Assembly (NCBI RefSeq): GCF_000765475.1
Contig: NZ_JRHO01000010.1
Location: 124,001-188,000 of the forward strand
DNA: 64,000 nucleotides
Reading direction: 5' to 3'
From: Methanococcoides methylutens
GTDB lineage: Archaea; Halobacteriota; Methanosarcinia; Methanosarcinales; Methanosarcinaceae
Shown: positions 1 through 64,000 of the stretch, piece after piece
Numbering within the stretch: position 1 is the stretch's first letter
How the letters are laid out: every line of letters begins with the position of its first letter
Made by a program: the position numbers and the translations under genes
Notes under the pieces: generated by a model
Seen by the model: the letters and a program-made list of their open reading frames with translations, nothing else
What the model was told of the DNA's origin: nothing
Database searches by the model: none

Positions 1-362
1 AATATGCCTGCAGGGCAGGCACAAACACCAAATATTACTTTGGGGACGATGAAGCTGATTTGCATAAGTATGCATGGTATGGAGAAGATATTTATTCAGT
101 AGGGCATCTGAATCCCAATAGCTGGGGCCTTTATGATATGCATGGCAATGTCTATGAATTTGTTCAGGATGAATGGCATTCTGGCTATGAAGGTGCTCCG
201 AAGGTTGGAACTGCCTGGGATGAGGGTATTTCTGATATCCGAACCCTGAGAAGTGGCAGTGTGAATGCAGATCCAAGTACCTGTCGTTCTGCCAGTCGTA
301 CATCTATCGAGGCTGATATTAGTTTAAACAATGTAGGATTCCGCCTTGTAATGGATGTTTGA
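1..362 (+). CDS. Formylglycine-generating enzyme (SUMF1/FGE-sulfatase) family protein, C-terminal part
   Basis: The reading frame is open from base 3, so the gene is cut by the window edge. The visible part has the family's C-terminal signature: YACRAGT near the edge, YYFGDD, then [22 protein letters not shown] and a final NVGFRLV. These motifs define the C-type-lectin-like FGE/SUMF1 fold, whose members oxidise a sulfatase cysteine to formylglycine or act as related iron- or copper-dependent oxidases. No sulfatase is visible here, so the substrate cannot be assigned. The CRS segment lies where FGE enzymes carry a catalytic cysteine, but the N-terminal half is missing and activity cannot be judged. 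Confidence 0.85.
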
Positions 363-460
363 TGTTTATACAGTACATTTCAGATCAAATTATTGTATAA
401 TTTCTTTTTTTGTACATGAATTATTTATTTCATCACTGCCATTAATTATTTGGGGATAAT

Positions 461-853
461 ATGCAAGATGAACTTATCGCAGAAGCAACTGATAATAATT
501 GGGAACAAATAGTTGAAAAAGAACCATTGCCAGTAGTTGTAATGTTCTATCTTACTACATGTCCACACTGCAAGGCAATAGAACCTTATTTCCAGGAATA
601 TGCCAGTGAGTTCAGTAAATCCTGCAAATTTGTCAGGGTTGATGCAGAACAGAGTCCCTGGACTGCGGAAAGATATGGGGTAGAAGGGACGCCCACGTTC
701 GTATTTCTTTGTGGGGGCACTTTTTTACAGGGTCTTGCCGGAGTATCTCATCCTTCAGCACTTAAAAGCAATATAGAGGATTTCATTAAACATGGGGCCA
801 CATGTGCCTCTAACATCACTAAATTGAAGTACGATATCTCTTTATATGAATGA
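461..853 (+). CDS. Thioredoxin-like protein
   Basis: A 130-residue protein with a thioredoxin fold. The redox motif C34-P-H-C37 follows a hydrophobic strand (VVVMFY), and GVEGTPTFVF supplies the cis-proline loop. The CPHC motif is more oxidising, DsbA-like, than the usual CGPC. There is no signal peptide, so it should be cytoplasmic. The ATG follows GGGGATAAT. It stands alone in the forward direction after the FGE-like gene. A role in disulfide reduction or isomerisation is inferred from the fold; the partner is unknown. Confidence 0.85.
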   Translation: MQDELIAEATDNNWEQIVEKEPLPVVVMFYLTTCPHCKAIEPYFQEYASEFSKSCKFVRVDAEQSPWTAERYGVEGTPTFVFLCGGTFLQGLAGVSHPSALKSNIEDFIKHGATCASNITKLKYDISLYE

Positions 854-956
854 AGGTACGGAATTGCGATGGATGCTAGTAAATCGTTGTAATATTGCGA
901 TTGAATAAGAGATTTTAAAATATAATGGTTGGAACAAAACTGTTAAAAAGAATGCT

Positions 957-979
957 AAAGGGTCATTTGAAGACCCTTT
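957..979 (-). terminator. Hairpin terminator of the acyl-CoA synthetase operon
   Basis: AAAGGGTC and GACCCTTT form a perfect 8-bp stem just beyond the synthetase stop codon. On the minus strand the hairpin is followed by a T-rich run. It may also end the thioredoxin-like transcript. Confidence 0.6.
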
Positions 980-994
980 AATAGATGTCTGCGC

Positions 995-2638
995 TTACTT
1001 ATCCTTGTTTTCCAGTAGTTCCACTGCCATGTCCCGCAGCTTGAACTTCTGAACTTTACCGCTGGCTGTTAGTGGATACTCCTCAACTATGAAGATATGT
1101 TTTGGAACCTTGTAGCGTGCGATCTTTGTCAGGCTGTGATCCCGTATATCCTCGGGGGTAAGATTTGAATCATCGTTAAGGATCACGAATGCACCTACTA
1201 TCTCTCCGTATTTTTCATCAGGGATACCGACTACCTGTGCATCCTTAATACCATCAATTGTATAGAGGAATTCTTCGATCTCCCTTGGGTAGATATTCTC
1301 TCCACCGCGTATGATCATGTCCTTTATTCTTCCAGTAATGCGGTAGTAGCCGTCCTCGTCTACTGTTGCCAGGTCACCGCTGTGCAGCCAGCCGTCTTTA
1401 TCAATGGCTTTTTCGGTCATTTCAGGCATCTTATAGTAGCCTTTCATAACATTGTAGCCGCGGCAGCATATCTCGCCCTGTTCGTTAGGCTTGACGATCT
1501 CTCCGGTCTCAGGGTCCACTATCTTGACTTCAATGTATTCCATTGAAGTACCTACTGTACTCACACGACGGTCAATAGCATCATCGGTACTTGTCTGGGT
1601 GAACACAGGTGATGCTTCTGTCAGGCCGTAAGCGATGGTAATGTCCTTACAGTTCATGTCATCGATGACCTTCTTCATGGCCTCGATCGGACATGGGGAA
1701 CCTGCCATAATACCAGTCCTCAGGGAGGACATGTCGAACATGTCGAACATTGGGTGTGAGAACTCTGCGATGAACATTGTCGGGACGCCGTAGAGTGCAG
1801 TACATTTCTCTTTTTGTATCGCAGCCAGTACAAGAAGCGGATCGAACAGTTCTATCATTACAAGAGTTCCGCCATGTGTGAGGGTTGCGAGAACGCCGAG
1901 AACGATACCGAAACAGTGGAAAAGTGGTACCGGGAGGCAAAGCCTGTCCTCTTGTGTGAACTTCTGCCTTTCACCGATGTAGTATCCGTTGTTAAGGATA
2001 TTTTTGTGTGTGAGCATGACACCCTTGGGGAAACCGGTGGTTCCTGAAGTGTACTGCATGTTGATGACATCTTCACAATCAAGGGTAGTTTTGATGCGAT
2101 CCAGTTCGTCGCTGTCGGTGTGTTTTCCAAGAAGCAGCATTTCAGCGGTGTTGTACATACCCCTGTGTTTTTCCTGTCCTATGAAAATGACACTTTCAAG
2201 TTTTGGGTATTCCTCACTCTTGAGGTTTCCTCTCTTGCAGGTCTTCAGTTCAGGCACCAGTTCGTAGACGGTCTCAACGTAATCAACGTCCCTGAAATGG
2301 TCAACAATTGCAAGTGCCTTCATGTCAGAATGCTTCATTACATAGGCAAGTTCATGGCTTTTGTATGCCGTATTAACTGTTACAAGTACGGCTCCTATCT
2401 TTGCGGTTGCAAACATGAATGTAAGCCAGTCAGGCACATTACGTGCCCATATGCCGACATGGTCACCTTTTGTGATCCCTATGGACAAGAGTCCTTTTGC
2501 AAGGTCATCGACCCTTTCGTTGAATTCCTGGTATGAAAACCGGAGGTTTCGGTCAGGATAGACAATAAAGTCTCTGTCCGGGTCCTTTCTAACCTTTTCC
2601 TCAAAGAACTCACCAATAGTAGATTCAGTAAATAGCAT
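995..2638 (-). CDS. AMP-forming acyl-CoA synthetase
   Basis: A 547-residue member of the ANL adenylating superfamily, which activates a carboxylic acid to acyl-AMP and then acyl-CoA. Motifs in order: phosphate loop [11 protein letters not shown] (about residues 196-206), [26 protein letters not shown] with the hinge region, [11 protein letters not shown], and the C-terminal catalytic lysine in [10 protein letters not shown]. Full length for the medium/long-chain acyl-CoA synthetase group. It is the last gene of a minus-strand operon with an XRE-cupin regulator and a hotdog thioesterase. Archaea have no fatty-acid-based lipids, so the acid is unknown; short, branched or aromatic acids are possible. 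Confidence 0.9.
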
Positions 2639-2674
2639 AATATCAGATCCTCTATGTTCTGTTATTTGTTCTTC

Positions 2675-3076
2675 TCAATCTGCGACGAGGTGTTCACTTA
2701 ATGATCCTCTGATGTCGTCTGGTAAAGGAACTGACTTTTTGTTGATGAAATCATAATGTACTATAACGGCAGTTCCCCTGGTCTTTAGCTCTCCTTTCTG
2801 CCAGGCCTCATGTAGCAATGTGAAAGAACTGTTGCCTATTCTCTGGACATATGTCCTTATTTCAACATCTCCGTCAAAGAACATCTCTCCAAGGAAGTCA
2901 AAGTCTATCCTTGCCATAATAAGGTTCCACTTTTCATGGTTCAGGTCAAGGTTTGGGCTGAACATCCTGAATAAGGGATTTCTTGCCAGTTCGAACCATT
3001 CCGGAAGTACGGTGTTATTTACGTGGCCAAGGCCATCGATATCGCCAAATCGCGGTGTCACAGTTGTAACGAACAT
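2675..3076 (-). CDS. Hotdog-fold acyl-CoA thioesterase (4HBT family)
   Basis: A 133-residue protein of the 4-hydroxybenzoyl-CoA thioesterase family. The N-terminal PRFGDIDGLGHVNN motif carries the catalytic acidic residue and the helix cap, followed by the FELAR region and hydrophobic strands typical of a hotdog. The start follows AAGGGATGAAAA as ribosome binding site. It lies 36 bases upstream of the acyl-CoA synthetase and 10 bases after the regulator gene. A hydrolase and a ligase for acyl-CoA in one operon suggest control of an acyl-CoA pool. The specific substrate is unknown. Confidence 0.85.
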   Translation of the reverse strand: MFVTTVTPRFGDIDGLGHVNNTVLPEWFELARNPLFRMFSPNLDLNHEKWNLIMARIDFDFLGEMFFDGDVEIRTYVQRIGNSSFTLLHEAWQKGELKTRGTAVIVHYDFINKKSVPLPDDIRGSLSEHLVAD

Positions 3077-3086
3077 TTTTCATCCC

Positions 3087-3665
3087 TTAGATTGGTGTGT
3101 AAACTACTGCCAGTATCCTTGCTTCACTTTCTGTTGCATGTAGGTCATGTGGCACAACGGAGTCATAATAGATGCTGTCACCTGCGGACAGTTCGTAGTT
3201 TTCCTTTCCATATGTCACTTCGATGCTTCCGCTGAGTACGTAGATGAACTCCTCTCCCTCATGGGATGACAGTTCGTGCTCCTCTGCGGTTTTGAAGGGG
3301 TGGACATCAATGATGAATGGCTCCATGTTCCTGTCCTGCTTGTCTGCCGCAAGGGAATGGAAATCCAGTGCGCTTTCTTCTGATCTTTTGGATTTTCCGG
3401 AAAAGCGAACTACGTTAGATGAAGCTCCATTTCTTACTACGACAGGACCTGTCTGTGGCATATCATCAAGGAATGTGCCCAGGCGTACTCCCAGTGCACG
3501 TGCGATCTTCAAAAGAGGCGTCAATGATGGAATCAACTCACCTGCTTCAAGCTTCTTTATAAGTTCCACACTGCTCTGACTTTCTTTGGCCAGCTCTTCC
3601 ACGGTCATCTCATGATTCTCACGGAACTGGCGTATCTTCTCTCCGACGCTGTTTTTTTCTGTCAA
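3087..3665 (-). CDS. XRE-family regulator with C-terminal cupin domain
   Basis: The chosen TTG start (3665) sits 5 bases after GAGGTGA; an in-frame ATG further upstream (3713) lacks such a site. The 192-residue product has an XRE helix-turn-helix at about residues 8-65 ([20 protein letters not shown], then LIKKLEAGE) and a cupin barrel at about 120-190 ([31 protein letters not shown]). HTH-cupin proteins usually sense a small ligand. As first gene of the operon it probably controls its own transcription with the thioesterase and acyl-CoA synthetase. A TATTTAAG box lies near 3727-3736. Confidence 0.88.
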
Positions 3666-3790
3666 TGTATTCACCTCTTTTGCGCAGATCAACGCAAATA
3701 AATGGTATTTCAAATTAGAATCGTAACTTAAATAGGTATCTGTTATGGTTTACAGGCAACGTTTATAATATATTGAACACCAAATATCAT

Positions 3791-3802
3791 TGTGAATTCA
3801 CA
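3791..3802. promoter_or_regulatory. TGTGAATTCACA palindrome at a start codon
   Basis: A perfect 12-base palindrome ending on the A of the lipoprotein ATG. A TATA box (TTTATAATA, 3762-3770) predicts transcription to begin around 3791-3793, so the palindrome would cover the start of both transcription and translation. Its role as an operator is inferred. Confidence 0.4.
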
Positions 3803-4251
3803 TGAAAAGTAAAATGCTTATATTGATATTGGTGCTATCCTCTTTTTTGATGGTAGGATGTATCGGGGACAATGGGGATGAAGTTCCTGTCGATAATGAA
3901 ACTCCTGTAGATGTTCCTGTTGATGAGAACATCTCAGAGGATGGTGATGTTCCTGTTGATGAGAACGGAGATATCATAGAGCCTCAGACTTACATAATAA
4001 GGCTTGGAAGGTTGGACCGGTATACTGCCATTCCAAATAATCTTGAGGTCAACAGGGGCGATACTGTTCTCTGGAGAAACGAGATGAAGGAAAGGAAGCT
4101 AATATTCCCAATTATTAGTGAAGATGGCCTCTGGGAAGAGCAGAGGATTGCTCCCGGAATGCAATTCAACTACACCTTTACAGAGTCAGGAACCTATGAT
4201 TTTACAGTTCCTCCATGGAACGCTATGAACCATACCGTTATTGTTAAATGA
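3802..4251 (+). CDS. Cupredoxin-like lipoprotein
   Basis: A 149-residue exported protein. The N-terminus is a lipoprotein signal (hydrophobic segment ending LMVGC), so it should be tethered outside the cell membrane. An acidic Pro/Val linker with repeated PVD(E/N) elements follows (residues about 25-60). The rest resembles a plastocyanin-like beta barrel: NNLEVNRGDTVLWRNEM, then TFTESGTYDFTVPPWNAMNHTVIVK. The final His is present but no Cys ligand is seen after the signal cleft, so copper binding is doubtful. The expected leader is only about ten bases, with a palindrome over the start. Confidence 0.75.
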   Translation: MKSKMLILILVLSSFLMVGCIGDNGDEVPVDNETPVDVPVDENISEDGDVPVDENGDIIEPQTYIIRLGRLDRYTAIPNNLEVNRGDTVLWRNEMKERKLIFPIISEDGLWEEQRIAPGMQFNYTFTESGTYDFTVPPWNAMNHTVIVK

Positions 4252-4274
4252 TGGCGGACTGTACATCGTGAAAT

Positions 4275-5441
4275 ATGCAGATGAAGAGCACAAAGGTAAC
4301 CGAAGGTAATACTACGGTCCTTGTACCGGTACCTCCTGAAGGCGTTCCATTCCCGCCATCAGAAGCACCGGTATTCTACAATCCTCATATGGAACTGAAC
4401 CGCGATATCTCCGTCGCAGCTACTTTAGCATATGCAAGGAGACTGTCATCCCAGAAGGAGATCGATATCTCGGATATACGGTATGTTGATACAATGTCCG
4501 CATCAGGTATCCGGGGACTTAGGATCGCCAACGAGGTTGGCGTTTCAACAACATTGAATGATTGGAGCGATGAGGCTTTTGAACTTATTCTTGAGAATAT
4601 TGAATTGACCGGTCTATCGGAAACCGCGGAAGCCACATGCAAGAACGCAAACGTTCTGATGCATGAGAGGCGTTTTAATATTGTGGACCTTGATCCTTTT
4701 GGAAGTCCTGCACCTTATCTGGATGCTGCGACAAGGTCAGTTGTTCACCTTCTTGAGGTCACTGCAACTGATACTGCTCCACTTTGCGGTGCACATTTTA
4801 ATTCGGGGATGCGAAAATATACTGCTGTGCCTTTGAACAATGAGTTCCATAGCGAGATGGGCGTGCGTATCCTTCTTGGTAAAGTTGCAAGGGAGCTTGC
4901 AAAGCATGACAAAGGCATGACTCCACTGCTTTCACATGCTACAAGACACTATGTTCGTGCCTATCTTCAGGTTAAAAAAGGTGCTAAACAGGCCGATAGG
5001 TCCCTCAGGGAACTTGGATTCCTGATCCATTGTGAGAAATGCGGTCAAAGGAGATTTTTCCATGGTCTGGCTGTTGCTATCGATGATACATGTCCTTCAT
5101 GTGAAAACAAAATGCAGATCGCGGGTCCTCTGTGGTTGGGACAACTGCATGAAAAGGAGTTCTGTGATGAGGTTCTGGCAGAGATGGAATCTCTGGATCT
5201 TGGTAAGAAAGAGCAGGCAAAGAAGATCATTATTGCCTGTAGGGATGAATTTAACATGCCTTTCTTCTATGATCAGCATCTGATATGCAAAAGGATCGGT
5301 ATTTCGGCACCTGCGATGGAAGGCTTCATTGAAGCGCTCAGGTCAACTGGCGCGAGTGTTTCAAGAACACATTTTAGTGGCACCTCTTTTAAGACCGATG
5401 CAGAGCTTGATAGCATAAATGAGGTCCTTAGATCAATGTAA
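4275..5441 (+). CDS. trm1: tRNA (guanine26-N2)-dimethyltransferase
   Basis: A 388-residue Trm1, which uses S-adenosylmethionine to make N2,N2-dimethylguanosine at tRNA position 26. Visible motifs: N-terminal [19 protein letters not shown]-binding [17 protein letters not shown], catalytic [15 protein letters not shown], and [16 protein letters not shown] zinc site is formed by CEKCGQ and CPSC at about residues 254-276. Length matches archaeal Trm1. It starts 23 bases after the lipoprotein gene, but the functions appear unrelated. Its stop codon lies inside a perfect inverted repeat. Confidence 0.95.
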
Positions 5442-5456
5442 TCCAATAGGATTACA
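5437..5456. terminator. Perfect inverted repeat over the trm1 stop codon
   Basis: TGTAATCC and GGATTACA form an 8-bp stem around AATA. The TAA of trm1 is inside the left arm. A terminator is likeliest, although there is no long T-run and the arms also resemble an operator. Confidence 0.5.
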
Positions 5457-5575
5457 CTATCATATATTCTCATATACGATCGATGTACTATAGAAAGTAA
5501 TATATATCAAATTAGATAATGATTGTTTAATTCGAGAAATATTGAATTATTTATATATATTCAGAGGAGATTAGA

Positions 5576-6154
5576 TTGGCAAAGGAAAATCCGGAATATC
5601 TGTTCTTGCAGGAGAAGCCAACACTTGCTTTATTGGCTATTTGGTTCTATGGAAGAACATATGCCTCTGTTATTACAAAAGAGATCAATTCCACATTCGC
5701 ACACACAACAAAGATACTGTCAAGAATGGAAGAGGATGGTCTTGTAGTATTTTCTGTTGAAGGGCGCATCAAGTATGTTGAGTTGACCGAAAAAGGTCAC
5801 AATGTTGTTTCTCTCCTCAAGGAACTTGTTGTTTCTCTGGGTGGAGAGCTTCCGGATGAATATGATCTTGAGGGCAGGCATGAAGTTAGTGAAGCTGAGC
5901 TTGATCCTACTTCTGCTGAGATCCTGGATCGGATCAAAAAATTGCGTATCAAGGTTGAGAACATTTACAAGGAACTTGTGGATTCTGATGCTGATGTCGA
6001 GACTTCTAAAAGAAAACTTGGGCCATTTAGCCGTGAACTGGCGATGATAAGTGATGTGATCGATTCTTCTGAAACACCCGTTAATGACGAGGTTATCAGT
6101 GCTTTTGATGCTACAAGGGAAGTATTCCTATCCCTTCTGAACAAAAACGGTTAA
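5576..6154 (+). CDS. Winged-helix (MarR-like) regulator
   Basis: A 192-residue cytoplasmic protein starting at TTG behind AGAGGAG (spacing about 7). The first 90 residues form a winged helix: LALLAIWFYGRTYASVITKE, the recognition segment STFAHTTKILSRMEEDGLV and the wing VEGRIKYVELTEKG. The rest is helical and charged, with a probable coiled coil (EILDRIKKLRIKVENIYKEL) for dimerisation. A TATA element near 5497-5508 gives a leader of roughly 45 bases. The target is unknown; the next gene (DUF2110) starts only 24 bases later and may be co-transcribed. Confidence 0.75.
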   Translation: MAKENPEYLFLQEKPTLALLAIWFYGRTYASVITKEINSTFAHTTKILSRMEEDGLVVFSVEGRIKYVELTEKGHNVVSLLKELVVSLGGELPDEYDLEGRHEVSEAELDPTSAEILDRIKKLRIKVENIYKELVDSDADVETSKRKLGPFSRELAMISDVIDSSETPVNDEVISAFDATREVFLSLLNKNG

Positions 6155-6178
6155 ATGCTTGCTGTTCAATGAGTAGCC

Positions 6179-6868
6179 ATGGAAACAGCAATCTTAACTA
6201 TCAAAATATACGCTAATTTAGAACGTGCATTAAGCTCCGCGGCGTTCATGCTGGAAAACGAGCTTAAGGATATTGATGCCACTGTCGAAGTTTCCGTAAA
6301 TTCAGAAGGCTGGCTTCAGGCAAATGTTTCAGGTGAGGATGAAGTATTTGCGGCCAATTTCCTGATCGATAAATACGGAACTCCTGTTGTCAAAGTGGAA
6401 AATACTGTTGCCTACAAAGGCTCTATTTCTTCAATTGATGATGATGGAATAACTGTTGATATCGGTACTACTGTAAAGCTTCTGCCGGAGGCTCTAAAAG
6501 CTCTTGGTGTGGGTACAGTTTCACAGATCGCATCCCGCTTTGGCTTGATCCCGCATCTTCCTGTTTCTGTCAGGATCGAAGGGCAGGATGGTATTATCAC
6601 AGGTCGTTTTACTAAAGACCAGCTCGATCTTTTCTGGGGTTGGAAAAAAGCTGCAACAGACAGGTTGATCGTGAATTCTGTGACACGATCTGAACTAAAA
6701 AGTGCCATCAAGAAGAAGGGTCATGGTAGGGATATCTATGGCATCGAAAGGATCGGTCTGCTGGAAAGTATAGTTGTCTGCCGTGAGAAAACCGATGGTC
6801 CGGGAATTGTGGCTGAAATAGGTCCTCTTTTAAATGCAGAGATTGGTGTAGTAAGAGGTACTCGTTGA
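6179..6868 (+). CDS. DUF2110 family archaeal protein
   Basis: A 229-residue protein of a family seen mainly in euryarchaea and not functionally characterised. The N-terminal third is an alpha/beta segment (TAILTIKIYANLERAL, then FLIDKYGTP). The middle (VEDTV-like strand, DDGITVDIGTTVKLLPEALK) and the region VRIEGQDGIITGRFT suggest RNA-binding-like beta barrels, which is only an impression. The C-terminal part has VTRSELKSAIKKKGHGRD. No catalytic motif is recognised. It follows the MarR-like gene closely and runs towards the V4R regulator on the other strand. Confidence 0.8.
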   Translation: METAILTIKIYANLERALSSAAFMLENELKDIDATVEVSVNSEGWLQANVSGEDEVFAANFLIDKYGTPVVKVENTVAYKGSISSIDDDGITVDIGTTVKLLPEALKALGVGTVSQIASRFGLIPHLPVSVRIEGQDGIITGRFTKDQLDLFWGWKKAATDRLIVNSVTRSELKSAIKKKGHGRDIYGIERIGLLESIVVCREKTDGPGIVAEIGPLLNAEIGVVRGTR

Positions 6869-6870
6869 GT

Positions 6871-7605
6871 TTATTGCATTACGAAAAGGCAGTGGTCATC
6901 GCCATTGCCATGACATTCTATCTCCACAAGATTACACTGCATGTTAAGTTTCTGGTATATTATTCCCTGGAGAAGTCCTTCACTAAAAGAGCAGAGTTTT
7001 TGTCCGATGTCAGGTGCGCCTTTGCACACAAAGCAATCATCGATCTGTATTGCAAGGGGGTCATAGGATGGGACAGAAAGGTATCCAAGCTTGTGTGTCT
7101 CCCAATAATCTGCGACTTCTTCAAAAAGCCCCTCAAGATGTGTGCATGTAAAATTTTCAGCGACCCGTATGCCGACATCCTGTCCGATGGTTTCCATTAT
7201 TGGCCTGTGGTTAATGCCCTGGGCCTCAAAGCCGCTTTGAACTGCATGAAGAATAGATGTTAAAAGTTCTCTTTCACTATCAAAAGTGGTAGTAAATTTT
7301 TTCAGTGCCGCATGGTAGTGTTCCACGATTGGTTTTTGTGAACATGCTGCATACTGGGAACACATCACATAGGTCTTCTTGCGTTTGTCCTTTGGATCGA
7401 TCCTTTCTTCAAGAAGGTTATTTTGCTTAAGGTCACTCAGGTGCACGGAGATCGTGGATTTTGCTTTTCCTGTATACTTAACGATCTCATCGAACGATCT
7501 TGAACTATCTTTCAACAGCTCCATTATCTGGAGCTTTACCGGACCCTCAATGGCAATAATGCCATCCCTGTTTGAAAATAGTGCAGTGTGACCTTCGCCT
7601 TTCAT
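6871..7605 (-). CDS. ArsR-type regulator with C-terminal V4R domain
   Basis: The start at 7605 (MKGEGHTALF) is preferred because a TATA box centred 26 bases upstream predicts a leaderless transcript beginning there. The 244-residue product has a winged helix (EGPVKLQIMELLKDSSRSF, YTGKAKSTISVHLSDLKQNN) and a C-terminal V4R (4-vinyl reductase-like) domain with conserved Cys and His (CTHLEGLFEEVADYWETH, CFVCKGAPDIG, ECHGNGDDHCLF). HTH-V4R proteins in methanogens include regulators of corrinoid methyltransferase genes, so a role in methyl-substrate gene control is plausible. Its targets are not visible. Confidence 0.85.
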   Translation of the reverse strand: MKGEGHTALFSNRDGIIAIEGPVKLQIMELLKDSSRSFDEIVKYTGKAKSTISVHLSDLKQNNLLEERIDPKDKRKKTYVMCSQYAACSQKPIVEHYHAALKKFTTTFDSERELLTSILHAVQSGFEAQGINHRPIMETIGQDVGIRVAENFTCTHLEGLFEEVADYWETHKLGYLSVPSYDPLAIQIDDCFVCKGAPDIGQKLCSFSEGLLQGIIYQKLNMQCNLVEIECHGNGDDHCLFVMQ

Positions 7606-7626
7606 ATTTAGTAATTGCTCAATGGA

Positions 7627-7635
7627 TATATAAAA
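7627..7635 (-). promoter_or_regulatory. TATA box of the V4R regulator
   Basis: TTTTATATA on the minus strand, centred 26 bases from the ATG at 7605. This is standard archaeal TATA-to-start spacing and supports leaderless transcription. Confidence 0.6.
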
Positions 7636-7753
7636 GTTCGGTAGTATCCGAATGAACCTCTGTTTCTCTCCATATTCTGCCTGTTCCAGGCACACATATC
7701 CACCTGTCTGACCGTTAGTTTATTTTCCTCCTACGATAGATTCAGGCAGGTCT

Positions 7754-8812
7754 ATGAAAGCAGTAATAGTTCGTGTCAGGGATGTGGAAAAAGTAAAGAA
7801 TGAACTTATTTCCATAGGTGTTTTGGATAGAGATAGAAAGATAAGGATAGTTGAACATCCGGATGGCAAATTTGCTGAGATCCCGGTAATTTCTGGTATG
7901 GACCTATCTGATGTTGATGGATCATGTATTAATGGATCAAATATTAGTGGATTTGATATTGTTGAGCAGGATGAGCCAGATTTCTACCGTTCTACTATGT
8001 CCTTAAAAGAGCATCTAAGTGGAACAGTCCCTGAAGAACTGATCGAACGTATTCCATCAGGGTGGCAGGTACTCGGTGATATTGTGATCGTGAGCATTCC
8101 TGAGGAGTTGCAAAGCTACAGGAAGGACATCGCAAGTAAGCTCCTTGAGATCAATCCAAGGTGCATGTGCGTATTGCAGGACTTTGGTATCAAAGGCACT
8201 TTCAGGGAACCTGAGCGTGAGATCATCATCGGAGAAGGTACAGAGACCATCCAGAAGGAGCATGGATGTTCTTTCAAGCTGGATGCTACGAAGATCATGT
8301 ACTCAAAAGGCAATCTTGCTGAAAGAAAGCGCATGAGCAAGCTCGGAAAAGATGAGGTAGTAGTGGACATGTTTGCGGGTATCGGTTACTTCTCGATCCC
8401 TCTTGCAGTCCATGGTAAGCCCAAAAAGGTCTATTCCATAGAGCTGAATCCGGTATCCTACAATTACCTGCTTGAGAATATACGGCTTAACCACCTTGAA
8501 GGGATCGTTCATGCAATTAATGGTGATTGTGGTGAGGTCACACCACAGGGAGTTGCTGACAGGGTGATCATGGGTTATGTGGGGATCACTCATCACTATC
8601 TGGACAAGGGCATAGGAGCAATCCGAAAGGAAGGTGGTATGCTCCATTATCATGAAACCACTCCAGAGGTCCTTATATTTGAGCGTCCAATTCAGAGGAT
8701 TAAAGATGCTGCTTCTGCTCTTGGCAGGGATGTCGAGATACGCGGATGTCACCGTATCAAGAAGTATTCTCCTGGCGTCTGGCATGTTGTAGTGGACGCT
8801 TTCATTAAGTGA
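7754..8812 (+). CDS. taw2: Wybutosine aminocarboxypropyltransferase Taw2/Tyw2-like (Trm5 superfamily)
   Basis: A 352-residue class I methyltransferase-fold enzyme. Residues about 1-110 are a Trm5/Tyw2-type N-terminal region; the SAM-binding core begins at VVVDMFAGIGYFSIPLA and continues with the acidic SIELNP loop. Where Trm5 has an NPP-type motif this protein has ADRVIMGYVGITH, followed by HYHETTPE and a C-terminal KKYSPGVWHVVVD, as in archaeal Taw2. Taw2 moves the 3-amino-3-carboxypropyl group of SAM onto 4-demethylwyosine at position 37 of tRNA-Phe. Trm5 (m1G37 methylase) is the alternative, less favoured by these motifs. Confidence 0.8.
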   Translation: MKAVIVRVRDVEKVKNELISIGVLDRDRKIRIVEHPDGKFAEIPVISGMDLSDVDGSCINGSNISGFDIVEQDEPDFYRSTMSLKEHLSGTVPEELIERIPSGWQVLGDIVIVSIPEELQSYRKDIASKLLEINPRCMCVLQDFGIKGTFREPEREIIIGEGTETIQKEHGCSFKLDATKIMYSKGNLAERKRMSKLGKDEVVVDMFAGIGYFSIPLAVHGKPKKVYSIELNPVSYNYLLENIRLNHLEGIVHAINGDCGEVTPQGVADRVIMGYVGITHHYLDKGIGAIRKEGGMLHYHETTPEVLIFERPIQRIKDAASALGRDVEIRGCHRIKKYSPGVWHVVVDAFIK

Positions 8813-8907
8813 TAGCACAGCTATTATTAATACCGTTCCAACCGATGGTGGGGAATCGAGAATAAAGAATTGTAAGGGCAAAGAAAAGAAATGTGAAAAA
8901 AAGTATA

Positions 8908-8932
8908 AGGTGTGTCCTTAGTTCACACCTTG
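8908..8932 (-). terminator. Hairpin after the DUF2124 gene
   Basis: AAGGTGTG and CACACCTT form a perfect 8-bp stem that overlaps the last codons of the DUF2124 gene. On the minus strand a run of seven T bases follows shortly. An intrinsic-type terminator for the mch-DUF2124 transcript. Confidence 0.65.
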
Positions 8933-9396
8933 ATTGTACTTATGGATATATCGGAATCAATGACATAGTCAAAGTCTATTGGTCCGATCCAGCACTGGGT
9001 CTCGAACATTGACTGGAAGCATACTCCTATAATTGTTGTATCCTCAGCATTCTCAAGGACACTTTCAAGCGTATCTCTCATGTCATCTACGTCGATCTTC
9101 ATCTTTGGCATTGCCAGTCCGCCCAGAAGGACGACGGTGTCTGCGTGATGGTCGATCTCATCGCCGATCTGCATGCCGCTTGGTGTGGATACGATTGCCT
9201 TTGCTTCGTGATGTCTGATGTCCGGGATGAATCCGACCTCGATAGGCGTATCCCGCAGGACGTATGCCATCAGTTCTGCAAAAGGGGTACAAAATCCGGC
9301 TGTTCCGATGAACATGATCTTCTTTGAATCTTTTACAATACCTCTGAAGGATGTAAGCAGACCGCCAATTCCACTGGCATTATTAATTACTTCCAT
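8923..9396 (-). CDS. DUF2124 family protein
   Basis: A 157-residue protein of a family found in methanogens and related archaea, with no established function. It shows a Rossmann-like pattern: strand IMFIGTAGFCTPFAELMAYV, then DTPIEVGFIPDIRHHEA, VVLLGGLAMPKM and IGVCFQSMFETQCW. The repeated Cys/His positions (CTPF, RHH, CFQS, QCW) might bind a metal or cofactor. It lies 63 bases downstream of mch on the same strand, with a strong terminator between, and starts after GGAGCAATC. Association with mch suggests a link to C1 metabolism, but that is inference. Confidence 0.75.
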   Translation of the reverse strand: MEVINNASGIGGLLTSFRGIVKDSKKIMFIGTAGFCTPFAELMAYVLRDTPIEVGFIPDIRHHEAKAIVSTPSGMQIGDEIDHHADTVVLLGGLAMPKMKIDVDDMRDTLESVLENAEDTTIIGVCFQSMFETQCWIGPIDFDYVIDSDISISTIKV

Positions 9397-9421
9397 GATT
9401 GCTCCGTTAAAAAAAGAGGTA

Positions 9422-9442
9422 ATACAGCCGGATCGGCTGTAT
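9422..9442 (-). terminator. Strong hairpin terminator after mch
   Basis: ATACAGCCG and CGGCTGTAT form a perfect 9-bp stem with a 3-base loop. On the minus strand it is followed within a few bases by a T-run (CTCTTTTTTT). It separates mch from the DUF2124 gene and probably lowers expression of the latter. Confidence 0.75.
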
Positions 9443-9459
9443 GTTCAAGTTAATTAGAT

Positions 9460-10422
9460 TTATACGTTCTTGATACCGAAGGATTCGAGCAGAATGCCGG
9501 GGTTTGTGCGTCCGCTTGTGAATGACTTCTTGGTTGCAACATCGTTGATTGTGATCTTTGCAGGAGCGAACATACCAGCATCGACCTTGAAGAAGTCGAA
9601 ACCTGCTTCCTTGAAGGTTGTGTAGAATGGCTTACCGAAGTCCCTGGAGGTGTTGGATGGTGCCTTCTTCACGAAGTCCTCGAGCTTCTCTGCGTCTCCG
9701 AAGTCAACGGTGTAGTAGGTCTCACCACAGTAGATGATACAGTCATTGGTTGAACCCATGCACTTTGTGTCATCTCCGACGATAGGTGCGATAGGTGCGA
9801 CACCGAAACCGCTCTTGATGGTGTTGATGTCAAAGCCGATGGACTCAAGTTTGTGGATACCTGTCTCAACAACCCTTGCGGAGATCTGTACTGATCCTGC
9901 GATTGATGAGGTTGGTGCAACTGCGATGTAAACATTCTGTGGGTCAACACTGCAGTGTTTTGCGATGTACTCAACGATCTCTTCGGTTGGGAGCTTGTCG
10001 GATTCCATTACGAGGACTGCTGCATCTGCATCGTCCTTGTAGCCGATCTCTTCGTAGAGCTCTTTTGGCTTAAGGCCAAGGCCTCTTGCAGGACCGGAGC
10101 CCATGCCGAAGTAGTCACCGACTGCAATTCTCCAGCCTGCGTACTGGGATGCCATACATGCGATGGTAGGGTGGTCTGTAGCAACCTGAATAGCTGGTAC
10201 TGGAAGACCGTCCAGATCGACCTTTGTGTATGAGATCTCTGCAAGGTCTGCAAGGCAGAGGCGTGAGAGGTACATACCTGCATCATAGCCACCCTCAACA
10301 TTGACACCACAGTCAATAATGGTAGCGCCGTTCTCAAGTTCCTTTGACTCGACCTTGATCTCTTCTTCCCAGTCTAACATCTCATCAATAATTGCTAATC
10401 CCTTTTCGTTGACACTTATCAT
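9460..10422 (-). CDS. mch: Methenyltetrahydromethanopterin cyclohydrolase
   Basis: A 320-residue Mch, which interconverts 5,10-methenyl-H4MPT and 5-formyl-H4MPT in methanogenesis. Methylotrophs run it in the oxidative direction to supply electrons. Family motifs are present throughout: [68 protein letters not shown] and [10 protein letters not shown]. Start at 10422: this ATG follows GAGTGAT at good spacing, whereas the in-frame GTG nine bases earlier is part of that ribosome binding site. A TATA-like CTTATATTC near 10545-10555 implies a leader of about 100 bases. The product feeds the formylmethanofuran branch encoded at 54-60 kb. Confidence 0.97.
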
Positions 10423-10431
10423 ATTAATCAC

Positions 10432-10872
10432 TCTACACGGTTTGGTGTCAATGATTGGGTTGGTTAGAATATGAATTTATCGGTATCTGGGAAGTTAATG
10501 GATAGTGGTTTTTATTTTTATGTTTACTGCTGAGTAAAATTATGCAGAATATAAGTGAAGCTATAGTCGTTGATACATGCTCTTGACACTAATGTAAGTA
10601 AATCTTTGTTTTTGCTAAGGTCTTCTAAAGTACCTTATTTATGAAATTATGGAAGCTCTGGAGCTGAGATTTTTTAATTATTATTGGTCATTTTTCTGTA
10701 CTAATCGAAGATTTGTATATTTTTCTAACACTCTGATTTATTAGGAAGTTAAACAGAGTTCTTATAGGTGATATTTTGGGGGATATTAGTTTTTAGAATT
10801 TAGATAACAAATTATTGTAAATCTTCCAAAAGCTAAAGCCAAAACAGTAGTCTATAAGGGGGGCAATATATA
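10432..10872. other. Intergenic region between mch and the UroD-family gene
   Basis: About 440 AT-rich bases with no credible gene. It holds the mch promoter on the minus strand (around 10545-10555) and a TATA-like TTGTATATTTTTC near 10705-10717 for the forward gene, which would have a leader near 135 bases. A strong ribosome binding site (AGGGGGGC) precedes the ATG at 10873. No convincing repeat or RNA gene is seen. Confidence 0.6.
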
Positions 10873-11949
10873 ATGGCACAGAGGATGACATCACCTGAAC
10901 GGATGATGGCGGTTATGTCCGGACAAAAACCGGATCGTGTACCTGTGGTTCCTTTTGCTTTGGGATATTCTTCAAAGATAACTGGTGTATCTCTTGGTGA
11001 TTGGTATGCAGATGGAAACAAGTGTTTTGAAGCCCAGTTAGCTTCAATGCGGCTGCATGGTTATGAAGAGACACCGATGTATGGATATGCTTCTTGCGGT
11101 GCCTGGGAATTTGGGGGGAAAATAGGTTTTCCTTATGGCAAAGGACAGGGTGCTCCCTATGTCATAGAACACCCTGTGAAGAATGTTGATGATATTGAAA
11201 ATTTAAGTGTACCTGACTTCAAGGGTGAACTACCAGGTGCATACAAAGAGGCGGATAAACTAGCTTCCAGATGTTCTGAGCTTGGTATGCCCGTCTCTAT
11301 ACAGGTAGGCAGTGTATTTACAACTGCGTCAGTTGTTGCGGATACATCTGAGTTTTTGACCTGGATCATGATGGAACCCAAAGCTGTACACGTATTACTT
11401 GGTAAGGTAGCGGATATGTTCATCAATGTTATAGATTATTTTGCAGACAAATATGGTGCAGAAAACCTGCTTCCTTTCGATGGAGGGCCATCTGAATCCA
11501 ATACTATGATATCGCCGGATATGTTTGGGGAATTCGCATATCCTCACATGAAGAGAATTCATGGTCATATGAAAGATCTGGGAGTACATTCTGTACTTAT
11601 GCATCCGTGTGCAAACCAGAATGGTAATATCCCTTACTATGTAAAAATGAGGGATGAGTTGGGATGGTCTGGAAAATATGTATGGCTTTTTGGTCCGGAG
11701 ACACCTGTCAAGAGTCAGGTAGAAGCATTCGGTGACCATGATGTTGTCTGCGGCAATGTGGATCCGTCACTTTTCATTACCAAATCATATGATGAGTTAG
11801 TGGAAATATGCAGACAGAATATCCTTGAAGGAAAGGATTCTCCATCAGGCTTTATACTGGCTCCAGGGTGTGAATTCCCTGTTGGTGCATCGCCGATCAA
11901 ATTGATGGCTATGATGGATGCTGCCGAAAAATATGGCAGATACGAATAA
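10873..11949 (+). CDS. UroD-family methyltransferase (MtaA/MtbA-like)
   Basis: A 358-residue TIM-barrel protein of the uroporphyrinogen decarboxylase/MtaA family. The zinc site of methylcobalamin:CoM methyltransferases appears intact as H244-x-C246 (VLMHPCANQN) and C333 (ILAPGCEFP). It begins RMTSPERMMAVMSGQKPDRVP, the usual family opening, and ends AMMDAAEKYG. Such enzymes move methyl groups between a corrinoid protein and a thiol. It is somewhat longer than MtaA/MtbA, and no corrinoid protein or MtaB/MtmB-type partner is adjacent, so the substrate and identity as MtaA, MtbA or MtsA are undecided. Confidence 0.85.
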   Translation: MAQRMTSPERMMAVMSGQKPDRVPVVPFALGYSSKITGVSLGDWYADGNKCFEAQLASMRLHGYEETPMYGYASCGAWEFGGKIGFPYGKGQGAPYVIEHPVKNVDDIENLSVPDFKGELPGAYKEADKLASRCSELGMPVSIQVGSVFTTASVVADTSEFLTWIMMEPKAVHVLLGKVADMFINVIDYFADKYGAENLLPFDGGPSESNTMISPDMFGEFAYPHMKRIHGHMKDLGVHSVLMHPCANQNGNIPYYVKMRDELGWSGKYVWLFGPETPVKSQVEAFGDHDVVCGNVDPSLFITKSYDELVEICRQNILEGKDSPSGFILAPGCEFPVGASPIKLMAMMDAAEKYGRYE

Positions 11950-11958
11950 ATGGGCATT

Positions 11959-11973
11959 ATGAGCAATGCTCAT
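11959..11973 (+). terminator. Terminator after the UroD-family gene
   Basis: ATGAGCA and TGCTCAT form a 7-bp stem around one base, shortly followed by T-rich sequence (CCTTTTTCATTTTTTT). Fits an archaeal T-rich terminator. Confidence 0.6.
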
Positions 11974-12414
11974 TACATCCTTTTTCATTTTTTTCAAAAT
12001 CCTATAATTAAATATTAAAAGGAAATCGTTGTCAAAAATAGTTTGAGTATCTGTCATATTCATTTTTTTAACTTATCAGTCTTCCCTTAAATCGATATGA
12101 TGTTTTCTGAAGATCCCTATACAAAAATGAACGCCAGGAAATCGGAAAAGTCTTGATTCATTCAATGTATGAATTATTAATATGTTCTAAAATTGTAATG
12201 CTGGTAATGAATCTTTGTATGGTATTCTTCGCACTTCTAATACTGTTCTTCATCTTGTGGAAAAGGAGGAAGACTAGCTCGATCAGGATTATCGGTATCT
12301 GATATTTTTTGATAGATATTTATAGTATCGTTATACATGATTTCGGAGATGATGTATTCTACAAATATATGCTCGATGGTGGCGGATTACATGAAAAAAG
12401 CTAAGGTTGGTATG
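11974..12414. other. Largely non-coding region with a possible gene fragment
   Basis: No full gene is seen. On the minus strand around 12297-12258 a short frame reads IPIILIELVFLLF, nearly the same as VPIILIELAFLIF in the membrane protein at 14554-15666; 19 bases (12279-12297) are identical to 14762-14780. On the plus strand 12207-12302 could encode a 31-residue single-span peptide ending KRRKTSSIRIIGI, but without a ribosome binding site. The rest appears to be non-coding AT-rich DNA. Confidence 0.4.
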
Positions 12415-12513
12415 CTATTTCAGAAACTTCTCAGCTTCTTCATTGGGCATACTACTCTTCAAAGCAAGAACAAAGTCCTTATAATCGTATTGAAGTGATA
12501 ATTTATATTTCAC
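12415..12513 (-). CDS. Small 32-residue protein, translationally coupled
   Basis: A short frame beginning at GTG inside the ATGTGA stop junction of the upstream gene, so the two genes overlap by four bases. The product (MKYKLSLQYDYKDF..., ending MPNEEAEKFLK) is charged and helical at its end, without a membrane segment. GTGGGA just upstream could serve as ribosome binding site, and stop-start overlap is typical of translational coupling. It could be a real small subunit, or the last part of a longer protein split by a mutation. No family is recognised. Confidence 0.45.
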   Translation of the reverse strand: MKYKLSLQYDYKDFVLALKSSMPNEEAEKFLK

Positions 12514-12866
12514 ATTCCCACTACAGCAGATGGTAAATAGCCATCAACTGCATCCAAGACATTCCAAAAGGCCTTTGCATCCTCAAAATTATCAAAGAAA
12601 AAAATCTTATCATGGTATGAGGTTATAAAGAATGTTACACCAAAAGTTATCTCTTGATCGTAGGGTATGGGAGCTTCTCCTCCCATGTGGCAATACTCGA
12701 TATATTCCGTGACTGGCTCCACAAAAAGTTTTCCTTCGGGTGAATACTTTCCACCATGACAGGAAACACCTTCTTCACTTTGGAATTTTTCGTAAGCCTC
12801 AACAGCTTCTTCAAATTTGTCATTTTCAATTCCAAAGTTCACAATCTCTATCTTCTGTTCTCTCAT
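12510..12866 (-). CDS. Hypothetical protein, 118 residues
   Basis: The start at 12866 (MREQKIEIVNF) is preferred because it lies 5-6 bases after AGGGATGA; an ATG nine bases upstream falls inside that site. The product has an amphipathic helix (DKFEEAVEAYEKFQSEEGV), a Cys-His pair (CHGG), a second one (YCHMGGE) and an aromatic stretch ending in FDNFEDAKAFWNVLDAV. It is probably a small soluble alpha/beta protein. No family is recognised. It sits in a gene-poor accessory stretch and overlaps the small downstream gene. Confidence 0.6.
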   Translation of the reverse strand: MREQKIEIVNFGIENDKFEEAVEAYEKFQSEEGVSCHGGKYSPEGKLFVEPVTEYIEYCHMGGEAPIPYDQEITFGVTFFITSYHDKIFFFDNFEDAKAFWNVLDAVDGYLPSAVVGM

Positions 12867-13014
12867 AAATTTCATCCCTTTCTGAGAACATGTAGGTTTA
12901 TGTGCATATATATTTATTTGAGTATTCGAATAATTATATACTAATTCGTTTTATTCTATTTATTTTAAAGTAACCTTGAACTTAAGTTTTCATAAAATGC
13001 AAATGGTGGCTATC

Positions 13015-13254
13015 TCACCAATAACGTATCCCTTCATTCCTTCTTGCCTCGATGTCTTCAATATCTTTGATTGTTTGGGATATTTGTATACTGCTTTTTA
13101 AGTATGATCTAATGAATGCAGAATCACCAAAAAGTTCCTTTGCTGCTTCCGGATTTTCATCAATTGCTTTAAGGTGCTTTGACAGACCCTCAATGGTTTT
13201 GTCAATTTCACGCTTATCCGAAATCCCTAATAATTCACGTATCCAATCTAACAT
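13015..13254 (-). CDS. Hypothetical small helical protein
   Basis: A 79-residue protein starting at the second ATG (13254), which follows AGGGATGA at good spacing; a first ATG (13263) is within the site. The sequence is almost entirely helical and charged (KREIDKTIEGLSKHLKAIDE, SIQISQTIKDIEDIEARR), with a Trp near each end. It may be a coiled-coil or small DNA-associated protein. No family is recognised. It is single, with AT-rich non-coding DNA on both sides. Confidence 0.55.
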   Translation of the reverse strand: MLDWIRELLGISDKREIDKTIEGLSKHLKAIDENPEAAKELFGDSAFIRSYLKSSIQISQTIKDIEDIEARRNEGIRYW

Positions 13255-13480
13255 CGTATTCATCCCTGCAATTCAACTGTTTTTATTCACATCACTATCT
13301 TAACTTCATTGCATCTTTTCGTTTTTTATTGATAGCAATAGAATCATCCGTCTATTTTTGATTCTTTTGCCCCAAAGTAGTAAATCTACATTTAAAGCTT
13401 TTGAAGTGTACTCCGTAATGTTTCTTTTTTGGAATATCTATATCCTTATAAGATTATATGGCGAGGAATATATTCGAACC

Positions 13481-13647
13481 TCAAGCTTCCACCAAATACA
13501 AATGCTGCCTATCAGGACAATACATATTCAACTCTATCTTCATCTTCTGAATTCGATAACATAATACTTCGCAGCAACTCCAAAATGTTTCTTTGGTAAC
13601 TTACAGAACTCAGCATTCGTAGTGCCATCATACATGTAACTGGTCAT
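13481..13647 (-). pseudogene. Frameshifted remnant, KKHFGVAA family
   Basis: From an ATG at 13647 the frame reads MTSYMYDGTTNAEFCKLPKK, then HFGVAAKYY, and soon stops. One frame over it continues YRIQKMKIELNMYCPDRQHL, then YLVEA and a stop. The product parallels LLKKHLGVAANYCYHLLQKK and IYCSDKQHLYFIKE encoded at 24907-25014, showing that the two frames were once joined. No known family is recognised; Cys, His and aromatic residues are prominent. It lies downstream of a terminator shared with the other copy. Confidence 0.6.
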
Positions 13648-13703
13648 CTTGTGAAAGATACAAAACACATTTTCTCAAAAAATAATACAAATAAATAATA
13701 GCA

Positions 13704-13732
13704 AAAAAAGAAGGATGCTATTACATCCTCCT
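13704..13732 (-). terminator. Duplicated terminator hairpin, copy A
   Basis: AGGATG (13712-13717) and CATCCT (13724-13729), followed on the minus strand by TCTTTTTTTG. The flanks ATGAAAGGAGGATG and GCATCCTTCTTTTTTTG are identical to those of the hairpin at 25042-25076. Confidence 0.65.
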
Positions 13733-13746
13733 TTCATGTATCTTCT

Positions 13747-13815
13747 TCATATTTTCCTTTGGTGCTCTGTAACTCCCATAAATGAAATCTCACTTTTGCA
13801 AAGTATTTGATAATG
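13747..13815 (-). pseudogene. Decayed C-terminus of an HTH gene
   Basis: A frame reading HYQILCKSEISFMGVTEHQR and KI, then a stop, aligns with IYRLTDAGVDLLAATEHHRE plus S at the end of the intact HTH protein at 25087-25404. The nucleotide sequence around the stop is also similar (TTTGGTGCTCTGT versus TGTGGTGTTCGGT). Nothing recognisable of the N-terminal part remains upstream. It sits immediately before the duplicated terminator, as does the intact gene. Confidence 0.5.
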
Positions 13816-13978
13816 CCTACTGTTTTGACAAATCTAATCTGCAATCAACATCTTCCACTAACTCCATAGTTTGAAGCGTAACAAATATATCATGCAAAAT
13901 TATAATTTATATGTGGTGGAAAATATCTATCAATGTTTGATGGATCTTTTAATAAGAAATCATAGGTGAGGGTAAATT

Positions 13979-14386
13979 ATGCAGAGCATTGCTATTGAAT
14001 CAGGTCCTGTTAGAGTAATATCATCAGGTACGGTTATTTCTTTTGATAAGAATCCAATCGAGATAACGATGGGAGGTTCGGGCAGATGCAAGGTTATTAT
14101 GATCTTTCATGATGAAGAAGGAGAAGGCAAATCATTTGTCAGGCCAAGAGTTATAGGTTCCAGGACCATTGAATTAACATTTGTTAACTTCAAGGATCCT
14201 CTGGGTTCAGGGAACGTAAAGCCGATCCATTTTGCAACTATTGGTGGGCTTACTATATTTATGAATTACAGGATATATTCTTATTTGGATAGTGATAAAA
14301 CAGTTCACTATACATTCTATTGTTCACAGGAAGACTCCTTGGATAAAGTGCATACAGAAGGCTTCAATGAATGGATCATTGAGTGA
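13979..14386 (+). CDS. Conserved hypothetical protein, 135 residues
   Basis: A soluble, beta-rich protein preceded by a good ribosome binding site (AGGTGAGGG). The sequence alternates short strands: GPVRVISSGTVISF, PIEITMGGSGRCKVIMIFHD, RTIELTFVNF and TIFMNYRIYSYLDSDKTVHY, ending FNEWIIE. The central FHDEEGEGKS and the FKDPLGSGN loop are distinctive. It resembles small phage- or island-associated beta-sandwich proteins, but no named family is assigned with confidence. It is a single gene between the decayed region and a converging membrane protein gene. Confidence 0.6.
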   Translation: MQSIAIESGPVRVISSGTVISFDKNPIEITMGGSGRCKVIMIFHDEEGEGKSFVRPRVIGSRTIELTFVNFKDPLGSGNVKPIHFATIGGLTIFMNYRIYSYLDSDKTVHYTFYCSQEDSLDKVHTEGFNEWIIE

Positions 14387-14553
14387 TCGAATGAATTGGT
14401 CGGTGGATAAATTTACTCTGAATTTATGAGTTGATATGCAATTGCAGGGATGGCAGGAACATCCCTTGCAGGTCGCAGCTATTTGTGTGGCATGTGGGCA
14501 TATACTCATATGCCGTTTCTGTGATACTCAAACATTGATTTCAGTAACTTCTG

Positions 14554-15666
14554 TTATAGATTCTCTGATCGATCTTCTATGGCTGTATCCTCTTCCTCTT
14601 TTCCTATTCTTATGTCTTCTTCCTCATTGATCTGTTGCATATCAAAAACAGGCACTTCTACTTCGGGATACCACTGTTGTAGGAATGTGATCATGTGATA
14701 CTTCATGAATACTCTTCCAGGCAGAGCGATAAATGCCAGCAGAAATATGAGGAAGGCCAGTTCGATCAGGATTATCGGTACGAGGAAAATCCATATGGCG
14801 AGATCTGATCCGGGCAGGACTGTTGAAAGGATAAAGTATAACAACAGGTCTGCAAGCAGAAGGAACAGACCCACTGCGATCATCACTATCAGCATGAGTA
14901 TGCCTATTATGATCGCAACGGCAATTCCGAGAATAATTCTTCCGAACCAATAACCGATTATTTGCTTCCAGTCTTTCCTGAACTGTCCAAAGACGTTGGC
15001 AAATGCGCGGAAGATGCCGGTCTCGGTGTAAATGGCAACAGGGATAGAGAGATTAACAAATGAACTGATGATGCCTCCGATTATTGCTACCACCAGAATT
15101 ATGCCGATCAGCAGGAAGATTGCGGAAATAATGGCAACCATTATGGTCTCTTCTAAGTTCTGGCCTGAAGAGGCTATCAATGGCAGTACAATTGGAAGGG
15201 CCATGGTTACAATGATGGCAAGCAGAAGAATACCTACCAATAGCCTGAATGCGAATAGTCCCAGGCCTTTTCTAAGGTACTTGCGGGAGTATTCCCAGAA
15301 TTTTACTTCGTTGCTCACAAGGGAGTCAACGAATACGAATTCCATCACGCTTGAGACGTATGAGAAGAATAGGATCAGGGCAAATATGAGGAGTATTATT
15401 GCGATTATCAATCCCAGTTCCGGGGCACTGGTGGGGATCTGGTCGGCCAGTCCTCCGAACGAGTCGGCGAATCCTTCGAACGGACCTGAATCCTGAAGGT
15501 TGTAATTATTGGATGAGTAGCTATTACCGCCACCACCTCCGCTTCCGCCGATAAGCATAACGATGATCACAAGTTTCATCCATTTCCAGAAATCAAAGGG
15601 TTCAAACAGGCATTTCTTTGTTCGGGATACTGCTTTATCCACAGCTTCGACTACATACCAGTCCAT
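14554..15666 (-). CDS. Polytopic membrane protein with glycine-rich segment
   Basis: A 370-residue protein with an amphipathic N-terminus (VDKAVSRTKKCLFEPFDFWK), one hydrophobic segment, then GGSGGGGGNSYSSNNYN and five or six more membrane spans (residues about 75-330) before an acidic, Glu-rich tail of about 40 residues. Similar archaeal membrane proteins of unknown function share the DWYVVEAVDKAV opening and glycine-rich linker, and resemble the membrane region of glycerophosphodiester phosphodiesterase-linked proteins. No catalytic residues are visible. It is divergent from the GbsR-like regulator. A short stretch of it (IILIEL) recurs near 12280. Confidence 0.75.
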   Translation of the reverse strand: MDWYVVEAVDKAVSRTKKCLFEPFDFWKWMKLVIIVMLIGGSGGGGGNSYSSNNYNLQDSGPFEGFADSFGGLADQIPTSAPELGLIIAIILLIFALILFFSYVSSVMEFVFVDSLVSNEVKFWEYSRKYLRKGLGLFAFRLLVGILLLAIIVTMALPIVLPLIASSGQNLEETIMVAIISAIFLLIGIILVVAIIGGIISSFVNLSIPVAIYTETGIFRAFANVFGQFRKDWKQIIGYWFGRIILGIAVAIIIGILMLIVMIAVGLFLLLADLLLYFILSTVLPGSDLAIWIFLVPIILIELAFLIFLLAFIALPGRVFMKYHMITFLQQWYPEVEVPVFDMQQINEEEDIRIGKEEEDTAIEDRSENL

Positions 15667-15726
15667 ATGTCTATATATCGCAAGATCGCATAAGTAGTTT
15701 ATGATGTAATGTCTATTCTTTTACTA

Positions 15727-15746
15727 TCGTAACATATATATTACAC
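15727..15746 (+). promoter_or_regulatory. CGTAACATATATATTACAC promoter motif
   Basis: The string CGTAACATATATAT lies upstream of the exporter operon regulator. It recurs in reverse orientation near 47263-47276, and CGTAACATATA recurs near 31195. GTAA...TTAC makes this copy nearly palindromic, and it includes a TATA-like core about 60 bases before the ATG. Confidence 0.4.
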
Positions 15747-15795
15747 ATTTACAATATCTATTAATTACTGGAAATAGCAAAAATAAGGTATTGAA

Positions 15796-16287
15796 ATGGA
15801 AACTGCAAAGAAAGAATTTCAGAATCTTGTATACCAGAGCATGAAGTCCTACGGACTTGATGATCTATCCTCTAAGTTACTTGCAGCACTTTATTCCGCA
15901 CCTGATCCACTTACCCTTGATGACCTTTCTAAAACTACCGGGTATAGTTTTTCAGCGGTTAGCGCGGCAATGAAACTACTTACCGGAGTAAAATTGGTGG
16001 AGAAATCAAAGCTTTCCGGTTCCAAGAAATTGTACTTCTCGATTCAGCGGGATATGCTGACACTGAGCATCAATGCGATTAGTTCCAAGAATGAATGCAT
16101 GGTGGTTCCTGCGCTCCAGAGCCTCCCTTCAATGATAGAAAGGTGCAGGGATAGTGAAGCTGAGGACTCTGAAGAGATGCTCAACATCATCGAGAACTAT
16201 TACCAGCAGATGGTTGCACTGGAATTGATCTTCAAGAAATTGATCGAATATACAGAAAGTATCAGGGCTGAGGTGAATAAAAGATGA
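15796..16287 (+). CDS. GbsR/MarR-like regulator of an ABC exporter operon
   Basis: A 163-residue winged-helix protein. Residues about 20-85 contain the HTH (DDLSSKLLAALYSAPDPLTL, LSKTTGYSFSAVSAAMKLLT, wing SGSKKLYFS), and the rest is helical with a coiled-coil tail, as in the GbsR subgroup. Its stop overlaps the start of the following CARDB-protein gene by four bases, so it is the first gene of the exporter operon and probably its repressor. The inducer is unknown. A TATA-like AACATATATATTAC element lies about 60 bases upstream. Confidence 0.85.
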   Translation: METAKKEFQNLVYQSMKSYGLDDLSSKLLAALYSAPDPLTLDDLSKTTGYSFSAVSAAMKLLTGVKLVEKSKLSGSKKLYFSIQRDMLTLSINAISSKNECMVVPALQSLPSMIERCRDSEAEDSEEMLNIIENYYQQMVALELIFKKLIEYTESIRAEVNKR

Positions 16288-17528
16288 ATCCGAAAGTAAG
16301 ACCTTTATGTTTATTCCTGTTCGTTCTTGCCATTGTTTTAACAGGAGTGGCTGCAGCTGAATTTACCGGCGGGGAGATATGCGTAAACGCAGAGATAAAG
16401 GAATTAATTCCCAGTTCGGTAGGCATTGATGAAGAATTCACCCTTGCTATTGATCTTGAGAGCTGTGGTTCCAAAGCCCCTGAGGATATTACTTTTGAAA
16501 TCATCAGCATCCCTCCTGATATCATAGTCACAGAATCTCTGGTCACCAGAATTGCTGAATTCTCATATCCTACAAGTGAAAGACACCTGGTATACCACAT
16601 GAGGACAACTCCTGATGCAAACCCAGGTCCTCATATTATCAAGATGAAACTGACATATGCAAATAAAGAGCTTGAAACCACAAAGTATTATGAAGTTGAT
16701 GTCAGAGTGACAGGTGAGGATGCAGAACCAAGGATCTCTTCAGTCACTACCAATCCTGAATATATCTATGAAGGAGATACTGTCGATCTGACACTGGGTA
16801 TCGAGAACTTCGGCGAAGCTATTGCAAAATCCGTCTCTGTTAGTGTTGATCATGGTTTTAAAGGGATCAAGAACTCTACGATCGGAACCCTTGACCTGAA
16901 TGGCAGTCAAACTGCATTGTTCAAGTTCAAGGCAGACCGTGCCGGGGAATTCAACATCCCTGTAATCATAGAATATGAAGATGATTTCGGCAAGCAAAGC
17001 GATGAATATGACATTACAATAACCATACTTGACAAAAAAGGAAGCCTTAATCTTGCATCTGTGAAGGTCGATCCTGTTATACCTTATGTGGATGACACTG
17101 TCGAGCTGACTATGAGGATCGAGAATTCCGGTGACAGGAAAATAAATTCGATAAGGGTCTATGCCGATCATCCATTCATGGGTTTAAAAGAATCCTTTAT
17201 CGGAACCCTTGATCCTAATGAGGATGGTCCTGCAGTGATCACTTTCATAGCTGATGAGGCAGGGGAATACGAGATCCCTGTTACCATAACCTATATCGAT
17301 GATTTTGGTGAAGAACAGGTTGAAACGAAGGTCAGCATCATCGTAATGGAAAGCAATAGCGGGGTAGGATCAGCTGTGCTCGTCCTTCTCGTCCTGGCAG
17401 TTATTGGAGGATTGGTCTACTATAATTACAGGACAAAAAGGTCAAAGGATGAGATTATCAAGCAGTTAATGGAAGGTAGCAATAATTCTGCTGGTAAAAA
17501 AGAAGATGAAGGGGAAGATGAAGAATAA
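16284..17528 (+). CDS. Surface protein with CARDB repeats, ABC exporter accessory
   Basis: A 414-residue exported protein. It has a signal peptide (LCLFLFVLAIVLTGVAAAEF), a first beta-rich region, and two clear repeats at about residues 150-250 and 252-355. Each repeat holds DTV(D/E)LT-IEN(F/S)G and IGTLD followed by GE(F/Y)(N/E)IPV. A C-terminal membrane span (VLVLLVLAVIGGLVYY) and a short charged cytoplasmic tail (DEIIKQLMEG, ending acidic) follow. CARDB repeats mediate adhesion or protein contacts. Being between a regulator and a MacB-like permease, it probably works as the extracellular partner of the exporter. Confidence 0.85.
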   Translation: MNPKVRPLCLFLFVLAIVLTGVAAAEFTGGEICVNAEIKELIPSSVGIDEEFTLAIDLESCGSKAPEDITFEIISIPPDIIVTESLVTRIAEFSYPTSERHLVYHMRTTPDANPGPHIIKMKLTYANKELETTKYYEVDVRVTGEDAEPRISSVTTNPEYIYEGDTVDLTLGIENFGEAIAKSVSVSVDHGFKGIKNSTIGTLDLNGSQTALFKFKADRAGEFNIPVIIEYEDDFGKQSDEYDITITILDKKGSLNLASVKVDPVIPYVDDTVELTMRIENSGDRKINSIRVYADHPFMGLKESFIGTLDPNEDGPAVITFIADEAGEYEIPVTITYIDDFGEEQVETKVSIIVMESNSGVGSAVLVLLVLAVIGGLVYYNYRTKRSKDEIIKQLMEGSNNSAGKKEDEGEDEE

Positions 17529-17540
17529 GAGGTCTCCAAT

Positions 17541-18752
17541 ATGATGGACGATATCAGGGTGGGAGCTCTCATTGCAGCAAGCACTGTAAAAAGAGGGAAC
17601 AAAAAAACACTTATGTTCATAGTTTTTGTTCTCTCGCTAATTTTTATGAACTTAGTGTTTCTCCCATCAATGATAGGGGGAATGATGGTTCTATTTACTG
17701 CATATATGCAGGACTACCCTTACGGGGATGTTGTCATTGAACCATCAGGTGACAACACCTACATCAACGATGCTGACAGCGTCTTGCAGAAGGTCCGGGC
17801 TGTCGAAGGAGTGAGGGCCGCAACAAAGAGATTGGATGTGGGGGCATCTATTGAGCACAAACAGAATGTCGTGGGTGTTACTTTAACAGGACTGCATCCG
17901 ACAGAAGAGTATGAAATTTCGCGATATCCGTATATTATCACTGAAGGAGATTTCCTGGGGGATCTTTCCCGGGATGAGATCATCATTGGTGCAGCAATCG
18001 CAGGTACAAGTCCGGTTTTTGGAGAAATATATGATGACCTGGGTGAAGCCAGGGCAGGATCGCTTGTTGATGTAACATATAGCAATGGCGTAAAAAGGAC
18101 CTATAAGGTCAAAGGCATCATGGAAGGAACATTTGAACTTGTTGACCTTAATGCCCTGGTTCACTACAAAGAGATCGAAGAGGTGTATGGTCTGGAAGGG
18201 AGCAAAGCTACCAGTGTGGTTGTAAGGGTTGACGAGCCGGGGACTGAAGAGCAGGTACAGGATAAGATCAGGGATGCCGGGGTGAACGAGCAGGTCTTCA
18301 CATGGGCTGACAAATCAGAGACTCTCATAAAGCAGGCAATGCAAAGCATGGGTGCTATAGATGTTATGTCCAAGTTCGTGAGCTTGATCGTTGGTGCAGC
18401 ACTGATACTTATTATAATCTATATCAACATACTTAACAGGAAAAAAGAGATCGGCATTTTAAAAGCAGTAGGTATTACACCAAGATCAATTGTATTATCC
18501 TACGCGTTCCTTAGTATGTTCTATGTTTCCTTAGGGATACTCGCTGGGTTGGTCTTATACTTCTCACTTATGCTTTACTTCCAGGCAAATCCGGTAATAT
18601 TCTATGAGACCATGGAAATAAGGCCCGTGATAGATCCGATGTTGTTGATCCAGAGCATAATTACAATGCTTACACTATCAGTAATAGCCGGCACACTTCC
18701 TGCATGGAGTGTATCAAAAGAGAGCATACTCAAAGCCATATGGGGAAGATAA
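17541..18752 (+). CDS. ABC transporter permease, MacB/FtsX type
   Basis: A 403-residue permease with the four-span MacB layout: one membrane segment near residues 25-50, a large extracellular domain (about 55-265), then three spans at about 275-300, 315-345 and 365-390. The LNRKKEIGILKAVGITPRSI segment is the conserved cytoplasmic FtsX motif that couples to the ATPase. These proteins act by mechanotransmission, often exporting peptides or lipoproteins. It lies 12 bases after the CARDB gene, and the ATPase gene starts directly after its stop codon. Confidence 0.92.
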   Translation: MMDDIRVGALIAASTVKRGNKKTLMFIVFVLSLIFMNLVFLPSMIGGMMVLFTAYMQDYPYGDVVIEPSGDNTYINDADSVLQKVRAVEGVRAATKRLDVGASIEHKQNVVGVTLTGLHPTEEYEISRYPYIITEGDFLGDLSRDEIIIGAAIAGTSPVFGEIYDDLGEARAGSLVDVTYSNGVKRTYKVKGIMEGTFELVDLNALVHYKEIEEVYGLEGSKATSVVVRVDEPGTEEQVQDKIRDAGVNEQVFTWADKSETLIKQAMQSMGAIDVMSKFVSLIVGAALILIIIYINILNRKKEIGILKAVGITPRSIVLSYAFLSMFYVSLGILAGLVLYFSLMLYFQANPVIFYETMEIRPVIDPMLLIQSIITMLTLSVIAGTLPAWSVSKESILKAIWGR

Positions 18753-18753
18753 T

Positions 18754-19455
18754 ATGATAGTTGTGAAAGACCTGAAAAGATATTATGGGTCAGGGGAGAC
18801 TGCTGTCAAGGCTCTCAATGGTGTTTCGTTCGAAATAAAGAAAGGTGAATTCGTAGCGATAATGGGTGCATCAGGTAGTGGAAAGACGACTCTCTTGAGG
18901 ATCCTGGCATTACTGGATGATGCAACCGCTGGAGAATATACTATTCGGGGATTAAAGGTTTCCAACCTGCCTGAAGCCGAAAGAAGCTATTACAGGTTGA
19001 CACAGGTCGGTTATGTATTCCAGGACTATGCACTCATCAATGAGATGACATCTGCAGAAAACGTTTATGTGCTTTCCATGATGGAAGGAAAATCAAAAAA
19101 GGAATCTTATAATACTGCCCTTGAAGCATTAGAAAAGGTTGGCCTGAAAGGAAAGCACAATCGTATCCCTGACGAATTATCCGGCGGAGAGAAACAAAGA
19201 GTAGCAATCGCAAGAGCCATAGCGAAAAAGCCTGACATTATGTTTGCTGATGAGCCTTGTGCAAATCTTGATACCAGAAATTCAAAACAAGTGCTGGATG
19301 TGTTCAAAGACTTGAATGACAATTATGGGCAAACAATTGTAATGGTAACGCATGAGCCCTGGCATATTGAGTATGTTGATAGGGTGATCACTCTCGAAGA
19401 TGGTGTTTTAGTTAGCGATGAGCAAGTAAACGAAAAAGAGGCAAATGAAGTATAA
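18754..19455 (+). CDS. ABC transporter ATPase, MacB/LolD type
   Basis: The start is taken at 18754 (MIVVKDLKRYYG), directly after the permease stop; an earlier in-frame ATG lies inside the permease gene. The 233-residue ATPase has Walker A GASGSGKTT, Q-loop VFQDYALI, signature LSGGEKQR, Walker B IMFADEPCANLD and switch VTHEP. It belongs to the LolD/MacB group that powers four-span permeases. It is the last gene of the regulator/CARDB/permease/ATPase operon. The transported substrate is not evident. Confidence 0.95.
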   Translation: MIVVKDLKRYYGSGETAVKALNGVSFEIKKGEFVAIMGASGSGKTTLLRILALLDDATAGEYTIRGLKVSNLPEAERSYYRLTQVGYVFQDYALINEMTSAENVYVLSMMEGKSKKESYNTALEALEKVGLKGKHNRIPDELSGGEKQRVAIARAIAKKPDIMFADEPCANLDTRNSKQVLDVFKDLNDNYGQTIVMVTHEPWHIEYVDRVITLEDGVLVSDEQVNEKEANEV

Positions 19456-19520
19456 TTCCTATAAAACCTCTTTTAATTTATCCAAATTTATGCAAACGAA
19501 TGCAAATTCATACAATTTAT

Positions 19521-19600
19521 ACAAATATATTCAAATATATACAAATATATTCAAATATATTCAAATATATACAAATATATTCAAATATATTCAAATATAT
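19521..19600. repeat. 10-bp tandem repeat array, eight units
   Basis: Eight consecutive units of (A/T)CAAATATAT, identical except for the first base, flanked by degenerate units on both sides. The 10-base period is close to one DNA helical turn, so the A-tracts would lie on one face and could curve the DNA. Confidence 0.9.
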
Positions 19601-19671
19601 TCAAATTCAAATTTTGGTCAATATCATTATTTCTAGTAACTGTATGAAATATGAATCACTACACGGAAAGG

Positions 19672-19679
19672 CTTATATA
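19672..19679 (+). promoter_or_regulatory. TATA box of TRAM gene 1
   Basis: CTTATATA, predicting transcription from about 19701 and a leader near 134 bases before the TTG start. The matching box before TRAM gene 2 is CTTATAT at 40621-40627. Confidence 0.55.
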
Positions 19680-19834
19680 GCATCATTACTTGGTAAGAGT
19701 GCTTTTAGAGGCAAAAACTAATTTAATAAATTATAGGTCTAGATGGTATTTCCTTAACTGTATTTACTATTTTTTCGTATGTTTACTAGAGTCTGTTTAT
19801 TATCTTTTTAAGCACTTTAAAGGAAGTGAAATAT

Positions 19835-20038
19835 TTGTTCAACAACATGGAATCAACTGCTCCAGTAGAAGCTGGCGAAACATACGACGTAACAATTGAA
19901 GATACCGCAAGAGAAGGCGATGGAATCGCTAGAGTAAGCGGCTTTGTAATCTTTGTCCCAAGCACAAAAGTTGGCGATGAAGTAACAATCAAGGTTACCA
20001 AAGTAATGAGAAAATTCGCATTCGGCGAACTCGTTTAA
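19835..20038 (+). CDS. TRAM-domain RNA-binding protein, copy 1
   Basis: A 67-residue single-domain TRAM protein. The TTG start (19835) follows GGAAGTGA at good spacing and gives an (L/M)FNN opening like its homologues. The beta barrel includes GETYDVTIED, EGDGIARVSGFVIFVP, VGDEVTIKVTKV and the basic end MRKFAFGE. Small TRAM proteins bind RNA, and one from Methanococcoides burtonii (Ctr3) is a cold-responsive RNA chaperone. A second gene at 40781 encodes a close paralogue; 79 bases at the 5' end (19826-19904) are identical in both. Located just before a DEAD-box helicase gene. Confidence 0.92.
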   Translation: MFNNMESTAPVEAGETYDVTIEDTAREGDGIARVSGFVIFVPSTKVGDEVTIKVTKVMRKFAFGELV

Positions 20039-20429
20039 TTACTCTAATTAATTAAACATGTTTGGAAGATCAAGTTTTTGATCTTCCATTCTTATTTTTC
20101 TTACATTTTTCTTATTTTTATCTGGACATTTTGTCCTGTTAAACATTTACTTATCAGAATCAACAAGCAAAAGTGATAGATCATTTACTCATGAGGGAAA
20201 TATAAGTGTACATATGGTAACTTTTAATGATCGGACCTGTAGGATCTGCTTTGTGATTCCTGTTTGATATTATTAAAAGTGTTCAATAATATTATCATTA
20301 AATTCATAGGCCTTTACTGTGCGCAATTAACTGTGAGGGTTTACCTATAAATCAGCATGATCTTTTCTTATCAGATAAGATGAGTCGGATCAATTTCCAA
20401 CGAGTTTTAACTTTAACCCGAGGTATAAC
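20039..20429. other. Terminator, spacer and promoter region of the DEAD-box gene
   Basis: About 390 bases without a gene. It starts with the strong TRAM terminator (20063-20088), then AT-rich sequence, then signals for the helicase gene: a TATA-like CCTATAAAT near 20344-20352 and a CTTATC-A-GATAAG inverted repeat at 20367-20379. An earlier start (AT-rich block near 20260-20300) is also possible. The helicase gene of M. burtonii has a long 5' leader in published work, so cold control through the leader is plausible. Confidence 0.5.
20063..20088 (+). terminator. Terminator of TRAM gene 1
   Basis: TGGAAGATCAA and TTGATCTTCCA form a perfect 11-bp stem with a 4-base loop, followed by T-rich sequence (TTCTTATTTTTCTT). 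A strong terminator for a highly expressed small gene. Confidence 0.8.
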
Positions 20430-21842
20430 GTGTCATTTGATAATTTAAATTTAATATTCCCGCTTCAGCGGGCATTGTCCGAAGAAGGATATACTACACC
20501 TACTCCAATACAGAAACTATCCATACCCCATCTGTTGAATGGCAGGGATATGATAGGTATTGCTCAGACAGGTACAGGCAAGACGGCTGCATTCATATTA
20601 CCAATTCTTCACAATATGTCTGCATCCTACAAGGCACCACGTCCGAGATTCCCTCGAGTGCTTGTGCTTGCACCTACCAGGGAGCTTGCAGCACAGATAG
20701 GGGATAGCTTTGCCACTTATGGTAAATTTACCCGCTTCAAACATACTGTGATATTCGGAGGTGTTGGTCAGACACCACAGGTAAGAGCTCTCTCAAAGGG
20801 TGTGGATTCCCTTGTGGCAACTCCTGGCAGACTCCTGGACCTGATACAGCAGGGTCATGTCAACCTTGCAAATGTGGAATATTTTGTACTTGATGAAGCG
20901 GACCGGATGCTTGACATGGGCTTTCTCAATGATGTATACAAAGTTGTTGGAATGTTGCCACAAAAGCGTCAGTCGCTTTTCTTTTCAGCTACCATGTCCC
21001 CGGAGATATCCACGCTTGCCAGAAAACTACTAACGAATCCTGCACATGTAGAGGTCACCCCTCAGGCAACAACTGTTGAACGCATAGATCAGTTCATCTT
21101 TTTCGTGGATTCTGAGGACAAGAACGAATTACTGCTACAATTACTAAGAGGCAAGCATCTGGAGTGTGTTCTCATATTCACACGTACAAAGCATCGTGCT
21201 AACAAGGTCACTGAGATGCTCAACAAGAACAATGTCCCTGCAGGTGCTATTCACGGCAACAAGTCCCAGACTCACCGTACAAAAACACTTCAGAGCTTCA
21301 AGTCCGGACAACTGCGTGTACTGGTTGCAACAGACATAGCTGCCCGTGGGATCGATATCGAGGACATATCACATGTAATAAACTATGACCTGCCGAATAT
21401 CCCTGAGAGCTACGTGCACCGCATAGGACGTACAGCAAGAGCAGGAGCTGACGGAACAGCATACTCTTTCTGTGCAGCGGATGAGCGTGACTTCCTTCGG
21501 GATATCGAAAAACTCACCAACATGGAGATCGAGGTTGCTGAACACAATTATCATTCCGAAAAGGCAAAGAATGCCACCGGTGATGCAGCAAAGCCAGCTC
21601 CAAAACAACAGAGAGGGCGAAAGGGAAGCACCGCAACTAAAGGCAGAGGCAGGGGCAAAAAGGGAGAAGACAAAGCTAAAGCTAAAAAGGGAGATAGCAA
21701 GCCTAAAAAAGCAGAAGGTAAAAATGGACGATCAGAAAATACCAATAGGGGCCAGGGTAGGAATCAGACAAAGAAAAAGTCTGGTCAAAACCCAAATAGG
21801 AACTCTGGTCGAAACTCCGGTAAGTCCAGAAACCCGCAGTAA
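20430..21842 (+). CDS. deaD: DEAD-box RNA helicase with basic C-terminal tail
   Basis: A 470-residue ATP-dependent RNA helicase; GTG start behind CGAGGTAT. Motifs in order: Q motif FPLQRALSEEGYTTPTPIQK, I AQTGTGKT, Ia PTRELA, II VLDEADRMLD, III SAT, IV LIFTRTK, V ATDIAARGID and VI HRIGRTARAG. After about residue 370 comes a hydrophilic tail rich in Lys, Arg, Gly and Asn (RGRKGS, GRGRGKKGED, NRGQGRNQ) that should strengthen RNA binding. The M. burtonii homologue is induced by cold. Here it directly follows a TRAM RNA-chaperone gene, a sensible cold-adaptation pairing. Confidence 0.95.
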   Translation: MSFDNLNLIFPLQRALSEEGYTTPTPIQKLSIPHLLNGRDMIGIAQTGTGKTAAFILPILHNMSASYKAPRPRFPRVLVLAPTRELAAQIGDSFATYGKFTRFKHTVIFGGVGQTPQVRALSKGVDSLVATPGRLLDLIQQGHVNLANVEYFVLDEADRMLDMGFLNDVYKVVGMLPQKRQSLFFSATMSPEISTLARKLLTNPAHVEVTPQATTVERIDQFIFFVDSEDKNELLLQLLRGKHLECVLIFTRTKHRANKVTEMLNKNNVPAGAIHGNKSQTHRTKTLQSFKSGQLRVLVATDIAARGIDIEDISHVINYDLPNIPESYVHRIGRTARAGADGTAYSFCAADERDFLRDIEKLTNMEIEVAEHNYHSEKAKNATGDAAKPAPKQQRGRKGSTATKGRGRGKKGEDKAKAKKGDSKPKKAEGKNGRSENTNRGQGRNQTKKKSGQNPNRNSGRNSGKSRNPQ

Positions 21843-21862
21843 CTGAGCATTTTCTTTGATCA

Positions 21863-21886
21863 GGTCCATGAATCAATTCATGGACC
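21863..21886 (+). terminator. Terminator of the DEAD-box helicase gene
   Basis: GGTCCATGAAT and ATTCATGGACC form a perfect 11-bp stem with a 2-base loop, 20 bases after the helicase stop codon. Confidence 0.7.
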
Positions 21887-21967
21887 GATACTACTATTAT
21901 CTACTACCGACTTTACACCCGCTTATACCAAAGGCTTCGTCTTACCTAATAAATGAAAGTGATCTTA

Positions 21968-22324
21968 ATGAAGCGTATCATTCAGTTCGCCATAATTCTT
22001 TCCATATGCTTTATGGGTGATGTCATCCATAATATCCTTAATCTTCCTATCCCTGGAAGTGTGCTGGGAATGCTGGTATTACTGGCCCTTTTACTATCTG
22101 GTGTCCTTAAGCTATCCATGATAGAAGATGTAAGCAACTTCCTGCTGAAGCATCTTTCATTTTTTTTCATACCAGCGGCTGTGGGGTTGATAACGTGTTT
22201 CTCCATACTTGAAGGAAAATGGATTGCCCTTTTGTTCATATCCGTGGTCTCGACCATTATCATTGTAGTAGTGACCGGCATAACGGTACAGATACTAATG
22301 AAAAGGAGGCGATCATTTGAGTGA
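21968..22324 (+). CDS. lrgA: CidA/LrgA family membrane protein
   Basis: A 118-residue protein with four predicted membrane spans. The start at 21968 (MKRIIQFAIILSICF) follows AAGTGATC; an ATG 15 bases upstream lacks a site. The family signature GDVIHNILNLPIPGSVLGML occupies residues about 17-36. LrgA/CidA proteins are holin-like; with LrgB they form transport or membrane-permeability systems in bacteria, linked to pyruvate, glycolate or cell lysis. The gene overlaps the TTG start of lrgB by eight bases. Its role in an archaeon is unknown. Confidence 0.9.
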   Translation: MKRIIQFAIILSICFMGDVIHNILNLPIPGSVLGMLVLLALLLSGVLKLSMIEDVSNFLLKHLSFFFIPAAVGLITCFSILEGKWIALLFISVVSTIIIVVVTGITVQILMKRRRSFE

Positions 22325-23021
22325 AACAATTTCTTCTCTGGTTGGATCTCCGATCTTTGGTATCGGTATATCCCTCTTTACATTCTGTGCAGGCAGCCTG
22401 CTCTACAAAAAGACAGGTTCCTCTCTGCTAAACCCACTTGTGATGAGCATGCTGTTGATAATGGCCTTTCTACTAAGCTTCCATATCACCTTTGATGATT
22501 ATAACAGGGGAGGGCAGTTCATATCTTTCTTCCTTGGCCCTGCTACGGTCATCCTGGCCGTACCTCTATATAAGAAAATCAGTATTTTTAAGGAGAATAT
22601 TATTCCAATACTTGCAGGGATCAGTATAGGATCGACAGCAGGTATTGTGAGCATTATCGTCATGTGCAAGATGTTCGGACTTGATCATCTACTAAGCATC
22701 TCCATGATTCCTAAATCTGTCACAACTCCAATTGGGATAGAGATATCGAACCAGCTTGGAGGTTTACCATCCATAACTGTTGCAGGTATTATTTTCACAG
22801 GAATAGCAGGCATTCTGCTGGGTCCCATGATCTGCAAGTTATTCAGAATAGAAGACAAGGTAGCGATCGGAATTGCCATAGGAACTTCTTCCCATGCCCT
22901 CGGTACGACCAAGGCCGTTGAGATGGGGGAGGCCGAAGGTGCCATGAGTGGGCTTGCTATCGGGATTGCCGGATTGGTGACGGTGTTCCTTGCTCCGATA
23001 CTGGCTAAGATCCTTCTGTAA
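22317..23021 (+). CDS. lrgB: LrgB/CidB family membrane protein
   Basis: A 234-residue protein with about seven membrane spans. The TTG start, inside the end of lrgA, is supported by a near-perfect site, GGAGGCGATC. Family motifs: PLVMSMLLIMAFLLSF in the N-terminal half, then PKSVTTPIGIEIS, and GTSSHALGTTKAVEMGEAEG. LrgB and the plastid homologue PLGG1 work in glycolate/glycerate or pyruvate-linked transport. The overlapping lrgAB pair is transcribed alone. Transport of a small organic acid is inferred. Confidence 0.92.
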   Translation: MSETISSLVGSPIFGIGISLFTFCAGSLLYKKTGSSLLNPLVMSMLLIMAFLLSFHITFDDYNRGGQFISFFLGPATVILAVPLYKKISIFKENIIPILAGISIGSTAGIVSIIVMCKMFGLDHLLSISMIPKSVTTPIGIEISNQLGGLPSITVAGIIFTGIAGILLGPMICKLFRIEDKVAIGIAIGTSSHALGTTKAVEMGEAEGAMSGLAIGIAGLVTVFLAPILAKILL

Positions 23022-23315
23022 GGCAGATTAATAAATTTCAAGTAAAATAATTGATGTTGCTTTCTTGGTTTAATCTAGCTTATATGAACATAGTATGAAC
23101 TCTGACTTCAGCATTGAATCGATAATAATAGTCCCAGTTCTCTACGACATCATGTGATTCATCTTAGATATGATCATGGTAGCCATATACAACTTTGTAG
23201 CTGGTATTGCAGGTTATTTTAGATCGAGGCAGAAAAAGAGAGCGATCAATGATCACTATTGCTAACAAAATGCAAATTCTGTTTAGTAAAGCAATTGCAT
23301 TCGATTTAATATTGA

Positions 23316-24782
23316 TCAACTGGGTTTAATTTCTAAATTTGTTGGTATACTAAACCCGAAGGTACTTCCTTTTCCAACTTCACTATCTACCCAAACATCA
23401 CCGCCATGCATCTCTACAAAATATTTTGTAAGAACGAGGCCAAGGCCTGTGCCACTGTATTCCTTTGAGAGTGATGAATCCACCTGGATAAATGGATCGA
23501 AAAGTTTCTTTTGATCATTTTGTGAGATCCCTAATCCGTTGTCTTCTACAAAAATAGAGATTTGCTCATCAGATCTGTCTAATCCGATCGTCACAGATCC
23601 TCCCTTATTTGTGAACTTAATAGCGTTACTCACGAGGTTATAGATGATCTGCTTGAATTTCAATACATCTGCAACTATTATGGAATCTTCTATATTGCTG
23701 CTGCACTTAAGATCGATCTCTTTCTTTTTTGCAAGAGGCATCATAGTTGTTTTTATTCCATTGATGGTATCAAGGACAACAAACTCTTCAGGAAATAGCT
23801 CCATCTTGCCAGCTTCGATCTTTGATAGGTCCAGCATATCATTGATCAGTTCCAAAAGATGCTTACCACTTTTATTAACATTATATATGTAATGTTTCTG
23901 AGTTTCATTTAAGGAACCAAAGCTCTCCCTACAAAGTATATCTGAGAATCCGATGATCGAATTGAGGGGGGTTCTCAGTTCATGGCTCATATTTGTGAGA
24001 AATTCTGATTTAGCCTGGTTAGCAGCTTCCGCAGCAAGTTTGGAATTGAGCATTGCTTCTTCTGCTTTCTTGTGTTTACTAATGTCTCGTGAGATGCCAA
24101 GAATTGCCTTTTTCTCCATATAATCAATAAGTCGAATATTGATCTCAACCGGAAAAGTAGAACCATCCTTTCGAATGTGAACTGTTTCGAAGATTGTATT
24201 GTCATGCTGAAGCAATTGATCGATCCGATCCTCAATCTCTGCTAGATCATCAATAGAATCGATGTCCTGTGGTTTCATCTGAATAAGTTCACTTCGGGTG
24301 TAGCCCAGTTGATCGCAAGCCACCTGATTAACTTCCAATAATTGACCATTAAGGCCAGTTAAGTAAATTGCATCATTGGCATTTTCAAACAATGTTTTAA
24401 ATTTATATTCACTTTCTCGCAAATCCTTTTCTGCTTTCTTGCGTTCGGTTATATTTCTGACAACAGCTAGAATAGCAGGACTTCCTTTGTATTCAATTGG
24501 GCGAATACTGAATTCGATTGGTATCAATGAACCGTCTTTGCATTGTCCCATAGTTTCAATAATTCCACCCCCTTGATTCATTTTTTCAAACATTTGTCCA
24601 ATGAATTTTTCTCCAAGTTCTGGGGGTATTATATCCATTCCCGTCATTTGCAACAATTCATCCTTTTGATATCCCAGATCATCACAAGTTATCTGGTTTA
24701 CTTCCAAAAAACGTCCTTTAAGGTCGTAGATAAGAATTCCATCGTTTACGGAATTGAATATGGTTTCAAATAATTTCTCCAT
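23316..24782 (-). CDS. PAS-PAS sensor histidine kinase
   Basis: A 488-residue soluble kinase. Two PAS domains at about residues 5-115 and 128-240, both ending in PAC-like segments (AVVRNITERKKAE and LGISRDISKHKKAE), precede a HisKA domain with the phospho-acceptor box NMSHELRTPLNSIIGF. The ATPase part shows the N box NLVSNAIKFTNKG, the G1 box VEDNGLGIS and the G2 region YSGTGLGLVL. No membrane segment, so it senses internal signals. No response regulator gene is nearby, as is common in methanogens. Its kinase core is close to that of the protein at 47726-50020. Confidence 0.93.
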   Translation of the reverse strand: MEKLFETIFNSVNDGILIYDLKGRFLEVNQITCDDLGYQKDELLQMTGMDIIPPELGEKFIGQMFEKMNQGGGIIETMGQCKDGSLIPIEFSIRPIEYKGSPAILAVVRNITERKKAEKDLRESEYKFKTLFENANDAIYLTGLNGQLLEVNQVACDQLGYTRSELIQMKPQDIDSIDDLAEIEDRIDQLLQHDNTIFETVHIRKDGSTFPVEINIRLIDYMEKKAILGISRDISKHKKAEEAMLNSKLAAEAANQAKSEFLTNMSHELRTPLNSIIGFSDILCRESFGSLNETQKHYIYNVNKSGKHLLELINDMLDLSKIEAGKMELFPEEFVVLDTINGIKTTMMPLAKKKEIDLKCSSNIEDSIIVADVLKFKQIIYNLVSNAIKFTNKGGSVTIGLDRSDEQISIFVEDNGLGISQNDQKKLFDPFIQVDSSLSKEYSGTGLGLVLTKYFVEMHGGDVWVDSEVGKGSTFGFSIPTNLEIKPS

Positions 24783-24906
24783 TTATCCCACCAGCTCATA
24801 AAAATAAAATAAATTTCTAGCAAAGTATCTCTGGCAGTAAATATATAGATTTCCTAACTTGGACTCTATGGAAATCCTCTTTCCTAATCCCCAATCTTAA
24901 ACTATT

Positions 24907-25014
24907 TCACTCTTTTATAAAATACAAGTGCTGTTTATCTGAGCAATAAATCTCTTTTTTCTGAAGCAAATGATAACAATAGTTAGCAGCAACTCCCAAG
25001 TGCTTCTTTAGCAA
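24907..25014 (-). pseudogene. Remnant related to the 13.5-kb KKHFGVAA frame
   Basis: An open frame of 35 codons reads LLKKHLGVAANYCYHLLQKK and then EIYCSDKQHLYFIKE before a stop. It lacks an ATG or ribosome binding site and is preceded by an in-frame TGA. The related frameshifted copy at 13481-13647 has about 17 more N-terminal residues, so this one appears truncated at its N-terminus. It lies downstream of the HTH gene and its terminator, as at 13.5 kb. Confidence 0.55.
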
Positions 25015-25041
25015 TCATGTGGTATAGAAAAATAATTAACA

Positions 25042-25076
25042 AAAAAAGAAGGATGCCACACCATCCTCCTTTCATC
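25042..25076 (-). terminator. Duplicated terminator hairpin, copy B
   Basis: AGGATG (25050-25055) and CATCCT (25062-25067) followed by TCTTTTTTTG on the minus strand. It ends the HTH gene at 25087-25404 and shares both flanks with the hairpin at 13704-13732. Confidence 0.7.
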
Positions 25077-25086
25077 AACCGCTTTT

Positions 25087-25404
25087 TCAGGATTCCCTGT
25101 GGTGTTCGGTTGCTGCCAGCAGGTCAACGCCGGCATCAGTAAGCCTGTATATGTCTTCTTTTATCGTAACGATATTGGCATTTTTCAGGAAATCCATGTG
25201 ATACTTGAAGGCATTGTCGTCAACGCCGACTTCGGCCTTGAGCTCTTCTTCCGGTTTCCCGAAAACTCCTATGGCACCGACCATTTTCCTTCTTATGGGG
25301 TGGGATGCAGCTTTGTCAAGCATTTCGTGCTCTTTCTTTACTCTTTCTCCTTCTGAAGGTTTCTGCATTATAAGATCATCAAGTTCGTCGTAATCGTCTT
25401 CCAT
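25087..25404 (-). CDS. ArsR-like winged-helix protein
   Basis: A 105-residue protein with an acidic N-terminus (MEDDYDELDDLIM) and a winged helix: MLDKAASHPIRRKMVGAIGV, PEEELKAEVGVDDNAFKYHM, then the wing IVTIKEDIYRLTDAGVD. The ASHPIRR segment is typical of ArsR-type archaeal regulators. No metal-binding cysteines are present, so another signal is likely. The decayed tail of a paralogue, with the same terminator and downstream remnant, lies at 13.5 kb. It is followed by a strong terminator and precedes no obvious target. Confidence 0.8.
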   Translation of the reverse strand: MEDDYDELDDLIMQKPSEGERVKKEHEMLDKAASHPIRRKMVGAIGVFGKPEEELKAEVGVDDNAFKYHMDFLKNANIVTIKEDIYRLTDAGVDLLAATEHHRES

Positions 25405-25520
25405 TTACTTTTCACCTCTTCAGTTCTTTAGTTGAGCGAAGATATTCATAACGATTAATCATTTATAACACTATCGTTTTCGTTCTGTTTACATCTATTG
25501 CTTATGAATTGCTTTTTTAG

Positions 25521-26201
25521 TTACTTATTTGGTTTGCTGACGAAAAGCCTGAATATGTCTGTAATGGTCATATGCTTATCCTCTATGACCGTTGCTCCGC
25601 CTTTTTCTATATTGGTCCTTGTGTCCCGGTTCACATTAAAGCCGAAAAAGCCGTTGGTTATCGGGTTCATAAGGTCCTGCATAAAAGCTATCAGGCGGTT
25701 CCTGGTACGAACATGCTCCATGTTTATGATCTTTCCATCAGGTTTGCAAACTCTCACGAATTCTTCTACACCTTTTACTGGGTCAGGGATCGAGCAAAGG
25801 ACAAAGGTCGTCACAACAGAATCGAACACGTTGTCCTTGAAAGCAAGATGCTGTGCATCCATTAATATCATGTCCACATCGACTCCTGTTGTTCTCTTTT
25901 TTGATTTTGCTGCCATTCCCGGGGAGAGGTCGATGGCTACTATTTGCACATCTTTGTCTTTTGGGTAGTGAGTGAAGTTCTTGCCGGTTCCAAACCCGAC
26001 CTCAAGGCACCTTCCTTCAACCTTTGAAAATACTTCTGGTCTCCACCTTTTAAAGGCGATCTCTTCCATTATGGTCTCAAAGATATCATACACATGCGAG
26101 TAACGGTTGTATCGATGAAGCACTTCTTTTGTTTCTGTCACCCTGATTCCCCATGTAAATTTTGTTCGTATGGTATATTTAGTTTCTTCAAGCTTCTTCA
26201 T
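25521..26201 (-). CDS. Class I SAM-dependent methyltransferase
   Basis: A 227-residue enzyme; start at 26201 chosen because GTGAGATG precedes this ATG. The Rossmann core shows motif I CLEVGFGTGKNFTHYP, acidic motif II VAIDLSPGMAAKSKKR, motif III MDAQHLAFKDNVFDSVVTTF and the segment LCSIPDPVKGVEEFVRVCKP. This is the UbiE/COQ5-like group (Methyltransf_11 type), acting on small molecules or lipids. It is a lone gene; the acceptor cannot be assigned. It is divergent from the molybdopterin-fold lipoprotein. Confidence 0.85.
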   Translation of the reverse strand: MKKLEETKYTIRTKFTWGIRVTETKEVLHRYNRYSHVYDIFETIMEEIAFKRWRPEVFSKVEGRCLEVGFGTGKNFTHYPKDKDVQIVAIDLSPGMAAKSKKRTTGVDVDMILMDAQHLAFKDNVFDSVVTTFVLCSIPDPVKGVEEFVRVCKPDGKIINMEHVRTRNRLIAFMQDLMNPITNGFFGFNVNRDTRTNIEKGGATVIEDKHMTITDIFRLFVSKPNK

Positions 26202-26260
26202 ACATCTCACAAAAGATATTTTATCAATCAGAAACAATCCTCTTTAGGGAGGGTTAGGAT

Positions 26261-26941
26261 ATGAAGTGGATATCAACTGCAATTCTGGTAATTCTTGTAT
26301 CTGTGATAATAAGTTCATCTGGCTGTGTTTCTTCAGATTCGGATACTGAAGGCGATGGAAGTGATGGTATCTATGGGGATGAAGTGGAAACCCTTGAATA
26401 TCAGGGAGTGGAGCTGACTCCTATTAATGAACAGAGGAACAACGCAATAAAAGGAACTCAGTGGATAAATGAAGATACATACCTGCTAAAGATCAATGGT
26501 ATGGTAGACACTCCTCAATCTCTTACCTATGGTCAGGTCACTTCATACCCGAACGTTTCGAAAGTAGTGATCCTTGATTGTGTCGAAGGCTGGGGTTTTA
26601 CTGCAAAATGGACTGGTGTTCCAGTAAAGACACTTCTTGATGAAGCAGGTGTGCAGGAAGGGGCGACCACTGTGATATTCTATTCCGAAGATGGCTATTC
26701 CACGGCTCATGATCTGGATTATCTTGTTGACAACAACATCATACTTGGCTATAAACTGAATGATGTGACACTTCCGGAGGACAGGGGTTTCCCATTCCAG
26801 CTTGTGGCAGAAGGCAAGTACGGTTACAAATGGGGAAAATGGATAACCAGCATCGAGGTCACGGATGAACCTTATGAAGGATACTGGGAATCCAGGGGCT
26901 ACAATAATAATGCTGATGTGGGAGGGCCTCGGTTTGGCTAA
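26261..26941 (+). CDS. Molybdopterin-dependent oxidoreductase-fold lipoprotein
   Basis: A 226-residue exported protein with a lipoprotein signal (ILVSVIISSSGCVSS). From about residue 80 it matches the sulfite oxidase-like Moco-binding fold: SLTYGQVTSYPNVSKVVILD, the cysteine in LDCVEGWGFTAKW that would ligate molybdenum, VKTLLDEAGV, and GYKLNDVTLPEDRGFPFQLV with YGYKWGKWITSIEV. It is a minimal domain without dimerisation or heme parts, like YedY-type proteins. An electron partner is not adjacent. Extracellular location in a methanogen is notable; the substrate is unknown. Confidence 0.85.
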   Translation: MKWISTAILVILVSVIISSSGCVSSDSDTEGDGSDGIYGDEVETLEYQGVELTPINEQRNNAIKGTQWINEDTYLLKINGMVDTPQSLTYGQVTSYPNVSKVVILDCVEGWGFTAKWTGVPVKTLLDEAGVQEGATTVIFYSEDGYSTAHDLDYLVDNNIILGYKLNDVTLPEDRGFPFQLVAEGKYGYKWGKWITSIEVTDEPYEGYWESRGYNNNADVGGPRFG

Positions 26942-26963
26942 AACTCCTCTACACTTTTTCCTT

Positions 26964-27161
26964 TTAGTCCTTTGAGTAGATCGTATATTCAACTATTAGC
27001 AAGAACAACGGGAATAAAGTGCTTAACAGGATCTGAGTATCCGCTCCGATCACTTCGACCTCGATGATCGTGTTCAGTGATCTGAAGATCAGGAAGATTG
27101 TTGTTCCCAAAGTAATGCTCTGGAGGATCCCAAAGATCCAGAAGATATTCTTGTTTTCCAT
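26964..27161 (-). CDS. Small two-span membrane protein
   Basis: A 65-residue protein with two predicted membrane spans, IFWIFGILQSITLGTTIFLI and LLSTLFPLFLLIVEYTIY, joined by a short polar loop (EVEVIGAD). It converges on the molybdopterin-fold gene with 22 bases between stops. The ATG follows GAGGGGTTATAA. No family is recognised. It begins a stretch of small membrane proteins, although on the opposite strand to the rest. Confidence 0.6.
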   Translation of the reverse strand: MENKNIFWIFGILQSITLGTTIFLIFRSLNTIIEVEVIGADTQILLSTLFPLFLLIVEYTIYSKD

Positions 27162-27368
27162 TTATAACCCCTCACACTTTTATTTTTGTTTTCTTGCATC
27201 TTAAGATTTTCTGCACAGCACATTCTGATCAACTTGCTGGTTGTTTTGCTTTATGGCTGATCAGCTGAGTTTATGGGTAATGAATGAAGTTTGAGTGAAC
27301 CACTAATTTTATATCATTTACTGTAATATTTTTTAATTGTTTTACAGTTGATATGGGGTACTTTTAAG

Positions 27369-28160
27369 ATGGCAAAATTAGGAACTCAGGAGAAATACCT
27401 GATAATTTTTGGAGTGCTGTTGGCATGTGTAATGATCTTAGCATCAGCAGGACTCGAGATTGCAAAACAGAATGATAACGAAATTGGAAATGACCCTCTG
27501 GTCGAAGGGTCTGATGAGGTCCATGCTGAAAACATTGAAACAGTGTCAACAGTAGAAGTGTCAGATGATGATATTCTTAATGTCAGCACTAGCGCAGAGG
27601 GTTATCAAATCACCGGATCCGTTAATGAGTCAGCAACAGAGCCAACGAGCGATCAGACAAGTGCTAACGGTGATAAAGTCACGCTTAGTGTCAGTGGTTG
27701 TCTCGAATACGTATCTCCTGAAGAGATGAGCACTCGGTCCGATGTGATCCTTATAGGTACGGTAAAGGAGATTCTTCCAGCTCAATGGAATACTGCTGAC
27801 GGGGGGAGTCCAACCGATGATATCAATGAACTGGAGTGGTATGATATCTCTACGGATGTGGTGATAATTGTGGACGAGTACCTCAAAAACCCATTAGCTG
27901 AAAAGGAGGTCATAGTAAGGACACTTGGTGGTGAAAAAGATATTATCATCATTGATGTGGAGGATGAGCCTTCCTTTACTCCTGGGGAAAAAGTATTCCT
28001 TTACCTGAAAAATGACACATGGCCTCGTACTATGGATCATGGTCCTGAGCACTTTGTGGTCACTGGCGTTTCGCAAGGTAAATTCACATTAACTAATGAT
28101 GGTAAAGCTATCCATTTCGGGGAATCTTTCACTTTGGATGAGCTTCTGGAGACGGTTTGA
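27369..28160 (+). CDS. Membrane-anchored extracellular protein
   Basis: A 263-residue protein starting at ATG 27369 (MAKLGTQEKYLIIF). One N-terminal membrane span (YLIIFGVLLACVMILASAGL), a long acidic Ser/Thr/Glu linker to about residue 100, then a domain with GCLEYVSPEEMSTRSDVILI, GTVKEILPAQWNT, VVIIVDEYLKNP and GEKVFLYLKNDTW. The last half resembles small extracellular beta domains that several archaea and bacteria carry without known function. It leads a forward run of four genes for small membrane proteins (28188-29853). Confidence 0.65.
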   Translation: MAKLGTQEKYLIIFGVLLACVMILASAGLEIAKQNDNEIGNDPLVEGSDEVHAENIETVSTVEVSDDDILNVSTSAEGYQITGSVNESATEPTSDQTSANGDKVTLSVSGCLEYVSPEEMSTRSDVILIGTVKEILPAQWNTADGGSPTDDINELEWYDISTDVVIIVDEYLKNPLAEKEVIVRTLGGEKDIIIIDVEDEPSFTPGEKVFLYLKNDTWPRTMDHGPEHFVVTGVSQGKFTLTNDGKAIHFGESFTLDELLETV

Positions 28161-28187
28161 TTTAAGCAGTGTTTACCGGAGGATATA

Positions 28188-28352
28188 ATGACTTTTTCAT
28201 ATCTATATCCATTGTTCATGGGAATTATCATGTTCCTTTTTGGTCTCCCTGTCAACTATTTCATGTTCCACGAAATAAGGTGGAAGTACACATTTGTCAT
28301 GGCGATCAGCATGGCCATTGGAACTTTCATAGGCATCTTATTGTTTGAGTGA
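28188..28352 (+). CDS. Small two-span membrane protein, 54 residues
   Basis: A short gene with a clear ribosome binding site (GGAGGATATA before ATG). The product has two hydrophobic helices, LYPLFMGIIMFLFGLPVNYF and TFVMAISMAIGTFIGILLF, with HEIRWK between. It lies 27 bases after the preceding gene and 20 bases before the next, so it appears to be part of the same transcript. No family is recognised; such proteins are easily missed in annotation. Confidence 0.6.
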   Translation: MTFSYLYPLFMGIIMFLFGLPVNYFMFHEIRWKYTFVMAISMAIGTFIGILLFE

Positions 28353-28372
28353 CAGGGAGCTTAGGTGGAATT

Positions 28373-28783
28373 ATGCAAAGAATAAATCCGGTAATTGTTG
28401 CAATTGTTATGATAGCGATCGTTGGACTCATCCTTCTTGCTTTTATGATTGCTGTCCCCAAAATACAGATCGATGATGCAGTGCTAAGCATTGAGAACGA
28501 AGATATTGCAGACCATGAAGTGCGAGTGGAGATAATTGATCCGCAGGATGTGCGGCTTTATGATGAGGTGTATGTGATAGAAGCAGATACTAGGATAGGG
28601 ATCAGAAAATCAGTTCCTGAATTGGGAATTTACACTTACAGGCTCACGCTGGATAATGGTTTTATCGTAACTCAAAATGGCAGCGTTGAATACTCTACCA
28701 ATGTAGGAAGTTCAGAACATCTGGAATTTGTGATTCCTTCCGAAGGGGTAAGCATCGTTTTTGATGGTGCTACGATCGCTTGA
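28373..28783 (+). CDS. Single-span membrane-anchored protein
   Basis: A 136-residue protein starting at 28373 behind TAGGTGGA. One N-terminal span (VIVAIVMIAIVGLILLAFMI) is followed by an extracellular beta-sandwich-like domain: KIQIDDAVLSIENEDIADHE, VRVEIIDPQDVRLYDEVYVI, LGIYTYRLTLDNGFIVTQNG and EHLEFVIPSEGVSIVFDG. The pattern suggests a small Ig-like or Big-type domain. Likely co-transcribed with its neighbours. No named family is assigned. Confidence 0.6.
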   Translation: MQRINPVIVAIVMIAIVGLILLAFMIAVPKIQIDDAVLSIENEDIADHEVRVEIIDPQDVRLYDEVYVIEADTRIGIRKSVPELGIYTYRLTLDNGFIVTQNGSVEYSTNVGSSEHLEFVIPSEGVSIVFDGATIA

Positions 28784-28800
28784 TAAGGTTGGTGTAGTAT

Positions 28801-29094
28801 ATGCAGATCAAAAGTAAAGATATAAATGAAAATCTAATTGGTGTCTTTGTTGTTCTCGGAACGCTTGGGGTGTATCATTTGCTCTCCATTGAAACAAATA
28901 TAATTCCCGGTTTGTTCCATTACCTGCCACGAATGTTGGTTCCTTCACTTTTTCTGTTATCTCCTGGTGTTGTTTGTGGGTGTATATTTGCCATGTTCAC
29001 AAGGAATATTGTCAAGATAGTACTTGCAGGGATCATAACTATAATATTGTGGTTATACTGGTTTTCCGCTATATTCCCGGCTTTAACTCTCTAA
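28801..29094 (+). CDS. Three-span membrane protein, 97 residues
   Basis: A small integral membrane protein with hydrophobic segments at about residues 11-27, 38-63 (LVPSLFLLSPGVVCGCIFAM) and 70-92 (IVLAGIITIILWLYWFSAIF). It starts 17 bases after the preceding gene, behind GGTTGGTG. The adjacent permease-like protein and two anchored proteins suggest a membrane complex, but no family is recognised. Confidence 0.6.
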   Translation: MQIKSKDINENLIGVFVVLGTLGVYHLLSIETNIIPGLFHYLPRMLVPSLFLLSPGVVCGCIFAMFTRNIVKIVLAGIITIILWLYWFSAIFPALTL

Positions 29095-29175
29095 TATGTT
29101 TTAAAAATCGGATTTCTAAAGGAATATCTTGCCAGGCAACATTCTATAAAATAGGTGATTTCAGGAAGTGTAAGA

Positions 29176-29853
29176 ATGAGAACTATAATAATATCTAAAA
29201 AGTTTAAAAGCATATCTTCACAGTTGTTCTTCCACATTATTCCATTTGGTCTATTGTTTTTATTCTGGGAAATATTGGCAAGAACGGTTCTTGCAACATA
29301 TGAGTTTCCACCATTCTCTGCTGTTGTCCAGGCCATCTCGTCATCTTTGATTTATCACCTTGGGGTAACACTTGCTTTTTCCTTTTTGGAACTATTGATG
29401 ATCTCGCTGGTAGGTTTGTCATTCGGGACTCTCATATACAGATCGGAAAAGTTAAAGTGGGCTATTACTCCAGTATTCTGGTTTATGATCTTTGGAATTG
29501 GAACTGCGATCGTGATAAAGGCACCCATTTTTATCGTATTGTTTGGTCTTTCAAAAGGTTTGATCGTCCTGCAATCGATCTTGGTTCCCCTTTTACTGGT
29601 TGCATTAATTTCTGGCAGTGGTCACAAAATGCTTGCGATCAAAATAGGGTATTTATTGTGTTTGCTTTTTCAGATCATGGGCGAGATGATCTTTGGAGCA
29701 ACGGATCGGGGAATTGGAGTAATGCTCTTCCAAAATTATCATTTGCACAATATGGTAGCGTTGTATGCAGCACTATTGTTGGTTGGATCTGCTGGAGTTT
29801 TTGTTGAAGAAGTAGTTCTCGGGTATGTGGGGAATAAATTGAAAATAGAATGA
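29176..29853 (+). CDS. Permease-like membrane protein (SsuC/TauC-type ABC fold)
   Basis: A 225-residue protein; the ATG at 29176 follows GGAAGTGT. About six membrane spans are arranged as in nitrate/sulfonate/taurine ABC permeases, with LIYHLGVTLAFSFLELLMIS resembling the family's HL-x-TL opening and IGYLLCLLFQIMGEMIFGAT resembling the C-terminal part. The usual EAA loop that contacts the ATPase is poorly conserved, and no ATPase or binding-protein gene is near. It may be an orphan or repurposed permease. The assignment rests on pattern only. Confidence 0.55.
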   Translation: MRTIIISKKFKSISSQLFFHIIPFGLLFLFWEILARTVLATYEFPPFSAVVQAISSSLIYHLGVTLAFSFLELLMISLVGLSFGTLIYRSEKLKWAITPVFWFMIFGIGTAIVIKAPIFIVLFGLSKGLIVLQSILVPLLLVALISGSGHKMLAIKIGYLLCLLFQIMGEMIFGATDRGIGVMLFQNYHLHNMVALYAALLLVGSAGVFVEEVVLGYVGNKLKIE

Positions 29854-29998
29854 GAATGGATCACACCATATTGGATCTTTTGATATGCTCTTCCTCAAAT
29901 TGAAGTAGTATTATGGCTCAAGCGACCAAAAAGTATAACCTCGATCCAATAAACCAATTGAATTTGAGCTAAAAATGATAACAAAAAAAGAATGTGGA

Positions 29999-30084
29999 CG
30001 CTGAGGAGGAGATTCGAACTCCTGCAGCGCGTTAGCACTACCGGTTTTCAAGACCGGCGCCGTAGTCCACTTGGCTACCTCAGC
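29999..30084 (-). tRNA. tRNA-Ser (anticodon TGA)
   Basis: A class II tRNA with a 7-bp acceptor stem (GCTGAGG and CCTCAGC), an anticodon arm CCGGT-CTTGAAA-ACCGG giving anticodon TGA, a long variable arm (TAGTGCTAACGCGCTGC region) and a T arm with GTTCGAATC. No intron. The 3' CCA is not encoded. The serine identity follows from both the anticodon and the long variable arm. Confidence 0.95.
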
Positions 30085-30173
30085 AATTGAATGGTTCCTA
30101 AATAGTGTTTTCAGGTATAATACTTTTGCTCCAAAAGGCTAGATCAGCCTTCCAGAAAAGAATGTGAAGAGGT

Positions 30174-30890
30174 TTACTCTTCACTTTCTGTGATCTCTTC
30201 CTCAGCCTCTACAGCAGGTGCTGGGGTCTCAACTGGGTAGGATTCAATGTAGCTTACTTTGTCAAGGCCTACGTACTCTACAAGTTCGTTTGCAACTCTT
30301 CCCTTTGCCATGAGCCAGCGCTGGTTGAATGTAAGCATTGCAGGTACCTCAATAGCTGCCTTGTTATCATTTACCTCTACTTCAAGGTCTGGGACTCCGG
30401 TGTAAAGTGCAAGAATGCCTTTTACCTTCTCAGTAACGTCTTCGATCTTCTCATCGATGGTGTACTCGTAGGTAACTTCCTTGCCTGCAAGTGGGTGGTT
30501 GAAGTCAACACGTACCCTGCGTCCGATGACCTTTGTGACGGTACCTCTCTTGTTGTCGATCTCGATGTTCATGCCAGGGTATGCTTTCTGGTCTTTGAAC
30601 TTTGTAAGGGACATGTTCTCAACAAGTTTTGGGTCGTGGTCGCCAAATCCGCCTTCTGGTGGGATAATAACGTTTCCGCTGTATCCAACTTCCTTGCCTT
30701 CAAGATCAGCGTCAAGACCTGCAATGGTGTGTCCTGCGCCCACGATTACTATGTCGCCACCGTACATGCCGCGTGGGTTGTAGATCTCGTTCTCTTTTGC
30801 AAGATCTTCATTGGTTGTATCAAAGATCTGGTCTCCGTTGAACTTTCCGGTGTATGACAGTTTAATAACGTCTCCTTTTTCTATTGCCAT
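30174..30890 (-). CDS. FKBP-type peptidyl-prolyl isomerase, long archaeal type
   Basis: A 238-residue protein starting at MAIEKGDVIK (30890), an ATG preceded by GAGTTGAT. The FKBP domain (residues about 1-155) includes VIKLSYTGKF, a loop GMYGGDIVIVGAGHTIAGLD, IPPEGGFGDHDP and RVRVDFNHPLAGKEVTYE, with an IF insertion between about 85 and 130 as in SlyD-like enzymes. A C-terminal domain (160-220) and a Glu-rich tail follow. It folds proteins as a chaperone and prolyl isomerase. It is monocistronic, just beyond tRNA-Ser. Confidence 0.93.
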   Translation of the reverse strand: MAIEKGDVIKLSYTGKFNGDQIFDTTNEDLAKENEIYNPRGMYGGDIVIVGAGHTIAGLDADLEGKEVGYSGNVIIPPEGGFGDHDPKLVENMSLTKFKDQKAYPGMNIEIDNKRGTVTKVIGRRVRVDFNHPLAGKEVTYEYTIDEKIEDVTEKVKGILALYTGVPDLEVEVNDNKAAIEVPAMLTFNQRWLMAKGRVANELVEYVGLDKVSYIESYPVETPAPAVEAEEEITESEE

Positions 30891-31273
30891 TATTATCAAC
30901 TCGATTAAATTTGTAAGTTTTAGCTAAATCTAAGTGTTTGATTGATCTAAAGAATTTCTTCTGGCTATACTCTTTTGCCTTTAATAAGTTTTTGGGATAA
31001 CTTCCTAATAGTACTGTTCAATAATTGACTTCCAGTTTTGACTCTGGGGACTTATTTGGGAAAAACAGGCTAGTTTTTGATCTCTTTTTTTCAACTATAT
31101 GCTTTATAGCTACTTCCAATTATGATTATTATGGTAATTATTCACACGGCTAACGATCGTAATTAAACTGGTATATATTTGTTATTATACAAATCGTAAC
31201 ATATACATACTTATATATGTTTGTCACAATTGGTTATATACAGTCTACAATCTGGCCAATGGGATGAGGTCGT

Positions 31274-32950
31274 ATGAATGAAGAACAAAATGTATCTATG
31301 GATATTCGGGGAAAGGTCGATCTGGAGTCGGTATTAAAGCGATCACTTAAGGAAATAAAAGATTCAGCTGAGGCAAGGGTCCGCCTGGAGTCTATCATTA
31401 ACAGGAGTCCTGCTGTTATTTTTTTCTGGTCTGCACAGGAAGGTCGCCCTGTAGAATTTGTGACCGAGAATGTTGAAAAGTTCGGATATGCGGAGGAAGA
31501 CTTTGTATCTGGAACTTTGCTTTACCATAATATATTACATCCTGATGATCGGGACAATGTCCAGAAACTGATCGATGAAGCTGCTTCTAATGGAAAAGAA
31601 CAGTTCAACTGTGAATACAGGCTTCTGACAGAGTCCAATGATGTCCGGTGGGTATATGAGGGCACTTTGATCGAAAGGAATGCTGATCAAAGCATCAGTC
31701 ATTTTTATGGTATCATCTTTGACATAACAAGTCGCAAACTTGCTGAAATGGAGATCGCGGACAATGAGCGTGATATCTCTGTCCTTTATTCTGCAGTCAC
31801 ACTTGCATCTGAGTCATTGGATATCGATGACCTGCTTTCGGAGATACTGATGGAGATCGGTGATCTTCTGGATATAGATGCAGGTGGCGTGTATATTATC
31901 GATCACGATAAACGGGAGGCTAATCTCAGGGCACATATTGGACCTGAAGATGATCTTGCATCCAACATTTCCTATTCCAGAGAAGAGGACATGTTCAAGA
32001 ATGTCGGAGACCTTCCAAAGCATGCTATTATCTCTGAAGAGGTTGTCCGGAAGGATTCTCGCTTTGTAACAAGGAACAACCTTACATTCTATCTTTATTC
32101 AAGGGATAAAGTAGTTGGTTTTGTTCTTCTGCAGATATCGGACAATGAGTCAATTAATGAGAAGAACATAAAAGTTCTTGAACATGTAGGAAAACACATT
32201 GGTATTGCTATCGAGAATGCCCAATTGTTCGAGAAGACCCAGGGCGATTATGAGGATCTCAGATCTGTTGACAAAATGAAAAATGAGTTCTTTGCAAACC
32301 TCAGCCATGAACTAAAGACGCCTATGATATCTATCAAAGGTTTCAGTGAACTTCTGGGTGAGGGAAAATTCGGTCCACTGAGTATCGAACAGAAAAGAGC
32401 TAACGACGCTGTTGTAAGAAATGCTGAGAAACTCAGAAGTCTTATCGATTCCTTGCTTTACATGAGCATGGAAAAGGAAGGCAAATACAAATACAATTTC
32501 ACGACGGTTTCAGTCAGGAGATTTATCGCCAATTCTATTGAAGTTGCACGTGCTCAGGTGGGTGCAAATAATATTGTGTTCAAAGAAGACGTTCCTGATA
32601 GTATTCCAAACATCTGTGGTGATGAAGAACGCCTGACAACTGCATTGAACAATATTCTTGACAATGCGGTCAAGTTTATGTCTGAGGGGGAAGTGATAAT
32701 TTCAGTTCAGGATGAAGCAGATCATATCCATATCCGCGTGAAGGACAATGGTATTGGAATTCCCGGGGATAAGGTGGATAAGGTCTTTGAAAGTTTTTAT
32801 CAGGTGGATGGATCTCTTACCAGGATCTATGGTGGCACAGGTTTGGGCTTGCATGTATCTAAGAGGATAGTCAATGTTCACAATGGTAAGATATGGTTGA
32901 AGAGTCTGGAAGGTTTTGGTACTACTGTACATATAACGTTACCAAAATGA
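31274..32950 (+). CDS. PAS-GAF sensor histidine kinase
   Basis: A 558-residue soluble kinase. A PAS domain (about residues 35-155, beginning IINRSPAVIFFWSAQEGRPV) ends in HFYGIIFDITSRKLAE. A GAF domain (about 165-320) follows, with LDIDAGGVYIID. HisKA then has NLSHELKTPMISIKGFSELL, and the ATPase part has LDNAVKFMSEG, VKDNGIGIPGDKV and YGGTGLGLHVSKR. It is flanked by a long AT-rich promoter region with CGTAACATATA near 31195 and no response regulator. The signal is unknown; GAF may bind a small ligand. Confidence 0.93.
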   Translation: MNEEQNVSMDIRGKVDLESVLKRSLKEIKDSAEARVRLESIINRSPAVIFFWSAQEGRPVEFVTENVEKFGYAEEDFVSGTLLYHNILHPDDRDNVQKLIDEAASNGKEQFNCEYRLLTESNDVRWVYEGTLIERNADQSISHFYGIIFDITSRKLAEMEIADNERDISVLYSAVTLASESLDIDDLLSEILMEIGDLLDIDAGGVYIIDHDKREANLRAHIGPEDDLASNISYSREEDMFKNVGDLPKHAIISEEVVRKDSRFVTRNNLTFYLYSRDKVVGFVLLQISDNESINEKNIKVLEHVGKHIGIAIENAQLFEKTQGDYEDLRSVDKMKNEFFANLSHELKTPMISIKGFSELLGEGKFGPLSIEQKRANDAVVRNAEKLRSLIDSLLYMSMEKEGKYKYNFTTVSVRRFIANSIEVARAQVGANNIVFKEDVPDSIPNICGDEERLTTALNNILDNAVKFMSEGEVIISVQDEADHIHIRVKDNGIGIPGDKVDKVFESFYQVDGSLTRIYGGTGLGLHVSKRIVNVHNGKIWLKSLEGFGTTVHITLPK

Positions 32951-33240
32951 TCTCCTACTTTTCTTTTATCTTTTAATTTTCAGGGTTTAACTATTATAAT
33001 TTAATTTTTAAAGTTTAATTTTTAATTAATCTTTCCGGCTTACCAGTTGTACATTTCTTTTTTGATTTCTATTTCCATTTTTATTTTGATTTCCATTCTC
33101 TTTCTCTTTCTCATTTCATTTCATTTCATTTCATTTCATTTTCTTTTTTGAACTTGAAGTCAATTTATCCAAATTTTAAATTACCGGAAGTAATATATGC
33201 ACGATTGTTTATTACTCAATATAATGCAGAGGTAATCTAT
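32951..33240. other. Intergenic region with TCATT microsatellite
   Basis: Nearly 290 bases of T- and C-rich DNA between the kinase and the homocysteine operon. It includes T-rich termination sequence after the kinase, the TCATT repeat (33111-33140) and the promoter of the next gene. An in-frame TTG at 33148 could extend the next gene but lies close to the repeat and lacks a ribosome binding site. Confidence 0.5.
33111..33140. repeat. TCATT microsatellite, six units
   Basis: Six exact tandem copies of TCATT, continuing a strongly pyrimidine-rich stretch on the plus strand. Repeat-number variation is likely between strains; an effect on the downstream promoter is possible. Confidence 0.9.
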
Positions 33241-34743
33241 ATGGTCAAAAAATCAATTCATGAGATCAATGGCAGGATACGTGATGGCAGCGTTAACGTT
33301 GTAACTGCTGAGGAAATGGTGGATATTGTAGGGGAATTAGGAGCAGAAGGTGCTGCTAAAGAGGTAGATGTTGTTACTACAGGTACCTTCGGAGCCATGT
33401 GTTCATCTGGTGTATGGCTGAACTTTGGTCATTCTGAGCCTCCTATCAGGATCGGGAAGCTATGGCTTAATGACGTGGAGGCATATTCCGGTGTTGCTGC
33501 CGTGGATGCTTATATCGGTGCAACACAGCAGTCCCAGTCAAAGGGCATTGAATATGGCGGTGCGCATGTAATTGAGGACCTGATCCGTGGTAATTCAATT
33601 GACCTGCACGGTACTTCTCCTGGAACAGACTGCTATCCAAGAAAGGTTATTGATACGACCATCAATATATATGACCTGAATCAGGCTATCATGCTAAATC
33701 CACGTAATTCTTATCAGAAGTACAATGCTGCGACCAACAGCACAAATCATACTCTGCACACTTATATGGGTTCACTGCTACCCCATCATGGAAATGTTAC
33801 ATACTCCGGTGCAGGAGTACTTTCACCTATGCACAATGATCCGAACTATGAGACCATTGGTACTGGTACGCGTATTTTCCTGGGGGGGACTCAGGGTTAT
33901 ATTGTGGGCGAAGGTACGCAGCACTCCCCTGCAGCAGGTTTTGGCACACTGATGCTAAAAGGTGACCTTAAGAATATGAGTTCTGAATACATCCGCGCTG
34001 CAACATTCGAAGGCTATGGTACATCACTTTATGTTGGAATGGGCATTCCGATCCCGATCCTCAATGAAGACCTCGCAAAGGCCACTGCAATAACGGATGA
34101 TGATATTGTCACTAATCTGCTTGACTATGGAATTCCCAGCAGGGACCGTCCGGTACTCAGGACCGTTACATATGGTGAACTTCGTTCAGGCTCTATAGAC
34201 ATTAATGGAAAAGAAGTTCCTACCTCTCCAATGTCAAGTTTCAAGAAATCACGCCAGATAGCCAATGAATTAAAGGATTGGATCAAGGCCGGTGAATTCT
34301 TCGTTAGCATGCCTGTGGAACGTCTTCCTACGACCACACCCTGCAATGCAATGAAACAAAGCAATGTGGATCTACTTGTGGTGGACATTATGTCCTCAGA
34401 TGTTACAACTATCCATGAGGATGCAGGTTTCCATGATGCTGCTAAGATTATCATGGAAAAACAATTCAACCATCTGCCTGTGGTCGATAGTGGTAATCAC
34501 CTTGTGGGAATTGTAACTGCATGGGATATCTCAAAGGCTGTGGCAAAGGATGAACATGATCTTGTCAAGGATATAATGACCCGAAAGGTTGTCACAACAT
34601 GTCCTGATGAAGCTGTCGACATTTCCGCTTTCAAACTGGATAGCAATAATGTTTCTGCACTTCCGGTGATCGATTCTAATAAGCATGTTGTGGGCATAGT
34701 CACAAGTGATGATATCAGTAAATTGCTTGCAAGGAGGCACTAA
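33241..34743 (+). CDS. Homocysteine biosynthesis protein (DUF39 with CBS pair)
   Basis: A 500-residue protein starting at MVKKSIHEINGRI behind AGAGGTAAT. The DUF39 domain (about 15-370) has conserved cysteines 54 (GAMCSSGVWLNFGH) and 131 (GTSPGTDCYPRK). Two CBS domains follow (DIMSSDVTTIHEDAGFHDAA, DIMTRKVVTTCPDEAVD). Genetic work on Methanosarcina acetivorans (MA1821) showed this family makes homocysteine from aspartate semialdehyde and sulfide without O-acyl-homoserine. CBS domains suggest regulation by adenosyl ligands. It heads an operon with the NIL-ferredoxin and COG2122 genes. Confidence 0.93.
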   Translation: MVKKSIHEINGRIRDGSVNVVTAEEMVDIVGELGAEGAAKEVDVVTTGTFGAMCSSGVWLNFGHSEPPIRIGKLWLNDVEAYSGVAAVDAYIGATQQSQSKGIEYGGAHVIEDLIRGNSIDLHGTSPGTDCYPRKVIDTTINIYDLNQAIMLNPRNSYQKYNAATNSTNHTLHTYMGSLLPHHGNVTYSGAGVLSPMHNDPNYETIGTGTRIFLGGTQGYIVGEGTQHSPAAGFGTLMLKGDLKNMSSEYIRAATFEGYGTSLYVGMGIPIPILNEDLAKATAITDDDIVTNLLDYGIPSRDRPVLRTVTYGELRSGSIDINGKEVPTSPMSSFKKSRQIANELKDWIKAGEFFVSMPVERLPTTTPCNAMKQSNVDLLVVDIMSSDVTTIHEDAGFHDAAKIIMEKQFNHLPVVDSGNHLVGIVTAWDISKAVAKDEHDLVKDIMTRKVVTTCPDEAVDISAFKLDSNNVSALPVIDSNKHVVGIVTSDDISKLLARRH

Positions 34744-34745
34744 CA

Positions 34746-35132
34746 ATGATGATCAAAATAAATATGGCTGCGGATATCGTTACAACACCTATCCTTGCAG
34801 AAGCTATTATCGAAACAGGTTCACTACTGAACATATCCCAGGCACACTTCGATCCGATCCATGGCGAAGTTGTGGCTGAGATACCCTCCGATCAGCTTGT
34901 GAAGATCCGTGATGCCCTTGTTAGCAGGGGTGCTGAGGTCGTGGTCCTTAATACTCCGATACACCGGGACGAGGAAGAGTGCGTGGAATGTGGTGCCTGT
35001 ATCTCTGTCTGTCCTGTGAAGGTATTCTCATTCGCAGATGACTGGAGCATTAAGGCCGATTCTGATAAATGTATCCAGTGTGGTACCTGCCTTAAAATGT
35101 GTCCGCATAACGCCCTGGCCCTTGGCCAGTGA
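34746..35132 (+). CDS. NIL-domain ferredoxin for homocysteine synthesis
   Basis: A 128-residue protein: a NIL domain (about 1-72, with DIVTTPILAEAIIETGSLLN) followed by two 4Fe-4S motifs, CVECGACISVCP and CIQCGTCLKMCP. Its orthologue MA1822 is needed with MA1821 for homocysteine formation in M. acetivorans. It probably supplies electrons or carries sulfur for the DUF39 partner. The gene starts 2 bases after the DUF39 stop codon. Confidence 0.93.
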   Translation: MMIKINMAADIVTTPILAEAIIETGSLLNISQAHFDPIHGEVVAEIPSDQLVKIRDALVSRGAEVVVLNTPIHRDEEECVECGACISVCPVKVFSFADDWSIKADSDKCIQCGTCLKMCPHNALALGQ

Positions 35133-35141
35133 TCCGAGATC

Positions 35142-35855
35142 ATGAAAGAGCATTTTCAGCTCAAGGAGACCATTGTCACCATCGTTGGTGACGATCAGTC
35201 TCATATTGATGCAGCAAAGCGTGCAATCGCTCTGAATAGGGCAGAATTGGAGGGGTATATCCTCCGGGACCATTATTTTAAGATAACTCTGGAGCCCTAT
35301 GAATGTAGTGAGGATGCACCGGAAGTCGTCAGGAGACTTGTAAAGGCAGGCAATACTATGGGCATTGGTCCCATGAGCGCCGTTGCCGGTACAATATCAG
35401 CGCTTGCCGTTGAAGCAATGGTGGATGCAGGTGCCTCTTATGGTATCGTTGATAATGGTGGGGATATTGCTATCGTTAATGACCGGCAGGTTATCATTGG
35501 CATATATGCAGGAACTTCCTCAATTAAGGATATTGGACTTGTAATTGAACCTTCGTCGAAAATTCGCGGGATATGCACCTCTTCTGGTACTGTGGGTCCA
35601 TCCATAAGTTTTGGACAGGCAGATGCTGCTGTCATATTTTCGGATGATGTTTCTCTGGCGGACTCTGCAGCTACAGCTCTTTCAAATGCAACTGATACTG
35701 GCAGGGATGCTGTTGAGCAAGCATTCGATGTTGTAAAAGGAATTCCCGGTATAGGTGGTGCTCTGGTAGTTCAGGGGGAATATATGGGAATGTGGGGCAA
35801 TGTGCCAAAAATAAGTCGTGCTGATGTGCGATATGAGTGCATTACCAAAGGGTAA
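35142..35855 (+). CDS. UPF0280/COG2122 protein of homocysteine synthesis
   Basis: A 237-residue ApbE-like protein. Motifs: [36 protein letters not shown] and [23 protein letters not shown]2122 (MA1715 in M. acetivorans) was identified together with the DUF39 and NIL-ferredoxin proteins as a third component of anaerobic homocysteine synthesis. Here the three genes are contiguous, 2 and 9 bases apart. Its precise chemistry is unsettled. A strong terminator follows. Confidence 0.9.
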
Positions 35856-35869
35856 TTAAGTATAAGGTT

Positions 35870-35891
35870 GAAGGTGCATTGCTGCACCTTC
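35870..35891 (+). terminator. Terminator of the homocysteine operon
   Basis: GAAGGTGCA and TGCACCTTC form a perfect 9-bp stem with loop TTGC, followed by GCTTATTTTTTCC. It can also serve the converging AIM24 gene. Confidence 0.8.
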
Positions 35892-35913
35892 GCTTATTTT
35901 TTCCTCTTTATTT

Positions 35914-36612
35914 TTAAGAAGGTGGTGCTGCCTGGAATGGAATTTCCTCGTAAGGTTGTATTACGACAAATCCTTCCCCTTTGAACGCCATCTGTACACT
36001 TTCTCCGCTTGTACGTCCGACAAGTGTCTTGAGGGATATGTCGGTCTTAAGATCTGGTTTCAGGTTGCCTGACCATGCAACTGTTGCATTTGGATCTGTA
36101 AAGACCGGTCTGTTCTTTGTTACTTTAAGTGTCAGCGGGTCGTAGTGTGTGGTGATCGCTACCATTCCTGTCCCTTCAAGTTTGACGTTGAAAAGTCCTC
36201 CTGCGAGCATTCCGGTGACCTTTTTCATGATCTTGATGTCCCAGTTTATCCCATCTTCAAAAGCAAGAAGGTCATTACCATTGACAAAAATAGAGTCGTT
36301 ATCAAGTTTAAGTATGGAGATCTTTTTGCCTTCATCTGCAAGGTAAACTTTCCCCTGTCCTTCTGCTTTTGTAAGGCTGACACCTTCTCCGGTGACTGCC
36401 TTTTTAAGCATTTTTCCAACACCGTGTTCGAGTACTCCTTCTCTTGTGAACTTAACGTCACCAAGATAAGCTACCATTGAACCTCGTTTTGTCCATACCC
36501 GGCCATTGAGGTTAAGCTCAAGCATCCTGTCCCTTTCAAGCTCGAACAAACCTTCTCCCAGGTCTTTTTGCCCGGTCATTTCAATGAATTCATCGACTGA
36601 ATATCTTCCCAT
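35914..36612 (-). CDS. AIM24 family protein
   Basis: A 232-residue beta-rich protein of the AIM24/TIGR00266 family. It shows repeated short strands with Gly turns: [60 protein letters not shown], and ends [10 protein letters not shown]. The family is widespread, soluble or membrane-associated, and without defined biochemical role in archaea. It is a single gene with a terminator shared with the homocysteine operon. Confidence 0.88.
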
Positions 36613-36980
36613 ATTATCATTCCTTATTATCTGAGATCATCTTTTATCCAGGTTGCTTTTCATGCTTGCTTTTCCTATTTATTCAAAATTTCTTTTTGGT
36701 AGCAAGTACTTTTCTGGAACTTTACAAATGATTATTGATCAGGTTATATAATAAAGTTCAGTATGATATATTATTTTACAATATTTACAATTGGTATGTT
36801 CTTTCCTGTTTTTTCTTTTAAATATCAAAAAAATAATAAAAGTTTGCAAAAGTTCGACAATATTAGAATTATAAATCGTATTGAATATCAAATCGAATAT
36901 AAAATCGATTGCAGTGATGTCCAAGTGCTTTGCGACAATTGTCGATAACCTTATATATCAATATCTATAAATAGTATTTT
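36613..36980. other. AT-rich promoter region upstream of ftsZ
   Basis: Contains the AIM24 promoter on the minus strand and the ftsZ-side promoter: CGACAATTGTCG (36933-36944), a perfect 12-base palindrome, lies just upstream of TATA TTATATAT (36951-36958). A second TATA-like CTATAAATA is at 36965-36973. Half-sites GACAA also appear near 36856 and 37008. No gene is visible. Confidence 0.5.
36933..36944. promoter_or_regulatory. CGACAATTGTCG palindrome upstream of ftsZ
   Basis: A perfect 12-base palindrome placed directly before the TATA box at 36951-36958, where a bound protein could block or help TFB/TBP. Related half-sites (CGACAA, CGACAG) lie on both sides. Confidence 0.45.
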
Positions 36981-36984
36981 TAGA

Positions 36985-37320
36985 CGACAGTCATATTGGG
37001 ACAGGTCGACAAACATTCAGGTGTATGTCATTCAGGTCTGTTTCATATGTCAGATTTAGTTCTGACAGCAAGAGAGGGTGATGTGAAGGATGTTATCGGG
37101 ATTCCCGGTAGTAGTGACTCGGTCAGTGATTACTATAGACTACTTCATTTTTGCCGGAATATAACCGTTCGCTTACAACACGAGCGGCCGCAGGGATGCT
37201 TGCGGACAAGAGAGAGTATAAGCCTCCTGTCGTAATTGTAAGGGGCATAACATTGATCTAACTACAGTCAGCGTGCTTAATACACGCAAATGCAGCAGAA
37301 TGCAATATCCAAGAGAGGGG
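36985..37320 (+). ncRNA. Candidate structured leader or small RNA before ftsZ
   Basis: About 330 bases between the predicted transcription start and ftsZ contain several perfect hairpins: TGTCAGA/TCTGACA (37048-37067), CGTTCG/CGAGCG with one G-U pair (37166-37186), CCGCA/TGCGG (37188-37205) and GCGTG/CACGC (37271-37287). The segment is visibly richer in G and C than the flanking intergenic DNA. It does not match the conserved cores I know for RNase P RNA, SRP RNA or tRNA. It could be the ftsZ leader or a separate RNA. A weak 79-residue reading frame also lies here. Confidence 0.4.
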
Positions 37321-37326
37321 ATGAAC

Positions 37327-38517
37327 GTGCAGTCTATAGTACAAGAAGCATTAAGACATACAGAGAAAGAAAAAGAGTACAGGCAATCAGTATCAGCAGA
37401 CGACCAGTTCGATGGTTTCGGAATGCCCCGGATCACCATAGTTGGTTGTGGCGGTGCTGGAAACAACACCATCAACCGTTTGTACAACATCGGTATTGAA
37501 GGTGCAGAAACTATTGCTATTAACACCGATAAACAGCATCTGGATCATATCCGTGCTGACAAGAAGATCCTTGTTGGCAAGACACTCACAAGAGGTCTTG
37601 GTGCTGGCGGTTATCCTGAAGTTGGCGCAAAAGCTGCAGAGCTTGCACGTGGTACTCTTGAAGAGATCTTCAAGGAAAGTGACCTTGTTTTCGTAACAGC
37701 TGGTATGGGTGGAGGAACCGGTACTGGTGTAGCACCTGTTGTTGCAGAGATCGCAAAGGAGCAGGGAGCTATCGTAGTAGGTATGGTGTCCAGTCCGTTC
37801 AGAGTAGAGCGTGCACGTACCGTAAAGGCAGAAGAAGGTCTTGAGGACTTCCGCAGGGCAGCTGATACAGTTATCGTTCTTGACAACAACAGGCTTCTTG
37901 ATTACGTTCCAAACCTGCCTATTGAGCAGGCATTCTCCGTTATGGACCAGCTTATCGCTGAGACTGTAAAAGGAATCACAGAGACTATCACACAGCCATC
38001 TCTCATTAACCTTGACTACGCAGATATCCGTGCTATCATGGGCTGCGGTGGCGTTGCTGTCATGCTTGTCGGGGACAGCAAGAACCAGGACAAGAGCAAC
38101 GACGTTGTTCGCACAGCACTCAATCACCCACTCCTTGATGTTGACTACAGAGGCGCAACAGGCAGCCTTGTACACATCACAGGTGGTCCAGATCTTAGCC
38201 TGAAGGAAGCAGAAGAGATCGCAGCATCCCTTACCTATGAGCTTTCACCAAATGCAAATGTCATCTGGGGGGCACGTATCAGGGACGATTACGAAGGAAA
38301 GGTACGTGTCATGGCTATCATGACCGGTGTGCAGTCTGCACAGGTACTTGGTCCTCAGTTCCAATCAGGTATTGTTGAGAACACAAATACTAATACAAAC
38401 ACAAACACATCGAGGTCCTCCTCTTTTTCTCGGGTCGAACGGGGACGTCGTACCGTAGTTGAACCAATAGGTGCACAGGCATCACATGGTGGTTCAATCA
38501 TCGACATAATCCAGTAA
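37327..38517 (+). CDS. ftsZ: Cell division GTPase FtsZ
   Basis: A 396-residue FtsZ, the tubulin-like GTPase that forms the division ring. The start is probably GTG 37327 ([11 protein letters not shown]), which matches homologues and follows AGGGGATGA; ATG 37321 is adjacent to the same site. Motifs: [17 protein letters not shown], the tubulin signature [17 protein letters not shown], and synergy-loop [10 protein letters not shown]. The linker near the C-terminus contains an Asn-Thr repeat (NTNTNTNTNT, bases about 38380-38410) before basic residues and a conserved-looking end (GSIIDII). Preceded by a long hairpin-rich leader. Confidence 0.96.
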
Positions 38518-38528
38518 ATTCATTTTTT

Positions 38529-38559
38529 ATAGGTCGGTGTGAATTATCGCCGGTCCTAT
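38529..38559 (+). terminator. Inverted repeat after ftsZ
   Basis: ATAGGTCGG and CCGGTCCTAT pair imperfectly (one bulge) 12 bases beyond the ftsZ stop. A T-rich run follows (ACTTTTTTATTG). Confidence 0.5.
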
Positions 38560-38631
38560 TCCACCACTTTTTTATTGATCTGCTTTTCTTCCAATAGATA
38601 TTCTTTTTTACAATGCAGCTAATCTTAGGTC

Positions 38632-40110
38632 ATGGATATTCTGGTCGCAACCGGTAAGCTCGCAGAGAAAACTGTACGTTACTCTGTAGGTTACTCTGTA
38701 GTTGATAACGCCGATGTTCTTGTTCTGGATGTTGAAGTAGCCGCATTTCTCACTCCTCACAGGCTGCTCTCTGCCTTGAAAAAGCAGCAGAAGAAGTATG
38801 ATGTGATCTTTATACCGGGTCTTTGTACCGGAGATTTTTCACTTGTTGCAAAAGAATTGGGGTGCAAGGTATTCCTGGGTCCCAAACATGCTTATGATCT
38901 TAGTAGTGTGCTCCGCTTCGTCGACGAGATGGAGTTCTCACTGGAGGTTCCTGCATGTGAGCTTCTCTCCGATGTATGGAGGGATATTGCCCTGGAGACT
39001 CTTGATGAGGTAGAGGAAAAAGCTGAACCACTTATGAACCTTGAAAATGTGAAGCTTGGTGGCGGTTCTCGAATGAAAGTGATGGCCGAGGTTGTGGATG
39101 CAACCGGTCTTGATGAGGATATACTTTCAAAAAGGATAAGTTCGTTCATCAAAAAAGGCGCTGATATCATAGATCTTGGTGCATCTCTCACTGCATCTTC
39201 TGAGGATGTAAAAAGAGCTGTAAATGTGGCTCGTAAAGTGTCCACTGTTCCTATAAGTATTGACACGCTGGAGCCGGAGCTGATCAAGGCTGCACTGAAT
39301 GAGGGTATTGATCTTGTGCTGAGCCTGAATTCCAGTAATATTGATGAAGTGGCACAAGAAGTTGCTCTTGCAGGTGTTGCAGTAGTCATAATTCCAGATG
39401 CCGGGGAAGGTTTTGAGAGCCTTATAAAAAACATTGATGCTGCCAGATCAGCAGGAATTAGTAATATTATCGCCGATCCTGTGCTTGATCCAATAGGGCA
39501 TGGTATCTCAAGATCGATCGTAAGGTATTCCCGATTCCATGAAGAGTATCCTGATGTTCCTGTATTTTTTGGGGTTGGGAATGTAACTGAACTTATTGAC
39601 GCTGATTCTGTAGGAGTCAATGCAACCCTTTGTGGAATTGCTGCAGATGTGGGTTCATGCATTTTGTTCACGCCTGAGTTCAGTGAAAAAACACGTGGTT
39701 CTATCAGTGAACTGAACACAGCAGCAAAGATGATGGCCCTTGCAAAGGAAAGGGAAAGTTCTCCAAAAGACCTGGGTCTCGATCTCCTATGCCTTAAAGA
39801 AAAACGAAGGCGTCCGGATGTTGAAGTTCCGGAAAAATATGTAATAGCGCAGAATTTTGCCGGATGGGAACTTGACCCGTTAGGTCCTTTCAGGATTGGT
39901 ATAGCTGCAGATGATGATGGTGGCGTTATCGTCGCACAACATGAAAAAGCAACGATCGTGGGACAAAATGCAAGAGATATAATGGACACTATTATGAATA
40001 TGAAGCTCATATCAAAGGTGGACCATGCATCTTATCTGGGATGTGAACTTGAAAAAGCTGAAATAGCTCTTCGTCTTGGAAGGAGCTATTCACAGGATGA
40101 TGATCTTTGA
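38632..40110 (+). CDS. Dihydropteroate synthase-like protein (TIGR00284 type)
   Basis: A 492-residue methanogen protein with three parts: an N-terminal domain (residues 1-140, with VIFIPGLCTGDFS), a DHPS-like TIM barrel (about 145-370, with GADIIDLGASL, VPISIDTLEPELIKAA and IIADPVLDPIGHGISRSIVR), and a C-terminal domain (about 390-490, with FRIGIAADDDGGVIVAQHEK). It is found in H4MPT-using archaea and has been proposed to act in methanopterin synthesis or related C1 chemistry, but the reaction is not settled. A hypothetical gene follows 12 bases later. Confidence 0.88.
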   Translation: MDILVATGKLAEKTVRYSVGYSVVDNADVLVLDVEVAAFLTPHRLLSALKKQQKKYDVIFIPGLCTGDFSLVAKELGCKVFLGPKHAYDLSSVLRFVDEMEFSLEVPACELLSDVWRDIALETLDEVEEKAEPLMNLENVKLGGGSRMKVMAEVVDATGLDEDILSKRISSFIKKGADIIDLGASLTASSEDVKRAVNVARKVSTVPISIDTLEPELIKAALNEGIDLVLSLNSSNIDEVAQEVALAGVAVVIIPDAGEGFESLIKNIDAARSAGISNIIADPVLDPIGHGISRSIVRYSRFHEEYPDVPVFFGVGNVTELIDADSVGVNATLCGIAADVGSCILFTPEFSEKTRGSISELNTAAKMMALAKERESSPKDLGLDLLCLKEKRRRPDVEVPEKYVIAQNFAGWELDPLGPFRIGIAADDDGGVIVAQHEKATIVGQNARDIMDTIMNMKLISKVDHASYLGCELEKAEIALRLGRSYSQDDDL

Positions 40111-40122
40111 TCTTTAGGTGTT

Positions 40123-40584
40123 ATGATGAAACTGGAAATTAACGATAAAGAAGCAATTGTTGAAATACTGGCAGCAAGGTACTTTGCAGACCAGGGCTGG
40201 AAATGGATCAGTCTCAGGCGTGATGTGGATCGGATCTACAAGAGCTTTGAAGAGCTTGAAGACCAGTATAATGCATATCCTTATATGAGCAAGGATTGGT
40301 ATGTGGAGAACTCTGCATCAAAGAATATTCACTTATGCAGCAAATGGGATGAGCTCAAAACGTTTGTGGATTTCCTGAAAGCTTATTCAGAAGACTTTGA
40401 TTTCCTTGTTAGCAACAATGATCGGAAGATGTTCTGCATCGCTACTTCTGATGGTCAGATCACGGATACTCAGAAGCGTGCTATTACAGAGGCGAGGAAC
40501 CTTAAGTGTAATGTCTTTGTTTTCAAGGCAAATGTTCCGGATGAATTGGATTTTGAACTTTTACAGGTAGGCGGCGGTTATTAA
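40123..40584 (+). CDS. Hypothetical protein, 153 residues
   Basis: A soluble protein rich in aromatic and acidic residues, starting behind AGGTGTT. The opening MKLEINDKEAIVEILAARYF and DQGWKWISLRRDVDRIYKSF, the central KNIHLCSKWDELKTFVDFLK and C-terminal DTQKRAITEARNLKCNVFVF suggest an alpha/beta nuclease-like or VRR-type fold, but key residues cannot be identified with certainty. It is 12 bases after the DHPS-like gene and probably co-transcribed. No family is assigned. Confidence 0.65.
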   Translation: MMKLEINDKEAIVEILAARYFADQGWKWISLRRDVDRIYKSFEELEDQYNAYPYMSKDWYVENSASKNIHLCSKWDELKTFVDFLKAYSEDFDFLVSNNDRKMFCIATSDGQITDTQKRAITEARNLKCNVFVFKANVPDELDFELLQVGGGY

Positions 40585-40620
40585 AGATACTGTCTCCTAT
40601 TGCTTTTTTAGACCAGAACC

Positions 40621-40627
40621 CTTATAT
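40621..40627 (+). promoter_or_regulatory. TATA box of TRAM gene 2
   Basis: CTTATAT, centred about 157 bases before the TTG start; the equivalent distance for TRAM gene 1 is about 160. TGGTATTT (40693-40700) lies 69 bases downstream, the same as in copy 1. Confidence 0.5.
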
Positions 40628-40780
40628 CCCATCCATTCAATTTGATTAATGCTTTAAAGTATAACTTTTTGCTTCAAACGTAAGGTATTAGGTGGTATTT
40701 ACTCAAGTATGTGCTTCTTTTCCATTATGTTTTCCAGCTTAGTTAGTCCTTTCAAGCATCACAAAAAGGATGTGAAATAT

Positions 40781-40987
40781 TTGTTCAACAACATGGAATC
40801 AACTGCTCCAGTAGAAGCTGGCGAAACATACGACGTAACAATTGAAGATATTGCAAAGGAAGGAGACGGCATCGCAAGAGTAAGCGGTTTTGTGATCTTT
40901 GTACCTGCCACCTCCGTTGGCGACGAAGTGACCATCAAGGTCACCAAAGTAATGCGCAAGTTCGCTTTCGGTGAAGTAGCTGAGTAA
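40781..40987 (+). CDS. TRAM-domain RNA-binding protein, copy 2
   Basis: A 68-residue paralogue of the protein at 19835-20038. The TTG start follows AAGGATGTGA. The protein differs from copy 1 at few positions (EDIAKEGDG, PATSVGDE, FGEVAE). The first 79 bases (40772-40850) are identical to copy 1, while the rest has many synonymous changes. A single TRAM barrel that should bind structured RNA in the cytoplasm, probably a cold-linked chaperone like Ctr3 of M. burtonii. It has its own promoter and a strong terminator. Confidence 0.92.
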   Translation: MFNNMESTAPVEAGETYDVTIEDIAKEGDGIARVSGFVIFVPATSVGDEVTIKVTKVMRKFAFGEVAE

Positions 40988-40997
40988 TTTCTCAGCT
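40978..40997 (+). terminator. Terminator of TRAM gene 2
   Basis: AGCTGAG and CTCAGCT form a perfect 7-bp stem that includes the stop codon of the gene, followed by TCTTTTTTG. Confidence 0.8.
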
Positions 40998-41241
40998 TCT
41001 TTTTTGATGTGAAGAATAGATTCATTTATTCTTTACACGACCGTTTTTTGTAAATTCTTACTTATTTCTCTGATTCTTCTAAATTTTCAAATTTCCTTAT
41101 TTCCGTCATTGATTTTCCACTTACATTCCACTCACTTGCTTACTCGCTTTTTCGTTAGTTCCACATTTACACTATTATATCTTCGTTGTATGAACCGCTG
41201 AAACAGATTTATAATATATCACTCTTATAGAACACATTCCC

Positions 41242-42432
41242 ATGACGCCTGAAACATCATATGACCTGATCATTGTCGGTGCAGGGCCTGCCGGTTCTAC
41301 AGCTGCAACCTATGCAGCACAGGCAGGCGCATCCGTACTTCTCATCGATAAAAAGAAGGATATTGGTATACCACTCCAATGTGGCGGTTTCCTTCCTCGT
41401 CTTGAAACTCTGCAGGAGCTTGTTCCAAATGCTGAGCTTCCCTTTACTCTTGAGTCAATACCTTCGGAATGCATACATGCTTCAAGTAGTGTACAGCGCT
41501 TTATTGCTCCCAATGGTAATTCCAAGGAATTTGAAGTAGATGCTGATGCTATCGACAGGCGCAGGTTTGACAAGTATCTTGCAAAGGTGGCAGGCAAATC
41601 CGGTGCACAGCTCATGGCAGGTACCAATGTACTTGAGGTAAATGGCACTACTGTTAAGGTTGATGGTGTTTTCGGTGAACATACGATCCACGGTAAAGTT
41701 CTCATTGGTGCTGATGGTCCTAATTCGATCGTTGGAAAAGCAAAGGGACTTGTGCGTGATCCTGATCCAATGGGTACAGGTACGGCATTCGAATATGAGA
41801 TCAGCGGTGTGGATGTTGACCGGGATGCTGTGGAGATGTACTTTGGAAAAGATTATGTTCCCGGTGGCTATGCCTGGGTTATCTCCCAGGGAGGCGATAC
41901 TGCTAATATTGGTGTAGGTATAAGGGAAGTCCTTTTCAGGAATGGTATGTCTGCAAGGGATTATCTTGAAAGGTTTATGTATGAGCACCCGATTGCCAGT
42001 AAAAAGCTGACTGGCGGTTCTATAATTTCCGTTGTTTCCGGGCTTGTGCCTGTTGGTGGTGCTCCAAAAGTGACTGCTACCAAGGATACACTTGTTGCCG
42101 GTGATGCTGCCGGCCATATCATCGCTACCAATGGTGGCGGTATATCCACTGCAATGGTTGGCGGAAAGATCGCTGGCCAGACTGCCGTTGATTCTCTTGA
42201 AGGTAAATGCAAGCTGACAGATTATGATGAGCGCTGGAGAAAAGAGATGGGACTTGAGATCAAGACCGCAGTCTATGTGAGAAAGCTAATGGATAATCTC
42301 ATGCGCTCCGATTCAATGATGTCTGCAGCGATAAAGATGATCGATCCTGAGCACATGAAGGCATTACAGTGCGGTCAGTTACCTGATGCGGTCAGGAAAG
42401 GCCTCATCAAGATGAACTTTGGGATAAAATGA
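41242..42432 (+). CDS. Geranylgeranyl reductase (digeranylgeranylglycerophospholipid reductase)
   Basis: A 396-residue flavoprotein that saturates the double bonds of archaeal isoprenoid lipids. It has an N-terminal FAD-binding motif (LIIVGAGPAGSTAATYAAQA), the redox-linked LQCGGFLP loop, the second nucleotide element VLIGADGPNSIVGK, and GDAAGHIIATNGGGISTAM. Length and motifs fit the archaeal GGR family. Its stop codon overlaps the start of the next gene (ATGA). Cold-adapted methanogens regulate lipid unsaturation, and this enzyme would be central to that. Confidence 0.92.
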   Translation: MTPETSYDLIIVGAGPAGSTAATYAAQAGASVLLIDKKKDIGIPLQCGGFLPRLETLQELVPNAELPFTLESIPSECIHASSSVQRFIAPNGNSKEFEVDADAIDRRRFDKYLAKVAGKSGAQLMAGTNVLEVNGTTVKVDGVFGEHTIHGKVLIGADGPNSIVGKAKGLVRDPDPMGTGTAFEYEISGVDVDRDAVEMYFGKDYVPGGYAWVISQGGDTANIGVGIREVLFRNGMSARDYLERFMYEHPIASKKLTGGSIISVVSGLVPVGGAPKVTATKDTLVAGDAAGHIIATNGGGISTAMVGGKIAGQTAVDSLEGKCKLTDYDERWRKEMGLEIKTAVYVRKLMDNLMRSDSMMSAAIKMIDPEHMKALQCGQLPDAVRKGLIKMNFGIK

Positions 42433-42788
42433 GCCTTTTATTTGTTTACGGGACTTTAAAAACTGGATATCGTAACCATCATCTACTTGGAGATTCTGTT
42501 CTTGTATCTGAGGTCTGTACAAAAGCGAGATTTCGTATGTTGGACATGCAGGATTTTCCCGGTGTGGTGATGGGTGATCCCCTATCAAGGATTTGTGGCG
42601 AGCTTTTTGTTGTGGATGATGAAACATTGGATTCCATAGATGATCTTGAAGGCAAATGGTTCTTCAGGGAAGAAGTATTGTTGGATAATGGTTCTAAAGC
42701 AGGAATGTATTTCCTTTCACCGGATGTTCAACATGAAAGATACTCTGTAATAGATTCAGGTCTCTGGAATAATAATGATGAAAATTGA
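42429..42788 (+). CDS. Gamma-glutamylcyclotransferase-like protein (GGCT/AIG2 family)
   Basis: A 119-residue protein with the family opening LLFVYGTLKTGYRNHHLLGD, in which YGTL forms the substrate pocket, and the probable catalytic Glu in DDLEGKWFFREEVLLDNGS. It overlaps the geranylgeranyl reductase stop by four bases. These proteins cleave gamma-glutamyl-amino acids or related amides, but many archaeal members are uncharacterised. Archaeal gamma-glutamyl compounds (coenzyme F420 tails, gamma-glutamylamines) are possible substrates. Confidence 0.82.
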   Translation: MSLLFVYGTLKTGYRNHHLLGDSVLVSEVCTKARFRMLDMQDFPGVVMGDPLSRICGELFVVDDETLDSIDDLEGKWFFREEVLLDNGSKAGMYFLSPDVQHERYSVIDSGLWNNNDEN

Positions 42789-42799
42789 AGAGGGTGCAA

Positions 42800-43420
42800 A
42801 TGACAGAAGACGAATTTGATGGATCTCTCGCTAATGTTGGTACTATTTGCTATGAAGCACATGGTAACCTGTATCTTAATATAACCAATAGGTGCAGCGC
42901 AAGTTGTGTTTTCTGCATACGCGATGGCTCTGATGGTGTTTACGGTTACGACCTTCGCCTCAAAAAAGAGCCTTCTGTCGAAGATATACTGGGTAAGCTG
43001 GGGTCGATCGATCTGAGTAAATACCGGGAAGTGGTATTTACAGGGTTTGGCGAGGCAACGCTTCGTTTTGATGTCCTGCTGGAGGTCACTCACTGGCTCA
43101 AGGGACGTGGCGTAAAGATAAGGCTTGATACCAATGGCCATGCCCAGTTGCTTTATCCTGAAAGGAATGTTGTGGCTGAGTTGAAAGAAGCAGGTCTTGA
43201 TGAGGTGTCTGTGAGCCTTAATGCAGAATCCGAAAGTAAATATAATGAGTTGTGCAGACCTGCTTTTGAGGGTTCCTATAATGCTATGCTGGATTTCACA
43301 AGAGATGCCATTGCAGCGGGAATTCTAACTCGTATGACAGTTGTGGGTTTCAATGACATCGATATTGAAAAATGTGAAAAGGTAGCACTTGATATTGGTG
43401 CTGCTTTCCATGTAAGGTAA
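42800..43420 (+). CDS. Radical SAM protein (TatD-linked type)
   Basis: A 206-residue enzyme starting at ATG 42800 behind GAGGGTGC. It opens with an NLYLNITNRCSASCVFCIRD segment: the CxxxCxxC cluster motif binds the 4Fe-4S centre. The SAM-binding region has VVFTGFGEATLRFDVL and IRLDTNGHAQLL, followed by EVSVSLNAES. The short length suits the subfamily found near TatD nuclease genes in bacteria and archaea, but no TatD gene is present here. Function is unknown; it is co-directional with GGR and GGCT genes. Confidence 0.85.
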   Translation: MTEDEFDGSLANVGTICYEAHGNLYLNITNRCSASCVFCIRDGSDGVYGYDLRLKKEPSVEDILGKLGSIDLSKYREVVFTGFGEATLRFDVLLEVTHWLKGRGVKIRLDTNGHAQLLYPERNVVAELKEAGLDEVSVSLNAESESKYNELCRPAFEGSYNAMLDFTRDAIAAGILTRMTVVGFNDIDIEKCEKVALDIGAAFHVR

Positions 43421-43476
43421 AAAATGAAGGGTGCGGAGTAAGTAATTAAGTACGTAAGTTGTAGGCAAACTAAATT

Positions 43477-43509
43477 ATAGGCAAATGAGGTTAAATTTCA
43501 TTTACCTAT
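43477..43509. terminator. Bidirectional terminator between convergent genes
   Basis: ATAGGCAAATGA and TCATTTACCTAT pair across a 9-base loop with one mismatch. It lies between the radical SAM gene and the convergent engB gene. Confidence 0.6.
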
Positions 43510-43516
43510 AGTTGTC

Positions 43517-44140
43517 TCAGATATATTTGAAAAGGTCATCTCTCTTAATATCGTGAAGTCGCTTTCTGATTAGTCCTTTAAGTGTTTTGATGTCTCCTTT
43601 TTTTGCACTTGTTGGTGCAATTATGTAATTCCACTGGTCCCAAGGAGGAGTCAGGCCAAGCTTTTCAACGATGCCATCAAGTCTCTCTTGCTGTTCTACG
43701 TCCTTTATTCGATCCATCTTGTTTATGGCGACAATGGTATCAAATCCAAGTTCATTGAATAGATCGAACATTTCGATGTCTATAGGTATCTGATTGCGGC
43801 TTTCCCAGCGTTCGACCACATCTATAAATGAAACTGCGTCAGTGACAAGGACTGCTATCTTTATTCTGTCAGCATTATCCTCTATGTAACGTACGATCTG
43901 GTCCTTCACGATGTCCTGCTTTCGGTCTTTCACACCGCTCATGAACCCGAATCCGGGAAGATCCGTAATTAACAGATCAGAACGCAGGCTATGGGCGGGT
44001 TTTAATGTAACTCCCGGACGTTTGCCGATTTTCACTTTTTTACCCGTAAGCTCTCGTATGATGGATGATTTTCCAACATTTGATCTTCCCGAGAGTATTA
44101 TCTCGAATTTAGCTTTTTCAAATCCTTGTTCTTTTTTCAT
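43517..44140 (-). CDS. engB: GTP-binding protein EngB
   Basis: A 207-residue TRAFAC GTPase. G1 is GRSNVGKSS, G2 a Thr in RPGVTLKP, G3 DLPGFGF, G4 INKMDR and G5 PTSAKKGD. This matches the EngB/YihA family, which takes part in large ribosomal subunit assembly and is needed for division in bacteria; archaeal members are less studied. It is a single gene on the minus strand, converging on the radical SAM gene. Confidence 0.93.
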   Translation of the reverse strand: MKKEQGFEKAKFEIILSGRSNVGKSSIIRELTGKKVKIGKRPGVTLKPAHSLRSDLLITDLPGFGFMSGVKDRKQDIVKDQIVRYIEDNADRIKIAVLVTDAVSFIDVVERWESRNQIPIDIEMFDLFNELGFDTIVAINKMDRIKDVEQQERLDGIVEKLGLTPPWDQWNYIIAPTSAKKGDIKTLKGLIRKRLHDIKRDDLFKYI

Positions 44141-44206
44141 GTCTCATTCCTGTAGCCTAAACTATTGGGAGGGCTAAAAAGATTTCGTTCTATATAAGAT
44201 GAGTTC

Positions 44207-45466
44207 TCACTTGTGTTCAAGCGCTTCATTGATTATTCTCATCGTGTTATCGAGGATGTCCTTTACAGATCGGATTCTTCCGAATGAAGGGTATTCAGTG
44301 TCCTCTCCATCATTTTCTTCAGTTGGAGTTCCAGAAACTTCCGTATTCTGATCATCTTCTGGGATTTCGATGGGTTCTGGTAAATCTTCCTCTTCTTCAA
44401 GTAAGTAGAATTTTTTTGTTTTGAAAATGTCAGAATATCCTTTTGAATCTGAGAAGTATACTTTAGCCGAAGGCACTATTGGGTTTCCTTCAATATCTTC
44501 GATCCTTATAGAATATTCCAGGGTTTTTATTTTATCGGGGAAGATGACCATTTCAGTTGCGATCTTTCCTTGCATGACAACTGAGTTTGGTAACATCTCA
44601 TCATTGATCTCTACATATGCTGCACGATTGCCTTCATTCTTCACTTTTATAGTGATATCATAAAGTTGTGGGTTATTTCCATCAACTTTGGCTGTCTTTG
44701 TAGCATTGATGTATGGTCCGTATACAACTAGTTCCGTTGAGTTGGTGTATTGGTAGTACTTTATCCCATTGTCTATGATTTCGATCTCAGTAGGTGGGAT
44801 GGTGTAGTTCCCGGGACGTAATGCTTTGACAGAATATTGGATCGTGTTCTTTGAATATGGACTTATATTGACCGTTTGATCCACATTGATATCAGGGTCC
44901 ATTAATATGTTTTCAGGTAATGTTTCGTTTATTAGAACGCTCTGGAATTCCAGATTCCGAAGATTGTTGATCTGGATTGTAATAAAGACCCTTTCATCAA
45001 TGTAGGTATCTTTAGATCTGGTCTTGGTGACAAAGATGGTGTTGTTGATCCAGCTATCGATATCTTTTTCTGTAACATTAAATGTGGAAACTCCTATCTT
45101 TGTGTAGGGAGCTGGAATATCAATTCCCGTAACGACCTCAAAAGCAGTTATGTTCAACCTTTCCCCAAAGATCTTAGTGTTGGGTATCTGGCTGTTGTTG
45201 ACCGAGAGCAGTGCACTCCATTCTTCCGAGTCATCGGAGTTAATGGTAAGCATTACGTAATCGGTTTCAATATCGAAAGGTCTTGCCTTTGAGAAATCAT
45301 TTGCCTTGATCAAAAAGCCATCTACCTCGATACTATCTCCCCAGTAAAGGGTATGGTTGACCGTCTCGTTCCAGTTAGTATTCTCATCGGAAGAGGCGAT
45401 GGCTGTATTTGCACATAGGGCTATGGCAAATAAAACGATCAGGCAGACTTTAATTCTCATACGCAT
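44207..45466 (-). CDS. Secreted protein with repeated beta domains
   Basis: A 419-residue exported protein with a signal peptide (KVCLIVLFAIALCANTAIAS). The N-terminal domain (HTLYWGDSIEVDGFLIKAND) parallels that of the next upstream surface protein (TLQWGHNFENGEAKDDSYDT). Two NEW3/CARDB-like domains follow (about 150-350), each with an EGNRAAYVEIND-like strand. An acidic tail with Pro/Glu-rich sequence ends in a short charged helix; there is no clear membrane anchor. It lies 7 bases after the PGF-CTERM protein gene and probably forms a pair with it. Confidence 0.75.
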   Translation of the reverse strand: MRMRIKVCLIVLFAIALCANTAIASSDENTNWNETVNHTLYWGDSIEVDGFLIKANDFSKARPFDIETDYVMLTINSDDSEEWSALLSVNNSQIPNTKIFGERLNITAFEVVTGIDIPAPYTKIGVSTFNVTEKDIDSWINNTIFVTKTRSKDTYIDERVFITIQINNLRNLEFQSVLINETLPENILMDPDINVDQTVNISPYSKNTIQYSVKALRPGNYTIPPTEIEIIDNGIKYYQYTNSTELVVYGPYINATKTAKVDGNNPQLYDITIKVKNEGNRAAYVEINDEMLPNSVVMQGKIATEMVIFPDKIKTLEYSIRIEDIEGNPIVPSAKVYFSDSKGYSDIFKTKKFYLLEEEEDLPEPIEIPEDDQNTEVSGTPTEENDGEDTEYPSFGRIRSVKDILDNTMRIINEALEHK

Positions 45467-45473
45467 GATCTAT

Positions 45474-47066
45474 TTATTTTCTCCTTCTTATTGCCAGATA
45501 TACGCCTGCAAGTGCAGTAATTGCGAAGATCGATTCGAAACCAGGTTCCACAACCTCTTCATTTGATTCAGTTCCTGGTTGTGAACTGTCACCGTTTGAT
45601 GGATTACTTGTACTTGATGAAGTTGAGGTCTCTTTAGGTTCAGGAATTTCTACCGTTATCTCAGGCATGTTAGATATTTTTTCACCTTTGTAGCTTTCCA
45701 TATCGATAAAAGTTGCAGTTGCAGGTGAAAGTTTGAATGTTCCTTCATCATTCATCTTCAGAATGTATGAATAGCTTCCGGATTCACCTTTTCCCAGTAC
45801 TTTATCAAAGGATGTATCACCACTGACAAAAGTTGAACCTTCGGGGAAATCAGTGGATGACACTCTTGTGCTTGCATCCCTGTTACCTTCGTTCTTAGTG
45901 GTCACAGTAACTTTAACCTCGGTCCCAGGTTCTACTTTTGTTTTATCCATTTTCTGGGACAGGGTGATGTAAGGTCCATTGATCTCGATCTTTGGATCTT
46001 CTGATTCATATGTATAGGTTTTACCGTTAGAGGCTGTATATGTTGCAACTGCTTCAGGTGATGTGTATTTCCCTGGTTTAATGGGTTTCAGTGCATAGGA
46101 GAAAACTTCAATGGTTTCTCCGGGCTTGAATGATACTGTCTTTTCAAGTGTTACACTGTCTTTAAGTTCCATACTGGAAAGTACAGTGTCTTTTATTGTA
46201 ACTGAGTTCATGCTGTAAATGCCATAATTGCGGACCGCTACCGAAACATATGCTGTCTCATCCATATAGAGTTCTTCAATAATTGATTTTGTAAGTATTA
46301 GTTCAGCCTTTGGCATTACGGTTATTTCCTTTTTCTCACTGTCTTCGTGGATGTCGCCATTGATGTCTTTAGCTCGTACAGTCACTTCAATATCAAGATC
46401 GGTTTCTTCCCAAAGGTGGGGCACCTCAAAGTCGACCTCTATGATTTCAGATGTTTCATCTTTAGCTAATGTGGTTATGTGGGTCTTGAGATCTCCATCG
46501 GCCAGTTCCATTCCTGCAGGATCAACGATGACCTCAACATCTTCTGCTTTTGCATATCCTTTATTTTTTACAGTGATGGTAGTTACCACTTCTTTTGGAT
46601 TGCTCGGGGATCTAGGGTCATATTCGTTCTTTTCAGTCTTGATATCAATATCGAAGTCAGGAACACCTCTTCTGTATACTTCAACTTTCACAGTAGGATC
46701 TTCCATGTTGCCGGTCCATTGATCGACATTGGTCTTTATTTCCTTGATGAAGAGTTTTATATCCTGTCCATTCTCTTCATCCCTGTATTCCCAGCTGTCA
46801 GCCAAGCCGAGGGAGGCAATATCTTTGATCTGTCCATCCTTCGAAAGGGATAAGGACACAAACCCATCACTTGAGAAGTCCTCTGCTTTGATTACATATG
46901 TGTCATAAGAATCATCTTTTGCTTCCCCATTTTCAAAATTATGTCCCCATTGAAGAGTTTTTGTTTCTGTAGATTTCCATTCGATATCATCAAGCGTGTA
47001 CGCAGACGCTGTAACTGATAATACACAAAGCACCATTAGTAGTACGATCAAAGCTTTCCTGAACAT
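45474..47066 (-). CDS. Surface protein with PGF-CTERM sorting signal
   Basis: A 530-residue exported protein. A signal peptide (ALIVLLMVLCVLSVTASAYT) precedes a domain starting at TLQWGHNF, then three or four beta domains with EGNRDASTRV- and KGYAKAEDVEV-type strands (CARDB-like). A Ser/Thr-rich linker leads to PGFESIFAITALAGVYLAIR and RRK: the PGF motif, hydrophobic segment and basic end recognised by archaeosortase A. Such proteins are processed and lipid-linked to the archaeal membrane, often near the S-layer. It is the first gene of a two-gene operon. Confidence 0.85.
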   Translation of the reverse strand: MFRKALIVLLMVLCVLSVTASAYTLDDIEWKSTETKTLQWGHNFENGEAKDDSYDTYVIKAEDFSSDGFVSLSLSKDGQIKDIASLGLADSWEYRDEENGQDIKLFIKEIKTNVDQWTGNMEDPTVKVEVYRRGVPDFDIDIKTEKNEYDPRSPSNPKEVVTTITVKNKGYAKAEDVEVIVDPAGMELADGDLKTHITTLAKDETSEIIEVDFEVPHLWEETDLDIEVTVRAKDINGDIHEDSEKKEITVMPKAELILTKSIIEELYMDETAYVSVAVRNYGIYSMNSVTIKDTVLSSMELKDSVTLEKTVSFKPGETIEVFSYALKPIKPGKYTSPEAVATYTASNGKTYTYESEDPKIEINGPYITLSQKMDKTKVEPGTEVKVTVTTKNEGNRDASTRVSSTDFPEGSTFVSGDTSFDKVLGKGESGSYSYILKMNDEGTFKLSPATATFIDMESYKGEKISNMPEITVEIPEPKETSTSSSTSNPSNGDSSQPGTESNEEVVEPGFESIFAITALAGVYLAIRRRK

Positions 47067-47351
47067 GGGACCCCTCTTTTAAGTATTGATATTATGATCT
47101 ATAATTTTCATTTATTAATTGACAATATATAATATCATATTTTATTTAACTCTTATACCTATAATGTATTTACATAAAATTAAATACTTCCAGATTAATC
47201 AATCTTTACAAACATCTTTTATTTATATTATTCACCCTCTAGAATTTCACAATAGTGAATACATATATATGTTACGAAGCCATATGCTATGAAAGCTATA
47301 TGGTATAGCTATATAGTATATAATGTACTATAGCATCTCGTAAGTGATATT
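47067..47351. other. Divergent promoter region with operator-like palindromes
   Basis: About 285 AT-rich bases. It contains ATTTCACAATAGTGAAT (47244-47260), TATATATGTTACG (47263-47276), an imperfect CCATAT...ATATGG repeat (47281-47304) and a TATA near 47313-47320 for the regulator, whose leader would be about ten bases. The surface protein promoter lies on the minus strand within the first 100 bases. Confidence 0.5.
47244..47260. promoter_or_regulatory. Candidate operator ATTTCACAATAGTGAAT, site 1
   Basis: A palindrome with arms TTCAC and GTGAA around AATA. An identical 17-base sequence lies in the thi4 promoter region (50346-50362). It lies 92 bases before the regulator gene at 47352. Confidence 0.6.
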
Positions 47352-47672
47352 ATGAATCTGGAAACTCCCTGTCAGGCAGTTGTATGGGATATCCTCCCGG
47401 CTATCCGTGCAGCTCTTGCAATGGAACTTGTAAAGAACGGGATCGCACAGAAAGAAGTTGCAAAGATGTTTGGAATGGCTCCTTCTGCCGTGTCTCAATA
47501 CATGACAAAAAAACGAGGCTATCGTATAGAATTTGATGAAGATGTGAAAGAGTCGATATCTCGTCTTGCTCTTGAGATACAGGAGGGTAAGGTGGATAAT
47601 GTCTCTGCAAAGATCTGTGAGATCTGCAGGTATTTAAGAAGAGGTGAGGGTGCCTGCCCTGTGGAAGATTGA
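47352..47672 (+). CDS. Small XRE-type transcriptional regulator (ThiR-like HTH)
   Basis: A 106-residue protein. It opens NLETPCQAVVWDILPAIRAA, followed by a helix-turn-helix, NGIAQKEVAKMFGMAPSAVS and YMTKKRG. A C-terminal segment holds three Cys (KICEICRYLRRGEGACP) that could bind metal or an iron-sulfur cluster. The P-C-x-V-V plus HTH arrangement resembles COG2522 and the N-terminal part of the archaeal thiamine regulator ThiR, but the ThiN ligand domain is absent. A palindrome shared with the thi4 promoter lies upstream, so autoregulation and control of thi4 is a reasonable hypothesis. Confidence 0.8.
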   Translation: MNLETPCQAVVWDILPAIRAALAMELVKNGIAQKEVAKMFGMAPSAVSQYMTKKRGYRIEFDEDVKESISRLALEIQEGKVDNVSAKICEICRYLRRGEGACPVED

Positions 47673-47725
47673 CCTGTTCTTCCTCTCTGGAAATGTTCGA
47701 AAACGAATCTGTTCTGTTTCCTCTT

Positions 47726-50020
47726 TTATTCTTCATTCTGTTCTTTTTCTGAAACTTTCATCTCATCAATTGGTATGGTGAAGGTGAATGTACTTCCAGC
47801 TTCTTTTTTGCTTTTTACCTCTATATTGCCGCCATGTAGTTCTACAAAGGTTTTGACAAGAACAAGTCCAAGTCCGGTTCCCTGGTAATTTCTGGAATTA
47901 TCTGATTCGATCTGCTTGAATGGCTGGAATATCTTTTCAATATTTTCCTGAGCAATTCCAATACCTGTGTCAGTAACACTGATTTTCAGTTGATTGTCAA
48001 CACAGGTTACTATCAGGTGAACTTCTCCTTTTTCATCTGTAAATTTAATCGCATTACTTAGAAGATTGTAGAGGATCTGCTTGAATTTTGTTTTGTCTGC
48101 ATTTATGGTGGATATGCCCTCTTCAATATTTATCGCAAGCTTGATAGCCTTTTTTTGTGCAAGAGGTTTTATGATTGTTACAACATTTGTGACGATCTCT
48201 CTCACATAAAATACCTCATAATGGATATCCATTTTTCCGGCTTCGACTTTTGAAAGATCAAGTATGTCATTAATAAGGTTTAGAAGATGCTTTCCACTAT
48301 TCAATACATTATAAATGTATTTTTCCTGCTTTTCATTAATTGGACCTGCAATATTTTCGAGAAGTATGTCTGAAAAACCAATTATTGAATTAAGTGGTGT
48401 CCTGAGTTCGTGACTCATGTTTGCAAGGAACTTGCTCTTTGTTTGATTAGAGGCTTCTGCTGCTATTTTTGCATTAATTATCTGGTCTTCGGCATTCTTT
48501 CTTTCCGTTATATCAACGATAATTCCCTGCATGTAATTTAGATTATTATTTTTGTCAATTTGTAAGAGTGTCTGTTCTTCAACCCAACGAATTTCTCCTG
48601 ATCTTGTTATTATCCGATACTGGCTAAAATGTGGGGTTCTTTTTGTAATACTCTCTGAAAGTATGTCTTCTACGCGTTCAAGATCATCAGGGTGGATGAT
48701 GTCTGCATAATTTATTTTTTTTGATATGAAATCATCAGCAACATAACCAAATAGTGCTATGTTCCCGGATACAAGTTCTACTGGCCATCCTTTTTTATTC
48801 TTCCATTTAAAGACAGTTACAGGACTGTGGTCTATTATATCAGCCATTTCTTCATTAAGTTCGCTTGATCTTTGGAGATTATCGAGCAGGTGGTTTAATC
48901 CGACTGTAAATTCTCTAAAATCAATGTCAATCTCAGTATTTGCTCTGGCATCAAAGTTTCCGGTTAAAGCAGAATCTGAAATCTCTTTAAAGTCATTAAC
49001 AATATTTTCTATATTTTTGCTCACAGTTTTTGCTGTAAGGGACGCAACCAGTCCCATGAGCAATATTGCGATCATCAATATTGTAATTAATTCATTCTTA
49101 AGGTCTATAACTCCTTTGAACATATCATCTTTCGGAACTACAAGTATGAATGAATACTTTCCTTCTTTTGTAGGTTCATAGAATGCGATAACCTGCTTTC
49201 CTGTACTCGGATCTACTGTTTCGATGTGACCACTTTTTCCTTCTTTGATGTCATCTGCCATCATAGTGATATCATCATTGAATTCGTAAAGTGTTTTTTC
49301 ACCGATCCATTCTTTTTTGGTTGGATGTGAAAGGATAAGACCCTCGTTGCTGCTAAGTATGGCATATCCGCTCTGGAATGCTGTAATGTTACTTACAATG
49401 CTGTCCATGCCATTGAGAGTTACATCGACACCCCCAATTCCAATGAATTGTCCGTCACGGAATATCGGTGTTGAGTGACTGATGATTATTTTTTCTGAAT
49501 ACCAATATGGCTCCGTTAGTACGTAATTTCCTGTATGCTTTGGTAATTTGTAGTAATCAAGTTCTTCATAGTTCTGTAAAGGATCAAGGCTTATATTACC
49601 ATCCAGCTTATTCCAGTATGGGATATACCTGCCAGTTGAATCATGGCCTGATGTATTTGCATATTCCATGTCTCTCCCATCATATGCATTGGGTTCAAAA
49701 CAGACGTATGTCCCAACAAGCTCCGGATTTTTTATAAGTATCTCCTCCAGGAGCTTGTTTGCTTCCTCCCGATCGCAGATAAGGCTACCGGAGATTGTGT
49801 CTGCAATGATTTTTGAAAATGCATGATATTTCATTTGATCTGCATTGAATTCGTTTGCATGCTTGCGGGCAATTTCTATGGATTGCTGGTATGCAAGTTC
49901 TTCATGCTGGGATAATGTTGTTGAGATTATTAGCAAAGCTGATGCTATAAAAATTAAAAAGGTTCCTGCAACAATATAAAATGTAAGTTTCTTTCTTAAT
50001 GAAATTTCTTTTAGATCCAT
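47726..50020 (-). CDS. Membrane-bound sensor histidine kinase (dCache-HAMP-PAS)
   Basis: A 764-residue kinase. TM1 lies at about residues 13-35; an extracellular double-Cache domain (about 40-305) includes YVCFEPNAYDGRDMEY and GIGGVDVTLNGM; TM2 is at about 308-330, followed by a HAMP-like helix. A PAS domain (about 395-515) then leads to HisKA with NMSHELRTPLNSIIGFSDIL and the ATPase with NLLSNAIKFTDE, VTDTGIGIA and YQGTGLGLVL. The Cache domain should bind a small extracellular ligand. No partner response regulator is nearby. Confidence 0.93.
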   Translation of the reverse strand: MDLKEISLRKKLTFYIVAGTFLIFIASALLIISTTLSQHEELAYQQSIEIARKHANEFNADQMKYHAFSKIIADTISGSLICDREEANKLLEEILIKNPELVGTYVCFEPNAYDGRDMEYANTSGHDSTGRYIPYWNKLDGNISLDPLQNYEELDYYKLPKHTGNYVLTEPYWYSEKIIISHSTPIFRDGQFIGIGGVDVTLNGMDSIVSNITAFQSGYAILSSNEGLILSHPTKKEWIGEKTLYEFNDDITMMADDIKEGKSGHIETVDPSTGKQVIAFYEPTKEGKYSFILVVPKDDMFKGVIDLKNELITILMIAILLMGLVASLTAKTVSKNIENIVNDFKEISDSALTGNFDARANTEIDIDFREFTVGLNHLLDNLQRSSELNEEMADIIDHSPVTVFKWKNKKGWPVELVSGNIALFGYVADDFISKKINYADIIHPDDLERVEDILSESITKRTPHFSQYRIITRSGEIRWVEEQTLLQIDKNNNLNYMQGIIVDITERKNAEDQIINAKIAAEASNQTKSKFLANMSHELRTPLNSIIGFSDILLENIAGPINEKQEKYIYNVLNSGKHLLNLINDILDLSKVEAGKMDIHYEVFYVREIVTNVVTIIKPLAQKKAIKLAINIEEGISTINADKTKFKQILYNLLSNAIKFTDEKGEVHLIVTCVDNQLKISVTDTGIGIAQENIEKIFQPFKQIESDNSRNYQGTGLGLVLVKTFVELHGGNIEVKSKKEAGSTFTFTIPIDEMKVSEKEQNEE

Positions 50021-50331
50021 TCAAAAACTCCATCTTTTCTAAAAACAGGATCAAATATTTTGATTTATTGCTAATTATATTATTGTAATTGAAATGATGT
50101 TAACATATATTATGCTACATAAATGTATGGAAGTGACCCGACTATCGATATTAAATTTTGCTAAAATTTCCTACATTTGGCTATGCTCTTATGCAAAAAC
50201 GATTTATCTATTACTTATTGATTATATTTTAAAGTATTTGAAACCAATCTCTCTTTATGGGCGCTGTAAATATTTTACGCTGTCTGCTTCTTTAATTTGC
50301 TTACAACATAATCTATATATATAATAAATAC
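50021..50331. other. AT-rich spacer upstream of the thi4 promoter
   Basis: About 310 bases between the kinase start and the operator pair. It includes the kinase promoter on the minus strand and the TATA CTATATATATAATAAAT (50312-50328) for the forward transcript, predicting a start near 50345. Apart from these signals nothing is seen. Confidence 0.5.
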
Positions 50332-50362
50332 AATTCACGATTGTGATTTCACAATAGTGAAT
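50332..50362. promoter_or_regulatory. Candidate operator pair at the thi4 promoter, site 2
   Basis: Two adjacent palindromes: TTCAC-GATT-GTGA(T) (50334-50347) and TTCAC-AATA-GTGAA (50348-50361), 14 bases centre to centre. The second copy lies in ATTTCACAATAGTGAAT, identical to 47244-47260. They cover the predicted transcription start about 25 bases after the TATA. Confidence 0.65.
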
Positions 50363-50374
50363 CGGTAACAATTT

Positions 50375-50443
50375 GCTGGATGGCAGAGTGTTTATGTGTC
50401 TGACTGCAGATCGGAGTACGTAAATTCGATTCTCACTCCGGCC
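50375..50443 (+). pseudogene. tRNA-Cys-like element (GCA) in the thi4 leader
   Basis: The sequence folds as a tRNA-Cys: acceptor GCTGGA with TCCGGC (six pairs including G-U), D arm GCAG...TGT, anticodon arm TCTGA-CTGCAGA-TCGGA (five pairs, anticodon GCA) and T loop TTCGATT. It is degenerate: the acceptor has six pairs, the T stem has two A-C mismatches (including position 53-61), and the second of the usual D-loop GG pair is T. It lies between the operator pair and the thi4 start, on the same strand. It may be a pseudogene, an odd functional tRNA, or a leader element. Confidence 0.6.
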
Positions 50444-50548
50444 TTTCAAATAAGATGTAAGGCAAAATGTCTGGCTCTTTTTATGAACCGGCTCAAAATT
50501 GCACTTTCTGGCAACTTACAGATCATCTCTATTAAAATGGGTGAAGAT

Positions 50549-51340
50549 ATGAATCAATTCGCACAAGCAACTGAAAAAGATATTACGCGTTCGATAGTTG
50601 AAGAATTTCTTGGAGATTTCCTTAATCACATAGAAAGTGATGTGATCATCGTTGGCGGAGGGCCAAGTGGTCTTGTGGCAGCAAGGGATCTTGCTTCCAA
50701 AGGCCTAAAGACAGTTGTGCTTGAAAGCAACAATTACTTTGGTGGCGGCTTTTGGTTAGGTGGCTACCTGATGAACAAGGTTACAGTAAGAGCGCCTGCA
50801 CAGAGGATTTTTGATCAGCTTGGTGTTCCTTACAAGGAAGTACCTGATATAAAGGAAGGTCTCTATGTTGCAGATGCACCTTCTGCCTGTTCCAAGTTGA
50901 TCTCAGCTGCCTGTGATGCAGGTGCTTTCATGCTGAACATGAACAAGTTCGATGATGTTGTTCTCAGGGATGGACGTGTTTGCGGTGCTGTTACCAACTG
51001 GACACCTGTCTCAGCATTACCACGTGCCATAACCTGTGTGGATCCTGTGGCTATCGAGACTAAATGTGTTATTGATGCAACAGGACACGATGCGGTCGTG
51101 GCCAACTCCCTTGCAAAACGTGGTCTGGTAGACCTTGAAGGCTTCTTAGGAATGGATGTTGATAATTCCGAAGATGCTGTGGTGAACAACACTTCAGAGC
51201 TTTACCCGGGACTCGTAGTTACAGGAATGGCCGCAGCTACATGTTTTGGTCTTTCCAGAATGGGTCCTACCTTTGGTGGCATGTTGGAATCCGGTGTAAA
51301 AGCTGCAAAGATCGCTGAAGAGATCGTAAGGTCCAGATAA
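50549..51340 (+). CDS. thi4: Thiazole synthase Thi4 family protein
   Basis: A 263-residue protein; ATG 50549 (MNQFAQATEKDITRSIVEEF) follows GGGTGAAGAT. It has an NAD-binding motif VIIVGGGPSGLVAARDLASK, the GGGFWLGGYL loop, and a C-terminal GATCFGLSRMGPTFGGML-like segment. Thi4 makes the thiazole precursor of thiamine from NAD, glycine and a sulfur source. The position that is Cys in yeast (sulfur donor, suicide enzyme) and His in Methanocaldococcus jannaschii is Cys163 here (ITCVDPVAIE). The leader of about 200 bases carries the tRNA-Cys-like element. Ribose-1,5-bisphosphate isomerase-like relatives are a less likely alternative. Confidence 0.9.
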   Translation: MNQFAQATEKDITRSIVEEFLGDFLNHIESDVIIVGGGPSGLVAARDLASKGLKTVVLESNNYFGGGFWLGGYLMNKVTVRAPAQRIFDQLGVPYKEVPDIKEGLYVADAPSACSKLISAACDAGAFMLNMNKFDDVVLRDGRVCGAVTNWTPVSALPRAITCVDPVAIETKCVIDATGHDAVVANSLAKRGLVDLEGFLGMDVDNSEDAVVNNTSELYPGLVVTGMAAATCFGLSRMGPTFGGMLESGVKAAKIAEEIVRSR

Positions 51341-51348
51341 TATCTTAT

Positions 51349-51376
51349 GGATAGGCAGTTTATGCTGTTCTATCCT
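51349..51376 (+). terminator. Inverted repeat after thi4
   Basis: GGATAGGCAG and CTGTTCTATCC pair with one mismatch/bulge across a short loop; T-rich DNA follows (CCCTCTATTATTTTATG). Probable terminator. Confidence 0.45.
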
Positions 51377-51512
51377 CCCCTCTATTATTTTATGATGTAA
51401 TTTTACAGTAAATGGTTAACGCTTTATACAGTTGCCAATATAATCTCTGTATATCATTTAATCTCTGCTAAGGCTGTTTGTGGCAGTCATCGATGGTGTC
51501 TTGAGCAGAGCA

Positions 51513-51529
51513 ATTTCACATTAGTATAT
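51513..51529. promoter_or_regulatory. Degenerate operator-like site before the iscS-like gene, site 3
   Basis: ATTTCACATTAGTATAT matches the exact operator at 13 of 17 positions; the left arm is intact, the right arm is replaced by a TATA-like AGTATATTTA. It ends 27 bases before the ATG at 51557. Confidence 0.4.
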
Positions 51530-51556
51530 TTATTTGATCAAAGGAGTGTTTGCCAG

Positions 51557-52726
51557 ATGTTCGACAAAACCGTATATCTTGATAATGCTGCCAGTACTCG
51601 ATTGGATGAGAGGGTACTTGAAGCAATGAATCCGTATTTTTTTGATACTTATGCAGTTGCTACTTCCGAATTTGGTTATTCAATGGGAATTGAATCCAAG
51701 GAGGGGCTTGAAAGGTCCCGGAAAGTGATTGCCTCGGCCCTTGGTGGGGATGCCAGCGAGATAGTGTTCACTTCGGGAAGCACTGAATCAAGCAACATGG
51801 CAATAAAGGGGGTCCTTTCTGCATTGAAGGGCAAGAAGGATGATCACCTGATCGTTTCCCGGCTGGAAGACTTTGATGTTCTGAACACTGCAAAAATACT
51901 TGAGAAACAGGGTTACAAGGTTGATTTCATAGAAGTTGACAGTGAGGGTGTCCTCGACCTTGATATGCTTAAGGCAGCGATCACTCCTCAGACTGCCCTG
52001 GTCTCTATCCAGCATGCTAACCAGGAGATTGGCACCCTGCAGGATATCAAGGCTATTGCAGAGGTATGTAAGGAAAAGGAAGTGCTGTTGCATACCGATG
52101 CAACTCACAGTTTCACAAGGGTCCCTCTCGATGTGAGCCAGGTTTCTGTTGACCTTGTTACGGTATCAGCACATACTATTCATGGCCCACGTGGGGTTGG
52201 AGCCCTGTATATAAGAGAGGGTACTCCTATCAACAAATGGATGGACGGAGGCTTCCAGGAGTCTGACCGGCGTGCAGGTATTGAGAACATCCCTGGTGCC
52301 GTAGGTTTTGCAAAGGCTGTTGAACTGGTAACTCCTGAGGAGAACGAACAGCTTAAAGCAATGAGGGATCACATTATTGAGAGAATAAGTGCTGAGATAC
52401 CCAGTGTCACGCTTAATGGTAGTGCTACAAGCAGATTGCCACAGAATGCTAACCTTACTTTCCACTATGTTGAAGGTGAATCCATTACGTTGCATCTGGA
52501 TATGATGGGATTCGCAGTGAGTACCGGTTCGGCATGTTTCAGTCGCTCCCTTGAGGCAAGCCACGTTATACTTGGTATAGGGGGTGACCACGAGCGGGCC
52601 CATGGTTCATTGCGTTTCAGCTTTGGAAGGTTCAACACCATGGAAGATGCAGATTCTATTATTGATGCGTTGAAGGAAGTTGTTGTTAATCTAAGGGCTA
52701 TCAGCCCGCTGTCAGAAGATAATTAA
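51557..52726 (+). CDS. NifS/IscS-like protein lacking the PLP lysine
   Basis: A 389-residue class V aminotransferase-fold protein close to cysteine desulfurases (VYLDNAASTRLDERVLEAMN, FTSGSTESSN, HTDATHSFTRVPLDV, STGSACFSRSLEASHVILG). The lysine that binds PLP in the S(A/G)HK motif is Thr207 (SAHTIHGPRGVGAL). The PLP-stacking His equivalent to E. coli His104 is Asp105, Asn155 is Gln156 and Gln183 is His184, whereas the persulfide cysteine is present (Cys327). A. fulgidus IscS also lacks this lysine. It lies 26 bases before an IscU gene, so a scaffold-partner role is likely; desulfurase activity is doubtful. Confidence 0.88.
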   Translation: MFDKTVYLDNAASTRLDERVLEAMNPYFFDTYAVATSEFGYSMGIESKEGLERSRKVIASALGGDASEIVFTSGSTESSNMAIKGVLSALKGKKDDHLIVSRLEDFDVLNTAKILEKQGYKVDFIEVDSEGVLDLDMLKAAITPQTALVSIQHANQEIGTLQDIKAIAEVCKEKEVLLHTDATHSFTRVPLDVSQVSVDLVTVSAHTIHGPRGVGALYIREGTPINKWMDGGFQESDRRAGIENIPGAVGFAKAVELVTPEENEQLKAMRDHIIERISAEIPSVTLNGSATSRLPQNANLTFHYVEGESITLHLDMMGFAVSTGSACFSRSLEASHVILGIGGDHERAHGSLRFSFGRFNTMEDADSIIDALKEVVVNLRAISPLSEDN

Positions 52727-52752
52727 ATCGATCGGAACAGGAGAGTGGTATT

Positions 52753-53388
52753 ATGCAATTCCCATATAGTAAAGAGGTACTTGAGCATTTCAAAAATCCG
52801 CATAATGTGGGCAAGATGGAAGATCCGGATGGAAAGGGTCTCGAAGGCAGTGCAGCATGTGGGGATATGGTTGCTGTTTATTTGAAAGTGAATCCTGATA
52901 CCCTCATAATTGAGGATATCTCATTCGAATCATACGGTTGTGCATCCAACATTGCCACAGCTTCCATCATTACTGATCTTGCAAAAGGCAAGACCCTTGA
53001 AGAGGCCAAGAAGATCACATGGAAGCAAGCTGCAGAAGCACTTGGCGGACTTCCTGCGGTAAAGGCACACTGTTCTGTTCTGGCAGTGGAAGGTCTTAGG
53101 TCAGCTATCCGTGATTACGAGGAAAAGCATGGAATGGTCGTGGAGAAAGAGCCCACTGACGAGGAAGTTGTCAAAAGGCGCCTGAAGCATGTGATGAACC
53201 CGATAAAAGGTCTGGATATCATCAGGACCGAACTTGTGATGAAGATCGCGGTCGATGAAGGTAATGTACGTGTAGTGCTTGACCTACCTTCCACTCACCA
53301 GTTCGCAGCTGCAATAAAAGAGGACATCACTGAGAAACTTGAATCTCTCTGGGATGTTGAAAGTGTCACGGTGGATTTCATCTCCTGA
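52753..53388 (+). CDS. IscU-like scaffold fused to a DUF59/MIP18 domain
   Basis: A 211-residue protein. Residues about 1-130 are IscU: EVLEHFKNPHNVGKMEDPDG, AACGDMV with Cys and Asp ligands, YGCASNIATASIITDLAKGK and the third Cys in KAHCSVLAVEGLRS. Residues about 138-211 match the DUF59/MIP18 fold (VVKRRLKHVMNPIKGLDIIR, then VRVVLDLPSTHQF and a VESVTVDF end), which in other systems helps insert or transfer clusters. Such a fusion joins assembly and delivery in one polypeptide. It follows the iscS-like gene by 26 bases. Confidence 0.85.
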   Translation: MQFPYSKEVLEHFKNPHNVGKMEDPDGKGLEGSAACGDMVAVYLKVNPDTLIIEDISFESYGCASNIATASIITDLAKGKTLEEAKKITWKQAAEALGGLPAVKAHCSVLAVEGLRSAIRDYEEKHGMVVEKEPTDEEVVKRRLKHVMNPIKGLDIIRTELVMKIAVDEGNVRVVLDLPSTHQFAAAIKEDITEKLESLWDVESVTVDFIS

Positions 53389-53446
53389 TACTTTCTTTTT
53401 GACTTTTTTATTTTCAATTTAAACTTTTAAAAAGGGTTTTGGTACT

Positions 53447-53734
53447 ATGGAAATTAGGTCTATTACTCCCTGTAAAAGCGGTCCGGATATTCAGCATGTT
53501 ATAGCGCAGCTTGATAATGAGATTGATATCTCAAAGGCATGTGAAGCTCTAAAAACAGAAGAAGGGAATTTGATCAAATTCTTGCGTTGTTCTGAGGAAC
53601 TTGGAGCCATCCGTTTCACTTCCGGTGCTATGATGGTTCTTGTTTATAAGAGTGGCAAAATCACTGTAAGGCATGCTGCGAGTGAGGAAGTTGCAAAGGG
53701 GCTGCTGGATAGGATAGCTGAGCTTGTGGAATGA
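53447..53734 (+). CDS. Small hypothetical protein, 95 residues
   Basis: A soluble alpha/beta protein starting MEIRSITPCKSGPDIQHVIA, with two separate Cys (TPCKS, KACEALK) and a third (LRCSEE). The middle contains EEGNLIKFLRCSEELGAIRF and the end KSGKITVRHAASEEVAKGLL. It lies 58 bases after the IscU-DUF59 gene, so association with Fe-S assembly is possible. It may be a relative of small iron-sulfur-cluster-associated proteins but is not assigned. A 18-base repeat array begins at its stop codon. Confidence 0.6.
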   Translation: MEIRSITPCKSGPDIQHVIAQLDNEIDISKACEALKTEEGNLIKFLRCSEELGAIRFTSGAMMVLVYKSGKITVRHAASEEVAKGLLDRIAELVE

Positions 53735-53814
53735 GTTGTCGTTGTCTTTGTTGTTGTCGTTGTCTTTGTTGTTGTCGTTGTCTTTGTTGCTGCTGTTGCT
53801 GCTGTTGTTGTTGG
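53735..53814 (+). repeat. 18-bp tandem repeats without adenine
   Basis: Three exact copies of GTTGTCGTTGTCTTTGTT (53735-53788) followed by degenerate GCTGCTGTTGCT-type units up to 53814. The whole 80-base stretch has no A on the plus strand. It begins directly after the stop codon of the 95-residue gene. Confidence 0.9.
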
Positions 53815-54068
53815 AAGAACCGTATTGATTATCCTTTTGAAAACTCGTCTTTTCTATTTTTGTTTACTTTTTCAGATCTATCTATATAAGCTACTTATTT
53901 GCTTCAGACCTGAGTATTTAACCACCCCTGCCACGTTTTTACCGGCAACGATAAACTATATATAATTTTCACCGGTATGTTCCTTAGCATTACAGGCGGT
54001 TATGTTAAACACCGTTTAAAGGATCCGGCCGATCCGATGCTATACTTTCACATTCAAGAGGTCTTCAT
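53815..54068. other. Promoter and leader of the fmd operon
   Basis: About 250 bases. It includes T-rich possible termination sequence (TTTTCTATTTTTGTTTACTTTTTC) and a TATA AACTATATATAATTTTC near 53951-53967, predicting a transcription start near 53985 and a leader of about 85 bases. AAGAGGTC upstream of the ATG at 54069 can be the ribosome binding site. A 63-residue frame here overlaps fmdE and is probably not a gene. Confidence 0.55.
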
Positions 54069-54662
54069 ATGGATGACGAAATGGATAATATTCTCAAACA
54101 GATTAAAGAACAAGATCCAGAGCTATTTTTACAGGTGGAGAAGATCATTCCTTTCCACGGCTACTTGAGCACAGGGGCACTTATTGGCCTGCAGATGCTC
54201 AATATGTCAAAGAGACTCCTTGATGTTAAGGAAGGTGAGCGTATCTACGCTACAGCAGAGACATACAACTGTGTTCCTGATCCTTTCCAGATCCTTGAGG
54301 GTGCTACCACCGGAAACAAGGGATTAAAGGTAAAGGATTACGGGAAGATGGCTGTTACTGTCAACAAGCGTGGTGCACCGGGTGAGAAAACGATGCCAGC
54401 TGTCAGAATCTATCTTGATCCTGAAAAAACAAAGGCATACCCCAAGCTTCATGCATGGTACATGAATACTGAGAAAGTGCGCCATGAAGTGGTTGTTCCG
54501 ATAGTCCTTGAAGCCGGAGAGAATATTTATTCTTATTCTTTTACAGAGATCGAAGTACCGATCAAGAAACGCAAGCAAGTAAAGCTTTGTGACAAGTGTG
54601 GAGATAGCTTTGTCTGGTACGAAGGCGAAGCAATTTGTGAAGCATGCAGACATGAGCAATAA
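54069..54662 (+). CDS. fmdE: Formylmethanofuran dehydrogenase operon protein FmdE
   Basis: A 197-residue FmdE. The N-terminal domain carries the family motif IPFHGYLSTGALIGLQM and YNCVPDPFQILEGATTGNKG. A C-terminal zinc ribbon is formed by CDKCGDSF and CEAC. It is encoded first in the Methanosarcina-type fmdEFACDB operon; its role in the complex is not fully defined, and it may help with metal or cofactor handling. It starts the operon and is followed 16 bases later by fmdF. Confidence 0.93.
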   Translation: MDDEMDNILKQIKEQDPELFLQVEKIIPFHGYLSTGALIGLQMLNMSKRLLDVKEGERIYATAETYNCVPDPFQILEGATTGNKGLKVKDYGKMAVTVNKRGAPGEKTMPAVRIYLDPEKTKAYPKLHAWYMNTEKVRHEVVVPIVLEAGENIYSYSFTEIEVPIKKRKQVKLCDKCGDSFVWYEGEAICEACRHEQ

Positions 54663-54678
54663 TTACGGAGTAGATTAG

Positions 54679-55701
54679 ATGAACGAAATAGTGGTTTCGA
54701 CAAAAGATAACAAGCAAGTGGTCTACATGCCACACAAGTGCATTGGTTGTGGAACCTGTACAATGGTCTGTCCAAAGGACACCCTGATCATAGGTTCTGT
54801 TGGACCGGTTGCCAGGGGACTTATCAACAAGGATTTCCTGGACATAAGAGACAACTGCATTACATGCGGAATGTGTACTAAGATATGTCCAACCGGTGCT
54901 CTTGAGATGAGGGAAGATGGAAAGGCTGTGTGCGGCGAGAACTATTTGTGCAGCACCATTGCACCAACAACCGTGAACGATGACTGTGTACACTGTGGTC
55001 TTTGTGAACAGATCTGTCCACAGGGCGCTATAGAGGTCCAGCAGTGGCTTTCAAATGACAACGATGCACGCATAGATGGTAAGACAATCATCGACAACGA
55101 AGAATGTGTGCACTGTGGATGGTGTGGTGAAGTTTGTCCAACAGATGCTATCGCTGTCCAGAAGCCTTTTGCAGGCACCTGGGTACGCGATGAGGATGTC
55201 TGCCAGGCATGCCGCACATGTGTGGATGTATGTCCATGCAATGCACTGTTCAACCCTGAATGGGATATTGGTGAGAGGGTAGACAAGGTCGCACAGCGTC
55301 CGGATGCATGTCTCTACTGTGGTGCATGTGCAGTCGCATGTCCTGTAGATGCTATCGATGTACAGAAGACCGCGATCCTTACAGATATGGAAAAGAAGAC
55401 TGTTTTCGAGAAGAAGCTTCTCAACAAGCCATCAGCAACACCTGTCCTGACATCTGTGCTTAAGACCGACGAAGATGCCTGCCTTGGCTGTGGTAACTGT
55501 GTTATCGTATGTCCTGTCAATGCAAACTCCTCAAAGTTCATCGCAGCTGGTGCGCTCAACGATGTTGATGAGAAACCATTACTTGAGGTAAGGAACGGTA
55601 GCGTCAAGGTCATCGACCAGGAAGCATGTGGTTCATGTGGTGCCTGTGCAATGATCTGCCCGACATCCGCAATATGGCTTGAGAAGAGAGAGGTGGAATA
55701 A
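54679..55701 (+). CDS. fmdF: Formylmethanofuran dehydrogenase polyferredoxin FmdF
   Basis: A 340-residue polyferredoxin. Eight CxxCxxCxxxC(P) motifs can be counted (CIGCGTCTMVCP, CITCGMCTKICP, CVHCGLCEQICP, CVHCGWCGEVCP, CQACRTCVDVCP, CLYCGACAVACP, CLGCGNCVIVCP, CGSCGACAMICP), so up to eight 4Fe-4S clusters. It wires electrons between the active site of the enzyme and external ferredoxin. Its final A is the first base of the fmdA start codon (overlapping by one base). Confidence 0.96.
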   Translation: MNEIVVSTKDNKQVVYMPHKCIGCGTCTMVCPKDTLIIGSVGPVARGLINKDFLDIRDNCITCGMCTKICPTGALEMREDGKAVCGENYLCSTIAPTTVNDDCVHCGLCEQICPQGAIEVQQWLSNDNDARIDGKTIIDNEECVHCGWCGEVCPTDAIAVQKPFAGTWVRDEDVCQACRTCVDVCPCNALFNPEWDIGERVDKVAQRPDACLYCGACAVACPVDAIDVQKTAILTDMEKKTVFEKKLLNKPSATPVLTSVLKTDEDACLGCGNCVIVCPVNANSSKFIAAGALNDVDEKPLLEVRNGSVKVIDQEACGSCGACAMICPTSAIWLEKREVE

Positions 55702-57455
55702 TGGCTGGAACTATTGTAATTAAAAATGGATCTGTTTATGACCCGCTCAACGAAGTAAATGGTGATAAGCAGGATATTTTCATCAAGAACGGCAAGGTCG
55801 TATCTGAACTTTCAGATGCTGATATGAAAGACGCTAAGGTCATCGATGCAACAGGCAAGACCGTAATGCCTGGTGGTGTTGACTCTCACTCACACATTGC
55901 AGGTGCAAAGGTCAATGTCGGTAGGATGATGCGTCCTGAGGATGGTTACAAGGCAACCATGACAAAGACAGATATTACACACTCCGGATCAGGAGAGACT
56001 GTACCATCTGTTTACATGGAAGGATACGAATACTCACAGATGGGTTACACAACCGTCTTCGAGGCAGCTGTTCCTCCAATGGAAGCACGTCATACACACG
56101 AAGAGATGCGCTCTATCCCAATGCTCGATATGGGTGGATACCTTGTTCTTGGTAACAACTGGTTCATGATGCGCTACCTCAAGGAAGGCGACATCGACAA
56201 GGCAGCAGCATACGTTTCATGGATGATGAAGACCCACAAGACCTATGGTATCAAATGTGTAAATCCAGCTGGTGTTGAGAACTGGGGATGGGGTAAGAAC
56301 GTATCTTCCCTTGATGAAGCAAACATCCACTTCGAGGTAACTCCAAGAGAGATGATCGACGGACTTACTGAGGTCAATGAGATGCTCGGTATGCCAATGT
56401 CAATGCACCTTCACGCAAACAACCTTGGTCATCCAGGAAACTTTGAGACAACAAAAGAATCCTTGAAAATGTCCAAAAATGTGAAAGCAAAGCAGGACAT
56501 GGGTGTCGAATGGGCAGAGACAAAACTCGACCCAAGCAGGGATCAGTCCGTGTACCTCACACACATGATGTTCAACGCATTTGGCGGTACATCCTGGCGT
56601 GACTTCGAGTCCGGTGTCAAACCTCTTACTGATTACATCAACAGCACAGACCACATTGTAATTGACAGTGGTTGTGTACCATTCGGTGAAGCAACATGTA
56701 TGACCGGTGATGGTCCTTCCATCCACGATCTCTCAGTGCTTACCGGTGGCAAATGGTCAAACACAGATGTTGAACTCGAATGTGGTTCAGGTGTCTGTCC
56801 ATTCACATACCTTAAGAGCAACCCTGTTCACAGTACCCAGTGGGCAATGGGTCTTGAATGCCTCCTCCTGATCGATGATCCATGGAAGGCTATCATGACA
56901 ACCGACAGTCCAAACGGTGGACCGTTCACCAAATACCCACTTGTTATGAGCTGGTTGATGTCCGAGAAGTTCAGGGACCAGACATTCAGTGAATGCCACC
57001 CATGGGCAAATGACAGAAGCACACTCGGTGGGGTCGACAGGGAAATGTCCCTTTACGATATTGCTATCATGACCCGTGCCAACACAGCAAAGACGATCGG
57101 TATGGCACACAGGAAGGGTAGCTTCGGTATCGGCGCAGATGGTGATGTTACTATCTACGATATTGACCCAAGCAAGATCGACACAAGGGAATACTCTGAT
57201 CTGATCAACAAGTTCAGCACCGCTGAATATACCGTTAAGGACGGACAGATCGTCTGCCACAACGGTGAGATCACCATGATCCCTGATAAGAGGACCTACT
57301 ACACCGATGCGAGTGTTCCGGACGCAAACGAGAAGGAAATGCTCAAGGATGTGCAGGAATGGTTCAGGTATTATTCACACGGTTTCAACCACTATCCAAC
57401 ACCAGAGAGCTACCTCGTGAACCCAACAGCGATCAAGGTAAACACGGAGCAGTGA
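55701..57455 (+). CDS. fmdA: Formylmethanofuran dehydrogenase subunit A
   Basis: A 584-residue amidohydrolase-type subunit that interconverts formate and formylmethanofuran at a binuclear zinc site. Metal-ligand motifs are visible: GVDSHSHIAG, MHLHANNLGHPGN and TTDSPNGGPF. Length fits FwdA/FmdA. Formate is thought to travel from the molybdenum site of FmdB through an internal tunnel. The stop is four bases before the fmdC ATG. Confidence 0.97.
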   Translation: MAGTIVIKNGSVYDPLNEVNGDKQDIFIKNGKVVSELSDADMKDAKVIDATGKTVMPGGVDSHSHIAGAKVNVGRMMRPEDGYKATMTKTDITHSGSGETVPSVYMEGYEYSQMGYTTVFEAAVPPMEARHTHEEMRSIPMLDMGGYLVLGNNWFMMRYLKEGDIDKAAAYVSWMMKTHKTYGIKCVNPAGVENWGWGKNVSSLDEANIHFEVTPREMIDGLTEVNEMLGMPMSMHLHANNLGHPGNFETTKESLKMSKNVKAKQDMGVEWAETKLDPSRDQSVYLTHMMFNAFGGTSWRDFESGVKPLTDYINSTDHIVIDSGCVPFGEATCMTGDGPSIHDLSVLTGGKWSNTDVELECGSGVCPFTYLKSNPVHSTQWAMGLECLLLIDDPWKAIMTTDSPNGGPFTKYPLVMSWLMSEKFRDQTFSECHPWANDRSTLGGVDREMSLYDIAIMTRANTAKTIGMAHRKGSFGIGADGDVTIYDIDPSKIDTREYSDLINKFSTAEYTVKDGQIVCHNGEITMIPDKRTYYTDASVPDANEKEMLKDVQEWFRYYSHGFNHYPTPESYLVNPTAIKVNTEQ

Positions 57456-57459
57456 TATC

Positions 57460-58269
57460 ATGGCAGAAGTTATTCTTACAGTAAATACTGAAATCGGTAT
57501 CAAAGTAGAGGCAGATGTTATCACCCCTGATACTTTTGCCGGTAAAAACAAAAGCGAGATCGAGTCCCTCCAGGTATGGCAGGGACCAAAACAGTTCCCT
57601 CTCTCTGCATTCTTTGATGTAGAGGGGGATGCAGGAAGTTCCGCAGAGGACACTTCCATTGTTGTCAAAGGTGACACTTCCAGAGTGAAGCGCATCGGTG
57701 AAAAGATGACAGCAGGCAAGATCACCGTTGAGGGATCTGTAAGCATGCACGTAGGTTCCCAGATGGAAGGCGGCGAACTCCTTGTAAAAGGCGACGCTGA
57801 TTCCTGGGCAGGAATGGAGATGAAGGGCGGACTTCTCCACATCGAAGGTAATGCCAAAGACCACGTAGGTTGCGCATACCGTGGAAAGTGGGTAGGAATG
57901 TCCGGTGGACGCATCGTCGTCGATGGCAATGTGAGCAACAATCTTGGTGGCGGTATCAGCGGCGGAGAGATCGTCGTTGGTGGAAATGTCGGTCACTACT
58001 GTGGTATTCGCCAGAACGGCGGTCTGATCGCTGTAAAAGGAAATGCGATCCGCGCAGTTGCTGCTGAGATGACAGCTGGTACAATGGTTGTTAACGGGAC
58101 CATCGAAAGGTTCTCACCTGGATTCGAATATGTAACAAACGAAAGCGACCTTAAGTTCGATGATATAGAATGTCCTGGTAACTTCAAGAAGTTCCTCGGT
58201 GACAATGCGATCACAAAGAGGCCAAAAGGCACACTCTATGTCAATCAGGCAGCAAACATGGATCTGTGA
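57460..58269 (+). CDS. fmdC: Formylmethanofuran dehydrogenase subunit C
   Basis: A 269-residue structural subunit made of a beta-helix similar to the C-terminal region of glutamate synthase. Glycine-rich repeats run from about residue 80 to 230 (MTAGKITVEGSVSMHVGSQM, GGRIVVDGNVSNNLGGGISG, GGEIVVGGNVGHYCGI, MTAGTMVVNGTI). It scaffolds the complex. Standard length and position in the operon. Confidence 0.96.
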   Translation: MAEVILTVNTEIGIKVEADVITPDTFAGKNKSEIESLQVWQGPKQFPLSAFFDVEGDAGSSAEDTSIVVKGDTSRVKRIGEKMTAGKITVEGSVSMHVGSQMEGGELLVKGDADSWAGMEMKGGLLHIEGNAKDHVGCAYRGKWVGMSGGRIVVDGNVSNNLGGGISGGEIVVGGNVGHYCGIRQNGGLIAVKGNAIRAVAAEMTAGTMVVNGTIERFSPGFEYVTNESDLKFDDIECPGNFKKFLGDNAITKRPKGTLYVNQAANMDL

Positions 58270-58272
58270 GGT

Positions 58273-58668
58273 GTGATTATGAGAGTATTACTTAACACAG
58301 GAAGTACCATTGACGAGGGCAGGCTTGCAAAAGGCGGTGACAAATATACAGAAGATTACAGACAGGAATGTGCTGTATGCTGGATCTCACCTTGTGATTT
58401 TGCAACTCTTGGAAGCCCGGAAAAAGTAAAAGTAACAAGTAAGGACGAAAAACATTCCATCATAGTTTTCACAAAGTGCACAGATGCTGTAATGGATGGA
58501 AATGTATTCATGCCAAGGGCTATCTGGTCCAACGTGGTCATTGACCCTGATACCTTCTCAACAGGTTCTCCTCTCTACAAGGGTAATCCTGTAACTGTAG
58601 AGGCAGGAGAGGGCGAGGTGCTAAGCGCAGAGGATGTTGTCCTTAAACTGTACATGGGAGGTAACTGA
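58273..58668 (+). CDS. fmdD: Formylmethanofuran dehydrogenase subunit D
   Basis: A 131-residue subunit with the molybdopterin dinucleotide-binding beta-barrel fold (YRQECAVCWISPCDFATLGS, VKVTSKDEKHSIIVFTKCTD, MDGNVFMPRAIWSN). With FmdB it forms the molybdopterin-binding catalytic unit. It lies between fmdC and fmdB, as in Methanosarcina barkeri fmdEFACDB. Confidence 0.95.
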   Translation: MIMRVLLNTGSTIDEGRLAKGGDKYTEDYRQECAVCWISPCDFATLGSPEKVKVTSKDEKHSIIVFTKCTDAVMDGNVFMPRAIWSNVVIDPDTFSTGSPLYKGNPVTVEAGEGEVLSAEDVVLKLYMGGN

Positions 58669-58669
58669 T

Positions 58670-59977
58670 ATGGTTTTTAAGAACATTATGTGTCCGGTTT
58701 GCGGAGCATCATGTGATGATATTCAGGTAGAGCTCGGGGACGGCGAGATCACTGTCAAGAACGCATGTAAGATGGGCAATGGAAAGTTCCAGGAGATCGT
58801 AAGCAAACACCGCCTTAAAGACCCACAGGTCAGAAAAGACGGAAAGCTTCAGAAAGCTGCATGGGACGAGGCAATTACAAAGGCAGCAGAGATGCTTGTA
58901 AACGCTGAGAGGCCTCTTTTCTTCCTCGGAAGTGAGACCTCATGTGAAGCACAGGAAGTCGGTCTTCACATCGCAGAGTACCTTGGTGGTGTAGCAGATT
59001 CCAACGCTACCATTTGCCACGGTCCAACTGTTATGGGTATCCAGGAAAGCGGATGTCCTGCAGCAACAGCAGGTCAGACCAAGAACAGGGCTGACGTTAA
59101 CATCTATTGGGGAACCAACCCTCTGGCATCCATGCCAAGACACATGTCAAAATATGCTGTCTTCCCAAGAGGCTACTGGTCCAAGAGAGGAAGGTTTGAC
59201 CGTAAGGTCATCACAGTTGACCCAAGGGTAACTGACACTGCAATAGCATCAGACCTTCACGTCCAGCTTAACCCTAACACCGATTATGAGCTTTTCAGTG
59301 CACTGCTGACACTTATTAACGGTAAGAGACCACACCCATCTGTCGAGCAGATTACCGGTGTGCCTATTGCTGTAATGGAAGAGATGGTCGAGACAATGAT
59401 CAATGCAAACTTCGGTAGCATTTCAGTAGGTCTCGGTCTTGGTTCATCCATCGGTAAGCACAGGAACGTTGAACTTGGACTTAATCTTGTCAAGGAACTC
59501 AACAACAACCATGGAACAAAGTTCGTACTCGGTGCACTGAGAGGTCACTGTAACGTAGCAGGTTTCAACCAGATCGCATCATACCTGTACGGATACCCAT
59601 TCGGTATCGACTTCTCAAGAGGATACCCAAGGTACAACCCTGGAGAGACCACAACCGTGGATGTTCTGAGGGAGAAAGACGTAGACGCTGCATTCGTAAT
59701 GTGTGCTGACCTTGTCAACCACATCCCTGCAGATGCTGCATCATACCTGGCAGAGATCCCAATGACCTGCCTGGATATTGCACCATGTCCAACAGTCACT
59801 GCTTCAGATGTTGTTCTTCCTGGTGTTATTGACGCAATGGAGAATGATGGTACATTCTACAGGCTCGACAACGTGCCAATGTACTTCAAGCCATTCACAA
59901 AACCTCCATTCGAGTTCACCCAGAGCAACGAAGACACACTCAAGCAGCTCTTCGCAAAGATAAAGGAAATTGCATAA
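58670..59977 (+). CDS. fmdB: Formylmethanofuran dehydrogenase catalytic subunit B
   Basis: A 435-residue molybdopterin oxidoreductase subunit starting at MVFKNIMCPVCGASCDD, whose Cys residues bind one 4Fe-4S cluster. The metal-ligating residue is Cys in NATICHGPTVMGIQESGCPA, not selenocysteine. Further motifs: VNIYWGTNPLASMPRHMSKY and VITVDPRVTDTA. It reduces CO2 to formate, or the reverse in methylotrophic growth. Gene order E-F-A-C-D-B favours the molybdenum (Fmd) over the tungsten (Fwd) isoenzyme, but metal use cannot be read from sequence. FdhD gene follows 2 bases later. Confidence 0.96.
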   Translation: MVFKNIMCPVCGASCDDIQVELGDGEITVKNACKMGNGKFQEIVSKHRLKDPQVRKDGKLQKAAWDEAITKAAEMLVNAERPLFFLGSETSCEAQEVGLHIAEYLGGVADSNATICHGPTVMGIQESGCPAATAGQTKNRADVNIYWGTNPLASMPRHMSKYAVFPRGYWSKRGRFDRKVITVDPRVTDTAIASDLHVQLNPNTDYELFSALLTLINGKRPHPSVEQITGVPIAVMEEMVETMINANFGSISVGLGLGSSIGKHRNVELGLNLVKELNNNHGTKFVLGALRGHCNVAGFNQIASYLYGYPFGIDFSRGYPRYNPGETTTVDVLREKDVDAAFVMCADLVNHIPADAASYLAEIPMTCLDIAPCPTVTASDVVLPGVIDAMENDGTFYRLDNVPMYFKPFTKPPFEFTQSNEDTLKQLFAKIKEIA

Positions 59978-59979
59978 TC

Positions 59980-60828
59980 ATGCCGTTGGATTGGCACGTC
60001 GACAGGAAAACAGGTCAGAACAACTTCTGGCGTGATGAGGAGAGGGATGTTTCCGCTCCTTATCTTCCTTACAGATGTGTCGAGCTTACGGAAGATGGCA
60101 ATAACGAAATAGACGTGGACGTCATCGTTGAGAAAGAATTCCATCTTTCTCTGAATGATGTCCCACTTGCTTCTTTTTTTGCTACCCCCAGGGAGTTCAG
60201 GGAACTCGCAACGGGATTCTTATTATGTGAAGGTTTTATTGATCACGCTATTGATATCATCTCGGTCGAGGTCGAAGATGACAAACTGATATGCCATGCG
60301 GATATCTGCCCGGACCGCATAAAAAAGACCAGGCGAGATATCGATCCGGATGCAAGATTCGATTTTTGCAGTTGTGCAATTGGTTCAAGACCATGCAGGA
60401 AAAAGATCGGAAGCGAAACGGATATTAAATTTGACCGTAAGGTCTTCTTCAAGGCAGTCGAACACCTCAAAAAAGATGCTAAGACATGGAGGCGTACCGG
60501 AGGTACACATTCGGTCATCGTCTGTGACAGCGAAGGCGAGATCCTTGCATTCTGTGAAGATGTAAGCAGAGCTTCAGCAGTTGATAAAGCAGTTGGCAAA
60601 GCAGCCCTTGCAGGTGTTGATATGTCAAACTGTGCACTGGTCGCTACCGGCAGGCTGTCAGTAACAATGGTCTCCAAGGCCATCAATGCAGGAGTTTCTG
60701 TACTTGCCAGCAAAGCAGGTCCGATAAATGAAGGGATCGATCTTGCAAGGGCAACAGGGCTGACACTGGTAGGTTTTGTCCGTCCTCCGAACATGTATGT
60801 CTATAATGGTATCGAGAGGCTTATCTGA
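59980..60828 (+). CDS. fdhD: FdhD-like sulfurtransferase for the molybdenum cofactor
   Basis: A 282-residue FdhD. The sulfur-carrying Cys loop is FCSCAIGSRPCRKK (Cys130, 132 and 139), and the C-terminal half has GGTHSVIVCDSEGEILAFCE, DVSRASAVDKAVGKAAL, ATGRLSVTMVSKAINAGVSV and GLTLVGFVRPPNMYVY. In E. coli FdhD transfers sulfur from IscS to the bis-MGD cofactor of formate dehydrogenase. Its position 2 bases after fmdB, in an operon with no formate dehydrogenase, implies it matures Fmd. Confidence 0.92.
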   Translation: MPLDWHVDRKTGQNNFWRDEERDVSAPYLPYRCVELTEDGNNEIDVDVIVEKEFHLSLNDVPLASFFATPREFRELATGFLLCEGFIDHAIDIISVEVEDDKLICHADICPDRIKKTRRDIDPDARFDFCSCAIGSRPCRKKIGSETDIKFDRKVFFKAVEHLKKDAKTWRRTGGTHSVIVCDSEGEILAFCEDVSRASAVDKAVGKAALAGVDMSNCALVATGRLSVTMVSKAINAGVSVLASKAGPINEGIDLARATGLTLVGFVRPPNMYVYNGIERLI

Positions 60829-61091
60829 GTATTTTTTGAAGTTTATTTTCTTTATGAGTTTACTTTCTTATTTTCACTCAAACTTTGTTTATTTTTAAGT
60901 ATGAAATTAAAAATTTATATAGTTTTAATACTATCTTTATATGCAAACTAGAAAGTGATTTATACTCCCCGCAGGCGATTCGGTTAATTTTAAGCGCAGC
61001 AGCTTTGGCAATAATCTGGATAATCGCCTTATTGAATATCCAGAGTCTTAATAAGAAAAAGCCGATTCTGAATGAAAATAAAGGTGGCAGT

Positions 61092-61535
61092 ATGAAAATA
61101 ATTGAAGGAGATTGGATACGCATGCTGTTCATTGCAATGCTACTGATAAGTATGGTGATTGTAGTATCAATGGACGCACAGGATGTTGTTGAAGATAACA
61201 AAAATGAGCCTGCTGAGGCACCCTGGATCGAAGGAGTTGATGACTTCAATCGGCTCAGTGCGGATGAACTTCTTCCTCTTGCCGAACAAAACGAGACCGT
61301 AAGGAAACTGGTCGAAGAAAGTAGAAAGATTCATCCGGTGCAGATCGAAAGTCTTGAGGATTTAGAAAACTTACCGGATAACTATCCGGAAGATATAAAA
61401 AAAATAATGATAGAAGATTACTATGCCAGGCTCGGTGGCGATGATAATGGAACTATTGAAGGGGAGAACATGTCTGACTATAATAATTTGTCTTGTAATG
61501 ACTCTGGTTTTTATGATAGTGCCATTGACCGTTAA
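61092..61535 (+). CDS. Small membrane-anchored protein
   Basis: A 147-residue protein from ATG 61092, which follows AAAGGTGG. One N-terminal span (MLFIAMLLISMVIVVSM) is followed by an acidic extracellular part (DFNRLSADELLPLAEQNETV, HPVQIESLEDLENLPDNYPE). The frame also extends upstream through another hydrophobic segment (IRLILSAAALAIIWIIALLN), but no good start or ribosome binding site is present there and a TATA (TTTATATA, 60910-60920 region) places the transcript start later. It overlaps the next gene by 89 bases. No family is recognised. Confidence 0.55.
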   Translation: MKIIEGDWIRMLFIAMLLISMVIVVSMDAQDVVEDNKNEPAEAPWIEGVDDFNRLSADELLPLAEQNETVRKLVEESRKIHPVQIESLEDLENLPDNYPEDIKKIMIEDYYARLGGDDNGTIEGENMSDYNNLSCNDSGFYDSAIDR

Positions 61536-62358
61536 TGCAGCCACGATTACTGTAGATGACGATGGAGCTACAGATTTTATTTCAATACAGGATGCTGTTA
61601 ACTCTTCAAAAAATGGAGATACTATTGTGGTCTATCCCGGCTCATATATCGGGAACGTGTATGTTGATAAAGAAATTAAATTGATATCGGAGTCAAACGA
61701 CTATGATGATGCCTATGTGTATGCAACAGATCCCAATGATCCTGTTTTCCATATAAATGCAGATAATGTTACTGTCCGCGGGTTTGCATTATTGGGTGTT
61801 GAAGAATTTGATCAGGTGGGAATATTTCTCGATGAGGTTTCTGGAAATGTAATTGAAAACAACGATGTTGTGGCCTTGAAGTATGGAATTTGCATGTTGA
61901 ATTCCAGTAACAATACAATTGCTGGCAACACTATTAATCCGGATAACTATAAACTGTATAGTTCCTCCGGCCACAATCCGGCTGATATCGGCATCAAGCT
62001 TTATATTTCAGATAACAATGTTTTGTCCAACAATGTTGTAAATTCAAATAATGATATGGGCATTTCTCTCCAGATGTCCAGTAATAATACATTGGACAAT
62101 AACCGTATATCACAAAATGGGGTCGGTATCGATCTGGTTTCGTTTAGTCAGGGCAATATAATAACGAACAATTCTCTTTCTGATAATTTGAAAGGTATTG
62201 AGGCAGATGGTAGTGCTGTGAATAACATCTCCAATAACGAGATCACATTTCGAGAGGAAAAGGAAGAAAGATCTTTTAAAATCTCAATAGCTCTGATCCT
62301 ACTTTCAGCAGTGTTTGTTCTCTTCATAATACGTAAAATGCGGGGCATGGTATTTTGA
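61447..62358 (+). CDS. NosD-like right-handed beta-helix surface protein
   Basis: A 303-residue exported protein; ATG 61447 has GGTGGCGATG upstream. It has a signal peptide (TIIICLVMTLVFMIVPLTVN), then TITVDDDGATDFISIQDAVN, a NosD-type opening, and a beta-helix of repeated NN-turn units (NVIENNDVV, NTIAGNTI, NVLSNNVV, NTLDNNRI, NIITNNSL, NNISNNEI). A C-terminal membrane span (ISIALILLSAVFVLFIIRK) anchors it. Such helices bind polysaccharides or act in metal-cofactor assembly; here a surface role is more likely. It overlaps the preceding gene. Confidence 0.85.
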   Translation: MELLKGRTCLTIIICLVMTLVFMIVPLTVNAATITVDDDGATDFISIQDAVNSSKNGDTIVVYPGSYIGNVYVDKEIKLISESNDYDDAYVYATDPNDPVFHINADNVTVRGFALLGVEEFDQVGIFLDEVSGNVIENNDVVALKYGICMLNSSNNTIAGNTINPDNYKLYSSSGHNPADIGIKLYISDNNVLSNNVVNSNNDMGISLQMSSNNTLDNNRISQNGVGIDLVSFSQGNIITNNSLSDNLKGIEADGSAVNNISNNEITFREEKEERSFKISIALILLSAVFVLFIIRKMRGMVF

Positions 62359-62410
62359 TGCAGATCTACATTGAGGATTTTGAAGTAATGTGTCAACAGG
62401 AGTTGATTTT

Positions 62411-63121
62411 GTGAAATTAAATATTAAAATTATGATTATTCTTCTAATTTTATCCGCACTTACATCAAATGCCTGTGCAGATATTTTAGAACCCGGTACA
62501 CGAGGGATGGAAAGATGCGTAAAAATAGTGAACTTGGATGAGTTCCCGGAAATTGTGTTTGTCGGACATATTATCGGTCCGCTTATCCATTGTGAGAATC
62601 CTTATATCATCAGTCCGGATGTCTGCCTGACTCAATATTATAAGGCTAATGATCTGACGATCTATGCCATTGAAAAAGATTATCTGGAATCCAAAGGGCT
62701 TGAAAATATCGATCTGGAATCGGATTCGAATCCATGCTTCTATGAAGTTGAAATAAATCCTGACTGGGATGTTGTGAATGAGGAAGATCCGCTTATCAGG
62801 GAAGAGATCGAATATTCTATTGCCGGTTTTTCAGAAGACAGGCTGATCATCTATACTTCAAGAAAAGTTTCAAAATATAATGATGGTACTCCGGACCGGA
62901 TTGAAACATTTGAAGGACCGGATATACCGGGGATGAGGTTTGTGATAAAAGAAAATGCATCTTCTGATGAAGAATATATGGCTTCTCTGGATGATGATCT
63001 GCCTACGGATGATGATCTGCCTACGGATGAAGGGACGGTTCAGGATGGAGATAAAGTAAAAGATGAGGGTATTCTAGATTCCATAATTCATTTTCTTAAA
63101 GGTCTGTTTAATGGTAAGTGA
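62411..63121 (+). CDS. Exported hypothetical protein
   Basis: A 236-residue protein; GTG 62411 follows AGGAGTTGAT, a better start than the upstream ATG-less extension to 62390. Signal peptide (IMIILLILSALTSNACA), then a domain with several Cys (MERCVKIV, LIHCENPY, DVCLTQYY, NPCFYEVE) that could form disulfides or bind metal. A C-terminal acidic stretch contains DDDLPT twice, followed by a helix ending FLKGLFNGK. It is next to the NosD-like gene and a four-span protein, probably in one operon. No family is recognised. Confidence 0.6.
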   Translation: MKLNIKIMIILLILSALTSNACADILEPGTRGMERCVKIVNLDEFPEIVFVGHIIGPLIHCENPYIISPDVCLTQYYKANDLTIYAIEKDYLESKGLENIDLESDSNPCFYEVEINPDWDVVNEEDPLIREEIEYSIAGFSEDRLIIYTSRKVSKYNDGTPDRIETFEGPDIPGMRFVIKENASSDEEYMASLDDDLPTDDDLPTDEGTVQDGDKVKDEGILDSIIHFLKGLFNGK

Positions 63122-63126
63122 CATGA

Positions 63127-63489
63127 ATGATCTATGAATACCACTTTTTGCTTGCATTGCTTGTTACGGTGATGATAGAGGTAACAATGCTCTTTACCAC
63201 TGCTCGTTATCTCTTCAAAATAAACCGAACATCGATCCCTGATTCATTGTTGCTATTCACAGGAACTTTTTGTTCTTTCTCAACACTTCCATACCTCTGG
63301 TTCGTACTGCCAATGTTCATTAGAACATATTCTTATCTGGTTGCCATCGGAGAAGTTTCAGTGGTCCTAGTGGAAGCTGTGATCTACTTTTTCGTATTGA
63401 AGGTCCGTATTGAAAAAGCACTCTTCATGTCCTTCATTTGCAATCTTGCTTCCTTTTTGATAGGAATATATCTATTCTCTCTTTTTTGA
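63127..63489 (+). CDS. Four-span membrane protein, 120 residues
   Basis: A small integral membrane protein with spans at about residues 5-25, 36-60, 67-90 and 97-118 (LLALLVTVMIEVTMLFTTA, LLLFTGTFCSFSTLPYLWFV, VEAVIYFFVLKVRI, ALFMSFICNLASFLIGIYLF). The Glu in the first span and the CNLASF turn are typical of small membrane proteins found next to surface genes in several methanogens. It starts five bases after the previous stop. Function is unknown. Confidence 0.7.
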   Translation: MIYEYHFLLALLVTVMIEVTMLFTTARYLFKINRTSIPDSLLLFTGTFCSFSTLPYLWFVLPMFIRTYSYLVAIGEVSVVLVEAVIYFFVLKVRIEKALFMSFICNLASFLIGIYLFSLF

Positions 63490-63490
63490 G

Positions 63491-64000
63491 TTATTCTTGG
63501 GACCTTTTCCTTAGGTACAAAATTGCTGCTAGGCAGAAAATAACGAAGACGCTGACCATGAAGAAAGAGCTTATCCGGGGTTCCTTTGAGATCGTTATCT
63601 TTGTATCTGTGGAAATGTCATACATGTAGACATCATTGTATTCGTCCTTCCATACGATGTTGTTTGCATGTATTGCAGGATGGCTGTAACCAGAAACATC
63701 GCTTATATGTGTTGGTATTCCGGTAGAGATATTGTACATGAAAATAGCACTGTTCCCATTGTTTACTTCATCCCACACGACATAGTTGCCATGGATTGCA
63801 GGATTTATTTTTGGGTTGTTAGTAGTGATGATCTGTTCTGCTTTTCCTGTGGATATGTCATATATGAAAATATTCCACTTCACATCTCCTTGATTGAATG
63901 TCTCCCATACAACATAGTTTCCATGGATGGCAGGGTCTCTACTATCTGTCATTTCCGTGATTTGTTTTTCAGTTTCTGTGGAAATATCGTAAATGTAGAT
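63491..64000 (-). CDS. Membrane-anchored beta-propeller surface protein, C-terminal part
   Basis: The reading frame continues through the window edge, so the N-terminus is missing. Visible is a series of about 45-residue TolB/YVTN-like repeats: (I/M)YDIST or YNIST followed by an IT or IS strand, then HGNYVVW or HANNIVW. A C-terminal membrane span (FFMVSVFVIFCLAAILYL) and a basic end (RKRSQE) anchor it outside the cell. Such WD-like propellers are common in Methanosarcinales surface proteins and mediate protein binding. Confidence 0.85.
   Translation of the reverse strand: MYIYDISTETEKQITEMTDSRDPAIHGNYVVWETFNQGDVKWNIFIYDISTGKAEQIITTNNPKINPAIHGNYVVWDEVNNGNSAIFMYNISTGIPTHISDVSGYSHPAIHANNIVWKDEYNDVYMYDISTDTKITISKEPRISSFFMVSVFVIFCLAAILYLRKRSQE

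Follow-up and report, generated by a model that had tools for sequence, protein, structure and literature searches.

A tRNA-Cys-like element stands in the leader of thi4 in Methanococcoides methylutens, which raises the question of whether it acts on this gene as a leader RNA or belonged to a tRNA gene with a role of its own. The original prediction suggested that a tRNA-Cys mimic might report cysteine supply to thi4, and it named a plain pseudogene as the simplest alternative. We followed up the locus in the stretch of 64,000 nucleotides that was analyzed as a whole (the window) and in related genomes. In the best reading of the data, the element is the decaying relic of a second tRNA-Cys gene that was under operator control. 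As a relic, the window locus is of interest chiefly as an entry point to a wider system. Its features are listed in Table 1.

Table 1. Features of the thi4 locus and of the candidate regulator gene, in window coordinates
Feature	Position	Strand	Basis or remarks
Palindrome TTCACAATAGTGAA, predicted autoregulatory operator of the regulator gene	47246..47259	.	Sequence search
Small helix-turn-helix protein, 106 aa, predicted palindrome-binding regulator	47352..47672	+	Pfam HTH_3, conserved cysteines, co-occurrence
AT-rich TATA-like stretch TATATATA, probable archaeal core promoter	50314..50324	+	By eye; conserved in leader alignment
Operator pair TTCACGATTGTGAT + TTCACAATAGTGAA	50334..50361	.	Two adjacent palindromes, 50334-50347 and 50348-50361
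Degenerate second-class tRNA-Cys	50374..50444	+	Anticodon GCA, U73; U1.C72, A51.C63, A53.C61 mismatches, G19 to U
thi4, Cys-type (C163) ADP-thiazole synthase	50549..51340	+	Pfam Thi4, E 5.1e-65; TIGR00292
NifS/IscS-like cysteine desulfurase	51557..52726	+	Downstream of thi4, same direction
IscU/NifU-like scaffold with C-terminal FeS_assembly_P domain	52753..53388	+	Downstream of desulfurase

The element had been described as a near-complete tRNA-Cys with anticodon GCA, and covariance searching agreed. The Rfam tRNA model RF00005 (gathering score, 29 bits) matched positions 50374-50444 end to end on the plus strand with 32.2 bits (E = 0.008 for the window), hence above threshold, and was the sole Rfam match at this site. 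ARAGORN left the window copy uncalled and called that of the sister genome, which carries the same two T-stem mismatches. In the alignment, the anticodon, G37, and U73 are all kept, and 3 of 20 counted pairs are broken, so that the cloverleaf is incomplete. Two of these are the A-C mismatches previously seen in the T stem, now placed at positions 51-63 and 53-61. The third bears on the acceptor, which was thought to have six pairs after the loss of one base from each arm: a seventh pair is indeed unpaired, but as a U1.C72 mismatch arising from the change of G1 to U, and both arms are full length, with seven positions on each side and zero deletions. Similarly, the D-loop G reported as lost is absent, but by substitution of U for G19, which leaves the G18 G19 pair of conserved bases incomplete. 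In an alignment of the window element and 15 relatives, which add 14 distinct sequences, 98.0% of the cloverleaf cells were paired, compared with 82.3% in shuffles, and 13 pairs showed changes on both sides. All six unpaired cells came from two copies, that of the window and that of the sister genome. Plain folding of the 71-mer gave no cloverleaf for the window copy and was dropped as a test, because intact relatives also failed to fold into one.

Sequence comparison placed the element nearer to a second tRNA-Cys class than to canonical tRNA-Cys, and its matches in this class are tRNA-Cys genes of other Methanococcoides and of Methanohalophilus, Methanohalobium, and probably Methanosarcina. 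The genome of the window species has 46 tRNA matches. Canonical tRNA-Cys is present there in three identical, intact copies, none of them on the contig of the window; one or more stand shortly 3' of a stretch that, read by eye, we take to be 5S rRNA. Since these three genes exist, the window copy is redundant for decoding. It might nevertheless retain weak tRNA-Cys function, perhaps with the help of base modification or editing, given that its anticodon, G37, and U73 are intact, its Rfam score exceeds the gathering score, and ARAGORN still calls the sister copy, which shares the T-stem mismatches; in principle, both A.C pairs could be regained by C-to-U editing. The three broken pairs, the loss of G19, and the further hits that differ between sister and window copies make this improbable.

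Comparison within Methanococcoides, where G000 denotes the genome of the window species and G001 its sister, supports a history of decay. Intact copies in thi4 leaders reached Rfam scores of 53 to 62 bits versus 32.2 in the window, and low values were also obtained for G001 (38.5), for the second copy in G005 (35.6), and for G003, G008, and G009 (<29). The two broken T-stem pairs are common to G000 and G001, and further hits differ between both. In a tree of thi4-nifS-iscU, G000 groups with G001, and G003, G008, and G009 form a second clade; because degenerate copies fall in both clades, the tRNA must have decayed at least twice. Early or weaker signs of decay were seen in G010 and in the second G005 copy. 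In Methanolobus bombayensis, a decayed tRNA-Cys remnant follows two palindromes, of which one is exact (L324:6620-6760, minus strand), and this decay, which left both palindromes in place, is independent of that in Methanococcoides. As a separate possibility, an integration-site remnant seems unlikely: no integrase was seen, and where G004 and G005 have copies in tandem, these are entire promoter-operator-tRNA units.

Constraint on the tRNA differs between intact and degenerate copies. Among G004 (M. vulcani, with two tandem intact tRNA-Cys copies), G005, and G007, the tRNA shows 0 to 1 differences in 71 positions versus 21 to 34 of about 97 to 113 in spacer and leader, and intact pairs have fewer tRNA changes than downstream coding divergence predicts (P = 0.0002 to 0.0008). 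Between G000 and G001, 4 of 71 tRNA positions differ versus 1 of 116 in the flank (Fisher P = 0.03, with only four changes), and the tRNA shows no significant constraint by the coding-divergence yardstick (P = 0.38). The leader of these two genomes is unusually similar when set against coding divergence (P = 0.001), for which recent exchange and local constraint are candidate explanations. The plain pseudogene of the original prediction is the alternative that fits best.

Thi4 in the window has the active-site Cys that had been assigned to it: residue 163 is Cys (TCVDP), and the solved archaeal enzymes have His at the same position. A second Thi4 in the same genome, encoded on contig C9 (L251, G000:C9:324500-327500), is a His-type paralog (LHVDP). 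Cys-type Thi4 is known from some methanogens, and Haloferax volcanii HvThi4 likewise has Cys at the active-site position (PMC4215014). Unlike HvThi4, the window enzyme occurs in a methanogen, beside a His-type paralog and under a predicted sulfur operator. The tRNA-like element precedes thi4 on the same strand, as stated before, at a distance of 104 nt from the ATG at 50549. Its reported position behind a promoter and an operator pair was borne out by sequence search for the pair, and the archaeal promoter was recognized by eye. Neither an intrinsic terminator nor a bacterial promoter was detected in 50200-50560, with a promoter scan whose range excludes archaeal promoters. A transcription start about 25 nt past the TATA-like stretch would fall within the operator pair, which shows 0 to 1 differences per 27 to 28 bases among six Methanococcoides; an operator of the TCACNATNGTGA type is present upstream of the window element.

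Control of thi4 seems to have no need of the tRNA, because the second Methanococcoides clade lost the tRNA fold and kept operator and thi4. In G008 and G009 of this clade, the operator pair and thi4 are retained with a degenerate or partly deleted tRNA, thi4 of a Methanolobus genome (G060) directly follows the operator pair with no tRNA, and in Methanohalobium (G027) thi4 has operators and no tRNA there, the tRNA being found at another gene. Intact orthologs of the element in other genera precede SepCysS, MetY, or other genes, and so the conserved unit is operator plus tRNA, not tRNA plus thi4. Leaders that keep operator and thi4 behind a broken or missing tRNA, and unrelated genes behind intact copies, make it very improbable that a tRNA-Cys mimic senses cysteine or tRNA charging and acts on thi4 in cis, even though the element sits on the coding strand with the operator on one side and thi4 on the other, Thi4 belongs to the Cys-consuming type, and the part of the leader next to thi4 hardly differs between G000 and G001 (1 difference in 104). 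Beyond this sister pair the proximal leader is unconserved, it folds like its shuffles (z = -0.21), and no T-box or other leader RNA family was matched in Rfam at the element site in the window. T-box and other tRNA-sensing or tRNA-like leaders also place a tRNA-related structure 5' of an amino acid or sulfur gene; unlike in T-box leaders, the structure here is a tRNA gene under a conserved operator of its own, and leaders that lack it keep operator and gene. Absence from the leaders of relatives and decay of the stems, which the original prediction had itself named as speaking against its proposal, are to a large extent what we found.

The association of operator and tRNA-Cys extends well beyond Methanococcoides. 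In the loci read, tRNA-Cys genes typically follow one or two TCACAATTGTGA-type palindromes at a distance of 20 to 60 nt. An earlier, loose operator-to-D-arm pattern matched nearly every genome and was replaced by a strict pattern of palindrome, short gap, and tRNA D-arm letters, which occurred in 43 of 186 genomes of the order and gave one match in the reversed control. The only strict match outside Methanosarcinaceae (G091) has no tRNA and is probably a chance match. In the fetched loci, 68 of 81 tRNA-Cys records were operator-linked, which describes a biased sample and is not a rate; these loci were picked via tRNA, operator, or regulator, and some overlap or are duplicates. Operator-linked tRNA-Cys genes were found across Methanosarcinaceae and in some Methanomicrobiales, and they belong to several sequence classes, in Methanolobus including the canonical one. 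Frequent neighbors are SepCysS (TIGR02539, 399 bits), metY, nifS, iscU, and nadA, as well as, judging from their sequences, probably metX, a ThiF/MoeB-like gene, and a LarE-like gene. Palindrome, tRNA-Cys, and SepCysS follow each other in the same order in the Methanoregula-type loci L311, L320, and L335. Locus L255 (G168:C130:4800-11000) has five tRNA-Cys genes within a single 4-kb stretch, four with their own operator, ahead of SepCysS.

In the genome of the window species, exact palindromes outside genes occur only ahead of the regulator gene, the tRNA/thi4 unit, and a TusA-like gene on contig C10. This gene, for a TusA/YedF-like sulfurtransferase, lies behind an exact operator at 1088 (L238, G000:C10:1-8000), with a SepCysS paralog nearby on the opposite strand. 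SepCysS paralogs are present in this genome, in which no CysRS scored over the cut-off. Its SepCysS-metY-metX operon is located on contig C4, apart from the window tRNA, whose neighbor is thi4, and no TCACAATTGTGA-type operator was found upstream of the operon in the stretch read.

A candidate regulator is encoded in the window by a gene with its own predicted operator. The protein matched Pfam HTH_3 with E = 2.7e-4, below the family cut-off, and searches yielded no NCBIfam family and no useful PDB sequence match. Its AlphaFold model is all-helical and moderately confident (mean pLDDT, 75), with no PDB fold match at E = 0.001 or better. Orthologs with about 50% identity or more are present in genera with operator-linked tRNA-Cys. 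Three of their cysteines, at positions 7, 89, and 92, never vary, and Cys 102 is almost invariant; the four-Cys protein is probably an Fe-S or metal/redox sensor. The strict operator-tRNA-Cys pattern was found in 41 of 79 genomes with the regulator versus 1 of 33 without it. TCACN4GTGA occurs within 200 nt upstream of the regulator in 57 of 78 loci (0.014 expected per 200 nt), usually 40 to 60 nt ahead of the coding match. From these patterns, we infer that the regulator binds the palindrome.

Methanogens possessing SepRS and SepCysS make Cys-tRNA from Sep-tRNA. Because Cys-tRNA is thereby formed from phosphoserine on tRNA-Cys, the tRNA would, besides decoding, act as a carrier for cysteine synthesis. 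We consider it probable that a sulfur/Fe-S regulon exists in which tRNA-Cys is a regulated member and that the window copy is a decaying part of it. In this regulon, the four-Cys HTH protein would sense Fe-S, metal, or sulfur status and, on the TCACAATTGTGA palindrome, would cover the start site and repress transcription. Its targets might be its own gene, nifS/iscU, and the units in which tRNA-Cys precedes SepCysS, metY, and metX. The tRNA, once processed and charged with phosphoserine, would give rise to Cys-tRNA via SepRS and then SepCysS, and tRNA-Cys dosage would be raised together with SepCysS. In Methanococcoides, the operator-tRNA unit may have been placed before thi4-nifS-iscU, away from the SepCysS-metY-metX operon; the tRNA would then have become dispensable and decayed in separate lineages, with the operator pair still controlling thi4. 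More tentatively, we propose that a dedicated sulfur/Fe-S repressor controls specific tRNA-Cys genes, that the tRNA serves as an inducible metabolic cofactor in archaea forming cysteine on tRNA, and that in Methanosarcinaceae and some Methanomicrobiales tRNA-Cys genes of several classes were recruited in this way and later decayed, with a relic in the window.

The carrier role may not hold everywhere. In genus g7, which we take to be Methanosarcina, the operator-linked class (L155, L157, L160, and others) mostly has A37, C38 rather than G37, A38. As m1G37 has been reported to be a determinant for both SepRS and CysRS (PMC9976931), a carrier role is uncertain in this genus. Intact operator-linked tRNA-Cys could instead supply extra decoding capacity for Cys-rich Fe-S proteins, which would agree with the recruitment of several classes under the operator, the canonical one of Methanolobus among them, and with the mostly A37-bearing Methanosarcina class, which may be a poor SepRS substrate. 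That such tRNA genes recur immediately ahead of SepCysS, metY, and metX in two orders points to synthesis, and we regard the decoding explanation as rather unlikely.

Parts of the proposed regulon resemble known systems. Clade VII SepCysS genes cluster with tRNA-Cys and sulfur genes (Mukai et al. 2017, PMC5424206), and tRNA-Cys there adjoins SepCysS and sulfur genes as in the intact relatives described here, whose SepCysS clusters are likely of this clade VII kind. Unlike in those clusters, the window tRNA is separated from SepCysS and is decaying, and the accessible part of the paper does not mention a palindromic operator, an HTH protein with four cysteines, or a tRNA-Cys in front of thi4. 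Extra tRNA-Cys isoacceptors beside the main one also occur in the system of PMC9976931, in which SepRS and CysRS prefer different isoacceptors; unlike that system, the window genome has no detected CysRS. In the open literature, we found no report of this operator, this regulator, or transcriptional control of tRNA-Cys. Generally, tRNA genes are regarded as constitutive housekeeping genes. If the proposed regulon is real, tRNA supply would be a regulated step of amino acid synthesis, through an operator that stands before tRNA-Cys in two methanogen orders and is common to SepCysS, cysteine desulfurase, and methionine synthesis genes. This would also provide a testable reason why several tRNA-Cys isoacceptors are kept per genome, and it names a candidate regulator of sulfur/Fe-S metabolism for which we found no report in the open literature.

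Some further features of the window vary among relatives or stand apart from the regulon. A 95-nt tRNA-Tyr, perhaps with an intron, was called by ARAGORN at 30223-30317 on the minus strand, where Rfam was silent at the gathering score. Between the regulator gene and the tRNA/thi4 unit lies a histidine kinase gene (47726-50020, minus strand), present at the locus in G000, G001, G005, and G007 and absent in G003, G004, and G010, which indicates insertion or loss. Two other Methanococcoides genomes, G002 and G006 (L200, L201), have no thi4 at the locus, and short matches to the thi4 3' end lie between regulator and nifS. Downstream of iscU, window positions 53447-53734 encode a 95-aa protein with a single TBP-like half (PF00352, E = 3.8e-5), a gene also seen in this place in the other Methanococcoides loci that we read.
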